Source of the DNA: Thermoanaerobaculia bacterium
GTDB lineage: Bacteria > Acidobacteriota > Thermoanaerobaculia > Multivoradales > JAGPDF01
Direction of reading: 5' to 3'
DNA: 56,144 bases
NCBI GenBank assembly: GCA_018057705.1
Contig: JAGPDF010000026.1
Coordinates: 1-56,144, forward strand
Position 1 is the stretch's first letter; every line of letters begins with the position of its first letter. The notes under the pieces were generated by a model. The model searched no databases. It was not told the DNA's origin and saw only the letters and a program-made list of their open reading frames with translations. Positions 1-56,144 of this stretch are shown piece after piece. The position numbers and the translations under genes were made by a program.

Positions 1-844
1 CGCCGACCGTCGTGAAGGCCCGCGCCAGGTAGTGCGAGACCGAGGTCGCCGGCGTGATCGGGTACATCGCGACCATCTCCATGCCGGAGGCGAGAACGCC
101 GAGCCCCAGCGCCTGGTTGCCGTTCAAGACCAGCACGGGCTCCTGCGAGGCCCGCGGCGGCACCTGCCAGGCGACCGGCACCCGGGCGGCGGCGAACGCC
201 GCGCCGTGCCGCACCAGCCCCTGGTTCATCTTCACCACATCGGCGCCCTTCCTGCCCAGAACGGCCTCGACCTCCTCGAGCGCCTTGTCCATCCCGAGGC
301 CGAAGATCTCGGTGAGCATCCCGACGACGAACATGTTCTTGCCGACGCGCGCGTCGGGCATCACTTCGAGGCAGGCCGCTTCCATGGGAAGCTCGATCAC
401 CTCGAGGCCCTGGGCGCGGAACTCGGCCACCGCGGTGGCGTACTGCTTGCGGATCTCTTCCTGCGCGTCCTCGGCCCACTTGCTCTCGAGCAGCACGACC
501 GTGCCCGGCCGGAAGGCGGCGTTGGCGATCCGGCCGTAGAGCACCTGCTCATTGAAGGCGACCACCAGGTCCGCGCTCTCGCCGCAGTTGGTGATCTCGT
601 GGCTGCCGAAGCGCACCCGGATGCCCGAGGCGCCGGCGCGGGATCGGGCGGGCGGTTTGATCTCGGCCGGAATGATCTCGACCGTCCAGACGCCGGTGCC
701 CAGCTTGGCGCAGACGGTGCCGAAGGTCTGGCCGGCCTTCTGGGCGCCTTCGCCGGAGTCGGAGACGATTTCGACGATGCGCTCGCGCACGATGGTGCGC
801 GGCCGGGCGGCGGTCGGGACATCGGTTTCGTGGGTCGTGGGCAT
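1..844 (-). CDS. 2-oxoacid:ferredoxin oxidoreductase, fused gamma-alpha subunit (5' part only)
   Basis: The window cuts this gene: the first 281 codons are present and the rest lies beyond position 1. Residues about 12-185 form the gamma (POR catalytic) domain. The alpha, thiamine-diphosphate-type domain begins around residue 245 with the family motif YPITPAT at about 261. Such subunits pair with a beta subunit to decarboxylate 2-oxoglutarate or another 2-oxoacid to the acyl-CoA, passing electrons to ferredoxin. The gamma-plus-alpha fusion is the usual form of the KorA-like subunit in many bacteria. The ATG at 844 follows a GAGGGA Shine-Dalgarno. The substrate cannot be decided from this part. 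The beta subunit is expected downstream, outside the window. Confidence 0.88.
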   Translation of the reverse strand, partial: MPTTHETDVPTAARPRTIVRERIVEIVSDSGEGAQKAGQTFGTVCAKLGTGVWTVEIIPAEIKPPARSRAGASGIRVRFGSHEITNCGESADLVVAFNEQVLYGRIANAAFRPGTVVLLESKWAEDAQEEIRKQYATAVAEFRAQGLEVIELPMEAACLEVMPDARVGKNMFVVGMLTEIFGLGMDKALEEVEAVLGRKGADVVKMNQGLVRHGAAFAAARVPVAWQVPPRASQEPVLVLNGNQALGLGVLASGMEMVAMYPITPATSVSHYLARAFTTVG

Positions 845-890
845 CGGCTTTCCCTCGTTCTTCGGGCTCATTCGCTTGGACGGCGGGCGC

Positions 891-1364
891 CTAGGAGCTG
901 CGGCCGCCCAGATCGGTGTAGAAGGCTTCGCCGAAGAGTCGTTCCTCTTCGGCCTCGTGGCGCCGCAGGGACTCGGCGAGGCGATGGATCCCCTCGGCGA
1001 TCTCAGCCACCGGACCGGCGAGCGCCGCGGCGGTTGCGGTCTGCAGCTCCTCGAGACGGGCGAGGAACTCGCGATGCTCGTCGAAGAGATGCTGCAGGTT
1101 CGGCAGACGGTGGGAGGCTCCCTCGCCCACGACCGAGTGCAACCCCTGCGCTCCCTCTTCACCCTCGAAGTGGTGCACCAGGAGCGTTCGGAGGTCGCCC
1201 AAGAGCTTGTCGACCCGGTGCAGGTCGTGGGTGTGGACCAGCGACACCAGGAGCTCGCCCAGTTGGCGGTGCTCGTCGTCGATGCGCGTGCGGGCCGCAC
1301 GACGCTGCGGGGCTGCGGACTTCGCCGCTGGGGCGGTTGCTGCGCGTGCGGAAGGACGTGCCAT
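891..1364 (-). CDS. Hemerythrin-like (HHE) domain protein
   Basis: This 157-residue protein is predicted to bind a di-iron or similar centre in a four-helix bundle. The His/Glu pattern fits: DEH near residue 29, HHFEGEE near 65, a second DEH near 93 and RRHEAEEE near 135. The first 25 residues are an Ala/Arg-rich tail without a signal peptide, so it is probably cytoplasmic. I chose the ATG at 1364 because AGGAGG lies just upstream; a longer frame to 1466 exists but has no such site. Likely roles in this family are oxygen, NO or iron sensing or storage. It follows the M16 peptidase gene on the same strand by about 200 nt and precedes the oxidoreductase by 46 nt. An oxygen-related role next to an oxygen-sensitive oxidoreductase is inference. 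Confidence 0.8.
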   Translation of the reverse strand: MARPSARAATAPAAKSAAPQRRAARTRIDDEHRQLGELLVSLVHTHDLHRVDKLLGDLRTLLVHHFEGEEGAQGLHSVVGEGASHRLPNLQHLFDEHREFLARLEELQTATAAALAGPVAEIAEGIHRLAESLRRHEAEEERLFGEAFYTDLGGRSS

Positions 1365-1510
1365 CGTCGGGCCCTCCTGGTCGAATCCCGGTCGCTCGAA
1401 TCGCTGCCGGGGACAGGAGAACCGCGAAGCTCCGCAAAGATGCGGCCCGTGATTCCCCGCAGCCATCCTTCAAGATGCGCCGCGGGGCGACAACACACCT
1501 ACGGGTCGCC

Positions 1511-1533
1511 GCCGCCCCACCCTACGGGGCGGC
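1511..1533 (-). terminator. GC-rich hairpin after the M16 peptidase gene
   Basis: A perfect 8-bp stem (GCCGCCCC/GGGGCGGC) with a 7-nt loop begins 29 nt past the stop codon of the M16 gene. There is no U-tract, so it may only stabilise the 3' end or act with Rho. Confidence 0.35.
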
Positions 1534-1561
1534 TCGTTCCCAAGCCGGAGAGGCCCCGTGG

Positions 1562-4330
1562 CTACGGAGCTTTGGGCGAAGCCGGAACCGGCGTTGCCGT
1601 GGCGGCCGGCTCCGCCGGTTTGCCGCGCACGATGGCGGTCACGAAGCGCTCCGCGCCGAACCACTTCGCGGCCGTGGCGCGCAGCTCCTCCAGAGTCGTG
1701 GCCTGCGCCAGCGCCAGGCGCTTCGCGGTGCTGTCGAGACCGGTCCCGTAGAGCGTGCCGCGAGCGAGCTCGTCGCGCAGCTGGCCGTTGGTCTGAAGGT
1801 CGATCTTGGTCGATCCGGCGAACGACGACTTCGCCGTCGCGAGCTGCTCCGCGCCGAAGCCGTCGGTCGAGAGCTTGCGCAACTCGACGAGCAGCGCCTC
1901 CTTGGCCTCGCTTTCCTTCGACGCCTCGGTGGCAAGGTAGGCGAGCGCGAGACCTCCTTCGCGGTAAGGCCGGTAGCCGGCGAAGACGGTGTAGGCGAGC
2001 GAACGCCGGCCGCGCAACTCGGCGAAGAGCGTCCCGGCGAGTCCCGAGGTCACGTTCTGCAGGAGCTCCAGGCGCGCCGCTTCAGGGTCCGACGCCGGCG
2101 GCCCGGCAAACGCCATCACGATCGCCGACTGCTTGCGGTCGCGGTACTCGACCGTCTCGGTGCGCGTCGGCGGGGGCGCCGGAAGGCGCAAAGCAGAACG
2201 CGCCGAGCCGCGCCGCGGGAGGCTGGCGAGCGCCTTCTCCGCCAGCTCTTGCGCGGCGCTCGCTGCGACATCCCCGACGATGACCAGCGTGGCATCCTCG
2301 GCAGCGAGGTGAGCCTTCCACCAGGCGGCGAGATCGGCGGCAGTAAGCGCCCCGACCGAGTCCTCGGTGCCGGTAGCCGGCAGACCGTAGGGATGCGTCG
2401 GCCACAGACCAGCGAGAGCCAGCGCCTGCGGACGCTGCGTCGACGAATCGAAAGCGCGCCGGATCGCCGCGATCTGGAGTGCGCGCTCCTCGGCGACCCC
2501 TTCCGCCGGGAAGGTCGGGTGCAGGACGACATCGGCGAAAAGCTCGAGCGCTGGCCGTAGATTCGCGGCGATCACCTCCATCTCGACACCGAGGAAATCC
2601 GGCGCGACATCGGAGGTGAGAGCCGTGCCGAGGAACTCGAACGAGCGGTCGATCTCCTCGCCGCTACGCGCTCCGGCGCCCCGGCGCAGCGAGCTCGCTG
2701 TGAGCTGGGTGATGCCGGCGTTGGCGGACGATTCGACGCTCCTGCCGCCGTCGAGGTAGAGCCCCACCGCCACGGAAGGGGCACCCGGTCGCTCGCGGAC
2801 CACCAGACGCGCACCGTTCGAAAGCCGCACCTCGGTCGCGGGCCGCTCGACCTTCGCTGAAGCGACTGCCGAGAAGGCCGCCGGCAGGGCGTTCCCCGGC
2901 TCGGCGGCCGGCGGCGTCGCGACCGCCGCCTGGACCTGGGCGAAGGCCGCCGCGCGGTCGAGCTCCGGAGTGCCATTGGGAGCGTAGTGGTAGAGCGTCA
3001 GGCGATCGTTCGAAAGGAAGCGCTTCGCTGCGGCGCGCACTTCGTCGGCGGTGACCCGGTCGAGCTTCGCCAGGCGGGCACCGAGCGAGAGGTAGCCATC
3101 GCGGGCTTCGGCCTCGGCCAGCGCCTGCGCCTGTCCGACGGCATCTTCGAGCGCGAAGACGACCTGGGCGCGCAGCGAGTTCTTGGCCAGCGCCAGTTCG
3201 TAGGCGGTCGGTCCGTGGATCTTGAGGCGCTCGATCTCGCCGAGCAGCCGGCGATCGACCTCGGCGCGCCGGGCTTCGTCGAACGACGCCTGCGCGATCA
3301 GCAGGCCGACATCGTCGAACTGATAGTGAAAGACGTTCGCTGTCGCGGCGGCGTCCGGGCCGACGACGTGCCGGAAGAAACGCGACGAACGGCCGGAACC
3401 GAGGATCTGCGACGCCAGGTCGAGCGCCAGCTCGGCATCGCCGCCGACTCCTTGCGTATGCCAACCGAAGACGGAGTAGCCCTGCTTCAGGTCTCCGGTC
3501 GAGCGGCCGTAGCGGAACTCCTTCTGCTCCGGCTCCTTCGGCCCGCGCTGCTTGTCGAAGCCCGCGGTGGCCAGGGTGCCGAAGGTTGCCGCGACGGCCT
3601 TCTCGACATCGGTCGCCCGCACGTCGCCGGCGATCGAGAGGATCATGTTCTGCGGCAGATAGAGGGTGCGGAAGAACTGCAGCAGATTCGCGCGCTCGAT
3701 GTTGCGCAAGACCTCGTTCGAGCCGATCCGCCAGCGCTTGATGCGATGTTCGGTGAACGAGGTCGCAATCATGCGCTCGAGTGAGAGCGCCGGCGGATTG
3801 TCGAGCTTGCGGTTCGACTCCTCGATGACGACCTCTGACTCGCGCTCGAGCTCGCCTTCGTCGAAGAGCGGATTGGCGATCGCGTCGGCCATGATCTCGA
3901 GTGCCCGGCCGAAGCCCTCGGTCGGCACGACGAAGAAGTAGTTGGTCGAGTCGTAGATCGTGCCGGCGTTGGTGTCGCCGCCCACCGCGGCGAGCTCCTG
4001 CGAAATCTGCTCGGCACCGGGGAACTTCTTCGAGCCTTTGAAGAACATGTGCTCGAAGAGGTGCGCCATGCCGGCGACTTCGTCGGGTTCGTTGAAGTAG
4101 CCCGCCTTCACCCAGGTGTTGATCGCCACCACCCCGGTCCCAGGCTGCTCGCGCACCAGGAGCGTCAGTCCATTGGGCAGCGTCGTCTTCTTGACCGAAG
4201 CCAGGAAGCCGTCGAGCGGACCGGCAGGTGGCGGAGCAGCCACGGCGGGAGCCGCCCCGAGATGGACCACGGCGACGAGAGCAAGGCTGGCGAGAGACGT
4301 TCGGGCGAAGGCACGGGGGGTCAGGATCAC
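1562..4330 (-). CDS. Secreted two-domain M16 zinc metallopeptidase
   Basis: The product has 922 residues: an N-terminal signal-like hydrophobic stretch (about 10-32) and two M16 halves (about 45-450 and 470-900). The first half carries the inverted zinc motif HLFEH at 90-94. A downstream Glu at about 170 has the spacing expected of the third ligand. The second half lacks HxxEH, as in many single-chain M16 proteins where it only closes the chamber. The family cleaves peptides; with a signal sequence this one should work in the periplasm. The GTG at 4330 is preferred because AAGGAAG precedes it; an upstream ATG at 4392 would bury the signal peptide. It lies 59 nt behind the ankyrin gene on the same strand, possibly as one transcript. 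Confidence 0.9.
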   Translation of the reverse strand: MILTPRAFARTSLASLALVAVVHLGAAPAVAAPPPAGPLDGFLASVKKTTLPNGLTLLVREQPGTGVVAINTWVKAGYFNEPDEVAGMAHLFEHMFFKGSKKFPGAEQISQELAAVGGDTNAGTIYDSTNYFFVVPTEGFGRALEIMADAIANPLFDEGELERESEVVIEESNRKLDNPPALSLERMIATSFTEHRIKRWRIGSNEVLRNIERANLLQFFRTLYLPQNMILSIAGDVRATDVEKAVAATFGTLATAGFDKQRGPKEPEQKEFRYGRSTGDLKQGYSVFGWHTQGVGGDAELALDLASQILGSGRSSRFFRHVVGPDAAATANVFHYQFDDVGLLIAQASFDEARRAEVDRRLLGEIERLKIHGPTAYELALAKNSLRAQVVFALEDAVGQAQALAEAEARDGYLSLGARLAKLDRVTADEVRAAAKRFLSNDRLTLYHYAPNGTPELDRAAAFAQVQAAVATPPAAEPGNALPAAFSAVASAKVERPATEVRLSNGARLVVRERPGAPSVAVGLYLDGGRSVESSANAGITQLTASSLRRGAGARSGEEIDRSFEFLGTALTSDVAPDFLGVEMEVIAANLRPALELFADVVLHPTFPAEGVAEERALQIAAIRRAFDSSTQRPQALALAGLWPTHPYGLPATGTEDSVGALTAADLAAWWKAHLAAEDATLVIVGDVAASAAQELAEKALASLPRRGSARSALRLPAPPPTRTETVEYRDRKQSAIVMAFAGPPASDPEAARLELLQNVTSGLAGTLFAELRGRRSLAYTVFAGYRPYREGGLALAYLATEASKESEAKEALLVELRKLSTDGFGAEQLATAKSSFAGSTKIDLQTNGQLRDELARGTLYGTGLDSTAKRLALAQATTLEELRATAAKWFGAERFVTAIVRGKPAEPAATATPVPASPKAP

Positions 4331-4389
4331 TTTGGACTTCCTTTCCGAAGCACAGTCGTAGGGGGGGGCGGTTCTCGCCGCGGCGCAGA

Positions 4390-5250
4390 TCATCCTACCG
4401 CCGCGGCCGCTCGGGTCGCGCGCAGGACGAGCGCCGGATCGTGGACCGTCAAGGCCGCGATGCGGTCTCCCGCTCGCTCGAAGCGGATGCGAACGTCTGG
4501 CACTCCCGGCGGGAAGAACTCGAGGTTTCCCAGATGAGAAAGCCGCAGCGGCGACCTCCCGGCGCGCTCGAAGGCGAGGCCCATGCGGCCGACAGCGACG
4601 ACGATGCGCTCCGTCGGGCCCGGGCCGAAGAGGTAGGTACCCAGCACGGCCACCTGGTCGGCATCGGCGAGCGCCACCAGCGTCGGCTTCAGATCGGCTC
4701 CGCCGAGCTTCTCGAGATACTCGACGACCGGTTTGGCGACCTCCGCGCCGGCGCGAGCGTGGTGGAGCAGCGTCAAACCGTGCGGACCGGCGGTCTTCTG
4801 GATGCCGGGTGCGGCCTCGATGAAGGCGCGCACGGTCGCCACCTGGCCAAGCATCGCCGCCGAGAAGATCGTCGGCTGGGCTCCGTGCGCGAGGAGGAGC
4901 TCCGCGATCTCGCGGTTGCCGACGTGGGAGGCCGCACCGAGCGCTGTCTCCCAATCGCCGAAACCCCAGTCCCAGGCGGCGCGCGCGAGCGACGAATGCA
5001 CGGCCAGGAGCTCGCGCACCCTCTCCACCCTGCCGTGCGAAGCGCCGACCATCTCGCGCGCCAGATCCGGTGGCTGGGTCGGCCAGGAATCCGGAAGCGC
5101 CGGCGCAGGGGCTTCGGCCGGCGATACGGAAGCCGTGGCAGGCGACCCGCCGCCCTGGAGGCTCAGCATCGCGGTCGACGAAACCCCCGCCAGAACGAGT
5201 CCGGCCGAAGAGCCGACGAGGAAGGTCCGGCGGGTGGGTGGAGCGCTCAT
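4390..5250 (-). CDS. Ankyrin-repeat protein with Tat-like signal
   Basis: This 286-residue protein begins with a twin-arginine segment (RRTFLVG, residues 7-13) followed by a hydrophobic stretch, so export by Tat or Sec is likely. Residues about 65-190 contain three or four ankyrin-type helices; the patterns ALGAASHVGNREIAELLLAHGA and LTLLHHARAGAEVAKPVVEYL are recognisable. The C-terminal 90 residues look like a beta-rich extra domain that I do not recognise. Ankyrin repeats mediate protein-protein contacts, and the partner here is unknown. The ATG at 5250 starts directly at the signal peptide. The gene is divergent from the FG-GAP gene at 5342, across a 91-nt intergenic region that must hold both promoters. 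The M16 peptidase follows downstream. Confidence 0.75.
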   Translation of the reverse strand: MSAPPTRRTFLVGSSAGLVLAGVSSTAMLSLQGGGSPATASVSPAEAPAPALPDSWPTQPPDLAREMVGASHGRVERVRELLAVHSSLARAAWDWGFGDWETALGAASHVGNREIAELLLAHGAQPTIFSAAMLGQVATVRAFIEAAPGIQKTAGPHGLTLLHHARAGAEVAKPVVEYLEKLGGADLKPTLVALADADQVAVLGTYLFGPGPTERIVVAVGRMGLAFERAGRSPLRLSHLGNLEFFPPGVPDVRIRFERAGDRIAALTVHDPALVLRATRAAAAVG

Positions 5251-5341
5251 GGCACTGGATACGAGAAACGCCGCTCGAAAGTTGTCGCGCTGTCGCATTC
5301 CGCGCTCTTCCTGCGAGGTACGGGATGAGGAGACACAACTC

Positions 5342-7000
5342 ATGACCCACAAGAACGATCTACCCGTGTCCGGCCAGAAGTCCTGGTGCAGCAACCTTCG
5401 CCGCAGAATCGCGGCCTGCGCGGTCCTCTCGATCGCTGGGATGGCGGCGACCGCCGAGGCGCAGCTCGGCGTTCCCGGCTCGCAGATCTTTCAGCAGGGC
5501 GAGAGCGGCGTGCCCGGCGCTCCGGCGGCGCTCGAGCAGTTCGGTCGAGCCCTGGCCAGCGGCGACTTCGATGGCGACGGCTTCGTCGACCTCGCCCTCG
5601 GTGCGCCGCGGGAGTCGATCGCTCCGGTTGCCGAAGCGGGCTCCGTGACGGTCCTCTACGGCGGCGCCGCGGGTCTCGCCGGCGCTGGCAGCGAGGTCTG
5701 GGATCTGAACGGGCCGGCGGGCCAGGTCGCCAGCACCGGCGACCGCCTGGGGAGCGCCCTCGCGGCAGCGGACTTCGATCACGACGGCTTCGCCGACCTG
5801 GCCATCGGCGTCCCCTACCGGGATGTCGTGACGCCGGAGGCGACTCTCGAGGCACGCGCCGGTGCCGTGCTCGTTCTCTACGGGTCGGCCGGCGGACTGA
5901 TCGAGGCGGGAGCGCAGTACTTCCGCCAGGGCGCGGGCGGCATCGTGGGCGCCCTCGAGGAGGACGACTTCTTCGGCGAGGCGCTCGCGACCGGCGACTT
6001 CGACGGCGACGGATTCGCCGACCTCGCGATCGGGGTGCCGGGAGAGGACGTCGGCGCGGTCACCAACGCGGGCGCGGTGAACGTCGTCTACGGCTCCGCC
6101 GCCGGACTCTCGACCGCACCGGGCACGTCCGCCAACGGCATCTGGACGCAAGGGGACCTCGGATCGTCGCAGGACGAGGCGAGCGACGAGTTCGGTCATG
6201 CGTTGGCGGCCGGGGACTTCAACGACGACGGCCGGGACGACCTGGCGGTCGGCGCGCCGCGCGAGAACTGGGGCGCGGTGATCGATGCCGGCGCCGTCTT
6301 TGTCCTCCTCGGCTCGGACAATGGCCTCACGGCGCTGGGACAGCAGGTGCGCACCCAAGACGATGGCGGGATTCCCGGCGACGCCGATCCCGACGATCAT
6401 TTCGGCTCGAGTCTGGCCAGCGGCGATTTCGACGGCGACGGGGTCGAAGATCTCGCCGTCGGCTCGCCCGGGGAACAGGTCGGCGGCGAGTCCGAGTTCG
6501 GTCTCGTCCACCTCTTGCCGGGCGTGCCCGGACTCGGCGTGAGCAGCGTCGCCAGCGCAATGCTCGACCGCTCGCAGCTCGCGGGCCTCGCTGCCTCCGG
6601 CGACCGGTTCGGTGCGGCACTCGCTGCCGGCAACTTCGACGGTGGGAGCGCCGCCGAGTTGGTGATCGCGGCCCCCGGGGCTGAGGTCGCCGGCGCGGAC
6701 TCCGCCGGGGTGATCTACATCGTGTCCGGACTCGTCCCGGCCACTCCGGTGGTGGTCGGGACGTTCAGCCAGGATGGGGCCGTGCCCGGGGCGGTCGAGT
6801 CTGGGGATGCCTTCGGCGAAACACTCGCTCCCGGCGACTTCGACGGCAACGGTTTCGCCGACCTGGCCGTCGGGCTGCCTTTCGAAGACGTCGGGGCGAC
6901 CCTCGACGCCGGCGCCCTCAACGCCCTCTACAGCCAGGGACTCTTCCGCGACGGGTTCGAATCGGGCGGCAGCGGCGCCTGGTCGGCTGTCTTGCCTTAG
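5342..7000 (+). CDS. Secreted FG-GAP seven-blade beta-propeller protein with FESG tail
   Basis: The 552-residue protein has a signal peptide (about 1-41; cut near AEAQ). Seven FG-GAP repeats follow, each with a calcium-loop core such as GDFDGDGF.DLA.G.P; the sixth copy (NFDGGSAAEL) has lost the Asp-rich loop. Seven repeats make an integrin-alpha-like beta-propeller, usually extracellular and adhesive or ligand-binding. The last 19 residues carry the LFRDGFESGGSGAWS tail, also found at the end of the 2180-residue protein at 28537. The ATG at 5342 follows an AGGAGA site 8 nt upstream. The gene stands alone, divergent from the ankyrin gene. The ligand cannot be told from sequence. Confidence 0.88.
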   Translation: MTHKNDLPVSGQKSWCSNLRRRIAACAVLSIAGMAATAEAQLGVPGSQIFQQGESGVPGAPAALEQFGRALASGDFDGDGFVDLALGAPRESIAPVAEAGSVTVLYGGAAGLAGAGSEVWDLNGPAGQVASTGDRLGSALAAADFDHDGFADLAIGVPYRDVVTPEATLEARAGAVLVLYGSAGGLIEAGAQYFRQGAGGIVGALEEDDFFGEALATGDFDGDGFADLAIGVPGEDVGAVTNAGAVNVVYGSAAGLSTAPGTSANGIWTQGDLGSSQDEASDEFGHALAAGDFNDDGRDDLAVGAPRENWGAVIDAGAVFVLLGSDNGLTALGQQVRTQDDGGIPGDADPDDHFGSSLASGDFDGDGVEDLAVGSPGEQVGGESEFGLVHLLPGVPGLGVSSVASAMLDRSQLAGLAASGDRFGAALAAGNFDGGSAAELVIAAPGAEVAGADSAGVIYIVSGLVPATPVVVGTFSQDGAVPGAVESGDAFGETLAPGDFDGNGFADLAVGLPFEDVGATLDAGALNALYSQGLFRDGFESGGSGAWSAVLP

Positions 7001-7084
7001 GATCCTCGCTCGACGCAGCCTGGTAGTCGAGCCTTGCAGGGACGCTGGGCGCAGGTGTCGCAGGTATTGCTGGCAGGAGGCCGC

Positions 7085-9601
7085 ATGGAGCCGCTTCGGC
7101 TCGCTGAAATCGACGAGGTATTCGCCGCCGCGCTCGACCTCGACGAGGCCGGGCGCGGCGCCTTTCTCGATACGCGCTGCGCCGGAGACCCCGAGCTCCG
7201 GATCGAGGTCGAGGCGCTGTTGCGCCACTGCGAGAGCGGTGCCGCGACGCTCGCGGATCCGTTGCATCAGTTTCTGCGCCAGATCTCGGAGGGCGGCGAG
7301 CAGGGACTCGAAGCCGGAGAATCGGTCGGTGCCTGGACGATCCTGCGTCCGATCGGCCGCGGCGGCATGGGGCTCGTCTACCTGGTCCGCCGCTCCGACG
7401 GCAATTTCGACAAGGAGGCGGCGCTCAAGGTCCTGCCGCGTGCCGCGAGCTCGCCGGAGGCGATCCGACGCTTCGAACAGGAGCGGCGCATCCTCGCCCG
7501 CCTCGACCATCCGACGATCGCCCGGCTGCTCGATGGCGGGGTCGACCGCCGCGGCCTTCCTTTTCTCGTGCTCGAGTATGTCCACGGCGTCGCGGTCGAC
7601 GAGTACTGTGACCGCGAGCGCCTGACGGTCGAGCGCCGGATCGCTCTGGTCATCGAGATCGCTCGCGCCGTCCAGGCGGCGCATCGCAGTCTCGTCGTCC
7701 ACCGCGACTTGAAGTCCTCGAACCTCCTGGTGACTCCTGCCGGCGAGGTGAAGCTCCTCGACTTCGGCATCGCGAAGCTCCTCGAGTCGCAGGAGGGGAC
7801 GAGCGAAGCGACCTCGAGTCTGGCGATGACACCGGCCTGCGCCTCGCCCGAGCAGGTCCGCGGCGAGCAGATCACCACCGCTTCCGACGTCTATCAGCTC
7901 GGCCTCCTGCTCTCGGGCCTGCTCACCGGCCATCCGCCGCAGGCGGCCTCCTTCAGTTCGCTCGAAGCGCTGGTTCGCGCGGTCTGCGAGGAGCAACCGG
8001 AGCGGCCGAGCGCGGCCGTGTGGAAGTCCCGCGACGGCCGCTCGGCCGAGGAGCTCGCAGCGCTCCGGCGCTCGACGCCCGCCCGGCTGGCGCGGCGCCT
8101 TCGAGGCGAGCTCGACGCCGTCGTCGAGCGCTCCCTGGCAAAAGACCCCGAGGGGCGCTACCCCTCGGCGGAGCACCTCGCCTCGGACCTCGAACGATTT
8201 CTCGCCGGCGAGCCGGTCACGGCTCGACGGACGAGCCTCTTCTGGCGGTCGTGGAAGTGGGTGCGGCGCAATCGGGCGCTCGCCGTGACGGCGGCCGTCG
8301 CTGCGCTGCTCGGTATCGGCTACGCCACTACGGTGACCCTTCAGGCGCGCGCGCTCGAACGCGAACGCGATCGTGCGCGGCTCGAGGCGGCCAAGGCGAC
8401 CGAGGTCGAGCGTTTCGTCGTCGGCCTCTTCGACGTTTCGGATCCTGCGACCTCGCTCGGCAAGCCGATCGACGCCCTGACCCTGTTGCAGCGCGGCGCC
8501 GAGCGCGTCGAAGGGGAGCTCGCCGCGCAGCCCGCGGTGCGAGCGCGCCTGCTTTCGACCCTGGGGCACATCTACGGCCGCCTCGGGCGGCTCGCCGAAG
8601 GCAGAGCGCTCGAAGAGCGCTCGCTCGAGCTGCGCCGGGGCTGCTTCGGCCCGCGCCACGTCGATGTCGCCGAAAGTCTCCACCGCCTCGGTTCGCTCGC
8701 GCGTCAGCTCGGCGACCATGCCACGGCCCGGCCCCTGCTCGTCGAAGCGGTCGCCCAGCGCCGGGAGCTTCTCGGCCCCGCCGCGCCGGAGCTCGCCGAA
8801 AGCCTCACCGAGCTCGGCTATCTCCACTACTTCACCGGCGAGCACGCTGAGGCCGACGCCTGCTTCCGCGAGGCACTGGTCCTGCGTCAGCAGGAAGGGA
8901 ACCTCTCGCTGGTCGCTGCGGCGTGGAACAGCGTCGCCCTCGTCGCCGAGAAGCGCGGCGAGCTCGACGAAGCCGAGAGGCTCCATCGCGAGGCGCTGGC
9001 CGTGAACCGGCAACTCCACGGCGAGCGCCACCCCGACGTCGCGATCAACCTCTTCAACCTCGCGCGGGTTCTTCAGCGGCGGCACGACTACGCCGGAGCG
9101 CAGCCGCTCTTCGAAGAGGTTCTGGAGATCGACACCGAGGTCTACGGATCGGACCACCCCGAGGTCGCCACCGACCTCACGCTGCTCGCGAACAACCTGC
9201 AGATCCTCCGGCAGCTCGACCGCGCGGACGAGCACTTTGCCCGCGCCCTGGCAATCTTCCGCGCCAAGCTCGAACCGGGCCACCACCGCATTGCCACCAC
9301 CCTGCAGGGAATCGGGCAGCTGCGTTTCGCACAGGGACGGTTCGCGGAGGCCGAGGCGCTGCTGCGGGAGGCGCTCGCGCTGCGCCGCGCCCGCGTCGGA
9401 GCGAGTCACGTCGAGGTCGCCGAGGTGCTGCTGCCCCTCGCGCGCTGCCTCGTCGCGACCGGACGCTGGGAGGAGGCCGAGGCGGCCTGGAGCGAGGCCC
9501 TCGCGATGGCTGCCGGGCAGGATCCGTTGCTCGTCCGTCAGCTCGAGGACGACCGCACCCGTCTGCGTGCCAGTCGAGCGCAGGGTGCCGCCGCGGGCTA
9601 G
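7085..9601 (+). CDS. Membrane Ser/Thr protein kinase with C-terminal TPR repeats
   Basis: The product has 838 residues. After an N-terminal helical segment (1-80), a Hanks-type kinase domain (about 83-375) has a Gly-rich loop at 91-95, Lys115, the catalytic loop HRDLKSSN at 206-213 and DFG at 226-228, so it should be active. One membrane helix lies at about 398-420, followed by roughly eight tetratricopeptide repeats (about 440-830). The kinase is therefore cytoplasmic and the TPR part probably periplasmic. ATG 7085 sits 5 nt after AGGAGG. The gene meets the sigma-factor gene tail to tail with a 3-nt overlap of stop codons. This kinase plus ECF-like sigma factor pairing is common in Acidobacteriota and Planctomycetes; that the two work together is inference. 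Confidence 0.92.
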   Translation: MEPLRLAEIDEVFAAALDLDEAGRGAFLDTRCAGDPELRIEVEALLRHCESGAATLADPLHQFLRQISEGGEQGLEAGESVGAWTILRPIGRGGMGLVYLVRRSDGNFDKEAALKVLPRAASSPEAIRRFEQERRILARLDHPTIARLLDGGVDRRGLPFLVLEYVHGVAVDEYCDRERLTVERRIALVIEIARAVQAAHRSLVVHRDLKSSNLLVTPAGEVKLLDFGIAKLLESQEGTSEATSSLAMTPACASPEQVRGEQITTASDVYQLGLLLSGLLTGHPPQAASFSSLEALVRAVCEEQPERPSAAVWKSRDGRSAEELAALRRSTPARLARRLRGELDAVVERSLAKDPEGRYPSAEHLASDLERFLAGEPVTARRTSLFWRSWKWVRRNRALAVTAAVAALLGIGYATTVTLQARALERERDRARLEAAKATEVERFVVGLFDVSDPATSLGKPIDALTLLQRGAERVEGELAAQPAVRARLLSTLGHIYGRLGRLAEGRALEERSLELRRGCFGPRHVDVAESLHRLGSLARQLGDHATARPLLVEAVAQRRELLGPAAPELAESLTELGYLHYFTGEHAEADACFREALVLRQQEGNLSLVAAAWNSVALVAEKRGELDEAERLHREALAVNRQLHGERHPDVAINLFNLARVLQRRHDYAGAQPLFEEVLEIDTEVYGSDHPEVATDLTLLANNLQILRQLDRADEHFARALAIFRAKLEPGHHRIATTLQGIGQLRFAQGRFAEAEALLREALALRRARVGASHVEVAEVLLPLARCLVATGRWEEAEAAWSEALAMAAGQDPLLVRQLEDDRTRLRASRAQGAAAG

Positions 9602-10176
9602 TCCGCCGGTTCGGATTCCAGCGCGCGCCGCAGCCAGGCCTGGGCACGCAGCCAGTCACGCTGCACGGTGCGCGTCGAGAGCTCGAGCGCCGCAGCGATC
9701 TCCTCGTCGTTCATGCCGGCGAAATAGCGGCACTCGACGATGCGTGCCAGGCGTTCGTTGAAGGTCTCCAACTGCTCGAGCGCCTGGTGGACGGCGAGCA
9801 CGAGCTCCGCCTGTTCGGCGACTCCCACGAAGGCGGAGTCGAGCGTGACGAGCCGCGCGCCGCCGCCGCGCTTGCCGGCCGCGTGCCGGCGGGCGTGATC
9901 GACCACGACGAAGCGCATGGCGCGCGCCATCACGCCGAAGAAGTGGGCCCGGCTCTGCCAGTCGATCGACTGCTCGTCGAAGAGCCGCAGGTAGGCTTCG
10001 TTGACCAGCGCGACGGTGTCGAGCGTACGTCCGGGTGGCGCCTTGCGCAGTTGCTGGCGCGCCATCCTTTCGAGCTCGGCATGCGCGAGCTCGACCAGGT
10101 GGCCGAAGGCGTTCGCATCCCCCGCCCGATGCTCCTTCAAGAGCCGCGTCAGATTGCCGCCGAGAGCGTCTTCCAT
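9598..10176 (-). CDS. ECF-like RNA polymerase sigma factor (TIGR02999-type)
   Basis: This 192-residue protein has a sigma-2 region around LVNEAYLRL (residues 50-58) and FFGVMARAMR (78-87). A sigma-4 helix-turn-helix lies at about 150-185 (MNDEEIAAALELSTRTVQRD). Its length and motifs fit the extracytoplasmic-function-like group (TIGR02999) whose members are often encoded beside Hanks-type kinases. There is no anti-sigma gene nearby, so the adjacent kinase at 7085 is a plausible regulator; that is inference. The start at 10176 is the only good ATG and has no strong Shine-Dalgarno. Its stop overlaps the kinase stop on the opposite strand. Confidence 0.88.
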   Translation of the reverse strand: MEDALGGNLTRLLKEHRAGDANAFGHLVELAHAELERMARQQLRKAPPGRTLDTVALVNEAYLRLFDEQSIDWQSRAHFFGVMARAMRFVVVDHARRHAAGKRGGGARLVTLDSAFVGVAEQAELVLAVHQALEQLETFNERLARIVECRYFAGMNDEEIAAALELSTRTVQRDWLRAQAWLRRALESEPAD

Positions 10177-10235
10177 GCCGATGGCGGAACTAGATCACGT
10201 CGCTCGCGCGCCCCGGAAGAGGGTCCACCGGCCCG

Positions 10236-10958
10236 TCAGCTCGCGGCGCGCACCACCGGCAAGGCGACTTCGTTGCGACGCAGGAACCAGAGCGTCCAGG
10301 GCGGGTCGTAACGCAGCGACTCCGCCGGGCCGGTCACCTGCCAGCCGCTCGTCGCGAGCTGGGCGCGCAGCAGGCGCTCCTGCTCCGCAAACCGGGCGTC
10401 GCTCCACAGACCCGAAAATCGCAGCACCGCGACCTGGCGCGGCAGCGCTTCGCGCAGTGTGACGCGGGGGTCGGTCGGCTCGGGCAGGGTCGAAAGAGTC
10501 CAGGCGCTCGGCATCGCGAACGACATCACCCAGAGCTCCGGGCTCTCCGGGGCGGTCGGCCTGGCGCTGTCCGCCGCCGCGGGGCGCATGCCGACCGGCG
10601 CGGTCATGGCGATCTTCGCGCTCGCGGCCGGCCGCATCCCGACCGGCGCGGTCATGTCGATCTTCGTACTCTCACCCGCCGCACCGCGCACCCGGTTGCC
10701 GCCGAAGATATAGCCGGCGAGACGCCGGAAGGCCGCATTGCTCACCCCATCGAAGGTCCCCGAGACCTCGGTCTCGGCGAGCACGAGGGCGGCGTAGGAG
10801 CGGATCTCCACCTCGCCCAGCTTTTCGAGAACTTCGTAGGTCGGCTCTTCGGTGGCCATGGCGGGGGCTCCAGTCAGGAGGACGGCGAGCGCCACGCCCG
10901 TCAGGCCCGCCAGGCGGCGAGGCGGCGGGGCGAGCGAGACCGAGCGCGAGATCGTCAC
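10236..10958 (-). CDS. SOUL-family heme-binding protein with an internal duplication
   Basis: This 240-residue protein has a signal peptide (hydrophobic stretch about 16-36, cut near PAMA) and a SOUL domain. Recognisable parts are YEVLEKLGEVEIRSY, the fold motif KIxMTAPV and a C-terminal YDPPWTLWFLRRNEV. The KIxMTAPVGMRPAA segment occurs twice in tandem, 16 residues apart. SOUL/HEBP proteins bind heme or tetrapyrroles; with its signal this one should be periplasmic. The GTG at 10958 has AGGAGGT overlapping it, so initiation may actually use a codon slightly downstream. The first five to ten residues are uncertain. It lies upstream of the sigma-factor gene on the same strand, 59 nt apart. Confidence 0.8.
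   Translation of the reverse strand: MTISRSVSLAPPPRRLAGLTGVALAVLLTGAPAMATEEPTYEVLEKLGEVEIRSYAALVLAETEVSGTFDGVSNAAFRRLAGYIFGGNRVRGAAGESTKIDMTAPVGMRPAASAKIAMTAPVGMRPAAADSARPTAPESPELWVMSFAMPSAWTLSTLPEPTDPRVTLREALPRQVAVLRFSGLWSDARFAEQERLLRAQLATSGWQVTGPAESLRYDPPWTLWFLRRNEVALPVVRAAS
10585..10664 (-). repeat. 48-bp tandem duplication inside the SOUL gene
   Basis: Positions 10585-10616 and 10633-10664 are the same 32-nt sequence with two mismatches, offset by exactly 48 bp (16 codons). This duplicates the KIxMTAPV motif in frame. Confidence 0.85.
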
Positions 10959-11040
10959 ACCTCCTACTACGCCCCCATCGCCAGGGCGGACGAGATCGCC
11001 GAGGAATGGGTCGAAAGCGCCGGTCCGGGGAAGTCCCGCC

Positions 11041-11241
11041 CTACTTCCGCGCGCGCGCTGCGCGGGCGGCCTGTGCCATCTGGGCGAGCGCGACTCCCGC
11101 TCCCATGCCGCCGGCGAAGAGCGCCAGGATGTCGACCAGACGAACGCGGTCACGCATGCCGAGCGCCGCTGCGGCCGCGACGACGATCGACAGCAAGGAG
11201 CCGACGAGCTGCAGGCGGAAGCGGAGTCGGTCGTTTCTCAT
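11041..11241 (-). CDS. Small membrane protein of unknown function
   Basis: This 66-residue protein has two hydrophobic segments (about 12-28 and 37-56) around a short charged loop, and a basic Arg/Lys C-terminus. I do not recognise a family. Its ATG at 11241 shares one base with the TGA of the upstream PNPOx-GAF gene (TGATG), so it is translationally coupled and belongs to that operon. A membrane partner or anchor for the upstream sensor-like protein is possible but unproven. Confidence 0.6.
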   Translation of the reverse strand: MRNDRLRFRLQLVGSLLSIVVAAAAALGMRDRVRLVDILALFAGGMGAGVALAQMAQAARAARARK

Positions 11242-12647
11242 CAGGCTGAGTCCTTCTCGACGAGCTCGACGGCACTCTCGATCTCGAGCGCGAAGCGGCC
11301 GCGGCGGACCGGCACCATGCGCACCCAGGGGCACTTCTCGGCGAGGCGCTTGCGCAGCAGGATCAGCCGGCTCTCGAGGTTGTCCTTGTAGGCGGGGAGG
11401 CCCAACGCGGGGTCCAGGCGCAGCTCGCGATTGGTGAACTCGGTTCGGCCGTCACGCTGGTGCTGGTTGAGGATCTTCCAGAAGATCTTCGCCGGGACGT
11501 TGCGCACCAGGTACTCGTCGCCGAGAAAGATCGTCTCGTCGTTGCGGAAGTAGACGAATCGGAGCTTGCGGTGGCACTCCTCCGGCGGCTCGGGCGCCGG
11601 CCGAGGCGCAACCGACGGTGCCGCCTCCTCCTCGTCCTCCTGCATGCGGTCGATGCCCATGGCGATCTGGTTGGCGACGATCTGCAGGAACGCCTCGTCC
11701 CACTCGTCGAAGGCCAGCGGATCCCGGCTCTCGAAGCCGAGCACGCCGACGAGTCGATCGCCAGCGAGCAGCGGCAGCGCGAGCTGGGCCCGGACATCGG
11801 GCAGACCGGGGAGCGGGATCTCCGGAGCCAGCCGGGGGTGGCCGCCGCGATCGGCGAAGCGCTCGCGGATCGTATGCCCGTAGCGGATCTCCGCGCCGAC
11901 GCCGGCGACGCGCACCATGCGGCGCTCGGCCGCGGCGATGCCCATGACGCCATCCCCGATCGCGATCTCGGCGCCCACCCCTTCCGCACCGTAGCCACGG
12001 CTGGCGATTGCCACCAGGCGGCACTCGCGGTCGTCGGGAACGAGCACCATCGAGTGGGAGAAGGCGAAGAGCTCGTCGAGCCCCTGAAGGGCGCTGGCGA
12101 GCAGCGCATCGAGATCGCCGGCGCGGGCGATCTTCCCCGAGATCGCCTGCAGGCCCCGAAGCTCCGAGAGCTGGTCGGGTGCCGGGTGGCGATGGCTCTC
12201 CGGGTCCCAGTCGGCGGGTCCGGCCGGCGGAGAGGCGAGCGGGTCGACGAACTCCTCCACCTTGCGGATCGACTCGACCTCGTAGACATCGGCCGAGAGC
12301 AGGCGAAAGATCCCCTTCATCCCGGTGTGCGAGGCGATCACCTGGATGCGCGCCGCCATGGTGTCGAAGAGCGGACCTGCCGTCTCGAGATGGTCGAAGC
12401 GCAGCTCGAGGCGGTAGAGCTCGAAGGTCCGCGGATCCCAGAGGTCGACCGCAGCGTAGGGGTTCTCGTCGACGTTGCGCCGCGTCTTGTTGAAGAACTG
12501 GCAGGAGAGCGCGACGTGCTTCCGATCGACGAGATAGACCTGCGAGAGATAGGTGACGTTGGGCTCGCCGTGCCGGTCCGCCGTCGCGATCATCGACGGA
12601 ATGACACCCTGGAAGCAGGCCTGAAGCTCCTCCAGCCGGATCGTCAT
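11241..12647 (-). CDS. PNPOx-like / GAF / winged-helix three-domain regulator candidate
   Basis: This 468-residue protein has three parts. Residues about 5-135 resemble the pyridoxamine 5'-phosphate oxidase-like split barrel that binds FMN or heme. Residues about 165-335 form a GAF domain (for example QLALPLLAGDRLVGVLGFES). Residues about 362-456 look like an OmpR-type winged helix, with ESRLILLRKRLAEKCPWV followed by VRRGRFAL, the usual recognition-helix and wing pattern. A Pro/Glu linker lies at 337-358. The likely role is a soluble one-component sensor, with a small-molecule or redox signal altering DNA binding; this is inference from architecture. The ATG at 12647 overlaps the upstream PNPOx gene by 4 nt (ATGA), and the small membrane gene follows by 1-nt overlap. 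Confidence 0.75.
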   Translation of the reverse strand: MTIRLEELQACFQGVIPSMIATADRHGEPNVTYLSQVYLVDRKHVALSCQFFNKTRRNVDENPYAAVDLWDPRTFELYRLELRFDHLETAGPLFDTMAARIQVIASHTGMKGIFRLLSADVYEVESIRKVEEFVDPLASPPAGPADWDPESHRHPAPDQLSELRGLQAISGKIARAGDLDALLASALQGLDELFAFSHSMVLVPDDRECRLVAIASRGYGAEGVGAEIAIGDGVMGIAAAERRMVRVAGVGAEIRYGHTIRERFADRGGHPRLAPEIPLPGLPDVRAQLALPLLAGDRLVGVLGFESRDPLAFDEWDEAFLQIVANQIAMGIDRMQEDEEEAAPSVAPRPAPEPPEECHRKLRFVYFRNDETIFLGDEYLVRNVPAKIFWKILNQHQRDGRTEFTNRELRLDPALGLPAYKDNLESRLILLRKRLAEKCPWVRMVPVRRGRFALEIESAVELVEKDSA

Positions 12648-13141
12648 GCGCCGACTCTGCCGTGGGAGAGGGCCGCCGTTTCCCGCGTCAGCGGGCCGCC
12701 GGCGCCAGGCCCGGGCGTCTGCTCGAAGAGCGCCTCGCAGCGAAACGTGACCGTGAAGGCCGGCCAGTGGTTCATCGACCTCGTGGCCTGCCGGGGGACT
12801 CCGACGTGGCCCCAGTCGACGGCGAGGAGATCGAGATAGCGCACGATCTCGCGCCGCTCGTCGGCCGTCGACGGCCGGACTTCGAGGGCGCCTCCCTTCA
12901 CCTGCAGCGAGCGGTGGTCGATGGCGCGAGTGATCGTCACCGCGATCCGGCCGTTGTCGGCGAGGTTGGCGAGGGCACGCTCGGAGGTCGCGGCCGGCAG
13001 GAAGACGGTCAACGTTCCGGCTCCGGGATCGGCCCGGACTCCCGCCCCGCGAACGCAGTCGGGGCGCAGACGCGCGTCCCGTGTGCCGACAATCACGGAG
13101 ATGCCGGACTCGATGAATGCTGCGAGCTCGGGACTGATCAC
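12644..13141 (-). CDS. Stand-alone pyridoxamine 5'-phosphate oxidase-family protein
   Basis: This 165-residue flavin/heme-binding-type split-barrel protein has recognisable strands at about 14-25 (ISVIVGTRDARLRP), 42-50 and 65-75 (GRIAVTITRAIDHRSLQVKG). It is not the biosynthetic PdxH, which is longer and has other motifs. It probably binds FMN or F420-like cofactors or heme. The start is GTG at 13141. Its last four bases overlap the start of the PNPOx-GAF-winged-helix gene, so two PNPOx-like proteins are made from one message; hetero-association is possible but inferred. Confidence 0.75.
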   Translation of the reverse strand: MISPELAAFIESGISVIVGTRDARLRPDCVRGAGVRADPGAGTLTVFLPAATSERALANLADNGRIAVTITRAIDHRSLQVKGGALEVRPSTADERREIVRYLDLLAVDWGHVGVPRQATRSMNHWPAFTVTFRCEALFEQTPGPGAGGPLTRETAALSHGRVGA

Positions 13142-13229
13142 GCTGGCGGTGGCTCCGCGCGCATTCTATGTAAGAAGCGCGCGAAACCACCGCCCGGGCT
13201 CAGCGGGCGCTGCGGCTGCCCGGGCGACC

Positions 13230-13844
13230 CTACTTCGACGGGGCTGCGGGCGGAGCCATCGGAGCCATCGGAGCAGCTGGAGGGAGCGGGTCCGGGACCT
13301 TGTTCTTCACCGGCGGGAGGGTCCGCAGGAAGGCCCAGATCGCCCGCAGATCCTCCTCGGGGAGCGTCGAATACTGCTGCCAGGGCATCGGCGGGAGGAT
13401 CTCCCGGCCGCGCCCCTGGTGACGGCCGGTCTGCAGCGCCGCCAGGAACTCCTCCTCGGTCCACTTGCCGAGCCCGGTCTCCGGATCGGGTGTCAGGTTC
13501 TGGGTAAAGGTCACCCCCCAAGGCCCCGACCAGGCGGTCAACGTTCCCGCGACGGTCGCCACCCAGGGGCCCGGCGCGAGCTCGGGGGCAGGCGGCATGA
13601 CCATCTCCTGCGGGTGCCCGGCGAGTCTCCGGGACATGTCCAGCTCGGGGCCGTTGGGCCCCATTTTCTTCGTGGTGTGGCAGTCGTCGCAGCCGCCGAG
13701 CTGCACGAACTTGGCGCCCAGGGCGACCCGGTCGGGAGCCCTGTCGCCAGCGGGCAGCGCGGCAGGCGACTGGGCCTGGGTACCGACGACGGTGACGGCG
13801 ACCAGCGCCATCGCGATGGTGATTCCTTTCGCAGCGATCTTCAT
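13230..13844 (-). CDS. Periplasmic monoheme c-type cytochrome
   Basis: This 204-residue protein has a signal peptide (1-24, cut after TQAQ or nearby) and one heme-attachment site CDDCH at about residue 53. Further on are MPPAPELAPGPW and MPWQQYSTLPEEDLRAIWAFLRTLPP, the latter a typical class I cytochrome c C-terminal helix with a possible Met ligand. The C-terminus is Pro/Ala-rich. It should carry electrons in the periplasm. The ATG at 13844 follows GGGGAGA and overlaps the upstream diheme gene by 4 nt (ATGA), so the two probably form one electron-transfer unit. Confidence 0.88.
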   Translation of the reverse strand: MKIAAKGITIAMALVAVTVVGTQAQSPAALPAGDRAPDRVALGAKFVQLGGCDDCHTTKKMGPNGPELDMSRRLAGHPQEMVMPPAPELAPGPWVATVAGTLTAWSGPWGVTFTQNLTPDPETGLGKWTEEEFLAALQTGRHQGRGREILPPMPWQQYSTLPEEDLRAIWAFLRTLPPVKNKVPDPLPPAAPMAPMAPPAAPSK

Positions 13845-14926
13845 GGCTTCTCCCCTTTTGCAGCGGTTTGGATGTTGAGCGGCTGAAAGAGTCCTTCCCG
13901 GATCCACTTCTCGACCAGCGCGATCGCCTCGCGGTCGACGACCCGGCTTCCGAGCGGAGGCATCTGTGTGATCGGATCGCGGCGCGACATGCGCTCGAGC
14001 AGCAGGCTCGACTCCGGGTGCCCGGGCGCGAGACGCGCCTTCGGCGACGAGCCCGCGGGCTGAAAGCGGGCCATGCGATCGACACCGGTGGCGAGAGCCG
14101 CCGGCCGGACGCCCGGACCGTCGCCGAGGCGCACTTCGAGCGAGAAGTCGAGATCGGCGAGCGGACCGCGCGCGTTGTGGCAGCTCGCGCAGTTGCCGTG
14201 GAGATAGCCCAACGCCGAGCGCTCCGTGGCCGAGCGTGCCGGGACCTCCGGTGCCAGAGCTACCAGATCCACCGGCAAACCCTTGACCCAACCCTGGCGC
14301 ACGAGCAGGGCGAGGTCGACGTCGCCCGGACGCAGCGGTTCGGCGTGCGGCGCTCCCGGGTCGCGGGCTGCCGAGAGCTGCAGCGCCGAGAAACCGAGCA
14401 CCCGCGAGACGTTGCCCTCGTGGCAGGCGCGACAGTCGGTCCGGGCAGGCAGGTCGTAACGCACGCCATCCGGCAGCACGTAGACCGCGCGCTGGCCGAA
14501 CTTCGGCGCCAGCACGGCGTCACTTTCGTCTTCGAGCCAGCGATAGGTGGCGAAGATCCAGCCATCAGCGGTGAGCTCGAGGTAGCGCGTCTCCACCCGG
14601 CGCTCGTAGGCGAACTCCTTCCACAGGCGGGTGCCGACCGGGAAGACCCAGGCGTCGGGGTCCGAGGCGTCGATGCTCGTCCCCGGAGGGAGTGCGAGCC
14701 ACCGGCTCTTGCGGGCGCCGTCGCTCCACAACGGGTATTGGGGAGTGAAGGCGAGCAGCCCCTGGGCCACCCGCTTCGTCGCCACATCGGCGTAAAGCCC
14801 GGTCTCCGACAGGCGCGCCGCGAGGGTCTCCGCAGCGCCGGACGCCAGGGCGGGCGGCGAGGCCAGCACGAAGGCGGTACCGAGCGCGAGACCGAAGGCG
14901 GCGAGGGTGGGTGGGGAGATTCGCAT
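13841..14926 (-). CDS. Diheme c-type cytochrome-like protein (SO2930/TIGR03806-like)
   Basis: The 361-residue protein has a signal peptide (1-29, ALASG) and two heme sites, CRACH (near 167) and CASCH (near 249). The N-terminal part ([19 protein letters not shown] and the WxFPVGTxxWKEF region) matches a family I know as SO2930/HNE_0200, exported proteins often found with outer-membrane or periplasmic redox genes. The C-terminal part has [11 protein letters not shown], a cytochrome-like Met region. The function in that family is not settled. It is the first gene of a two-gene operon with the monoheme cytochrome. The palindromic element at 15018-15197 lies just upstream. Confidence 0.82.
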
Positions 14927-15017
14927 CGTCAGGAGGACCTACGGAATCCTCCGACGAAAGCTTCACCCGCGGTTCCTAAATCGATCGCATGGAAACCCTA
15001 AGAATCTCCTAAGCGGC

Positions 15018-15197
15018 TAGTCCGACCTTCTCACCGGCTTCGTCGCGAGGCGTCGCAGATGCCCGTGGCTGCAAGGCGTCGCGACCGAGGCCCGCGCAGA
15101 CGTACTTTCAATACGTCGAGCAGGCCGACCAAGCGCAACGCAGCAGGCACGGGCAGCTGCGCCGCCGCAGCGGAAGCTCGGTGAGAAGGTTGGACTA
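15018..15197. repeat. 180-bp near-perfect palindromic element (MITE/REP-like)
   Basis: The ends are inverted copies: positions 15018-15036 read TAGTCCGACCTTCTCACCG and 15179-15197 are its reverse complement with one mismatch. Pairing continues inward with small bulges (the GCAG-TGCCCGTG blocks on the left match CACGGGCAGCTGC on the right). The centre is a perfect 6-bp hairpin GACGTA-CTTTCAA-TACGTC at 15099-15117. The whole could form one long cruciform or RNA hairpin. The right end supplies the TAG stop of the M28 peptidase. No ORF of its own is seen. It fills most of the 268-nt gap between the peptidase and cytochrome genes. Confidence 0.8.
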
Positions 15198-17270
15198 ACG
15201 GGCGGGGAGGAGGAGTCCGGCGTCGCGCAACGCCAGGAGGTACTCCTCCACCACCTCGAGGGGCACCGGACCGTAGGTCGCGGCGAGCGCGTCGCGGATC
15301 TCGAGCGTCGTCCGCTGTCCGTCGACCAGGTTGAGCGCTTCGTAGGTGTAGTCACCGCCGCCCCCCCAGAGGCCGGTGAACTCCGGCAGACGGAGAGCCA
15401 CCACCCGTTCCGTGCCGAGGTGGTCGGGGAGCCAGGAGTAGCCGAACGTGGTGGTGGTTCCGGGATGCGCCGGGTCGCGGCGGTAGATCGTGCCGCCGCG
15501 ACGCGCGGGCGTCGCCGGCCGTGCCACCAGGGCATCGAAAGTGGCGAAGAACCGGGCGGCCTCCTCGGTGAGACCGCTCGGGGAGAGCGCGAAGTGCGAC
15601 AGGGAGCCGAAAAGTGCGCGCTCCCGGGCAGCGGTGAAGCGGGCGAGGTTCTCGGATTCGAAGCGGTCGAGCTTCGCCGCGCGTTCCACCGTCGTCGCCG
15701 CGCGGCCGAGCGCCGCCGAGCGCTGCAGCCGCCAGAGCGCGGGGACATCGGAGTCGTCGAGATTCGCCAGCGCCCAACCCGTCGCCGCGGCGAGGAAGGC
15801 GACGCGACCGAGCTTGGTCGAATCGAGATTCGCCGGCAGGTCGCGGTCGGTGTGGATGAAGCGGTCGGGCCAGTCGTTGAAGTAGATCGCCGGAATGCCG
15901 AACGATGAGTCGTTGTAGACCTCGTGGTCGCTGCCGAGGGTGAGTCCGGTCGGCTCGGCGCGCAGCGGCTCCTTGCCGCCGCGGGGGGAGAGCAGCGGGA
16001 AGGCCGCGCTGCCGGTCGCAGCGTAGGTCATCGACTGCTCGTTCAGCCAGACTGCGCCGGCCGCCGCGAGATCGTGCACGAACGACGGCAGGCTGGCCGG
16101 GCCGCGAGTGACGTGAAAAACCGCCCGGGTTTCCGGCCCGCCGCCGACCATATCGAGGTGCAGCGCCGCCTTGAACCGCCGTGCGAGGTCGGGGCGTCCG
16201 GCGAGGAGCGCGTGCGTGCCCTCGATCTCGGGCGGCCAGACGAAGCGCAGCGTCCGTCGCGGGGGCGCGAGCCGGCCCTCGCGGATCAGCTTCGAGAGGG
16301 TACGCGCCACCTCGAGGATCGTCGCGCAGCCGCTGGCGTTGTCGTTGGCGCCCGGGCGCGGATGATCGAGGTGACAGCTGTAGACGATCTCTTCGGTGCC
16401 GACCTGCGGATCGACGCCGCGAATCGTCGCCGAGGGAATGGAATAGGCCCCCGGCAGGGCGCCGGCGTCGACTCGCGCCGCGAGCCGCACCGTCTCTCCC
16501 GCCGCAAGGCGCCCGGCGAGCGCGCGGCCGCGAGCCGGCGAGACCATGAAGGCGAACGTCCGGACCTCGGCAAAGCCGTCGAGATGGCCCCAACGGACGA
16601 GCGAGGCGTCCTCGCCCCACCAACCCTGATGCTGGTTCTGCGCCCAGCTCACGATGCCTTTGGCACCGTGGCCGCCGACGGCAAGCGTGGCGACCGCCTC
16701 GGGTTGCGACGAGGTCAGCACCAGGCGTCCACCGACCGCCTTCCCGGCGTAGTCGGTCTCATGCGTTCCGGCGCCCACATCGACGAGCTCGGCGCTCGCC
16801 ACTTCGCCGGCGACACTGTCCTGTGCCAAGCCCAGCGGCGCCTCCTCCCAGCTCGCCAGGCGCTCGACCCGCGCGCCCGCGGCGTCGAGCTCCCAGAGCT
16901 CGGCGAAGCGTGCGTTCCACGCCGGGCGCGAGCGCTGCGTACCGTAGAAGATCGCGCCGTCAGCCGGCAGGACGATCGGCGCGACCTCGGTGAGGCCGTA
17001 GCTCTCGAGCGCCTCGAGCACCAGCTGCCCTGCGGCATCGAAGCCCGTCGAGCCGCGCATCCGGTGCTGGCGCGAGAGCCCCTCGACGGTGCGCATCGCC
17101 GCCTCGCCGGAGACCTCCTGGGCGAGGGCCGCGGTCTCGGCTGCGGAGAGGAGCGGCGGCAGTGACACCGGCGGGGCGGCAACGGGCGAGGCGGCGAGCG
17201 CCACCGCGGGCAGAATCCAGAGGCCCGGGAGAACCGAGGCCGGGCGGCGCAGGGGCGCAGAGGGTCGCAT
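15195..17270 (-). CDS. Secreted M28-type zinc peptidase with PA-like insert
   Basis: The 691-residue protein has a signal peptide (about 1-32). A PA-like region (about 150-270) precedes the M28 catalytic part. Candidate metal/catalytic residues are His300 and Asp302 (CHLDHP), Asp310 (GANDNASG), Glu348/Glu350 (WPPEIEG), Asp373 (HLDMVGGG), Asp448-Glu450 (SDHE) and His473 (FIHTD). The PPEIEG form instead of the usual EE, and the P-x-P-x-A-N-D-N pattern, recall the DUF4910 aminopeptidase branch. It should release amino acids from peptides in the periplasm. The C-terminal 150 residues look like an added helical domain. Its stop codon lies in the palindromic element. It is divergent from the AraC gene over 77 nt. 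Confidence 0.87.
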   Translation of the reverse strand: MRPSAPLRRPASVLPGLWILPAVALAASPVAAPPVSLPPLLSAAETAALAQEVSGEAAMRTVEGLSRQHRMRGSTGFDAAGQLVLEALESYGLTEVAPIVLPADGAIFYGTQRSRPAWNARFAELWELDAAGARVERLASWEEAPLGLAQDSVAGEVASAELVDVGAGTHETDYAGKAVGGRLVLTSSQPEAVATLAVGGHGAKGIVSWAQNQHQGWWGEDASLVRWGHLDGFAEVRTFAFMVSPARGRALAGRLAAGETVRLAARVDAGALPGAYSIPSATIRGVDPQVGTEEIVYSCHLDHPRPGANDNASGCATILEVARTLSKLIREGRLAPPRRTLRFVWPPEIEGTHALLAGRPDLARRFKAALHLDMVGGGPETRAVFHVTRGPASLPSFVHDLAAAGAVWLNEQSMTYAATGSAAFPLLSPRGGKEPLRAEPTGLTLGSDHEVYNDSSFGIPAIYFNDWPDRFIHTDRDLPANLDSTKLGRVAFLAAATGWALANLDDSDVPALWRLQRSAALGRAATTVERAAKLDRFESENLARFTAARERALFGSLSHFALSPSGLTEEAARFFATFDALVARPATPARRGGTIYRRDPAHPGTTTTFGYSWLPDHLGTERVVALRLPEFTGLWGGGGDYTYEALNLVDGQRTTLEIRDALAATYGPVPLEVVEEYLLALRDAGLLLPAR

Positions 17271-17347
17271 CGAAGGATGTTACGACGGCGAAGACGGGTT
17301 GTCGCGGGCGGTGAACTCGGCCGCGGGCTCGAATAGTCTGTCTCGCC

Positions 17348-18214
17348 GTGAGCCACGACACTGCGATGCTCTATGAGGAGCTGCCTCCCGAAGGCCCCCT
17401 GGGAGAGCTCGTCGAGTGTTTCTGGCATGCGGTCGATCGCGCGCCGCGGCTCGGACGCCCGCCGGAGCACATCGTGCCCGACGGCTGCCCGGAGATCATC
17501 GTCCATCTGGGCGACCCCTTCTCTCGCCAGGTGGACGGACGATGGCGACGCCAGAGACGGGAGTTTCTCGCCGGCACGCTGTCGCGCCCCTGGAGCCTGC
17601 GCGCCGGACGCGTCGTCGACACCTTCGGCATCCGTTTCCGGGCAGGCGCCCTGCCCGCGCTCTTCGCCGTCGACATGCGCGCGACGGTCGATCGCGAGCT
17701 CCCGCTCGTGCGGCTCACGGGAGCGCCTGCTGCACGCCGGCTCCGGGAGGCGCTCGCGCCCTCCCCGCAGCTCGCCACCCGCGCTACGGCAGCGACCTCC
17801 TGGCTCGCAGAGGAGATCGGCGCCGCTCGGCGTCCTTTCGACAGCCCGTGCACACGAGCTGTCGCGCTGATCGTCGCCAGCCGCGGTGGTCTGCGCGTCG
17901 AAGAGATCGCACGCCGGCTCAACCTGTCGCGCCGTCAGCTCGAGCGCGCCTTCGCCGCCGGCCTGGGGATCGGACCCAAGCTCTACGCCCGCATCGTCCG
18001 GCTCCAGGCGGCGCTGCTCGAGATCGGCGACGAGCAGCGTGCCGCCGGCGTCGAAGCCGCGCTCGCCGCCGGCTACTTCGACCAGTCGCACCTGCTGCGC
18101 GATTTTCGCGGCCTCGCCGGCCGCGCCGCGACGCGGCCGCGGCAGGCCGACGGCGAGATGGCGCGTCACTTCACCGATCCCCACCGGCTTCTCGCCCTGC
18201 TCGGCGGTGAGTGA
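17348..18214 (+). CDS. AraC-family transcriptional regulator (DUF6597-type N-terminus)
   Basis: This 288-residue protein has an N-terminal sensing region (about 8-130) with the hallmark HIVPDGCPEIIVHLGDP of the DUF6597 group. The C-terminal AraC helix-turn-helix domain (about 170-260) includes VEEIARRLNLSRRQLERAFAAGLG and a second helix pair near ALAAGYFDQSHLLRDFR. It should bind DNA and control nearby genes; the divergent M28 peptidase or the downstream DUF6265 gene are the natural candidates, but no operator is evident. The start is GTG at 17348, the only reasonable start before the conserved N-terminus. Confidence 0.88.
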   Translation: MSHDTAMLYEELPPEGPLGELVECFWHAVDRAPRLGRPPEHIVPDGCPEIIVHLGDPFSRQVDGRWRRQRREFLAGTLSRPWSLRAGRVVDTFGIRFRAGALPALFAVDMRATVDRELPLVRLTGAPAARRLREALAPSPQLATRATAATSWLAEEIGAARRPFDSPCTRAVALIVASRGGLRVEEIARRLNLSRRQLERAFAAGLGIGPKLYARIVRLQAALLEIGDEQRAAGVEAALAAGYFDQSHLLRDFRGLAGRAATRPRQADGEMARHFTDPHRLLALLGGE

Positions 18215-18318
18215 GACGAGCCGACGGATGTCGCATTCGTCCTAGAGTCGGGACGTCGGAGCCGCCTAGGGTCCCGCTTCTGCCGGGAGACTCCCCGGAC
18301 CGACGAAAGGAGATCGCC

Positions 18319-18837
18319 GTGACCTGCCCGTTGCGACCCGACAGCTCGCTTCCGACCCCTCGCCTTCCAGCGCTGCTGATCACCCTCACGCTGGCCCTCG
18401 GCGCCTCCGCCATCGCGCAATCCCCTCCGCAACAGATCTCCCAGCTCGCCTGGCTCGCCGGGAGCTGGGGCGGTACCGCAGACGGGGTCGCCAGCGAAGA
18501 GCACTGGACGAGCGCCGCCGGAGACGGGCTGGTCGGGATGCACAAGGACGTGAAGGCGGGCAGGATGACCGGTTTCGAATTCCTGCGCATCGAAGTCGAC
18601 AGCCAGAGCCGGGTCTGCTACATCTCGATGCCCGGCGGCGCCCCTCCGACCTCCTTCTGCGCCATCGAGATCACCGACCGGCGCGTCGTCTTCGAGAATC
18701 GCTCGCACGACTTCCCGCAGCGCATCCTCTACTGGCTGGATGCGGCCGGGAGGCTCCATGCCCGGATCGAAGGCCCCCTCGAGGGCAAGGAGGCCGCCAT
18801 GGACTGGGTCTGGAGCCGCCTACCCGAAAAACCGTGA
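18319..18837 (+). CDS. DUF6265-family secreted protein
   Basis: This 172-residue protein has a signal peptide (about 1-33, cut near AIAQ). It continues with the family pattern LAWLAGSWGG, EEHWTSAAGDGLVGM, FEFLRIE, FENRSHDFPQRILYW. The biochemical role of the family is unknown to me; the fold is probably a lipocalin-like beta barrel. The GTG at 18319 is chosen for the AAGGAG site 7 nt upstream and because it starts at the signal peptide. The last codons (GAA AAA CCG TGA) fall inside the left terminal repeat of the RAYT element, so the native C-terminus may have been altered slightly. Confidence 0.82.
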   Translation: MTCPLRPDSSLPTPRLPALLITLTLALGASAIAQSPPQQISQLAWLAGSWGGTADGVASEEHWTSAAGDGLVGMHKDVKAGRMTGFEFLRIEVDSQSRVCYISMPGGAPPTSFCAIEITDRRVVFENRSHDFPQRILYWLDAAGRLHARIEGPLEGKEAAMDWVWSRLPEKP

Positions 18838-18879
18838 CAGTTACCCTTTTCGTGAAAACCCGTGACAGTTACCCTATTC
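18826..18879 (+). repeat. Two direct copies of the RAYT-associated repeat, left end
   Basis: Copies at 18826-18851 and 18854-18879 share GAAAA(A/C)CCGTGACAGTTACCCT(T/A)TTC and start 28 bp apart. The first contains the stop codon of the DUF6265 gene. Confidence 0.85.
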
Positions 18880-18941
18880 TTGCGGAAAGCGTGATTGTTG
18901 TCCTTCTCTTCGGACTTGCGAGTCGCGACGTTTCTGGTCAC

Positions 18942-19604
18942 TCAGGACGTTCTTCGCGGCCGCCCTTGAGGCTTCGACTGGATCTTTCGACCCAACAGCG
19001 CTTCGATTTCAGAGACGTAGCGGGCATCGCCCATCGGCCTTCCGGTCGCAGAGTGCTGCCGAACCGCTGCCAGCTCGTCCTCTTTCTCGGCCTCGCCGAG
19101 CAGGCCACCCCAGTCACCGATTCGGGAGTCGAGAGCCCGTCCTTCGGCGAGGTTGTCCTGCGATATTCCGAGATGCTGGCGCGCGCTCGAGAATGGCCAC
19201 TCCTCAGCTCGATCGACCAGCCCTGCCCGCACGGGGTTGAGCAGAACGTAGCGAGTCACTACCGACAGCGAGGCCTCGTTCATGGGAAACGACCAGAAAC
19301 GCTCCTGCCAAAGATGGCCGCGCCAACCGTGGCGACCATTCGTCAGCAAGGCGTAGCGGCGATGGGTCGCGGCGAGCGCGCGCGCCAAACCGAAGCGATC
19401 GCTCGGCACCACGATCAAGTGCAGGTGGTTGGGCATCAGGCAGTAATCCCAGACGCTGACCTTGTAGCGCAGGACCTGCTCACGCAGGAGACGCCGGTAG
19501 GTCTCGTAGTCGTCCTCGCAGAAGAAGACCTGCATTCGCCTCGCCCCCCTCTGGGTGACGTGGTGGGGAACGCCTGGAACCACGATGCGCGCAATTCGGG
19601 TCAT
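18942..19604 (-). CDS. REP-associated tyrosine transposase (RAYT, Y1/HUH type)
   Basis: This 220-residue protein has the HUH motif NHLHLIV (about 60-66) and a catalytic-type Tyr in TRYVLLNPVRAGLV (near 118). The N-terminal GVPHHVTQRG and the WRGHLWQERFW segments are typical of RAYTs. The family nicks and joins single-stranded DNA at REP hairpins. The gene is intact and flanked by inverted repeats (see the mobile element). Its A+T content is slightly above its neighbours, which fits a mobile origin. The start ATG at 19604 is at the conserved N-terminus. Confidence 0.92.
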   Translation of the reverse strand: MTRIARIVVPGVPHHVTQRGARRMQVFFCEDDYETYRRLLREQVLRYKVSVWDYCLMPNHLHLIVVPSDRFGLARALAATHRRYALLTNGRHGWRGHLWQERFWSFPMNEASLSVVTRYVLLNPVRAGLVDRAEEWPFSSARQHLGISQDNLAEGRALDSRIGDWGGLLGEAEKEDELAAVRQHSATGRPMGDARYVSEIEALLGRKIQSKPQGRPRRTS

Positions 19605-19675
19605 CTCTATTCAGCATGAAGGACGAAATTTCCCCGACGTATCTTGCAGCGACTCAACCTGCGGGAAGGAAAATC

Positions 19676-19695
19676 GGTAACTGTCATGGTTTTTC
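19676..19695 (-). repeat. RAYT-associated repeat, right end (inverted)
   Basis: The reverse complement of this 20-mer is GAAAAACCATGACAGTTACC, 19/20 identical to the left copy at 18826. The rest of the 212-nt gap to the S1 gene (19605-19816) shows nothing I can name except the Shine-Dalgarno GAGGAGAG at its end. Confidence 0.85.
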
Positions 19696-19816
19696 CCCGG
19701 CTCTCTCCTGAGATCTCGCGAATCCCCGGGCCTTGCTCCGGCCTAGTCCGGAGTCGTATCCTTGGGCTGCCCCGAACCGGGGCGATCCCCCCAGGAAGCC
19801 CCGAGGAGAGACCCAG

Positions 19817-21058
19817 ATGGCGGACTCGACACAACCCGACGCCGGGCAGGACTTCGCTGCCCTGCTCGACGCTTTCGAAAAGAAGCAGGCCGAAGGCGAC
19901 AAAAAGGGCCCGCAGGCCACGCAGGGCCCGCAAGTCGGCGACCGGGTTTCGGTGAAGATCGTCGGTTTCGGCGAGGAGACCGCGTTCGTCGACCTCGGGC
20001 GGAAGGCCGAGGGCAGCATTCCGCTCTCGCAGCTGACCGATGACGAGGGCCAGCGCACCGTCGCGATCGGCGATACCGTCGAAGCGATCGTCGCCTCGAC
20101 CTCGGACGATGGCATCGTCCTGCGGGTTCGCGCCTCGCGGGGTCCGGCCGCGCCGGCCGAGTTGCAGCAGGCCTATACCTACGGCCTGCCGGTCGACGGC
20201 ACGGTGGCGGCGGTCGTCAAGGGGGGCGTCGAAGTCACCGTCTCCGGCGTCCGCGCCTTCTGCCCGATCTCGCAGATCGACAATCGCTACGTCGAGGACG
20301 CCGCCGTCTTCGTCGGCCAGCGCCTCGCTTTCCGGATCACCCGCTTCGAGGAGGGCAAGGGGCGCGGCATGAATCTGGTGCTGTCGCGGCGCGCGCTGCT
20401 CGAAGAGGAGGCCCAGGCCAAGGCTGCGGCGGCGCGCGAGAGGATCCAGGTCGGCCAGACGGTGCGCGGCACGGTGACCTCGCTCGCCGCCTACGGCGCC
20501 TTCGTCGACATCGGCGGCATCGAAGGCCTGCTCCACGTCTCCGAGCTCGGACACGGGCGCGTCGCCCATCCGCAGGACGTCGTCGCGGTCGGCCAGGAGC
20601 TCGAGGTCCAGATCCTCAAGATCACCCCGGCGGAGGGCGACAAGGGGCGCGACAAGATCTCGCTCTCGCGCCGCGCCCTGGTGAAGGACCCCTGGCAAGA
20701 GGAGGCGTCGCGCCTCGTCACCGGCAGCCGGCGGCAGGGAAAGGTCGCGCGCCTCGAGCTCTTCGGCGCCTTCATCGAGCTCGCGCCGGGTGTCGACGGC
20801 CTGCTCCACATCTCCGAGCTCGCGGCCGGCAGCGGCCGCGAAGTGCGCCACCCGCGCGAGCTCCTCAAGATCGGCCAGGCGATCGAGGTCGCCATCCTCA
20901 GCGTCGACCGCGAAACGCGCCGCATCGCTCTCGGCATGCCGGCGAAGGGCGACGAAGCCGGCGCGGAGGATCTCGCCCAGGCCCGCGCCGGCACCGGCGG
21001 CAGCGGATTTGGCGCCTTCGGCGACTTCTTCGCGCGCGCCGGCAAGCCGAAGGGCTGA
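19817..21058 (+). CDS. S1-domain RNA-binding protein (four S1 domains)
   Basis: This 413-residue protein has four S1/OB folds at about 40-110, 118-200, 214-292 and 300-372. The last two are the most typical (GAFVDIGGIEGLLHVSEL and GAFIELAPGVDGLLHISEL). The N-terminal 38 residues are acidic and low-complexity, and the C-terminus is Gly/Ala-rich. It resembles ribosomal protein S1 but is shorter than the six-domain proteobacterial form. It may be an accessory S1-like translation or RNA-decay factor rather than the main ribosomal S1. ATG 19817 follows GAGGAGAG. The aminotransferase starts 28 nt downstream, probably co-transcribed. Confidence 0.88.
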   Translation: MADSTQPDAGQDFAALLDAFEKKQAEGDKKGPQATQGPQVGDRVSVKIVGFGEETAFVDLGRKAEGSIPLSQLTDDEGQRTVAIGDTVEAIVASTSDDGIVLRVRASRGPAAPAELQQAYTYGLPVDGTVAAVVKGGVEVTVSGVRAFCPISQIDNRYVEDAAVFVGQRLAFRITRFEEGKGRGMNLVLSRRALLEEEAQAKAAAARERIQVGQTVRGTVTSLAAYGAFVDIGGIEGLLHVSELGHGRVAHPQDVVAVGQELEVQILKITPAEGDKGRDKISLSRRALVKDPWQEEASRLVTGSRRQGKVARLELFGAFIELAPGVDGLLHISELAAGSGREVRHPRELLKIGQAIEVAILSVDRETRRIALGMPAKGDEAGAEDLAQARAGTGGSGFGAFGDFFARAGKPKG

Positions 21059-21086
21059 CGACCAAGAGCGCTAAGATCCCTCCATC

Positions 21087-22361
21087 ATGACCCCCCACAT
21101 CTCCGCGCGCGGCCGGTCGATGCCGGCCTCTCCGATCCGCAAGCTGATGCCGGTGGCCGAGGAGGCCAAGCGGCGCGGCGTCAAGGTCTACCACCTCAAC
21201 ATCGGCCAGCCGGATCTCGAGACGCCGGCGGTGATGCGGGCGCGCCTCGAGCGCGCCGACAAGGTCTTCGCCTACACGCCTTCGAACGGAACTTCGGAGT
21301 ATCTCGAGTCGCTGCGTCTCTACTACAGCCGCCTGGGCCTCGCCCTCGAGCTCGACGAGCTGATCGCGACCACCGGCGGCAGCGAGGCGCTGCTCTTCGC
21401 CTTCTTCGCCTGCACCGCCGACGGCGACGACGCGCTGGTCGTCGAGCCGTACTACACCAACTACAACTCGTTCGCGACGATGGCGGGCGTGCGCCTCGTC
21501 CCCTTGCGCAGCAAGGGCGAGGACGGCTTCCACCTGCCGCCGCGCGCCGCCTGGGAGCGCGCCCTCACGCCGCGCACCCGGCTCGTGCTGCTGTGCAATC
21601 CGAACAATCCGACCGGCACCGTCTACTCCAGAGAAGAGCTGGAAATGGTCGCGGAGTTCTGCCGCGACCACGGCCTCTTCCTGGTTGCCGACGAGGTCTA
21701 CCGCGAGTTCGTCTACGACGGCGCCCATTCGGTGTCGGCGCTGTCGCTCCCCGGTTTCGAGGACCACGTCATCGTCGTCGACAGCCTCTCGAAGCGCTAC
21801 AGCGCCTGCGGCATCCGGCTCGGCTCGCTCGCGACAAGGAATGGCGAGGTCTACCAGGCGGCGCTGCGCATGGCCCAGGGACGCCTCTCGCCACCCGGAC
21901 TCGCGCAGCTCGTGGCAAGCGGAGCGGTCGAGCTCGGCAAGGAGTACTTCGAGCAGGTGGTCAACGAGTACCAGGGCCGACGGGACCTGCTCTTCGACGG
22001 CCTCACCGCGATCCCGGGAGTCTTCCTGCGCAAGCCCGAGGGTGCCTTCTACTTCATCGCCCGGCTGCCGATCGTGGACAGCGAGGATTTCGCGCGTTAC
22101 CTCCTCGCCGAGTTCGCGCACCAGCAATCGACCGTCATGGTGGCTCCGGCACCCGGCTTCTACGCCACCCGGGGCCTGGGCAACGATGAGGTGCGGATCG
22201 CCTACGTCCTGAAGAAGGAGGACCTGACGCGCTCTGTCGAGGTCTTCGCGGCCGGCCTCACGGCTTATCGAGCGGCGCGCGGTCTGGGCGCCATCGAGGA
22301 GCTCGAGAAGGCCTCCCTGGCGCGCTCCCGGCGGCCCGACTTCTTCACGCCGGCGGTTTGA
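21087..22361 (+). CDS. Pyridoxal-phosphate aminotransferase, class I/II
   Basis: This 424-residue fold-type I enzyme has the PLP-binding lysine in DSLSKRYSACGIRLG (Lys236), Asp202/Tyr205 (ADEVY) for the pyridine ring, Asn171-Pro-Asn-Asn-Pro (NPNNPTG) and a C-terminal Arg near RIAYVLKKEDL for the substrate carboxylate. It moves an amino group between an amino acid and a 2-oxo acid; aspartate or an aromatic/branched amino acid are likely, but the exact substrate cannot be read. Length and motifs are complete. It follows the S1 gene closely and is followed by the saccharopine-dehydrogenase-like gene. Confidence 0.93.
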   Translation: MTPHISARGRSMPASPIRKLMPVAEEAKRRGVKVYHLNIGQPDLETPAVMRARLERADKVFAYTPSNGTSEYLESLRLYYSRLGLALELDELIATTGGSEALLFAFFACTADGDDALVVEPYYTNYNSFATMAGVRLVPLRSKGEDGFHLPPRAAWERALTPRTRLVLLCNPNNPTGTVYSREELEMVAEFCRDHGLFLVADEVYREFVYDGAHSVSALSLPGFEDHVIVVDSLSKRYSACGIRLGSLATRNGEVYQAALRMAQGRLSPPGLAQLVASGAVELGKEYFEQVVNEYQGRRDLLFDGLTAIPGVFLRKPEGAFYFIARLPIVDSEDFARYLLAEFAHQQSTVMVAPAPGFYATRGLGNDEVRIAYVLKKEDLTRSVEVFAAGLTAYRAARGLGAIEELEKASLARSRRPDFFTPAV

Positions 22362-22449
22362 GCCAGCGCCGGCTCGCTCCCTCCGCCCCCCTCCCCGACA
22401 CTTTCGAGCGAACGCACCGGATCGACACCAGCGAGGCCCACGGGATGCC

Positions 22450-23529
22450 ATGCTGATCTACGGCGCCAACGGCTATACCGGTGAGCTCATCGCGCGCGAG
22501 GCGGTGCGGCGCGGACTGACGCCGACGCTCGCCGGGCGGGACGAGGCGGCCGTGGCGGCGCTCGCGCAGTCGCTCGCCCTCCCCTGGCGGGCCTTTGGGC
22601 TCGCCGATGCCGCCGCCGTGACCGCGGGCATCGCCGGCGCCGGCGCCGTCCTCCACTGCGCGGGCCCGTTCGTGCGCACCAGCCGGCCGATGGTCGACGC
22701 CTGCCTCGCCACGGGGATCCACTACCTCGACATCACGGGCGAGATCGCGGTTTTCGAATCGATCCTGGCGCGCGACGCCGAAGCCCGGCGGGCGGGAGCC
22801 GTCCTGCTGCCCGGCATCGGTTTCGACGTCGTGCCGACTGACTGCCTGGCGCGCGAGCTCCAGTCCCGGCTTCCGGATGCCATTCATCTCGACCTCGCCT
22901 TCGTCGCCGAGGGCGGCGGTTGGAGCCGCGGCACGCTCGCGACCATGATCGAGAGCCTGCCGCACGCCGGCGCCATGCGCCGCAACGGCCGGATCGTGCC
23001 GCTGCCTCTCGCCGCCGAGTCGATGGAGATCGACCTGCCTGTCGGACGCCGCACCGTGATGAGCATCGCCTGGGGGGATGTTGCGACCGCCTTTCACACC
23101 ACCGGCATCCCGAACATCCGGACCTTCACCGGCGTGCCCCAGCGCGAGGTACGGCTGCTGCAGAGAGTCCGCCCGCTGCTGCCGCTCGCGGGCTTCAAGC
23201 CGGTCAAGCGGCTGCTGCAACTCTGGGTTCGGCGGACCGTCACCGGCCCCAGCGCGGACCAGCGCCGCCGCGCGCGAACCTGGATCTGGGGGAGGGCCGG
23301 GAACGAGCGCGGTGAAGCCGTGACGGTCTACTTTTCGACGGCCGAGGGCTATGCCCTCACGGCGCGCAGCGCGGTCGAGGGGGCGTTGCGCGTCGAGGCC
23401 GGCGGCGTGCCGCCGGGAGCCTGGACGCCGGCCCGTGCCTTCGGCACGCCGTTCCTCGCCGAGCTCGGCCCGGAGTTCGCCACGCCGTTCGTCCCGCCCG
23501 CAGGATCCCCGCCGACCGCCCGCCGGTAA
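22450..23529 (+). CDS. Saccharopine dehydrogenase-like / trans-acting enoyl reductase-family protein
   Basis: This 359-residue protein has an N-terminal Rossmann fold with the nucleotide loop YGANGYTGELIA (about 4-15) and further family marks HCAGPFVRTSRPMVDACL (about 74-91), YLDITGE and LLPGIGFDVVPTDC. The C-terminal half has YFSTAEGYALTARSAVEG. It probably reduces a substrate with NAD(P)H; family members include lipid-linked enoyl reductases and true saccharopine reductases. The end (PPTARR) is Pro-rich. The ATG at 22450 starts at the conserved fold, though the Shine-Dalgarno is weak. Confidence 0.85.
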   Translation: MLIYGANGYTGELIAREAVRRGLTPTLAGRDEAAVAALAQSLALPWRAFGLADAAAVTAGIAGAGAVLHCAGPFVRTSRPMVDACLATGIHYLDITGEIAVFESILARDAEARRAGAVLLPGIGFDVVPTDCLARELQSRLPDAIHLDLAFVAEGGGWSRGTLATMIESLPHAGAMRRNGRIVPLPLAAESMEIDLPVGRRTVMSIAWGDVATAFHTTGIPNIRTFTGVPQREVRLLQRVRPLLPLAGFKPVKRLLQLWVRRTVTGPSADQRRRARTWIWGRAGNERGEAVTVYFSTAEGYALTARSAVEGALRVEAGGVPPGAWTPARAFGTPFLAELGPEFATPFVPPAGSPPTARR

Positions 23530-23534
23530 CTTTC

Positions 23535-23637
23535 CACAGGGCGGTGCGTATCTGTGAGGCAGAAGGTGAGAGACCCACCCTCTCTCCTCCAATTTCTCCT
23601 TGGGAAGGGCGCCGCGTCCAACGGCGCCCTCTTTTTG
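23535..23637 (+). ncRNA. Candidate small RNA or 3' UTR-derived RNA with C/U-rich segment
   Basis: Between the reductase stop and the DUF2911 gene is a 137-nt stretch with two hairpins. Positions 23565-23572 pair with 23580-23587 (7 bp plus one mismatch, loop ACCCACC). The intrinsic terminator follows at 23607-23637. Between them is an unpaired pyrimidine-rich run (23583-23601) complementary in part to Shine-Dalgarno sequences. This is the layout of a trans-acting small RNA, but it could simply be the 3' UTR of the upstream gene. I recognise no known family. Confidence 0.25.
23607..23637 (+). terminator. Strong intrinsic terminator
   Basis: An 8-bp perfect stem GGGCGCCG (23607-23614) / CGGCGCCC (23622-23629) with a 7-nt loop is followed by TCTTTTTGT. 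It ends transcription from the S1-aminotransferase-reductase side. It is the only classic terminator with a T-tract that I see in this window. Confidence 0.9.
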
Positions 23638-23666
23638 TCTCACCCCGGCGCTAGAATGACGGCCCG

Positions 23667-24326
23667 ATGCGACGCCTCTCCCTCCCGCTCGCCGCCCTGC
23701 TGATCGGAGCCCTGGGCTGGGTCGCGCTCACGACCCTCGCGACCGGCTCGGCGATCGCGAACTGGGCTCCCTGCCCGCGCAACTGGGGTTGGTTGCCCAG
23801 CTACATGCCGCGCGAAAGCCCGCTGGAATCCCACGGCTTCAAGATCGGCAAGGCGCGCGTCAAGATCTGCTACGGCAGCCCGGCCCTGGGCGGGAGGAAG
23901 ATGCTCGGCGGCGTCGCGGTACCATACGGCAAGCTCTGGCGGACGGGCGCGAACGAACCGACGACCCTGCATCTCGATCACGTGCTGCGGGTCGGCGACC
24001 TGGTGCTCGCAGCCGGCAGCTACTCGATCTATACGATTCCCGGCGAGCGCGACTGGACGGTGATCTTCAACCGCTCGACGCAGCAGTGGGGGCTCGAGTC
24101 CGCGTACACGGACGAGGTGGCGGAGCAGGAGGTCGGCCGGATGCTGGTGCGCGCCCGGACACTCGACACGCCGCTCGAGAACCTCCGGTTCACGAGCGCG
24201 CCGTCGGCAACCGCGGCGGTCGACCTGTTTCTCGAGTGGCAGCGCACCCAGATCCGCATTCCGTTCGATTCCGGTTTCGCCGCCCCCGACCCGGACGATC
24301 TCCCGCGCGACTCCGGACCCGACTGA
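23667..24326 (+). CDS. DUF2911-family secreted or membrane-anchored protein
   Basis: This 219-residue protein has an N-terminal hydrophobic segment (about 5-30). The DUF2911 core (about 60-205) includes the signature KICYGSPALGGRKMLG, PYGKLWRTGANEPTTL and AGSYSIYTIPGERDWTVIFN. The function is not known. In other bacteria it is exported and occurs alone or next to metal-dependent hydrolases. The start at 23667 is the only ATG before the hydrophobic segment. It is convergent with the CoA-transferase gene across a 50-nt gap with a shared hairpin. Confidence 0.85.
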   Translation: MRRLSLPLAALLIGALGWVALTTLATGSAIANWAPCPRNWGWLPSYMPRESPLESHGFKIGKARVKICYGSPALGGRKMLGGVAVPYGKLWRTGANEPTTLHLDHVLRVGDLVLAAGSYSIYTIPGERDWTVIFNRSTQQWGLESAYTDEVAEQEVGRMLVRARTLDTPLENLRFTSAPSATAAVDLFLEWQRTQIRIPFDSGFAAPDPDDLPRDSGPD

Positions 24327-24337
24327 CCCCCCGCTCT

Positions 24338-24369
24338 CCGGCGAGGCGCGCACACTCGGACCTCGCCGG
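24338..24369. terminator. Shared hairpin between convergent genes
   Basis: A perfect 9-bp inverted repeat (CCGGCGAGG/CCTCGCCGG) with a 14-nt loop fills the gap between the convergent DUF2911 and CoA-transferase genes. It could stop RNA polymerase in both directions, although there are no flanking T-tracts. Confidence 0.5.
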
Positions 24370-24376
24370 GCCGGCC

Positions 24377-25579
24377 TCAGACGACGCCGAGCCGCTCGAG
24401 CTCAGCGAGCTCTTCGGCGGACAGCCCGAGCTCACCGCGGAAGACCTCGACGTTGTGCGCTCCGAGCTCGGGACCCGGCCAATCGGTCCCACCCGGTGTC
24501 GCCGCCAACTTCGGCATCAGCGCTGGCAGGAGGAGCTCCCGGCCGCCGGCCTCGACGCTCTCGAAAAGACCGCGGGCGCGGTAGTGCGGATCGGCGAACA
24601 TGTCGGCGACGGTGGAGATGGTCGAGACCGGAACCGCGGCCGCGACCAGCTGCTCGACGACGGCGTCGGCTGTCCGCGAGCTCGTCCAGCAGGCGATCGC
24701 CGCGTCGATCTCCATCTGTCGCCGCACCCGCCCCGGATTTTCCCGGAGGTCGGGATCCTGCGCCAGGTCGGTCCGGCCGACGACCGTCATCAGGCGCTCG
24801 AAGTTCGCGCTGTTGTTGGCGCCGATGACGACGCGCTCGCCGCCCGCCGTGGGATAGGCGTTCGAGGGCACGATGCCGCTCACAGTGGGTCCGGAGGGTC
24901 CGCGCACCGCTCCGGCGCGATCGAACTCCGGCACCACCGACTCGAGGACGTTGAAGACCGATTCGAAGATCGAAGTATCCACGACCTGCCCGCGCCCGCT
25001 CCGGCGCCGGGCCTCGAGGGCGAGCAGGATACCGACCAGGCCGTGCAGGCCGGCCAGCGAGTCGCCGAGCGAGAGATTGGCGCGCACCGGCACCTCGCCC
25101 GGGTTGCCGGTCAGGTGGCGCAGTCCGCCGAACGCTTCGCACACCGAGGCGTAGCCGGGCCGGGCGGCGTAGGGCCCGGTCTGCCCGAAGCCCGAGATGC
25201 GGGCGAAGACCAGGCCCGGATTCTCCGCGCAGAGGCGGTCCGGCCCGAGGCCCCAGCCCTCCATCGTCCCCGGCCGGAAGTTCTCGATCAGGACATCGGC
25301 GCGGGCGGCGAGCCGGCGGGCGAGCGCCTGCCCGCTCGCGTGCCCGAGGTCGAGGGTCACACAGCGTTTGTTGCGACCCAGCGAACGCCACCAGAGCGAG
25401 GTCCCGTCGTCGTCGAGCAGCCGCCAGGAGCGGATCGGATCGCCGCTCCCGGGCGCTTCGACCTTGACGACATCGGCCCCGAAATAGCCCAGCATCACGC
25501 CGGCGAACGGTCCGGCGAGGATCTGGCCGAGCTCGAGGACCCGGAGGCCCGCGAGGGGACGTGCGTCCGCGCCGCTCAT
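24377..25579 (-). CDS. Family III CoA-transferase (CaiB/BaiF type)
   Basis: This 400-residue enzyme moves CoA between carboxylic acids through an enzyme-bound aspartyl-CoA. Family marks include GLRVLELGQILAGPFAGVML (11-30), FGADVVKVE, LGRNKRCVTLDL (68-79), FRPGTMEGWGLG and the catalytic Asp173 in LSLGDSLAG. The C-terminal region contains DPHYRARGLF. The organic acid cannot be read. The ATG at 25579 shares one base with the stop of the antiporter gene (TGATG), so the two are co-translated; the metabolic link between them is not evident. Confidence 0.92.
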   Translation of the reverse strand: MSGADARPLAGLRVLELGQILAGPFAGVMLGYFGADVVKVEAPGSGDPIRSWRLLDDDGTSLWWRSLGRNKRCVTLDLGHASGQALARRLAARADVLIENFRPGTMEGWGLGPDRLCAENPGLVFARISGFGQTGPYAARPGYASVCEAFGGLRHLTGNPGEVPVRANLSLGDSLAGLHGLVGILLALEARRRSGRGQVVDTSIFESVFNVLESVVPEFDRAGAVRGPSGPTVSGIVPSNAYPTAGGERVVIGANNSANFERLMTVVGRTDLAQDPDLRENPGRVRRQMEIDAAIACWTSSRTADAVVEQLVAAAVPVSTISTVADMFADPHYRARGLFESVEAGGRELLLPALMPKLAATPGGTDWPGPELGAHNVEVFRGELGLSAEELAELERLGVV

Positions 25580-26820
25580 CAGGCCGGCGCGGCGTCGCCC
25601 GGGCGGTAGACGCGATTGAACAGCGGCACGGCCATGATCGTCGTCACCACCGCCATGATGACCAGGATCGTGAATAGCGTCTGGGTGATCATGCCGCGCT
25701 CGTAACCGATGTTGAGCAGAATCAGCTCCATCAGGCCGCGCGCGTTCATGAGCGCGCCGATCGCGAAGGAGTCCTTCTTCGACTCGCCGGCGAGGCGCGC
25801 CGCGACACCGCAGGCGATCCCCTTGCCGGCGATCGCCGCTACCAGCAGCAGCGCGGCGATGCCCAGCATCGCCGGCGAGGCGATGAGCGAGAACTTCGTG
25901 CTCAGCCCCGAGTTGATGAAGAACATCGGCAGCAGATAGACCGCGGTGAGCGGACCGATCTGGCCCTCGAGGCGCTTCTGCAGCGGGCCCCGCGGCATCG
26001 CGGCGCCGAAGACGAAGGCGCCGAAGACCGCGTAGATGCCGAGGCGGTCGGTCGCCCAGGCGGCGACCATGAGCAGCGTGAGGGCGGCCGGCAGCACCAG
26101 CGGCTCGCGCGACGGCAGCGCCAGGAGCCACGCGAAGAGCCGCGCCAGGAGCCTGCGCCCGAGGGTGAACATGAATAGGCCGTAGAACGCTCCGCCGAAG
26201 AGCGCCAGGAGCGCGATCGACATCTTGCCGGTGAAGCTCGCCAGCACGACGGCGAGCAGACACCAGGCTGCTGCGTCGTCGAGCGAACCGGCAGCGAGCG
26301 CCAGCGTCCCCAGCGCGGTCCCCGAGAGTCCGCGCTCCGAGATGATCCGCGCCAGCATCGGGAAGGCGGTGATCGACATCGCCGAACCCATGAAGAGCGC
26401 CGCCTCCCAGACCTTCACGCCGGGCGCGAAGAGCGGGAAACGGTCCATCAGGCCCCAGGCAAGGAGGGCGCCCAGAGCGAACGGCGTGGCGATGCCGGCC
26501 CAGGAGACGAAGATCGCGCTCTTCATCCGCTTGCGGATGAGCTCGAGGTCGAACTCGAGGCCGATCAGGAACATGTAGAGCACCAGTCCGATCTGGGCCA
26601 GGCTGTAGATGATCGGCAGACTCTCCCTGGGGAAGAGCTGGGCGTGGAGTCCGGGCGCCAGCAGGCCGAAGAGCGAGGGCCCGAGCAGCACGCCGGTGAT
26701 CATCTCGGCCACCACCTGCGGCTGCCCGAGCGGCCGCACGAGGAAGCCCACCAGGCGGCAGGCCGCCAGGATGATGGCGAACTGCAGAAAGAGAGCGATC
26801 GAGAGCTCGAAATTCGACAA
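25579..26820 (-). CDS. Cation/proton antiporter (CPA2 / Kef-type membrane domain)
   Basis: About 413 residues make 12 or so membrane segments. The CPA2 pattern shows in VVAEMITGVLLGPSLFG, IGLVLYMFLIGLEFDLELI, the SLDDAAAWCLLA segment (the acidic ion-binding pair) and ALMNARGLMELILLNIGY near the end. It exchanges Na+ or K+ for H+. There is no C-terminal RCK/TrkA domain, so regulation by nucleotides is unlikely. I chose the TTG at 26820 because GGAGGG lies 9 nt upstream and because a longer frame (to 26991) would run into the divergent GGDEF gene. The start is uncertain. Confidence 0.85.
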   Translation of the reverse strand: MSNFELSIALFLQFAIILAACRLVGFLVRPLGQPQVVAEMITGVLLGPSLFGLLAPGLHAQLFPRESLPIIYSLAQIGLVLYMFLIGLEFDLELIRKRMKSAIFVSWAGIATPFALGALLAWGLMDRFPLFAPGVKVWEAALFMGSAMSITAFPMLARIISERGLSGTALGTLALAAGSLDDAAAWCLLAVVLASFTGKMSIALLALFGGAFYGLFMFTLGRRLLARLFAWLLALPSREPLVLPAALTLLMVAAWATDRLGIYAVFGAFVFGAAMPRGPLQKRLEGQIGPLTAVYLLPMFFINSGLSTKFSLIASPAMLGIAALLLVAAIAGKGIACGVAARLAGESKKDSFAIGALMNARGLMELILLNIGYERGMITQTLFTILVIMAVVTTIMAVPLFNRVYRPGDAAPA

Positions 26821-26983
26821 GTCGAGAATCCCTCCGGGGGCCGGGAACGAATCCGGGACATTATCGAACTCGGCATGGGCTTGCGGCGGCGGTGCGACCC
26901 GGGGCCGCCCCGGGAGGCGGCCCGCCGGGATGGTAGGCTCCGCGAAAGGTTCCGACACTTCGAAACGCGAGGGACTCCCGGCC

Positions 26984-28420
26984 GTGCGCATGCCGATCCG
27001 GACGAAGCTCTTCCTGAGCCACTTTCTGGCTGTGCTGCTCGTGTCGGGCAGTATCGGGACCTACTTCTACAAGCAGTCGACGGCGAGCCTGCTCGAAAGC
27101 CTCCAGAACCGCCTGCGCTACAGCGCGAGCCTGCTGGCAAGGACAATCGACGGCGGCGAGCTGGCCGCGATCGGCGGGCCGCAAGACATTGCACGACCCG
27201 AGTACCGGCGCCTCCTCGCGCTGGTGCGCGACTTCCAGGCGGCCAACCGGGACATCGCCTTCATTTACGTGATGCGCCGCGACAACGCCCTGGGCGGGGT
27301 CGCGGGCGAGGTCCGTTTCGTCCTCGATTCGGACAGCTCGGCCGATCAGGCTCTCCCCGGCGACCTCTACGAAGAGGAGGTCCCGCGCCTGCGGGAGGGG
27401 TTCGACCGCCCGGCGGCCGACGACGCCATCACCCAGGACCGCTGGGGCTACTTCCTCTCCGGTTACGCGCCCGTGAAGAACGGCGGTGGCAGATTCCTCG
27501 TCGGCCTCGACATGCGCGCCGACGAAGTGCAGCGGAAGTTCCAGCGCATTCGCATGGCCGGAGTCGTCTCCCTCCTGCTCTCGATCCTCCTCGCGGCGCT
27601 GTTTTCCCGCCTGCTCGCCGGCCGCATCACCCGCCCGGTCACCCAGGTCATCGCCCGCACCGGCGAGATCGCCCGTGGCGAGCTCCGGGGCACGGTCCGG
27701 GTCGCGAGCGGCGACGAGCTCGAGGACCTTGCCGGCGCCGTCAATCGCATGGCGGGCGACCTGCTCGAGAGCCAGACCCATCGCGAACAGGCGATGCGGG
27801 AGCTCGCCGACGCCAACCTCCATCTCGAGGAGCGCATCGCCCTGCGCACGGTCGAGCTTTCGCAGCTGAACGCCGCCCTGCTCGAAGAGATCGAGGAGAG
27901 GAAGAGCGCCGAGCGGCGGCTCGAAAAGGCGGCGACGAGCGACTTCCTGACCGGCCTGCTGAACCGTCCGGCGATGCTGACGCTGCTCGAGCAGGAGTCC
28001 GACCGCATCCGTCGCGGCGTCGCCGCCTACTCGCTGGCGCTCGCCGACCTCGACCACTTCAAGCCGATCAACGACCGCTACGGCCACGCGGTCGGCGACC
28101 AGGCGCTCACCCGAATCGCCGACCTGCTGCGATCGAGCCTGCGAAGCCAGGATGCGATCTGCCGCTGGGGCGGCGACGAGCTGCTGATCTTCCTCCCCGA
28201 AACGGCGCTCGAAGGCGCCGCCGAGGCCGCCGAAAAGATCCGTCAGCGGCTGGCCGAGGTACCCCTGATCGTGCGGGGCGGCGAGCTCCGGCTCTCGGTC
28301 TCCGTCGGCGTCGCCGAAGCCGCCCGTGACGAAGCGGTGACGGAGGTCGTGCGGCGCGCCGACGATGCGCTCTATCAGGCCAAACAGGCGGGCAGGAACC
28401 GCGTCGCGCGTTCCGCCTGA
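26984..28420 (+). CDS. Membrane diguanylate cyclase-type protein (HAMP-GGDEF)
   Basis: This protein of about 478 residues has two membrane helices (about 10-29 and 190-211) bounding a periplasmic sensing region, then a HAMP domain (about 212-268), a coiled coil and a GGDEF domain (about 312-477). The active-site motif reads GGDEL, with Leu for Phe. The inhibitory I-site RSQD lies at the normal spacing before it, and the DLDHFKPINDRYGHAVGD segment is intact, so c-di-GMP synthesis is likely. The GTG at 26984 has GAGGGA 9 nt upstream; ATG 26990 is the alternative. Divergent from the antiporter. What the periplasmic region senses is unknown. Confidence 0.88.
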   Translation: MRMPIRTKLFLSHFLAVLLVSGSIGTYFYKQSTASLLESLQNRLRYSASLLARTIDGGELAAIGGPQDIARPEYRRLLALVRDFQAANRDIAFIYVMRRDNALGGVAGEVRFVLDSDSSADQALPGDLYEEEVPRLREGFDRPAADDAITQDRWGYFLSGYAPVKNGGGRFLVGLDMRADEVQRKFQRIRMAGVVSLLLSILLAALFSRLLAGRITRPVTQVIARTGEIARGELRGTVRVASGDELEDLAGAVNRMAGDLLESQTHREQAMRELADANLHLEERIALRTVELSQLNAALLEEIEERKSAERRLEKAATSDFLTGLLNRPAMLTLLEQESDRIRRGVAAYSLALADLDHFKPINDRYGHAVGDQALTRIADLLRSSLRSQDAICRWGGDELLIFLPETALEGAAEAAEKIRQRLAEVPLIVRGGELRLSVSVGVAEAARDEAVTEVVRRADDALYQAKQAGRNRVARSA

Positions 28421-28536
28421 GCGCGGTTGACCCTCAGCGACTCCGGGGTATTATCGACGCCGATCTGCAGCATCTGAATCCGATCCTGTTCCGCCTGCCG
28501 GGGCGGCGATGAACTCTGAGCACATGGGGTGAGGCG

Positions 28537-31500
28537 ATGAGGAAGTTCGTGGCGTGGCATCGGTCCCTGCGGCAGCTTCCGGCAGCTCTCCTCCTCCTCG
28601 GCTCGGTGGTCCCGTCACCGGCGGCGCTCGCCTCCGGCGAATCGGTTCCGCTGAACGCCGTCAGCGTCCCGCCGGGGGCGACCATGACGATCACTTTCGA
28701 GGTCGACGTCGACAGCCCGCTGAACTTCTGCGCCACGGCGGTCAGCAACCAGGGCTCGATCAGCGGCACCAACTTCCTCTCGTTCCTGACCGACGATCCG
28801 GACGTCGGGGGCGCAAGCAATCCCACCGTCACCCTCCTCGACGCCGTCGACCTCGCGATCACCAAGACCGACGGCTCGGCGACCGAAGTCCCAGGCACGC
28901 CGGTGACCTACACCATCGCGGTCACCAACGCCGGTCCCGTCGGCGCCGTAGGTGCCAACGTTGCGGATACCTTCCCGGCTTTCCTCACTGGCGTCACCTG
29001 GACCTGCGCCGGAGCGGCGGGCGGAACTTGCACGGCCGCCGGTGCCGGCGACATCAACGATCTGGTCAATGTCCCGGTCGGCGGATCGGTCACCTACACC
29101 GTGAGCGCCACGGTCTCGGCGGCGGCGACCGGCACGCTGGTCAATACCGCCACCGTCACCAAGGCGGCGGCGCAGCTCGAGTGCAACTTCGCCAACAACA
29201 GCGCGACGGACACCGACACCCTGACGCCGCAGGTCGACCTGAGCGTCACCAAGAGCGACGGCCAGACGTCGATCAATGCCGGCAGCCCGACGACCTACAC
29301 GATCCAGGTCGGAAACAGCGGACCCAGCCACGCGGTCGGCGCAACCGTCACTGATAACTTCCCGGCGGATCTGACCGGCGCCACCTGGACCTGCTCGGCG
29401 ACCGGTGGATCGTCCTGCGCGGCCGGGCCCGTGGCGGGCAACATCAGCGACTCGGTGACCGTGCTCGCCGGCGGCACCCTGACCTATACCGTCAGTGCGA
29501 CGGTCAGTGGCTCCTTCTCGGGAGTCCTTTCGAACACGGCGACCGTGGCCGCAGCCGGCGGTACCACCGACACCAACTCCGGCAACAACAGCGCCACCGA
29601 CACGACCACGGTCGTTCCGGTGGCCGATCTGTCGATCACCAAGACGGACGGCGTCACGACGGCCGTGCCCGGCCAGTCGGTGACCTATACCATCACGGCC
29701 TCGAACGCCGGCCCGGCGACGGCCACCGGAGCGACGGTCGCCGACACCTTCCCCGCGACCCTGACCTGCACCTGGACCTGCGTCGGCGCGGGCGGCGGCA
29801 CCTGCACGGCCGCTGGCGCCGGCAACATCGGCGACAGTGTCAACCTCCCGGCCGGCGGCTCGGTCACCTACACCGCGAGCTGCACCATCGCCGCCGCGGC
29901 CACCGGTTCGCTGACGAACACGGCGACGATCAGCGGCGGCGGCGTCAGCGACACCGTCCCGGCCAACAACAGCGCGACGGACACCGACACGCTCAACCCG
30001 CAGACGGACGTTTCGATCACCAAGACCGACGGCAGCCCCACCGAGGTCCCCGGCACGCCGGTGACCTACACCATCGTCGCCTCGAACGCCGGACCGTCGG
30101 AGGCCACCGGAGTGACGGTCGCCGACACCTTCCCGGGCACCCTCTCCGGCTGCAGCTGGACGAGCCTCGCCGTCGGCGGCGCCACCGGCAACACTGCGGG
30201 TCCGGTGGCCGGCGACATTTCGAACGGTGGCATCACGCTGCCTCCGGCCTCCTCGGTGACCTATACCGCGACCTGCAACATCGCTGCGAACGCGACCGGC
30301 TCGCTCGCCAACACCGCCACGATCGGTGCGGCGACGACCGATCCGGCGCCGGGCAACAACAGCGCCACCGACACGAACACCCTCACGCCGCAGACCGACT
30401 TGAGCGTCACCAAGACCGACGGCGCCGCTTCCGAGGTCCCCGGTACGCCGGTGACGTACACGATCGTCGCCAGCAATGCCGGCCCGTCGACGGCCACAGG
30501 CGTCTCCGTAAACGACACCTTCGCCGGCATCCTCTCCGCCTGCAACTGGACGAGCGTCGCCGCGGGCGGCGCCACCGGCAACACCGCCGGCCCCGTCGCG
30601 GGCAACATCGCCGAGATCGCGATGACCTTCCCGGTGAGCGCTTCGGTGACCTACACCGCGACCTGCGACATCGCCGCAAACGCCACCGGAACCCTGGCCA
30701 ACACCGCCACCGTCGCGAGCGCCACCACCGACCCGTCGGCGGGCAACAACAGCGCCACGGACACCGACACGCTGACTGTGCAGTTCGATCTGGCGATCAC
30801 CAAGACCGACGGCCAGACTTCGATCAACGCCGGCAGCGCAACCACCTACACGATCGCGGTCGCCAACTCCGGTCCGAGCACCGCGACCGGAGCGACGGTG
30901 GCCGACACCTTCCCGGCCGACCTCGTCGGCCCGGTCTGGACCTGCGCGGCCTCGCCCGGCTCGAGCTGTGCCGCCGGGCCGGTCGCCGGCAACCTCAACG
31001 ACTCGGCCACCGTCGCCGCGGGCGGCAATGTGACCTACACCGTGAACGCCACCGTGAGCGGCACCGCCTCGGGGACGCTCTCGAACACCGCAACCGTGAC
31101 GCTCGCTGGCGACAGCAACGGCGGGAACAACAGCGCCACCGACACGACGACCGTCAATCCGGTCGCCGATCTTTCGATCACCAAGACCGACGGCGTCACG
31201 ACGGCGGTTCCCGGAATGACGGTGACCTACACGATCGTCGCCGCGAACGCCGGCCCGGCGACGGCAACAGCCGCCTCGGTCACCGACACCTTCCCCGCGG
31301 CCTGTGCCTCGGTGAGCTGGACCTGCGTCCCCACCGGCGCCGGCGCCTCCTGCACCGCCGGACCGGTCGCCGGCAACATCGCCGACGGTGCGACCCTGCC
31401 GGCCGGCACCTCGGCCACCTACACCGCGGTCTGCACGCTGGCCGACACCGCCTCCGGTTCGCTGGTGAACACCGCCACGATCGGCGGCGGAAGTGTTTCC

Positions 31501-34500
31501 GACACCAACCCGGGCAACGACAGCGCGACCGACACCGACACGATCCTGCCGCTCGACTACGGTGACGCCCCGGGCAGCGCCCAGGGATCGCCGTGGGCCT
31601 ACCCGACGCTCGTCGCCGACAACGGCGCTCGTCACGGCGTGAACGGCCCCGGCGCCCTGCACATGGGTGTCCAGCTCGACACGGAGGCCGACGGCCAGCC
31701 GACCCTCGCCGCCGACGGCGACGATCAGATCTCGGTGCCGAATGTCGATGACGAAGACGGCGTCACCCTGCCGGCAACCCTCGACGCCTGCGGCAGCGCC
31801 AACGTCGCGGTCAATGCCTCGGCAGTGGCGAAGCTCGACGCCTTCGTCGACTGGAACCGCAACGGCAGCTTCGCTGACGCCGGCGAGAAGATCTTCGACA
31901 ACCAGGCGTTGGCGGCGGGGGCGAACGTCCTGCCCTTCAGCGTCCCCTGCACCGCCACACCGACGACGCTCACCTTCGCGCGTTTCCGCGTGTCGACGGC
32001 GGGCAGCCTTCCGTCCACCGGCGTCGCTGCAGACGGCGAAGTCGAGGACTACGCCGTCGCCGTGCGCGGGCTCGACTTCGGTGACGCGCCCATCGTCTAT
32101 CCGACGCTCCTCGCCGGCAACGGCGCGCGACATATCGTCGTCCCCGGCGCCCTTCTCCTCGGGGCGACCGTCGACACCGAGGCCGACGGCCAGCCGACCG
32201 CCGGCGCAAACGGCGATGACCTCGCGACCAGCGACGACGAGGACGGCGTTGCCTTTACCAGTCCGCTGATCCGCGGCCAGAACGCCTCGGTCACCGTCAC
32301 CGCCAGCGCGCCGGGGGTGCTCAACGCCTGGCTCGACTTCAATGGTGACGGCAACTGGACGACCGCAGGGGACGCGATCTTCGTCAACGTCGCGCTCCTC
32401 GCGGGGGCCAACAACCTCTCCTTCCCGGTACCGGCGACGGCGACCACAAACCTGAACACGGTGGCGCGATTCCGCCTTGCCACCGCTGGCGGCTTGTCGT
32501 TCACCGGTCTCGCCAACGACGGCGAGGTCGAGGACCACGCCGTCGCGACCGCGGCGGAGGCCGATGTCGCGATCACCAAGACCGACAGCGCCGCGACCGA
32601 GGTCCCCGGCACGACCGTGACCTACACGATCGTCGCCTCGAACAACGGCCCGGACACGGCCTCCGGCGTCACCGTCGCCGACACGTTCTCGGGCGTCCTC
32701 TCCGGCTGCTCGACGACGAGCGTCGCCGCGGGCGGCGCCACCGGCAACGACGCCGGCCCCGTCGCCGGCAGCCTGAGCGACGGCGGCATCGATCTCCCCG
32801 TGGGCGGCACCGTGACCTACACGGCGACCTGCACGATCGCCGCGAGCGCCACCGGCTCGCTGGCGAACACCGCGACGATCGCTTCGGCGACCGGTGACCC
32901 GGTCTCCGCCAACAACAGCGCCACGGACACCGACTCCCTGACGCCTCAGACCGACCTCGCCATCACCAAGACCGACGGCGCGACGACCGAGGTACCGGGA
33001 ACGCCCGTCAGCTACTCGATCGTCGTGACGAACGCCGGCCCGAGCGATGCGGTCGCAGCGACCGTCACCGACACCTTCCCGGCGACGATCACGGGGGTCA
33101 ACTGGACCTGTGTCGGCGCCAACGGCGGCACCTGCCCGGCGGCCGGCAGCGGCAACATCAACACGCTCGTCGGCCTGCCTGCCGCAGGAAGCGCCACGGT
33201 CACCTTCACCGCGACCGGCACCATCGCCGCCTCGGCCACCGGCACGCTCGTCAATACGGCGACGGTCGCCGCTGGCGCGGGGGCCACCGATCCGGTCCCG
33301 GGCAACAACAGCGCCACCGACACCGACACCCTGAACGTCGAGTCCGATCTCGCGATCACCAAGACCGACGGCAGCGCCACCGAGGTCCCCGGCACGGCGG
33401 TGACCTACACCATCACGGCGTCGAACGCCGGCCCCTCGAACAACCCCGGCGCGACGGTCGCCGACACCTTCCCGGCGAGCGTCAGCGGGGTCAACTGGAC
33501 CTGCGTCGGCACCGGCGGCGGCACCTGCCCGGCGGCGGGAAGCGGCAATCTCAACGCCAGCGTCAACCTGCCGGCCGGCGGCTCCGTGACCTTTACGGCG
33601 ACCGGCACGATCGCCTCTTCCGCCACCGGCACGCTCGCCAATACGGCAACCGTGGCTGCGGCGGGTGGAACGACAGACCCGACACCAGGGAACGACAGCG
33701 CCACCGACACCGACAGCCTGGTCCCGTCGGCCGACATCCAGATCACCAAGGACGATTCGGCCGATCCGCCGCCGGCGGGCCAGGACCTGATCTACACCCT
33801 GACGGTGACCAACCTCGGGCCGTCGGACGCCACTGGCGTCGCGGTCAGCGATCCGCTGCCGTCCGAGGTCACTTACATCTCCGACGACTGCGGCGGCAGC
33901 AACACGCCGCCGTGGGCCTGGACGATCGGCAGCGTCGCAGCTGGCGCCTCCGAGGTCTGCAACATCACCGTCTCGATCAACCCGGCGCCGCCGATCTCGA
34001 TCTCGAACACCGCGACCGTGACCAGCACGACGGCGGACCCGAATTCGGCCAACGACTCCGACACCGAGCTGACGCAGCTCGACGCCGTGCCGCCGCAGGT
34101 GACGAACGTCGACAGTGTCACGGCGACCGGCGACGGCTCCCTCACCGAGTGCGAGACCGCGAACGTCACGATCACGAGCCTCCTCGTGACCTTCGACGAA
34201 GCGATGCAGGATCCGCCCGGCGATGTCGATCCGGACGACGTCACCAACCCGGCGAACTACCTCCTGGTCACGCCGGGGCCCGACTTCGACTTCCAGACCA
34301 CCGCCTGCGGCGGCGCGGCGGGAGACGACGTCGCGATCGCGGTGTCCTCGGTCGCCTACAACGGCGGCACGGAGACCGCGAGTCTCGCGCTCGCCGCGGC
34401 GCTGCCTTCGGCTCAGGTGCGCCTCTTCGCCTGCGACACGCTCACCGACCTCGCTGGCAACGCGCTCGACGGCGACGCCGACACGACGGCCGGCGGCGAC

Positions 34501-35079
34501 TTCCGGCGCGCGTTCCGCTCCGATCCGGGCAACGTCTTTGCCAACGGCCACTTCGACTGCGACGCGAGCCTCTGGAACGCCGTCGCTCCGAACCCGGCGG
34601 AGATCACCTGGACGGGAGCGGACGACGCCGACGACGCCGACGACTCGGGGTCCGTGCACTTCACCAACCTCGCACCCGGGACCGATACTTCGTTCCGGCT
34701 CTGGCAGTGTTACGACATTCCGGCGGACGCCCTCTTCGACGTCTCGGCGCGCGTCCGGCTGCAGGCCGCTCCCGGCGACTTCATCGGCTTCGTCCGGCGC
34801 TGCGAATTCTTCAGCGCCCCGGCCTGCACCGGCAGTCTCGGCGTTCAGACCGCGGCGCTCGCACTTCAGGACACCGCAGGCGGCTGGCTCACGCTCGGCG
34901 CGCAGCTCGCAAGGCCCGCCGGCGCCGTCGCGGCCCGTTGCGACTTCAGCTTCGAGACCCCGACCGCGGAGAGCTTCGACGCCTGGCTCGACGCCACCCT
35001 CTTCCAGGGCACCGGAGGACTCTTCGCAGACGGCTTCGAGTCCGGGGACACGTCGGCGTGGTCGGCGACGGTGCCTTGA
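28537..35079 (+). CDS. Giant secreted DUF11-repeat / GEVED surface protein
   Basis: The product has 2180 residues with a signal peptide (1-33). Eleven DUF11 (TIGR01451) repeats of about 120-130 residues start with D.(A/S)ITKTDG and end NNSATDTDT. Seven lie before and four after an island of two GEVED domains (about 1006-1340; DYGDAPGS and DFGDAPIVYPT starts). An Ig-like segment (about 1850-1960) and a beta-rich domain follow. The end is the LFADGFESGDTSAWS tail. Several repeats carry conserved Cys pairs. Such proteins form long extracellular stalks or adhesins. The ATG at 28537 has GTGAGG just upstream. The 116-nt gap before it shows nothing clear. Transcription may continue into the gene at 35173, 93 nt downstream. 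Confidence 0.9.
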   Translation: MRKFVAWHRSLRQLPAALLLLGSVVPSPAALASGESVPLNAVSVPPGATMTITFEVDVDSPLNFCATAVSNQGSISGTNFLSFLTDDPDVGGASNPTVTLLDAVDLAITKTDGSATEVPGTPVTYTIAVTNAGPVGAVGANVADTFPAFLTGVTWTCAGAAGGTCTAAGAGDINDLVNVPVGGSVTYTVSATVSAAATGTLVNTATVTKAAAQLECNFANNSATDTDTLTPQVDLSVTKSDGQTSINAGSPTTYTIQVGNSGPSHAVGATVTDNFPADLTGATWTCSATGGSSCAAGPVAGNISDSVTVLAGGTLTYTVSATVSGSFSGVLSNTATVAAAGGTTDTNSGNNSATDTTTVVPVADLSITKTDGVTTAVPGQSVTYTITASNAGPATATGATVADTFPATLTCTWTCVGAGGGTCTAAGAGNIGDSVNLPAGGSVTYTASCTIAAAATGSLTNTATISGGGVSDTVPANNSATDTDTLNPQTDVSITKTDGSPTEVPGTPVTYTIVASNAGPSEATGVTVADTFPGTLSGCSWTSLAVGGATGNTAGPVAGDISNGGITLPPASSVTYTATCNIAANATGSLANTATIGAATTDPAPGNNSATDTNTLTPQTDLSVTKTDGAASEVPGTPVTYTIVASNAGPSTATGVSVNDTFAGILSACNWTSVAAGGATGNTAGPVAGNIAEIAMTFPVSASVTYTATCDIAANATGTLANTATVASATTDPSAGNNSATDTDTLTVQFDLAITKTDGQTSINAGSATTYTIAVANSGPSTATGATVADTFPADLVGPVWTCAASPGSSCAAGPVAGNLNDSATVAAGGNVTYTVNATVSGTASGTLSNTATVTLAGDSNGGNNSATDTTTVNPVADLSITKTDGVTTAVPGMTVTYTIVAANAGPATATAASVTDTFPAACASVSWTCVPTGAGASCTAGPVAGNIADGATLPAGTSATYTAVCTLADTASGSLVNTATIGGGSVSDTNPGNDSATDTDTILPLDYGDAPGSAQGSPWAYPTLVADNGARHGVNGPGALHMGVQLDTEADGQPTLAADGDDQISVPNVDDEDGVTLPATLDACGSANVAVNASAVAKLDAFVDWNRNGSFADAGEKIFDNQALAAGANVLPFSVPCTATPTTLTFARFRVSTAGSLPSTGVAADGEVEDYAVAVRGLDFGDAPIVYPTLLAGNGARHIVVPGALLLGATVDTEADGQPTAGANGDDLATSDDEDGVAFTSPLIRGQNASVTVTASAPGVLNAWLDFNGDGNWTTAGDAIFVNVALLAGANNLSFPVPATATTNLNTVARFRLATAGGLSFTGLANDGEVEDHAVATAAEADVAITKTDSAATEVPGTTVTYTIVASNNGPDTASGVTVADTFSGVLSGCSTTSVAAGGATGNDAGPVAGSLSDGGIDLPVGGTVTYTATCTIAASATGSLANTATIASATGDPVSANNSATDTDSLTPQTDLAITKTDGATTEVPGTPVSYSIVVTNAGPSDAVAATVTDTFPATITGVNWTCVGANGGTCPAAGSGNINTLVGLPAAGSATVTFTATGTIAASATGTLVNTATVAAGAGATDPVPGNNSATDTDTLNVESDLAITKTDGSATEVPGTAVTYTITASNAGPSNNPGATVADTFPASVSGVNWTCVGTGGGTCPAAGSGNLNASVNLPAGGSVTFTATGTIASSATGTLANTATVAAAGGTTDPTPGNDSATDTDSLVPSADIQITKDDSADPPPAGQDLIYTLTVTNLGPSDATGVAVSDPLPSEVTYISDDCGGSNTPPWAWTIGSVAAGASEVCNITVSINPAPPISISNTATVTSTTADPNSANDSDTELTQLDAVPPQVTNVDSVTATGDGSLTECETANVTITSLLVTFDEAMQDPPGDVDPDDVTNPANYLLVTPGPDFDFQTTACGGAAGDDVAIAVSSVAYNGGTETASLALAAALPSAQVRLFACDTLTDLAGNALDGDADTTAGGDFRRAFRSDPGNVFANGHFDCDASLWNAVAPNPAEITWTGADDADDADDSGSVHFTNLAPGTDTSFRLWQCYDIPADALFDVSARVRLQAAPGDFIGFVRRCEFFSAPACTGSLGVQTAALALQDTAGGWLTLGAQLARPAGAVAARCDFSFETPTAESFDAWLDATLFQGTGGLFADGFESGDTSAWSATVP

Positions 35080-35172
35080 ACCCGCAGGGCAGGTCGGTAG
35101 CTTCGGGAGCTCGAGACGGTCGGGCGAGTTCGAAATCGCAGGGCAGGACGATCTGAGAGAGGACCGGAAGGC

Positions 35173-38100
35173 ATGAAGACCTTGATGCAGCAAAGCGCGA
35201 TCGTCGCCCTGGCGGCGGCTGGACTTGCCGTCTCCGCAGCACAGGCGGATCCTGGAGCCCGGACTCCGCAGTGGACGTGGACGGAGGCGACCCCGATCGT
35301 CGAGGCCGCGCCACCGCTCCCGCCGACCTCGATCTTCCCGGTGCAACTGGTGCTGGACGACGACACCGCTGACGGTTCGTTCGGCGTCGCCACCCAGACT
35401 GCACGCCAGTTCCTATGGTTCAATCGCTTCTCTCCCCCTGCCGGCTTCCACCTCGAGGAGGTCTGGGTCCTCTTCCCGTCAGGGAGCAACATGGCGGCCG
35501 GTGGCGCCGTTCAGATCGCGATCTACGAGGATCCCGACGGCGATCCGTCGAACGGCGCGACGCTCGTCCAGAGCTTCGACACCACGATCCAGGTGGCCGA
35601 CGGCAACACCTTTTCGATCTATCCCCTGCCCGCCTCGGTCTTGATCCCCGGCGGCAGCGAGCTCTTCGTCGGTGTCGTGCCGCGCTTCATCGTCAGCGGC
35701 GTGACCTCGCCGACAACCCCCGCCGCCCTCGACACCACGACCTCCCAGGCGCGCTCCTGGCTCGCCGTCTGGAGCGCCGATCCGCCCGACCCGCCGGCGC
35801 TCCTCCCGCTGCCCGACCAGTCCTACGTGCTGGTGGACGCCTTCGTCCCCGGCGGCGGCAACTGGATGATCCGGGCCTTCGGCAGCGAGCAGGGAATCAC
35901 CGAGATTCCGACCCTCGGCGAATGGGGCCTCGCCGCCCTGGCCCTCGCCCTCCTCGCCGCCGGCGTCGTCCTTCTCCGGCGCCGCTGCCGATGCGGCGTG
36001 GGTGCCGCGCTGGCGCTCGCCCTGCTCGCGCTCGCCGCGCCAGCCGGCGCGGTGACGATCGACGACTTCAACGTCAACATGCCCGCCCTGCTTAGCGCCC
36101 CGCCGCAACAGAGCTCGAATACTGCCAACGCCGCGATTCTCGGCGGGAACCGCGGCGTGGTGCTGGACAACCTGTCCGGCTCCGGCCCGACGACGGTGAA
36201 CGTGACGGGCGGAAACCTCGTCTTCACCGTCACCGCGACGACGCCCGACTCGCGCGGCGAAGCGCGTCTTTCGTGGGATGCCGACACGAACCCGCTCGTC
36301 CTCTCGACGGGAGGGTTCAATCCCGGGGTCGATCTCACCGCCGGAAATACGAGCGGATTTCAGATCGGATTCACCTCTTCGACCGTCGCTGCCGAAATCG
36401 AGATCACCGTCCACGACGACAACGTGGTCGCGAACTCCTCGCGCGCCGTGCGGCGCGTCGCCGTGGGCGGTGCGCAACTTGTGCGGATCCCGTTCAGCGA
36501 GTTTCGCACCTCCGGCTCGGCCCCCGCCAACTTCGCCGACGTCCGCGCGGTCGAGCTGACCATCCGGGCGGGCGAGGGGACTTTCTCGATCAACGAGTTC
36601 ATCACCTCGCCTCCGGCCCTCGCGGCGACCAAAGTGGATCAACAGGTCCTCGACGTCGACGGCGACACGCGGGTCGATCCGGGTGATCGGGTGCGCTATA
36701 CGGTGACGGTCACCAACACCGGCAACGAGGCGCTCGCGGTCGATCTCTCCGACACCGTCGACGCCAACACCACTCTGGTCGCCGCTTCGGTCTCCTCGAC
36801 TCCCGTGGCGCACAACGACCAGTATGGCTGGTTCGGCAATGTCACCTTCGCGACCGACGGATCGGCCACGAAGCCCGATCTCCTCGATAACGACCAGGAC
36901 GCCGACGGCGACACCCTCACCGTCCAGAGCGGCACCTTCCCGGCGACCACTGCCCAGGGCGGCACGTTGACTCTGATCTCCGCCGCGACGGGCGAGTTCA
37001 CCTACAGCCCTCCGGCCGGCTTCGCCGGCGTCGACAGCTTCAACTACACGATCCTCGACGACAACGGCAACACCTCGACCGCGTCGGCGAACATCACCCT
37101 CGACGGCGTGATCTGGTTCGTCGACGACTCGAACACGACGCCCCCGCATCTCGGGACGCTCGCCGATCCGTTTCAGACGCTGGCCTCGGTCAACAGCGGC
37201 AGCGACCCCGACCAGCCCGGCGACACCATCTTCGTCTTCGACGACGACGGCACGGCATACGCCGGCGGCCTCGTCCTCGAAGCCGACCAGACGCTTCTCG
37301 GCGAAGCCGCGGGACTCATCCTCGACGGCACGACGATCGTCCCGGTCGGCGGCCGGCCGCAGATCACCAACGCCGCGGGTGTCGGCCTTTCGCTTTCGAC
37401 GAACAACACACTCGGCGGCTTCGACATCCAGAACACCTCCGGCGCCGGCATTTTCGGCTCGGCCTTCGGCACGCTGACCGCGACGAACGTGAACGTCCTC
37501 ACCACCGGCGGCGCGACGCTCGATCTCACCACCGGCGCCCTCTCTTCTGTGGTCTTCGGAACGCTCTCCTCGACGGGCGCGGGCGGCCAGCGCGGCCTGA
37601 ATCTCGCCACCCTTACCGGCAGCCTGACGGCGACCACCACGAGCCTGACCAATCCGACGACCGACGGCATCCTGGTGAGCGGCTCCGCCGGCGCCTCCTT
37701 CAGCTTCGGCGCCACCACCGTCACCGACAACGCGATCGGCTCCGGCGCGACGGCGGACGGCATCGACATCGCGACTGGCAACGCCGGCTCGACCTTCAAC
37801 TTCGCGAGCCTAGCGGTCACCAGCGACGCCGGCGCCGGCCTCCGCGCGAGCAGCAGCGGCACGATCAACCTCAGCGGCACCGGGAACTCCATCGTCTCCA
37901 CCGGCGGGGCAGCGGTCGATGTCACCTCGACGAGCTTCGGCTCCGGCGTGACCTTCGCGACCCTCACCTCGACCAACAGCACCGGCAAGGGTGTCAACCT
38001 CGACACCGTCACCGGTAGCTTCACCGCCAACGGCGGCTCGATCAGCGGCGCCACGGTCGGTTGCTTCGACGTCAACGCCGGTTCCGGCAACATCACCTAC

Positions 38101-39948
38101 ACCGGAAACATCACCTGTCCGGTGGGCAGGATCGTCGACATCACCGCCCGCACCGGGGGCACGATCGCTCTCTCCGGCAACCTCTCGGCGACCGGCTCCG
38201 GCTCCGGCATCAACGTCGCGAGCAACAGCGGCGGCACGGTCAACTTCAGCGGCACCTCGAAGTCTCTCGGCACGACCACCGGCGCCGCCGTCACCCTCGC
38301 CACCAACACCGGCGCCACCATCAACTTCACCGGCGGCGGCCTGGCGATCACCACCACCTCCGGCAGCGGCTTCAATGCCACCGGCGGGGCGACCGCGATT
38401 ACGGTTCAAGGCGCCGGCAACACGATCGCCTCCACGACCGGGACGCCGCTCAACGTCGCCAACTCGGCCATCGGCGCCAGTGGCCTCACCTTCCAGAGCA
38501 TCGCTGCAAACGGGGCGGCGAGCGGGATCTCGCTCAACACCACAGGCTCCTCCGGCGGCCTCACGGTCACCGGGACGGGGACCACCGATGGCAGCGGCGG
38601 AACGATTCAGAACACCTCCGGGCGGGGTGCCGCTTTCATCAGCACCGCCGCCATCTCGCTGAGCAACATGAACTTCACCAGCGCAGGTACCAGCGACCTG
38701 GATGCCGACAACTCCGGCCTTTCGACCGGCGACAACCTGGCGACGAACGCGGCCATCCACCTGCAGACGGTGACCGGCGCCACTTTGACGAACTTGAACA
38801 TCACGGGAGGCGCAGAGCAGGGCATCAACGGCAACGCCGTCTCGAACTTTGCGTTGAGCAATAGCTCGATCGTGGACGTCGGCAACGGCCCGGACGAGGA
38901 TGGGATCCACTTCTTCAACATGTCCGGCACGAGCTCGATAACGAACAACACGTTCACCTGCACGGTCGCGACGCACAACACCACGGGCGGCGACGATCAC
39001 ATCAATTTGCAGATGCAGTCCGGGACGCTCAACCTCACGATTTCCGGCGGAAGCGCCAACAATGCCAACAAGGGCAGCGGCTACCTGATGGGCATTCGCG
39101 GGACTGCGAGCGCGACGGTGACGGTCGACGGCGTTACGTCCGACAACAACTTCAGCGGCGGTATCGTGATCGACACCTTCGACACCGCGACATCCGTCAT
39201 CGAGATCAAGAACAGCTCGAGCATCAACAACAACGATGCCATCTCGCTGAGCAGCAACAACGGCAACACCAAGTTCGACATCCACGACAACGTCAGCTTC
39301 GCCGGCACCGATTTCGTACGGATCAACATTCTGAAGGCGGCGTTCTCGACAACCGGGACGCTGGAGGGCAAGATCCGCAACAACCCGATCGTCGTAACGG
39401 ACGGCCAGGCCGCGGACGGTATCATCGTCGCCCAGCGCGGCGACGGGACGCTCACGGTCAGCATCACGAACAACACCTTCACCTATCGCGGCACTCAACG
39501 GCCGATCAACATCCTAGGTGGCCAGGACGGATCCGGCCAGCTCAATGCGACCGTCACCGGAAACAGCATCGACATGCAGCTCGACGGCACCGGCAACGCG
39601 GTGACCGGGATCTTCGCGCAGACAGCTGTCGCCTCCCCCAGCGGCGACAACACGAACATGTGCGCCGACATCGGCGGGGCTGGAGGGCTGCGAAACGTCT
39701 TCACGCATTCCATGGGCGGGAACATGGTGGCTGGAGAGATCCGTGTCCGCCAGCGGTTCGTGACGACGGTCACGCTTCCCGGGTATGGCGGAGCGAACAA
39801 CGACGACGCCGCGGTGGTGACATATCTTGCCGGCAGGAATACACTCGTGAACGTACCCTCGGCGACGGCGACGAACGAAGTCGGCGTGACCGTGGGTGCG
39901 GGCGGATTCGTCAACGCGGCCTCCTGTCCGCAACCGGTTTTCCCTTGA
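35173..39948 (+). CDS. IPTL-CTERM protein fused in frame to a DUF11/beta-helix surface protein
   Basis: This 1591-residue reading frame looks like two secreted proteins. Residues 1-271 have a signal peptide (1-25), a beta-sandwich and a complete IPTL-CTERM sorting signal: IPTLGEWG at 245-252, a hydrophobic helix, then RRR at 269-271. That signal is normally the very end of a protein. Directly after it comes a second signal-like segment (about 276-293, ending APAGA). Then follow a domain to about 475, one DUF11-like repeat, a cadherin/Ig-like unit (about 540-640) and a long right-handed beta-helix (about 660-1560) rich in NNT/GTG turns. IPTL-CTERM proteins are sorted by an exosortase. A lost stop or a one-base deletion near 35990 could have joined two genes. 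Confidence 0.8.
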   Translation: MKTLMQQSAIVALAAAGLAVSAAQADPGARTPQWTWTEATPIVEAAPPLPPTSIFPVQLVLDDDTADGSFGVATQTARQFLWFNRFSPPAGFHLEEVWVLFPSGSNMAAGGAVQIAIYEDPDGDPSNGATLVQSFDTTIQVADGNTFSIYPLPASVLIPGGSELFVGVVPRFIVSGVTSPTTPAALDTTTSQARSWLAVWSADPPDPPALLPLPDQSYVLVDAFVPGGGNWMIRAFGSEQGITEIPTLGEWGLAALALALLAAGVVLLRRRCRCGVGAALALALLALAAPAGAVTIDDFNVNMPALLSAPPQQSSNTANAAILGGNRGVVLDNLSGSGPTTVNVTGGNLVFTVTATTPDSRGEARLSWDADTNPLVLSTGGFNPGVDLTAGNTSGFQIGFTSSTVAAEIEITVHDDNVVANSSRAVRRVAVGGAQLVRIPFSEFRTSGSAPANFADVRAVELTIRAGEGTFSINEFITSPPALAATKVDQQVLDVDGDTRVDPGDRVRYTVTVTNTGNEALAVDLSDTVDANTTLVAASVSSTPVAHNDQYGWFGNVTFATDGSATKPDLLDNDQDADGDTLTVQSGTFPATTAQGGTLTLISAATGEFTYSPPAGFAGVDSFNYTILDDNGNTSTASANITLDGVIWFVDDSNTTPPHLGTLADPFQTLASVNSGSDPDQPGDTIFVFDDDGTAYAGGLVLEADQTLLGEAAGLILDGTTIVPVGGRPQITNAAGVGLSLSTNNTLGGFDIQNTSGAGIFGSAFGTLTATNVNVLTTGGATLDLTTGALSSVVFGTLSSTGAGGQRGLNLATLTGSLTATTTSLTNPTTDGILVSGSAGASFSFGATTVTDNAIGSGATADGIDIATGNAGSTFNFASLAVTSDAGAGLRASSSGTINLSGTGNSIVSTGGAAVDVTSTSFGSGVTFATLTSTNSTGKGVNLDTVTGSFTANGGSISGATVGCFDVNAGSGNITYTGNITCPVGRIVDITARTGGTIALSGNLSATGSGSGINVASNSGGTVNFSGTSKSLGTTTGAAVTLATNTGATINFTGGGLAITTTSGSGFNATGGATAITVQGAGNTIASTTGTPLNVANSAIGASGLTFQSIAANGAASGISLNTTGSSGGLTVTGTGTTDGSGGTIQNTSGRGAAFISTAAISLSNMNFTSAGTSDLDADNSGLSTGDNLATNAAIHLQTVTGATLTNLNITGGAEQGINGNAVSNFALSNSSIVDVGNGPDEDGIHFFNMSGTSSITNNTFTCTVATHNTTGGDDHINLQMQSGTLNLTISGGSANNANKGSGYLMGIRGTASATVTVDGVTSDNNFSGGIVIDTFDTATSVIEIKNSSSINNNDAISLSSNNGNTKFDIHDNVSFAGTDFVRINILKAAFSTTGTLEGKIRNNPIVVTDGQAADGIIVAQRGDGTLTVSITNNTFTYRGTQRPINILGGQDGSGQLNATVTGNSIDMQLDGTGNAVTGIFAQTAVASPSGDNTNMCADIGGAGGLRNVFTHSMGGNMVAGEIRVRQRFVTTVTLPGYGGANNDDAAVVTYLAGRNTLVNVPSATATNEVGVTVGAGGFVNAASCPQPVFP

Positions 39949-39970
39949 AGTCGAGATGAGGTAATCCGCT

Positions 39971-40471
39971 ATGGCCGAACCCTTTCTGAGCGAGATCCGC
40001 ATCATGAGCTTCGCCTTCGCGCCCAAAGGCTGGGCACTGTGCAACGGCCAGCTGCTGCCGATCAACCAGAATCAGGCGCTCTTCTCGCTCCTCGGCACCA
40101 CCTTCGGCGGCGACGGGCGGGTCAACTTCGCGCTTCCCGATCTGCGCGCGAGAACACCGATCCATGTCGGTTCCGGCCATACGCTCGGTGAGCGAGGGGG
40201 AGAGCAGGCGCATACGCTCTCGATTGCGGAGATTCCGCAGCATCTCCATCTCGTTCAGGCGAGCACCGACACCGGCGACCAGCAGGATGCGGCGGCGCAC
40301 GTTCTGGCCACCGTTCCCGGCCGGATCTACAGCGATCCTACGAACCTAGTCGCGCTACGTGCCGACACGGTCACGAACGTCGGCGGGAGCCAGGCGCACC
40401 TCAACATGCAACCGTTCCTGACACTCTCCTTCTGCATCGCACTTCAAGGCATCTTTCCGAGCCCCACCTGA
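39971..40471 (+). CDS. Phage tail-collar / microcystin-dependent (MdpB-like) protein 1
   Basis: This 166-residue protein contains the tail-collar domain: SEIRIMSFAFAPKGWALCNG at the N-terminus, LLPINQNQALFSLLGTTFGG, FALPDLRARTPIH, a middle EIPQHLHLV and the C-terminal GGSQAHLNMQPFLTLSFCIAL ending in FPSPT. The domain comes from phage tail fibres, but families like this occur in chromosomal loci without phage genes, as here. It is the first of three tandem paralogues. No signal peptide is seen. The role is unknown; adhesion or surface display with the neighbouring giant proteins is a guess. Confidence 0.88.
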   Translation: MAEPFLSEIRIMSFAFAPKGWALCNGQLLPINQNQALFSLLGTTFGGDGRVNFALPDLRARTPIHVGSGHTLGERGGEQAHTLSIAEIPQHLHLVQASTDTGDQQDAAAHVLATVPGRIYSDPTNLVALRADTVTNVGGSQAHLNMQPFLTLSFCIALQGIFPSPT

Positions 40472-40481
40472 GGCCACGCTC

Positions 40482-40988
40482 ATGGCACAACCCTACGTCG
40501 GCGAGATTCGCATGTTCGCAGGAAACTTCGCACCTGCGGGCTGGATGTTCTGCGAAGGACAGCTGCTTCCGATCTCGGAGTACGAGACGCTGTTTCAACT
40601 GATCGGCACGACCTACGGCGGCGACGGCGAGAGCACCTTCGCGCTCCCCGATCTGCGCGGCAGGATTCCGATCCACCAGGGGAACGCTTTCATTTTGGCC
40701 GAGACCGGCGGCGCGGAAGAGATCACGCTGACCGTGAACCAGATTCCGGCCCACAGCCACCCGTTCCTCGCATCTACCGGCGTCGCACAGGACCCGAACC
40801 CGCTGAACAAGACCGTCGGACAGGTTTCGGGCGGCGGGCTGATCTATATCCAGGATGCGACCGACTCCAACATGAGCCCACAGGCGATCAGCCCGGTCGG
40901 TGGCAGCCAACCTCACACCAACTTCCAGCCCTACCTGTGCGTGGACTTCATCATCTCGCTCTTCGGCATCTTCCCTTCGCCCACCTGA
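40482..40988 (+). CDS. Tail-collar / MdpB-like protein 2
   Basis: A 168-residue paralogue of the preceding gene with the same motif order (GEIRMFAGNFAPAGWMFCEG, LPISEYETLFQLIGTTYGGDG, FALPDLRGRIPIHQG, FQPYLCVDFIISLFGIFPSPT). The most variable part is the middle, about residues 95-130, where the exposed region of collar proteins usually lies. The stop of the previous gene overlaps its Shine-Dalgarno (TGAGG), with 8 nt from GAGG to ATG, so translation is coupled. Confidence 0.88.
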   Translation: MAQPYVGEIRMFAGNFAPAGWMFCEGQLLPISEYETLFQLIGTTYGGDGESTFALPDLRGRIPIHQGNAFILAETGGAEEITLTVNQIPAHSHPFLASTGVAQDPNPLNKTVGQVSGGGLIYIQDATDSNMSPQAISPVGGSQPHTNFQPYLCVDFIISLFGIFPSPT

Positions 40989-40997
40989 GGTACACCC

Positions 40998-41522
40998 ATG
41001 GCCGATCCCTTCGTCGCCGAGATCCGGATCTTTCCGTTCAACTTCGCCCCCAGAGGCTGGGCCTGGTGCGACGGCCAACTGCTGCCGCTGTCGCAGAATA
41101 CGGCGCTCTTCTCGCTGCTCGGTACCACCTATGGCGGAAACGGCAAGAGCAACTTCGCTCTTCCGGACCTGCAGGGGCGGGCTCCGATGCATCCTGGCCA
41201 GGGGCCGGGGCTGTCGCTGCACGACCTCGGGGAAACCGGAGGTTCCGAGACTGTGTCGCTGCTCGAGTCCGAGATCCCGTCGCATTCCCATGCGCTGCGC
41301 GCGCACGATATCGATCTCGCCGAGCTCAATGCACCCGCGGCGCAGCGCTCACTCGCCAAGTCGGCGAACGCGACGATCTATGCCGCGCCGAACAACCTGG
41401 TAGCGATGAGCTCGTCGGCTCTACCGCCTGCCGGCGGGGATCAGCCGCACAACAATCTGCAGCCGTACCTGACGTTCTACTTCTGCATCGCCCTGCAGGG
41501 CGTATTCCCGCCGCGGACTTGA
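40998..41522 (+). CDS. Tail-collar / MdpB-like protein 3
   Basis: This 174-residue paralogue has the same frame of motifs (AEIRIFPFNFAPRGWAWCDG, NTALFSLLGTTYGGNG, FALPDLQGRAPMHPG, YLTFYFCIALQGVFPPRT) and a somewhat longer middle (about residues 65-125). Its Shine-Dalgarno also overlaps the stop of the upstream gene. Identity is highest at the two ends, which suggests a common scaffold presenting different middles. Confidence 0.88.
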   Translation: MADPFVAEIRIFPFNFAPRGWAWCDGQLLPLSQNTALFSLLGTTYGGNGKSNFALPDLQGRAPMHPGQGPGLSLHDLGETGGSETVSLLESEIPSHSHALRAHDIDLAELNAPAAQRSLAKSANATIYAAPNNLVAMSSSALPPAGGDQPHNNLQPYLTFYFCIALQGVFPPRT

Positions 41523-41532
41523 GGCGTCGTCG

Positions 41533-42423
41533 ATGACCGAGGTCGCTGCTCCCAGCCCACCGCGCTACATCCTGGCGCCGTTCGTGCCGACGCCGCCGGA
41601 GGTGGTGGAGCGGATGCTCGACCTCGCGGGGGTGACGAGCTCGGACGTGGTCTACGATCTGGGCTGCGGCGACGGACGTATCGCCATCGCGGCGGCGCGG
41701 CGCGGCGCTCGGGCGTTCGGTGTCGATATCGAGCCGCACTGGGTGAGCGAGGCGACGAGGAACGCGGCAGCGGCTGGCGTCGCCGAACTGGCGTCGTTCG
41801 ACCTCCAGGACGCGCTCGCCACCGGTCTTGCCGAGGCCACCGTCGTCATGCTCTATCTCGTCGAGTGGTCGACGCGGATGATGGACGCGAAGCTCGCCGC
41901 CGAGCTTCGGCCGGGGGCGCGGATCGTCTCGCACAGCTTCGGCATGGGCGACCGGCCGGCCGAAAAGACCGAACAATGGGTCGACGCCACGGGCGAGTCC
42001 CGGACCCTGCGGCTCTGGATCGCCGGAAAGTCCGGTACCGAACCGGTCGATGAGAGCGTCGCGGCCCTCACCCGACCGCGATCCGGGTCTCTGGAGGTCG
42101 CCGAGCCCGCCGATCTCACCGATCTCTCGTTGCCGCGCCTCGAGCCGCTGGTTGGCTCCACCTTTTCGGTCGCGCTCGGCGCCCCCTGGGACCTGCGGCT
42201 GGTACTCGCCGAGGCTTCCCCGCTCTCACCCCAGACTTCCTTTACCGGCGCTTTTCGCGCGCCGTTCCGACTGATCTTCCACGGACCCGCGCAGCCGGTC
42301 CATCCGCAGGCGACGCTGCCGCTCCTTCATCCGGAGCTCGGGCGGGTCGAGATCTTCCTGGTTCCGATCGGCCCGGCCGCGCAGGGCACGAGCATCATGC
42401 GATACGAAGCGATTTTCACCTGA
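41533..42423 (+). CDS. SAM-dependent methyltransferase fused to a DUF6916-like domain
   Basis: This 296-residue protein has an N-terminal class I methyltransferase fold (about 10-175): DVVYDLGCGDGRIAIAAARRG is the SAM-binding motif I, GVDIEPHWV motif II, and VVMLYLVEWS plus GARIVSHSFGMGD follow. The last 95 residues (about 202-296) form a separate small beta-domain beginning LEPLVGSTFSVAL, resembling DUF6916, which is usually a stand-alone protein encoded near tail-collar genes. The methyl acceptor is unknown; the collar or surface proteins are possible substrates. It is joined to the collar genes by a TGAGG stop/Shine-Dalgarno overlap. The fusion assignment rests on memory of the family and needs a profile search. 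Confidence 0.78.
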   Translation: MTEVAAPSPPRYILAPFVPTPPEVVERMLDLAGVTSSDVVYDLGCGDGRIAIAAARRGARAFGVDIEPHWVSEATRNAAAAGVAELASFDLQDALATGLAEATVVMLYLVEWSTRMMDAKLAAELRPGARIVSHSFGMGDRPAEKTEQWVDATGESRTLRLWIAGKSGTEPVDESVAALTRPRSGSLEVAEPADLTDLSLPRLEPLVGSTFSVALGAPWDLRLVLAEASPLSPQTSFTGAFRAPFRLIFHGPAQPVHPQATLPLLHPELGRVEIFLVPIGPAAQGTSIMRYEAIFT

Positions 42424-42436
42424 CGAGGAGAGGGCG

Positions 42437-43252
42437 ATGAGCGAACCACGACAGCAGGCGCCGGCAGGCGGAAGTGATGGCATCCGGCGGCGCGACTTCC
42501 TCGCTCTCGGCGCGGCGACCGCGGCGGCGACGGCGGTCGCGACGCTGCCCGCAGGCGCCTCGTCCTTCGCCGCGAGCTCGCCGCTCGGCATCGACCTCAC
42601 GCGAGGCGAGCGGCTCTCGGTCGGCTACATCGCCGGCAGCGCCGAGTGGGTCGGGCAGCTCGACCTGCCCTGGGAGCGCTACGGCGCCGACTATGCGAGC
42701 TTCGAGCTCGAGATCGTCCCGGCCGAGGAGATGACGGTCGGCTCCGAGCTCGCCGTCGCCACGATCGAGCTCTGCGTCCACGGCCTCTTCCCGCGCCTCC
42801 CGGACCCCGGAGAGGCAGCCTGGAAGAGTCTCTACCTCTTCGCCTCGGTGCCCGCCCCGCCGGAGATGATCTTCGGACCCGATCCGGTGGCGTTTCTCGC
42901 CTGGAGCGCCCGCATGGATCCCCAGCCGAGCCAGGCCGCCAAGGTGCGACCGGTGCTCTCCACGGGCGTTGACGGCGGGCTCCGGATCGGTCTCGAGCTG
43001 CGCTCTCCGGCGCCGGCATCCGTGGGCCGCGGCGGCAAGCTCGCGCGCCCCGGCACCGAGTCGGAGATCCACGAGCGCACGACGAACTTCACCGTCGACG
43101 ATCTCGTCGGTCGCCCGCGGCTGCAGGAGGGCGTCTACCTTCTCTCCTGCGGCAAGCAGGGTTGGGACCGCGGTTGGCGCGGCACACTCGACGAGCTGCG
43201 CGGGCTCGACGGCTTCGATTCGGTCGCGATCGGCATCCGCCGCCTCGAATGA
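42437..43252 (+). CDS. Tat-signal exported protein of unknown function
   Basis: This 271-residue protein has a twin-arginine leader (RRRDFLALGAATAAATAVAT, about 17-36) and thus should be exported folded, suggesting a bound cofactor or early folding. The mature part is beta-rich with no family I recognise; segments such as GYIAGSAEWVGQLDLPWERY and GVYLLSCGKQGWDRGW may help identify it. It sits between the methyltransferase fusion and the GNAT gene, with a 4-nt overlap (ATGA) into the latter, so it belongs to the collar operon. Confidence 0.7.
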   Translation: MSEPRQQAPAGGSDGIRRRDFLALGAATAAATAVATLPAGASSFAASSPLGIDLTRGERLSVGYIAGSAEWVGQLDLPWERYGADYASFELEIVPAEEMTVGSELAVATIELCVHGLFPRLPDPGEAAWKSLYLFASVPAPPEMIFGPDPVAFLAWSARMDPQPSQAAKVRPVLSTGVDGGLRIGLELRSPAPASVGRGGKLARPGTESEIHERTTNFTVDDLVGRPRLQEGVYLLSCGKQGWDRGWRGTLDELRGLDGFDSVAIGIRRLE

Positions 43253-43764
43253 AGCTCCCCGAGGGCGGCGCCGGGGCGGCCGGCGGCGAGGTCACGTTGC
43301 GGGCGGAGACCCCAGCGGATCGTGGTTTTCTGTTCTCGGTCTACGCCGCGACGCGCGACGCCGATCTCGAGCAGGTGCCCTGGACCGACGCCCAGAAGCA
43401 GGCTTTCCTCTGGCAGCAGTTCGAGGCCCAGGACCATGAGTACCGGCGTGCTTATCCCGACGGTCGCTTCTCGGTCATCGAGCTCTCCACCAACCCGGTC
43501 GGCCGGCTCTACCTCCGGCACGGCGCGACCGACACCCGCATCATCGACCTGGCGCTCCTCCCCGAGTTCCGCAACTGGGGTATCGGCAGCCGGCTGCTGG
43601 GCGATCTGACGCGAGATGCCGACCACTCGGGCCGCTCCCTCTCGATTCACGTCGAGGTCTTCAACAGCGGCGCGCGGCGCCTCTACGAGCGCTTCGGCTT
43701 CGAGGTCACCGAGGACAAAGGGGTCTACCTGCTCCTCACCCGGCCGCTGCAGCCGAGGCGATAG
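43249..43764 (+). CDS. GNAT-family N-acetyltransferase
   Basis: This 171-residue enzyme has the acetyl-CoA loop RNWGIGSRLL (about 103-112) and the final NSGARRLYERFGFE (about 139-152) motif of GNAT enzymes. It transfers an acetyl group to an amine; the acceptor is unknown. Its start overlaps the stop of the Tat-signal gene by 4 nt, so it is translated with it and probably acts on a product of this operon. Position and overlap argue for it being the last gene of the collar operon. Confidence 0.85.
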   Translation: MKLPEGGAGAAGGEVTLRAETPADRGFLFSVYAATRDADLEQVPWTDAQKQAFLWQQFEAQDHEYRRAYPDGRFSVIELSTNPVGRLYLRHGATDTRIIDLALLPEFRNWGIGSRLLGDLTRDADHSGRSLSIHVEVFNSGARRLYERFGFEVTEDKGVYLLLTRPLQPRR

Positions 43765-43780
43765 TCGAAGAACTGTCGGG

Positions 43781-43809
43781 TTGATCCACCATATCTGCTG
43801 CTGTATCTT
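43781..43809 (+). promoter_or_regulatory. Sigma-70-like promoter of the toxin-antitoxin operon
   Basis: A -35 box TTGATC (43781-43786) and -10 box TATCTT (43804-43809) are separated by exactly 17 nt. Transcription would start about 7 nt later, at or next to the A of the antitoxin ATG at 43816, so the mRNA would be leaderless. No Shine-Dalgarno is visible before that ATG, which supports this. Confidence 0.6.
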
Positions 43810-43815
43810 GCCCAC

Positions 43816-44058
43816 ATGGGCATGAAGGCGGTACAGATCTCGATCGACACGGAGCTCCTGCGCCGGATCGACCACGACCCAGAGGCGCGCGCAGACGGTC
43901 GCTCGGCTTTCGTTCGCACCGCCGTTGAGGTCTATCTCGCCGCCAAGGAGCGGCGTGAGGTCGAGGCGCAACTCGTCAAGGCGTACAGCGGGCAATCCGA
44001 TGCCATGCTCGACGAGGTGGCCGAGCTCCTGAGTGGGCAATCGTGGCCGAACGAATGA
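43816..44058 (+). CDS. Ribbon-helix-helix antitoxin
   Basis: This 80-residue protein has the short ribbon strand AVQISIDTELLRRID (about 5-19) and helices including RSAFVRTAVEVYLAAKERR (about 30-48), as in RHH DNA-binding antitoxins. The C-terminal third should wrap the toxin. It probably represses its own promoter, which overlaps the start. It overlaps the toxin gene by 4 nt (ATGA). A second in-frame ATG 6 nt downstream is an alternative start. Confidence 0.82.
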   Translation: MGMKAVQISIDTELLRRIDHDPEARADGRSAFVRTAVEVYLAAKERREVEAQLVKAYSGQSDAMLDEVAELLSGQSWPNE

Positions 44059-44375
44059 GCCGGGGCCAGATCTGGATGCTCGAGCTCGCCCGCCCCGACA
44101 AACGACGGCCGGTGCTCATCCTGAGTCGTTCCAGCCTCATTCCTCTCCTGCAAACGGTGACGGTGGCTGCCGTGACCTCGACGCTTCGCGGGGCCCCCAC
44201 CGAGGTGGCGCTGGATCTCGCGGAAGGTCTGAAGCAGACGTCGTGCGTGAACCTCTGCAATCTCTTCACCGTCCGCAAGGATCAACTACGGACCTTCGTC
44301 GGGAGCCTCAGCCGGCAGAAGATGTCCGATGTATGCCGGGCGCTGGATGTAGCGACAGGGTGCGGCAGCGAATGA
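44055..44375 (+). CDS. mazF: MazF/PemK-type toxin (endoribonuclease)
   Basis: This 106-residue protein has the family marks RGQIWMLELARPDKRRPVLIL (about 3-22), VTVAAVTSTLRG (about 37-48) and VNLCNLFTVRKDQLRTFVG (about 71-89). MazF toxins cut mRNA at short sequences when the labile antitoxin is lost. I chose the ATG at 44055 because of its ATGA overlap with the antitoxin stop; a GTG at 44043 is the alternative. The pair is complete. There is a 73-nt gap to the convergent MgtC-like gene, where I see nothing notable. Confidence 0.88.
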   Translation: MSRGQIWMLELARPDKRRPVLILSRSSLIPLLQTVTVAAVTSTLRGAPTEVALDLAEGLKQTSCVNLCNLFTVRKDQLRTFVGSLSRQKMSDVCRALDVATGCGSE

Positions 44376-44448
44376 GGCGGCATGCCCAGCGCCGCACGAC
44401 GAGCGCGGGCTTCGCGCCGTTCACGCTCGCCGACGAGTAGGTACTACC

Positions 44449-45738
44449 TCAGATCCAGAGCAGCCCGAGCGCGAGCAGGCCGCCCAGGATGGCGAGCGCC
44501 GCGACCACGCGCAGGCGGAAGGCGTTCGCGCCGAGCGCCGTCGCGACCGCCGCCTTGAAAACCGTGTTGGCGAGCATGCCGACGATCAGACCGCGCGCCG
44601 CGGTCTCGGGCGCGAGAGCGGCTGGACCGTCGGCGGCCGCGCCCGATCGCCCCGCGAGCTCGGTGATCGAGAAGGTGAGAGCGTCCATGTCGGTCAGGCC
44701 GAGGAGAGCCGAGCTCGCCACCAGGCCCGTCGAACCGACGCGTTCGCGCAGTGCCTCGAGTACCCAGAGGACGATCTGGAAGAGGAGCGCCATCTGGATC
44801 GCCGCTCCGAGGCGCAGCGGATTGTCCGGAATCCGCGGCGCGCCGTCGCCCTGCGCCTTGCGGAACCAGGCGTAGGCGATCGCGATGGCGCCCGCGACGA
44901 GCGGCAGGACGAGGGCGGGCGCGAGCGCCTTGGCCACGGGCAGGTAGAGCGCCGCCGAGACCAGGCCGACCCGCAGCGGCAGGATGGTGCAGGCGGCGAC
45001 GACGCCGAGCGCCAGCGCCTTGGCGGCAGGCGCATTGTCGGGCTCGTGGCGGCTCTCGCGCGCGAAGTTGAAGGTGACCGCCGTCGACGACACCAGGCCG
45101 CCGAGGAAACCGGCTACGCTGTAACCGCGCTCCGGCCCGACGAGACGCAGCGCGATGTAGCCGGCGAACGACAGCCCGGCGAAGATCAGCACTACGGCCC
45201 AGAGCTTCTGCGGCTCGATGCCGCCCAACTTCTCGATCGGACCGTGGGGCAGTACCGGCAGCACGACGAGAGCGAGAACGGCGAATCGCGCTCCGGCCTC
45301 GAGCCCGACCGACTCGAGGCGCGCGACGGCGGCATGCATCCGGCCCTTCTCGACCAGCACCAGCGCCGTGCCCGCGGCGACCGCGCTGGCGACGGTGAGC
45401 ATGCCGAAGCCAGCCGCCGCGCCGGCGCCGAGTACCAGCAGGCCCGCCACCTCGGAAGTGGCGTCGATCGTCCCACGCCAGGCCGAGACGAGATAGGCGA
45501 GCAGCACCAGGGAGAGGCCGGCGGCGAACAGAACGAGGCCGAACAGGGGGTCGACCGCGCGGAAGAGCACGGCCGCGAACCCGCCGGTGAGGCCGAGGAG
45601 CAGAAACGTCCGCACTCCGCCGAACCGGGCGGGCTCTCCCGGCCGGCGCGCCGACCATTCACGCTCGATTCCGACCGCAAGGCCGCCCAGTGCGGCCACG
45701 GCCAGATTGAGGAGTGTCGTCTGCAGTTCGGAGGTCAT
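44449..45738 (-). CDS. MgtC/SapB - DUF4010 membrane protein
   Basis: This 429-residue protein has an N-terminal MgtC/SapB region with GGLAVGIEREWSAR (about 18-31) and a C-terminal DUF4010 region, in all about twelve membrane helices. MgtC-like proteins are linked to Mg2+ and phosphate homeostasis and acid survival; this longer MgtC-DUF4010 form has no settled function. Its stop (44449) faces the mazF stop. It starts at 45738 and overlaps the VanZ-like gene by 4 nt (ATGA), so the two are co-translated. Confidence 0.88.
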   Translation of the reverse strand: MTSELQTTLLNLAVAALGGLAVGIEREWSARRPGEPARFGGVRTFLLLGLTGGFAAVLFRAVDPLFGLVLFAAGLSLVLLAYLVSAWRGTIDATSEVAGLLVLGAGAAAGFGMLTVASAVAAGTALVLVEKGRMHAAVARLESVGLEAGARFAVLALVVLPVLPHGPIEKLGGIEPQKLWAVVLIFAGLSFAGYIALRLVGPERGYSVAGFLGGLVSSTAVTFNFARESRHEPDNAPAAKALALGVVAACTILPLRVGLVSAALYLPVAKALAPALVLPLVAGAIAIAYAWFRKAQGDGAPRIPDNPLRLGAAIQMALLFQIVLWVLEALRERVGSTGLVASSALLGLTDMDALTFSITELAGRSGAAADGPAALAPETAARGLIVGMLANTVFKAAVATALGANAFRLRVVAALAILGGLLALGLLWI

Positions 45739-46316
45739 GGTTCCGCGCGCTCCCCGGCACGCTCCGCCCCGGTCATCGTCGCCCGCATCGCAGTGGCGGC
45801 AGCGAGTGCCAAACCCGCAGCGAGGGCGTTCCAGGCGACGTCACGCAGATCGTACATCCGGTTGGGCAGAACCCCCTGCACCGCCTCGTCGAGCCATCCG
45901 ATCAGGGTGACGGCTCCCAGCGCCCAGATGTCGACGCTGGTGACGCGCTCGCCGAGCGCCCGAACGGCGACGCTTTCCGCGACCGCCGCGCGGACCAGCA
46001 GCGCCAGTGCTCCGTACTCGACGAGATGGAGGCGCTCCTGCGGCACCTCCATGGCGAGGGCGAGGCCGGCGTAGACCGCGCCGGTCGCGGCCAGCACCAG
46101 CCAGGCCAGTAGCGGCGCGCGGCGCCGCGCCAGAGAGCCGACCGTCGCCGTCGCGCAGAAAAGGAAGAGGGCGGCGATGCTCACACGCAAGAGATTGCGC
46201 GAGCGCAACGCGTCGAGGACGAATTGCAGCGGATAGAGCGCCGCGAGCAGGGCGCCCACCGCGACCGCGACGGCGATCCAGAGCCGCCGCTCGCGAGCGC
46301 TGCGGAAAGGAGGCAC
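45735..46316 (-). CDS. VanZ-like membrane protein
   Basis: This 193-residue protein has four or five membrane helices and the VanZ-type motif EVPQERLHLVEYGALALLV (about 89-107) and DEAVQGVLPNRMYDLRDVAWNALAAGLA. Such proteins are linked to teicoplanin resistance in one known case, but most act on the envelope in unknown ways. It lies 58 nt downstream of ftsZ, on the same strand, and could be part of the same transcript. Confidence 0.85.
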   Translation of the reverse strand: MPPFRSARERRLWIAVAVAVGALLAALYPLQFVLDALRSRNLLRVSIAALFLFCATATVGSLARRRAPLLAWLVLAATGAVYAGLALAMEVPQERLHLVEYGALALLVRAAVAESVAVRALGERVTSVDIWALGAVTLIGWLDEAVQGVLPNRMYDLRDVAWNALAAGLALAAATAMRATMTGAERAGERAEP

Positions 46317-46374
46317 GGCGGAAGCCTAGCCCAGCCGCTCGGGTCGACGAACCCGGGCGGCCGGGAACCCCGGC

Positions 46375-47661
46375 TCAGTCCATCTGCTTGCGGAGGACGG
46401 TCGGGATGTCGTAGTCGTCGACGTTCGACCAGTTCGGCCCGAAGCCGCCCGGATCGTCGCCGCGCGAGCCCTGGGCGAGCACCTTGCGGTAGAACGGGAG
46501 CTCCGCCGCTGCCTCCTCGCGCTTCGGCTCGGGAGCGGACGTCCGGCTTGCAGCTCCGCTGCCTGCCGACGCCGCGTAGCGCGGGCCGATCGGCGCGGAG
46601 CTCGCGCCGGCACTCGAACGCAGCGGCATACCGGCGGAGGCCGCGGCGCGCTCGGGCGTCTCGCCCGCATAGCGGAAACCGGTCGCGATCACCGTGACCT
46701 TCATCTCTTCGTCCAGGCTCTCGTCGATCACCATGCCGGTGATGATATTGGCGTCCGGATCGACGGCGCCCTGAATGATGCGCGCGGCCTCCGCGACTTC
46801 GTGAAGGGTGAGATCCCGACCTCCCGAGACGTTGATCAGCACACCCTTGGCACCTTCGATCGAGGTCTCCTCGAGCAGCGGCGAGCTGATCGCCCGCTGC
46901 GACGCCTCGAGGGCCCGATTCTCGCCCTTGGCGATGCCGGTGCCCATGAGCGCCATTCCCATTCCGGACATGATCGCCCGGACGTCGGCGAAGTCGACGT
47001 TCACCTCGCCGGGAACAGTGATCAGGTCGGAGATCCCCTGCACCGCCTGGCGCAGCACGTCGTCGGCGATCCGGAAGGCCTCGGCGAGCGGCGTGCCGCG
47101 CTCCACGAAGGAGAGCAGGCGCTCGTTCGGGATGGTGATCAGGGTGTCGACCGAGTCGCGCAGCTCCTCGATACCGCGTTCGGCGATCTGCATCCGGCGC
47201 CGGCCTTCGAAGGCGAACGGCTTGGTCACCACCGCGACGGTGAGCGCCCCGATCTCGGAGGCGAGCGAGGCCAGGATCGGCAACGCGCCGGTACCGGTGC
47301 CGCCGCCCATGCCGGCGGTGAGGAAGATCATGTCGGCGCCGTCGAGCATCTCGAGGATGCGCTCGGTGTCCTCGAGCGCGGCTTTCCTTCCCACCTCGGG
47401 GTCGGCGCCCGCGCCTAAGCCCCGGGTGATCTCCCGGCCGAGCTGCAGCTTGAGCTGGGCCTTGCACTTGGCGAGCGCCTGGAGGTCGGTGTTGCCGGCG
47501 ATGAACTCGATGCCGCGCAGATTGGAGGCGATCATCCGGTTCACGGCGTTGCCGCCGCCGCCGCCGACGCCGATCACCTTGATCTTCGCAGGCACCACGT
47601 CGCAGTCCAGCATCGACATCGAGACCCTTCGTGCCTCTTCCCGGTCATCGAACAGAATCAT
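46375..47661 (-). CDS. ftsZ: Cell division GTPase FtsZ
   Basis: This 428-residue tubulin homologue forms the division ring. It has the tubulin signature GGGTGTG at 119-125, [16 protein letters not shown] (28-43) and [15 protein letters not shown]. The disordered linker is about 75 residues. It ends with the conserved C-terminal peptide ([12 protein letters not shown]) that binds FtsA and ZipA. The signature is followed by ALP, not the usual AAP. A GGGAGA Shine-Dalgarno lies 7 nt before the ATG. FtsA is encoded 33 nt upstream; the end of the dcw cluster is here. Confidence 0.97.
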
Positions 47662-47694
47662 GATCGTTCTCCCTATCGAAATATTCGGTTATGT

Positions 47695-48933
47695 TCAGAG
47701 CAGGTCCGAGAAGACGTTGCGCAGGCTTCCCATCACGCCGCGCACCGAGAAGCCACCGCGCCGCGGACGGCGCTCGTGGTTCTGTTCGGCGGCGACCGCG
47801 TACTGCAGGAGGCCGGCGGCCGTCGACCAGCCCGGCGAATGGATGACGTCGACGAGCCCGCCCAGCCCGTGCGGCAGGCCGTAGCGGACGCTGGCGTTGA
47901 AGGCTTGGCCGCAGAGCTCGAGCAGGCCGTCGAGCTGAGCTCCCCCGCCGGTGAGGACGATGCCGCCGCGCAGCTGCCCGTCCCAACCGTTCTTGCCCAG
48001 ATCCTCGCGCACGAGCGAGACCAGCTCCTCGGCGCGCGGCTGCAGGATCTCGCAGATTTCGCGCTTCGGAACGACCCGCGGCGCCCCTCCGGCGACCGCC
48101 GGCACCGAAACGCCCTCCTCCTCCTGGACCATCGAGAGCAGGCAGCAGCCTTCGCGGATCTTGATCCGCTCGGCCTCGGCGTAAGGCGTTCGCAGGACCA
48201 TGGCGAGGTCGTTGGTGAAGTGGCCGGCGCCGATCGGCAGGACCGCCGAGTGCTGGATCTCGCCTTCGGAAAACAGCGCGTAGCCGGTGGTGCCGGCGCC
48301 GATGTCGATGAGCAGCACGCCGAGGTCGCGCTCGTCCGGCGTCAGCACGGCCTCGGCCGTCGCGAGCGGCTCGAAGACCATCTCCGCGACCTCGATGCCG
48401 GCGCGATTGACGCAGGTGAGCAGCGTCTTCGAGCGCGTCACCTGGCCGGTGATGAGGTGGACCTGAACCTCGAGCCGGCCTCCCAGCATCCCGAGGGGAT
48501 CGCTGATGCCGCCCTGCTCGTCGACCACGAACTCCTGCGCGATGGCGTGCAGGATCTCGCGATCGGAGGGTAGCGCCGCCGACTGGGCCGCGCCGAGCGC
48601 GCGCTGGATGTCGGTCTTCCCGATCTCGCGGTCCTTCCGCGCCACCGACACCATGCCGCGCGCGTTCACGCAGCGCACGTCGGCCCCGGCCACTCCGACG
48701 TAGGCGCGCGAGATCTCCACACCGGCCATGACTTCGGCCTCTTCGCTCGCGGCCTTGAGGGCTTCCACGGCCGCCTCGACATTCACGATGTTGCCGCGCC
48801 GTGTGCCCCGGTTGGGAGCGGTGCCACGGCCGGCGACCTCGAGCGCACCCTTCCCGTCACGCTGCCCGATGAGCACCGCGACCTTGGAGGAGCCGATGTC
48901 GATTCCTACGACGTACTGTTCTGCTTTGGCCAT
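47695..48933 (-). CDS. ftsA: Cell division protein FtsA
   Basis: This 412-residue actin-like ATPase anchors FtsZ to the membrane. The phosphate 1 motif VVGIDIGSSKVAVLIG (8-23), the phosphate 2 motif LLIDIGAGTTGYALF (about 207-221) and the adenosine motif IVLTGGGAQLDGL are present. The C-terminal amphipathic helix (GVMGSLRNVFSDLL) that binds the membrane is intact. It begins 15 nt after ftsQ. Confidence 0.96.
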   Translation of the reverse strand: MAKAEQYVVGIDIGSSKVAVLIGQRDGKGALEVAGRGTAPNRGTRRGNIVNVEAAVEALKAASEEAEVMAGVEISRAYVGVAGADVRCVNARGMVSVARKDREIGKTDIQRALGAAQSAALPSDREILHAIAQEFVVDEQGGISDPLGMLGGRLEVQVHLITGQVTRSKTLLTCVNRAGIEVAEMVFEPLATAEAVLTPDERDLGVLLIDIGAGTTGYALFSEGEIQHSAVLPIGAGHFTNDLAMVLRTPYAEAERIKIREGCCLLSMVQEEEGVSVPAVAGGAPRVVPKREICEILQPRAEELVSLVREDLGKNGWDGQLRGGIVLTGGGAQLDGLLELCGQAFNASVRYGLPHGLGGLVDVIHSPGWSTAAGLLQYAVAAEQNHERRPRRGGFSVRGVMGSLRNVFSDLL

Positions 48934-48948
48934 GACCCTGAACCCTCT

Positions 48949-49758
48949 CTAGAGTGCGGGTTGAAAAATGATCCGACGATCAAATCGGAGATCGATGAAT
49001 GAAAGCTTCGGGTAACGCTGGTCGAGCTTCGGGAGGAGCCTCTCGAGCTCCGCCAGTCGCTCCTTGAGTGTGCCGGAACGCACCAGAAGGGGGAACGCGA
49101 GCTCCCCGAGATAGAGACGAAAGTCGCCTTCGCCCAGGACCTCGATCTCGGAGAGGCTGGCGGCCCATCGCGGCGCGGTCGCTTCGAGCTCGCGCGCGAC
49201 CGCGAAGGCTCCCGCTGGCGCCGCGCCGGTCGACGGCGCGACCGACACCAGAAGCAGATCGCGCGGGCCGCGCAACGGGTCGCGCACGGGATCCAATGCC
49301 GCGATCGTCCGGCCCTCGGCGTCGAGGTAGGCGAGTGTCAGGCCGTCGCGTAGCAGCGCCGCCGGCCGGCGCTCGACGAGCGAGACGCGCAGCTCGTTCG
49401 GCAGGCGCTTCTGCACGGTGACGCCTTCGACCCACGGATTCGCCGACAACATCTCCTCGACGAGCGGCAACGGCAGCGAGAGCAGATTGGCGCCCAGCAA
49501 CGGTGAGAGCGCCCGGTCCACCCAGGCGCGCTCGACGAACCGGTTGCCGTCGACGTCGAGCCGCGTCAGGGCGAAGGTCGGCGAGGAGAAGAGCCAGAGG
49601 CCGATCGCGATCGGCGCGCCGACCAGCAGCAGCGCCTGCGCGAAGTGCCGACCGAGCGCCAGCCAGGGGCTCTTCCTGCGGACGCGCACCGCACTCGCGG
49701 GGCGCCGGAACGGCAACACCCGCGCCTCGGCGGCCGGCGTCAGGTCGCGGGCCGTCAC
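48949..49758 (-). CDS. ftsQ: Cell division protein FtsQ
   Basis: This 269-residue bitopic membrane protein has an N-terminal cytoplasmic tail (about 1-38), one membrane helix (about 39-60) and a POTRA domain (about 62-132). A beta domain follows to the end. It links the cytoplasmic division ring to septal wall synthesis with FtsL and FtsB. The GTG at 49758 overlaps the murC stop by 4 nt (GTGA), the reason for choosing it. Confidence 0.9.
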   Translation of the reverse strand: MTARDLTPAAEARVLPFRRPASAVRVRRKSPWLALGRHFAQALLLVGAPIAIGLWLFSSPTFALTRLDVDGNRFVERAWVDRALSPLLGANLLSLPLPLVEEMLSANPWVEGVTVQKRLPNELRVSLVERRPAALLRDGLTLAYLDAEGRTIAALDPVRDPLRGPRDLLLVSVAPSTGAAPAGAFAVARELEATAPRWAASLSEIEVLGEGDFRLYLGELAFPLLVRSGTLKERLAELERLLPKLDQRYPKLSFIDLRFDRRIIFQPAL

Positions 49759-51140
49759 GCGGCCCCCCCCTTCACCAGCGCCTCGGCGAGGCGGTAGATG
49801 TCGCCCGCGCCCAGGGTCATCACGACGTCGCCGTCGTCGATGCCGGCGAGGAGCGCCGGCACGGCGTGCCAGTCGGCGCAATAGTCCACCCTCGGATGCC
49901 CGACCGCCTGCGCGGCGCGCGCCACGAGCTCGCCCGAAACGCCCTCGATCGGTCGCTCGCGTGACGGATAGACGTCGGTGACGACGACATGGTCGGCCGC
50001 CGACAGCGCCCGGCCGAAATCCTCGGCCAGATCGCGGGTCCGCGAGTAGAGATGCGGCTGGAACACGGCGTGCAGCACGCGGCGGGGGAAGACCTGCCGG
50101 GCGGCTGCGAGCGTCGCCTGGACCTCCGTGGGATGGTGCGCGTAGTCGTCCACCACCTCGGCGCCGCGGAACTGGCCGAGGCGCTCGAAGCGCCGGTGCA
50201 CGCCGCCGAAGCCGGCGAGAGCGCGCGCCACGACCGGCATCGGGATGCCGAGGGCGAGCGCCACGCCCACCGCGGCGAGGGCATTGCGCACGTTGTGCAA
50301 TCCAGCGAGCGGCAACTGCAGCCGCCCGAGCTCTCCCTGCGTCCGGTGACGCACCGTGAGCGAGGTACCGTCCGGCGACATCTCCAGCGCCTCGCCCCGC
50401 AGCAGGCACTCTTCCCCGAGGCCGTAGGTCGTCAACCGGCGGTCCGCGAGGCGCGGCAGGAGGGCCGCGACGTTCGGATCGTCGGCGCAGACGATGACCT
50501 GGCCGAAGAACGGGACACGGCTGGCGAAGGCGACGAAGGCGTCGCGGATCGCGTCGAGGTCGTGGTAGGTGTCGAGGTGGTCGCGATCGATCGACGTGAT
50601 GACGGCGAGGATCGGGAAGAGCGACAGGAAGCTGCGGTCGAACTCGTCGGCCTCGACGACCATGAAGTCCGAGTTGCCGAGCCGGGCGCCGGTCCCCGAG
50701 ACGCGAAGGCGTCCGCCGACGATGACGGTCGGGTCGAGACCCGCCTCGGTCATGATGGCGCCGACCAGCGAGGTGGTGGTGGTCTTGCCGTGGGTGCCGG
50801 CGACTGCGATGCCGTACTTCATCCGCATCAGCTCGGCGAGCATCTCGGCCCGGCGGACGACGGCGATACCGCGGCGCTTCGCCTCGATCACCTCGGGATT
50901 CGCAGCCGCGATCGCCGACGACGTCACCAGCAGGTCGACGCTGTCCAGGTGGTCCGCGGAGTGGCTGGTGGCGATCGCCACCCCCAGCGACCGGAGCCTC
51001 TCCGTGGCCTCGCTCTGGCTCTGGTCGCAGCCCGAGACCGTGACCTCGTACTGGAGGAGGACCTCGGCGATGCCGCTCATTCCGGCTCCGCCGATGCCGA
51101 CGAAGTGGGCGTGGCGGAGGCCCGCGAAACGGTGGAACAT
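49755..51140 (-). CDS. murC: UDP-N-acetylmuramate--L-alanine ligase
   Basis: This 461-residue enzyme adds L-alanine to UDP-MurNAc, using ATP. The ATP loop GTHGKTTTT is at 115-123. The N-terminal domain has HFVGIGGAGMSGIAE (12-26). VVDDYAHHPTEV near residue 350 is the typical C-terminal motif. It follows murG with a 1-nt overlap and precedes ftsQ by 4 nt. It is the first of the Mur ligase steps in the cluster. Confidence 0.97.
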   Translation of the reverse strand: MFHRFAGLRHAHFVGIGGAGMSGIAEVLLQYEVTVSGCDQSQSEATERLRSLGVAIATSHSADHLDSVDLLVTSSAIAAANPEVIEAKRRGIAVVRRAEMLAELMRMKYGIAVAGTHGKTTTTSLVGAIMTEAGLDPTVIVGGRLRVSGTGARLGNSDFMVVEADEFDRSFLSLFPILAVITSIDRDHLDTYHDLDAIRDAFVAFASRVPFFGQVIVCADDPNVAALLPRLADRRLTTYGLGEECLLRGEALEMSPDGTSLTVRHRTQGELGRLQLPLAGLHNVRNALAAVGVALALGIPMPVVARALAGFGGVHRRFERLGQFRGAEVVDDYAHHPTEVQATLAAARQVFPRRVLHAVFQPHLYSRTRDLAEDFGRALSAADHVVVTDVYPSRERPIEGVSGELVARAAQAVGHPRVDYCADWHAVPALLAGIDDGDVVMTLGAGDIYRLAEALVKGGAA

Positions 51141-52273
51141 CAGGCGGCCCTCCCGAGCGGCGGCAGGAGCGCCTCGACCCGGTCGACGATCGCGGCCGCG
51201 GCGCCGGGATGGGCGAGGCGCCGGGCACTCTCGCCCATCCTGCCGAGCCGTCCGCGGTCGCCCAGCAGCATCGCGAGCTCGCGGCGCAGGCGGTCGGCGT
51301 CGAGCGCCTCGTCCTCGATCAGGCTGGCCGCGCCGGCCTCCGAAAGCAGCCGGGCGTTCGCCACCTGATGGCCGCCGCCGGCGAGGAGCGGCAGCAGCAC
51401 CGCCGGCCGGCCCGCGGCGCAGATCTCGGCGAGCGTGATCGCTCCGGCCCGCGACACCACCAGGTCGACCGCGGCCATCGCCGCCGGAGTGTTGTCGACG
51501 AAGGCCACGACGCGCAGGCGCGGCGTGTCGAGTCCCGCCGCGCGATAGGCGGCGAGCGTCGCTTCGAGGTGCGCCTCGCCGCACTGGTGCAACACCGAGA
51601 GCTCGGGGAGGCGGTCGAAGAGCGGCGCCAGAACCTCCGGCATCAGACGGTTGATGCGCAGCGAACCCTGACTGCCGCCGAGCACCAGCAACCGGGGCTT
51701 GCCGTCGGCGCGCAGGGGCGGAATCTCGAAGAAGGCCCCGCGCACCGGAACGCCCGTGACCCAGGAGAGGCACTTCAACCTCGATGCACTCGCCTCGTAG
51801 GCGACGGCGGCGGCATCGGCGAAGCGCGAAGCCCAGCGATTGGCCAACCCGGCCTCGGCGTTCGGCTCGAGCAGCACCGTCGGCCGGCGAGCGAACCGGC
51901 CACCGAGCACGGCAGGGGCGGAGGCGTAGCCGCCAGTGCCGATCACGACGTCGTAGCCCCCTTCGCGAATCCGGCGGCGCGCCGCGAGCGCCGAGCCGGC
52001 GAGCGTCGCGAGAGCTGCGAGCTTCGCCCACAGGCTCTTGCCCAGGAGCGGCCGCGCCGACAGAGCGACGAAGGGCAGACCGCGCTCCGCCGCGAGCCGG
52101 GCCTCCATGCCGGTGGGTGACCCGGCGAGCGCGACGCCCCAGCCGCGGCGCACGAGCTCGTCGCCGAGCGCGAGCGCTGGGAAGACGTGCCCGCCCGAGC
52201 CGCCCCCGGCGAGCAGAGCGCGGCGGACCGCGGGGTTGGCTGGGGGGCGCTCGTCAGTCATGTTGGGAGACAT
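51140..52273 (-). CDS. murG: Lipid II synthase MurG (GlcNAc transferase)
   Basis: This 377-residue peripheral glycosyltransferase makes lipid II from lipid I. The N-terminal AGGGSGGHVFPALALGDEL (22-40) and the C-terminal GGSQGSLRIN and SRAGAITLAEICAAGRPAVL are the expected UDP-sugar-binding motifs. The start is uncertain: the ATG at 52273 overlaps ftsW by 20 nt and the ATG at 52261 by 8 nt. Neither has a clear Shine-Dalgarno, so coupling to ftsW is likely. Confidence 0.96.
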   Translation of the reverse strand: MSPNMTDERPPANPAVRRALLAGGGSGGHVFPALALGDELVRRGWGVALAGSPTGMEARLAAERGLPFVALSARPLLGKSLWAKLAALATLAGSALAARRRIREGGYDVVIGTGGYASAPAVLGGRFARRPTVLLEPNAEAGLANRWASRFADAAAVAYEASASRLKCLSWVTGVPVRGAFFEIPPLRADGKPRLLVLGGSQGSLRINRLMPEVLAPLFDRLPELSVLHQCGEAHLEATLAAYRAAGLDTPRLRVVAFVDNTPAAMAAVDLVVSRAGAITLAEICAAGRPAVLLPLLAGGGHQVANARLLSEAGAASLIEDEALDADRLRRELAMLLGDRGRLGRMGESARRLAHPGAAAAIVDRVEALLPPLGRAA

Positions 52274-53339
52274 TGAGCAGGACGCCGCAGAGGGCCATGG
52301 TGACCACCAGCGAGGAGCCGCCGTAGGAGAGGAACGGGAGCGGAATGCCCTTGGTCGGAAGCAGCGCGATGGCGACCGAGATGTTGATCAGCGCCTGCAT
52401 CACGAGCATCGTCGAGAAGCCCCAGGCGAGGTAGCGCCCGAACGGATCGGGCGAGCGCCAGCCGGCCCGGAGGCCGCGCCAGAGCACGACGCCGAAGAGC
52501 GCCACGACGGCCAGAGCGCCGACGAGCCCCAACTCCTCGGCGACGATCGCGTAGACGAAGTCCGATTCCGGATGGGGCAGAAAGTAGAGCTTCTGCAGAC
52601 TGTTGCCGGGGCCGAGGCCGAGGAGCCCCCCGGAACCGACCGCGATGAGCGACTGCATCGCCTGGAAGCCGGCGCCGAGAGGATCGCGCTCCGGCTCGAG
52701 GAAGGCGAAGAGCCGCGCCCGGCGATAGGGCACCGAGATCACCAGGAGGTAGAGCACCGGCAGTGCGGTCGCCGCCCCGGCGAGCACGAACCGCCAGGAG
52801 AGCCCGGCGAGAAAGAGCATCAGCCCGGCAGTGGACACGAGCAGCACGGCGGTGCCGAGGTCGGGCTGGAGCAGGATGAGGCCGGCGAGGAGGCCGGTCA
52901 CGATCGCCGCCGGCCAGAGCACGTCGCGGCTGTTCACCGCGTCCTTCCGGCGGTCGATGAAGTAGGCGAGGAACGGCACCAGCGCGAGCTTCGAGAGCTC
53001 CGAGGGCTGCACCGAGATGCCGGCGATGAAGAACCAGCGCCGCGTGGCGTTCAGCTGGGGCGAGAACAGGACGGCCACCAGCAGGAAGAGCACCCCGGCG
53101 ACGAGCGCGTAGACGACGCGGCGGTCGCGGAGCTTGCGGTAGTCGACATGCATCACGATCGCCATCACCAGGAAGCCGAGCGCCGCGGCGGCCGCCTGCC
53201 GGATGAGGAACGGATTGACCGCCGCGCCGCGCCCGCGGGCAACGGCGGCACTCGCCGAATAGACCATCACCAGACCGAGGCCGACGAGCAGCATGATGGT
53301 GGTGAAGAGCACCTTGTCGTAGACCAGCTTCTTCGCCAT
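52254..53339 (-). CDS. ftsW: Peptidoglycan polymerase FtsW (SEDS family)
   Basis: This 361-residue protein of about ten membrane helices polymerises lipid II at the septum. Marks include GLGLVMVYSASAAVA (about 20-34), SVQPSELSKLALVPFLAYF, the loop LPHPESDFVYAIVAEELG, and GIPLPFLSYGGSSL near the end. It begins with a 1-nt overlap to murD and runs into murG. It is FtsW rather than RodA by place in the cluster. Confidence 0.95.
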   Translation of the reverse strand: MAKKLVYDKVLFTTIMLLVGLGLVMVYSASAAVARGRGAAVNPFLIRQAAAAALGFLVMAIVMHVDYRKLRDRRVVYALVAGVLFLLVAVLFSPQLNATRRWFFIAGISVQPSELSKLALVPFLAYFIDRRKDAVNSRDVLWPAAIVTGLLAGLILLQPDLGTAVLLVSTAGLMLFLAGLSWRFVLAGAATALPVLYLLVISVPYRRARLFAFLEPERDPLGAGFQAMQSLIAVGSGGLLGLGPGNSLQKLYFLPHPESDFVYAIVAEELGLVGALAVVALFGVVLWRGLRAGWRSPDPFGRYLAWGFSTMLVMQALINISVAIALLPTKGIPLPFLSYGGSSLVVTMALCGVLLNVSQHD

Positions 53340-54760
53340 CAGCGCGCTCCACTCGACTCGCGGAGCGTGCCCGCGGCCGCCAGGCCGCGTGCGAGAGCCG
53401 CGAACTGGCGGCCGCGATCGACGTAGTCGCGAAACTGGTCGAAGCTCGCGCAAGCCGGCGACAGCAGCACGGTCTCGCCGGCGCGGGCCGAGGCGGCGGC
53501 CATGGCGACGGCGGCGGCGAGGGTCTCGGCGCGTTCGCAGGCGACGGCTCCTGCCAGGGCGCGCGCGAGATCGCCGGACGACTCGCCGATCAGGTAGGCG
53601 CAGCGCGCCTTGCGCGCCACGATGTCGCGCAGGAAGCGGAAGTCGGCCCCCTTGTTGCGGCCGCCCAGAATGACGTGGACACTCGCGTCGGCGAAGCCCT
53701 CGAGCGAGCGCGCGGTCGCCGCGACGTTGGTGCCCTTGGAGTCGTCGACGAAGACGACGCCGCGGGACTCCGCGATCTGCTCTACGCGGTGCGGCAGGCC
53801 CCGGAAGTCGCGCAGAGCCGGCGCCAGAGCTGCGGCCGGCGCGCCGACCGCCCGCGCCAGCAACGCGGCGGCCATGGCGTTCTCGACGTTGTGCAGCCCC
53901 GGCAGCCGGAGGTCGCGGCGCTCGAAGAGGAGCTCGCCGTCGCCCTCGCCACCGCACTCCAGGATCCGGTCGCCGACCAGGAGGCAACCCGCGCCGGCGA
54001 CCCCGGCCGCGGCGGACGCGGTGGTCGAGAAGAAACGCCTGCGGGCCGCTGTCGGGCTGGCGGCCACTTCGGGCTCGTCGGCGTTCAGGACCGCGACGTC
54101 TCCGCCATCCTGATTGAGGAAGATCCGCTGCTTGGCGGCGAGGTATCCGGCCAGGTCGCCGTGCCGGTCGAGATGGTCGGGAGAGATGTTGAGCAGCGCT
54201 GCGGCGCGCGGCCGAAAGTGCTCGATCGTCTCGAGCTGGAAGCTCGAGAGCTCGACGACGAAGACCCTGTCGGCCGGTCCGTCCACCACTGCCGCGAGCG
54301 GGCGGCCGATGTTGCCGCAGACCTCGACAGCGAACCCGGCGCCGGCAAGGAGCGCCCCGGTCATCGCCGTGGTGGTCGACTTGCCGTTGCTGCCGGTGAT
54401 GCCGACGACCGTTCCCGCGAGGAACGTCCACGCGAGCTCGACCTCCGCCACGACGGGAAGGCGCCGCTCTGCCGCACGGAGCAGCAGGGGATGGTCGAGC
54501 CCGACTCCGGGACTCGCCACGACGGCATCGAGCCCCGCCGGGAGCTCACTCGACGCATCGCAGAGGCGGAGCTCGACGCCCGGATCGCGCGCCAGGTCTT
54601 CGACGTCGAGGTCCTCGGCGGCGCGCCGATCGCTCGCCACCACCCCGATGCCGCGACGGCGCAGCAGTCGCGCCGCCGCCGTCCCCGACAGGCCGAGACC
54701 GAGCACGAAGACGCGCTCGAGGCGCGCCGGATCGAAAGAATCGCGGAGTCGGCCCGTCAT
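53339..54760 (-). CDS. murD: UDP-N-acetylmuramoylalanine--D-glutamate ligase
   Basis: This 473-residue enzyme adds D-glutamate to the nucleotide precursor. The ATP loop GSNGKST is at 123-129. [18 protein letters not shown] and [15 protein letters not shown] are the middle and C-terminal ligase motifs. The N-terminal Rossmann part ([17 protein letters not shown]) binds the UDP-sugar. The start overlaps the mraY stop by 4 nt (ATGA). Confidence 0.97.
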
Positions 54761-55842
54761 CGCAGTTTCAGGGTCGAGAGTGCGATCAGCGCGAACATCA
54801 CGGCGGCGATCCAGAAGCGCACGATGATCTTCGGCTCGGCCCATCCGCCGAGCTCGAAATGGTGGTGGATGGGCGCCATGCGGAAGATCCTCTTGCCGCG
54901 CAGCTTGAACGAGGAGACCTGGAGGATGACCGAAAGAGCTTCGATCACGAAGAGTCCGCCGACTACCACCAGCAGCAGCTCCTGCTTGGCGAGCACGGCG
55001 ACGGTGCCGATCGCGCCGCCGAGCGCCAGCGACCCGACGTCGCCCATGAAGACCTCGGCCGGATAGGCGTTCCACCACAAGAAGCCGATGGAGGCCCCGA
55101 CGAGCGCCCCGCAGAAGACCGTGACCTCGCCGACTCCGGGCACGTAGGCGACCTGCAGGTACTGCGCGACGACACGGTTGCCGGCGACGTAGGTGAAGAC
55201 GGCGTAGGTTGCCGCCGCGATCAGCGTCGCACCGATCGCCAGACCGTCGAGGCCGTCGGTCAGATTGACCGCGTTCGAGGCTCCGACCAGGACGAGGACC
55301 ACGAACGGCACATAGAGAATTCCGAGGTTGAGAATCAGGTCCTTGAAGAAAGGAAAGGTCAGCGTCGGTGCGAAGGCGCCCTCGATCGGCATGACCCGCA
55401 GAAGCGATCCCGCGAGCGTCGCGACTCCGACCTGGAGCAGGAACTTGGCGCGCGCCGAAAGGCCGAGGTTCTTCCGGCGGCGCACCTTCAGGAAGTCGTC
55501 GACGAAGCCGATGGCGCCGAAACCGACGGTGACGCCGATCGCGATCCAGACGTAGAGATTGCCGAGGTTCGCCCACAGCAGCGTCGGCACGACCAGGGTG
55601 AAGAGGATGAGCAGCCCGCCCATGGTCGGCGTGCCGGCCTTGACCTGATGGCTCTGCGGCCCGACCTCGCGAATGCTCTGCCCCACCGAAAGCCGGCGCA
55701 GCGTCGCGATGAAGCGCGGGCCGAGCAGCAGGGCGAGGAGGATCGCCGTGACGATCGCTCCCGCGGTGCGGAACGTGATGTAGCGGAAGACGTTGAACAG
55801 CGCGAACTGCTCGTGGAGCGGATAGAGGAGGTGATAGAGCAT
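54757..55842 (-). CDS. mraY: Phospho-MurNAc-pentapeptide transferase MraY
   Basis: This 361-residue enzyme with about ten membrane helices makes lipid I from UDP-MurNAc-pentapeptide and undecaprenyl phosphate. The catalytic Asp pair is in GFVDDFLK (115-116). [13 protein letters not shown] and [18 protein letters not shown] are also conserved. The stop of murE and the ATG of mraY are directly adjacent (TAG-ATG), with no gap. Confidence 0.97.
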
Positions 55843-56144
55843 CTAAGCCCGCCCCTCGGAGCCGCGCTGCTCGACGATCGCCCGCTCGAGCTCTGCCCGG
55901 TCGGAGAACGGGAGGCGCTGCGTGCCGACGATCTGCTCGTTCTCGTGGCCTTTGCCGGCCACCAGGATCGACCATCCGCCGGCCATCGCCACCGCCACCG
56001 CGCGCCGGATCGCCTCACGGCGGTCGGGCACGATGCGGTAGTTGCGGTTGGTGCTCGCCTTGAGACCCTGCTCGACCGCGGCGAGAATCGCCAGCGGATC
56101 CTCGCTGCGCGGATTGTCGGAGGTCGCGATCGGAAGGTCTGCGA
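55843..56144 (-). CDS. murE: UDP-MurNAc-tripeptide synthetase MurE (3' end only)
   Basis: Only the last 99 or so codons lie in the window. The DNPR motif (TSDNPRSEDP) marks the meso-diaminopimelate-adding form rather than the lysine form, and AGKGHENEQ is the usual C-terminal mark. DRREAIRRAVAVA lies between. The stop is at 55843. Since murF would normally lie between murE and mraY, either murF is elsewhere or it is upstream of murE. Confidence 0.9.
   Translation of the reverse strand, partial: ADLPIATSDNPRSEDPLAILAAVEQGLKASTNRNYRIVPDRREAIRRAVAVAMAGGWSILVAGKGHENEQIVGTQRLPFSDRAELERAIVEQRGSEGRA

Follow-up and report, generated by a model that had tools for sequence, protein, structure and literature searches.

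The open reading frame at positions 35173-39948 of the window, by which we mean the whole 56,144-nucleotide stretch of DNA from an uncultured Thermoanaerobaculia bacterium that was analysed, encodes in one chain an exported beta-sandwich domain (B), a membrane hairpin and a further exported domain (C). We consider it probable that this B::C protein is a natural polyprotein that comprises two surface proteins and whose hairpin would be cut by exosortase H (XrtH) at its first helix and by signal peptidase after its second. The same joined gene is present in relatives, which makes the fusion real and hence makes cleavage of the chain into two proteins probable. Among viruses, polyproteins from which several exported products are cleaved are well known; among bacteria they are rare.

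Architecture of the fusion gene and its junction

The features of the locus, all on the forward strand, are the following.

28537..35079, +, upstream gene A, a 2180-aa DUF11-repeat protein ending FADGFESGDTSAWSATVP (ORF, family hits)
35173..39948, +, B::C fusion gene, 1591 aa (uninterrupted ORF, family hits, homologous fusions)
35173..35250, +, first signal peptide, about residues 1-26, ending AQA (sequence; model helix 3-22)
35305..35895, +, domain B, about residues 45-241, a beta-sandwich (homologues, model)
35905..35985, +, IPTL-CTERM sorting signal, residues 245-271, IPTLGEWGLAALALALLAAGVVLLRRR: motif, helix 1 and RRR (TIGR04174; helix 250-270)
35992..36051, +, internal signal peptide, residues 274-293, CGVGAALALALLALAAPAGA ([AV]-x-A in 8/8 fused proteins; helix 275-286)
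36052..36672, +, start of domain C, residues 294-500, a second beta-sandwich (relatives, model)
39971..40471, +, downstream gene D, 166 aa, Tail-Collar/Mdp-like by eye (similar neighbours of C in genomes G002, G003, G034 and G019)

An earlier note on this DNA had described an IPTL-CTERM signal inside the frame, followed at once by a second signal-peptide-like stretch, and both elements are confirmed. The first scores 27.4 bits against TIGR04174 with the whole protein and 34.9 bits in a genome scan, over the curated cut-off of 20.5. Residues 274-293 are hydrophobic and end in APAGA, an A-x-A signal-peptidase motif, and signal peptidase I is predicted to cut after A293. All eight fused proteins known to us have a strict [AV]-x-A two or three residues ahead of [IVL]D[DT]F, against a background of 3.9%, a conservation that does not amount to eight independent tests because the proteins are related; with its hydrophobic core and this motif at a fixed place, the second segment has the make-up of a signal peptidase I substrate. 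The 12 other IPTL-type sites examined in the same genome start 27-59 amino acids before a stop, whereas the signal of the 1591-aa protein is internal, with about 1,340 amino acids to follow, of which about 1,320 come after the RRR. Since those 12 sites lie near stops and the arrangement recurs at seven other loci, the succession of IPTL signal and hydrophobic stretch is more than chance.

The transmembrane and signal-peptide calls derive from hydropathy, motifs and an AlphaFold model (mean pLDDT 77, pTM 0.49) in which helices 250-270 and 275-286 lie between two beta-sandwich domains. A fold search returned weak matches only, to carbohydrate-binding-module-like beta-sandwiches (TMt about 0.5 for CBM11 and CBM30), which are too weak for a function to be assigned. 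Family hits in the domain C part comprise DUF11, tandem-95 and further repeats. The query has no viral relative in the IMG/VR viral contigs, on which ground a viral origin of the protein was rejected.

The order of the genes, A, B, C and then the Tail-Collar-like D, is conserved. The end of gene A (window positions 35022-35079), where its product closes with DGFESGD, may represent a separate C-terminal signal; for 23 of the 27 B loci, a DGFE[ST]G motif lies no more than 900 bases upstream. An antisense open frame of 2243 aa (28615-35346, reverse strand) runs across gene A and probably reflects GC-rich codon use rather than a gene.

Fused and separate forms among relatives

When 99 related genomes were searched with the first 509 residues, seven other loci proved to carry the uninterrupted fusion, a single open frame running across the junction (G015, two in G032, G019, G023, G029 and G002), at 40-54% identity (41-54% in that search). 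A profile search of the 149 genomes of the class added none, so that the fused loci total eight, spread over seven genomes and three families, all within one order (Acidobacteriota, Thermoanaerobaculia). The records for several of them are Acidobacteria/Thermoanaerobaculia metagenome-assembled genomes. The frame is retained across the junction in all eight. In the closest pair, G023 and G029, the junction hairpin has a pN/pS of 0.37 and is free of frame-breaking gaps; the junction frame is under purifying selection there. The value of 0.88 for the window and G015 comes from a pair too diverged at the junction to inform.

In two genomes, G003 and G034, B and C are adjacent separate genes, B ending just past its sorting tail and C having its own signal peptide. 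The start of C and the stop of B overlap as ATGA in G003, and in G034 C lies in a separate frame after a gap of about 60-90 bases. The comparison of homologous loci that the earlier note had proposed, with a search for two separate genes, thus came out both ways, with seven loci fused and these two split. A further 17 copies of B occur without a fused C; most end a few residues past the basic cluster, and the genes downstream of them differ, where checked. G042 has a C relative behind gene A, and no B was matched between the two. The B/C pair is therefore known both fused and split among relatives, and in a weakly resolved tree of B the two forms are intermixed (for example, fused G002 beside split G034, with 96/84 support), which requires at least two changes from one form to the other. 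A relative of the C domain in G085 (L123 3576-5114) bears a C-terminal VPTL tail of its own.

Exosortase H and the proposed processing of the junction

The source genome encodes XrtH (TIGR04177; 121.9 bits, cut-off 86), in which the Cys, Arg and His that we take to be catalytic are held by NGCNGVEA, NLVRV and SSHTVIWQ. XrtH was found in five of the six other fusion genomes and went undetected in the remaining one, G023, an assembly of 840 contigs. It is carried by 24 of the 26 genomes matching the A1 profile versus 72 of 123 in the rest of the class (Fisher p 0.0006, kinship uncorrected). In G024, XrtH was undetected and the B homologue (L046 1339-2181) lacks the sorting tail, its frame stopping directly behind the domain.

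According to the polyprotein model, the first signal peptide would export B until the IPTL helix halts transfer; the Arg cluster would stay inside, as fits the positive-inside rule, and double as the positive n-region of helix 2, which would restart export and carry C out. XrtH would cut at the IPTL motif and transfer B to an anchor; a cut by signal peptidase I after APAGA would release C. The model is directly supported by the conserved frame, by signal motifs at fixed places, by the same pieces forming true ends in the two-gene versions and by XrtH; the membrane topology, the two cuts and what becomes of B and C are what we infer.

It is conceivable, although rather unlikely, that a single cut is made, XrtH releasing B while helix 2 stays uncleaved and what is left of the hairpin holds C in the inner membrane. 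A strong IPTL match speaks for this, and after XrtH cleavage the hairpin would indeed remain on C, but the position of the signal peptidase motif does not change among the eight fused proteins, and helix 2 is loosely conserved like an ordinary signal peptide (pN/pS in G023/G029 of 0.59 for TM2 versus 0.24 for TM1). Quite unlikely, too, is an uncut chain, in which B and C would act as a single surface protein of two domains that the hairpin fastens to the membrane: the retention of the fusion over large distances in several genomes speaks for it, and against it speak the conservation of both cleavage motifs, the existence of B and C as the products of two genes in both G003 and G034, and the same tail end on lone B in many genomes. 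Separate translation of C from a start codon within the B frame is very improbable. An in-frame GTG does precede the second hydrophobic stretch, at 35998, but its product would have no basic n-region, and no clear ribosome site lies ahead of any candidate start; internal re-initiation was rejected because the linkers of all eight fused loci contain no in-frame ATG and that of G029 contains no ATG, GTG or TTG. Finally, the probability that two genes were joined through an assembly error or a recent frameshift is negligible, since the fusion recurs in independent assemblies (seven loci in six of them, 40-54% identical), which for practical purposes excludes the former, and since the frame is intact in 8/8 and the two-gene versions join differently, for which reasons a recent one-base loss was rejected. 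Both had been offered as options in the earlier note, citing an off-frame ATG at 35991; that ATG is present, but its frame closes at 36095. The third option named there, that a genuine protein carries an exosortase-type signal internally, draws support from the uninterrupted fusions in six other genomes.

Related hairpins and wider occurrence

The closest known kind of protein is midcut-by-XrtH (NCBIfam NF033207), which likewise combines a mid-protein hairpin with XrtH in the genome. A gammaproteobacterium, G514, has XrtH and eight members over the cut-off, in frames of 185-254 aa; their hairpin consists of an [IV]PT-like motif, a helix, RR and an Ala-ending second helix, and leads into a new exported-looking domain. 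One member over the cut-off (48.3 bits) is present in G012, from the same order as the window. The B::C protein has the layout of the family (mid-protein XrtH-type signal, second hydrophobic stretch, more exported sequence), while its score of 32.6-37.6 bits lies below the cut-off of 45, as do the 16.0-35.9 of the other fused homologues, and its match covers 55-60 of 175 model positions, in the hairpin part only. It would work like NF033207 proteins, though no formal member, and unlike them it has large unrelated proteins on the flanks of its hairpin that also exist as separate genes. The mid-protein hairpin principle appears, judging by the family name, to be known to NCBI curators, and the collection of papers that we searched contains none with 'midcut-by-XrtH', nor any with 'IPTL-CTERM' together with exosortase. 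B::C is a distinct variant of that principle, with a natural comparison of fused and split forms.

With the IPTL-CTERM/exosortase H system (TIGR04174/TIGR04177) the locus shares a signal and an XrtH that are both over cut-off, but the IPTL-CTERM copies examined in the same genome are C-terminal. In the cytochrome b/c1 fusion fbcH of Bradyrhizobium, too, one bacterial frame gives rise to two proteins by way of an internal signal peptide; unlike B::C, to which it is unrelated in protein content, that fusion has no exosortase signal. The LPXTG, PEP-CTERM and GlyGly-CTERM sorting signals have the same tripartite form (motif, helix, basic cluster) and are described as C-terminal (PMC3237569), whereas the B::C chain continues beyond.

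An internal IPTL-type tail with an immediate second hydrophobic stretch is found in other, unrelated Acidobacteriota proteins as well: L078 (G081), L082 (G028), L083 (G014), L085 (G008), L049 and L126 (G012), and L079, L086 and L088 (G429). It is possible, if short of probable, that a reusable hairpin of exosortase tail and signal peptide has time and again served bacteria to link a sorted surface protein with a second, unrelated exported one, as a general polyprotein device that would yield the two in equal amounts. A pair that occurs fused and split, with both signals kept, offers a natural experiment on the exosortase cut site and on the need for a C-terminal signal, both of which have so far mostly been inferred from comparative genomics. 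For annotation, it cautions that an internal IPTL signal should not be treated as a frameshift.

As to what follows the tail in these other Acidobacteriota proteins, one leads into a CxxCH cytochrome-like protein and several lead into a domain that starts near a DGxxxDW-like motif.
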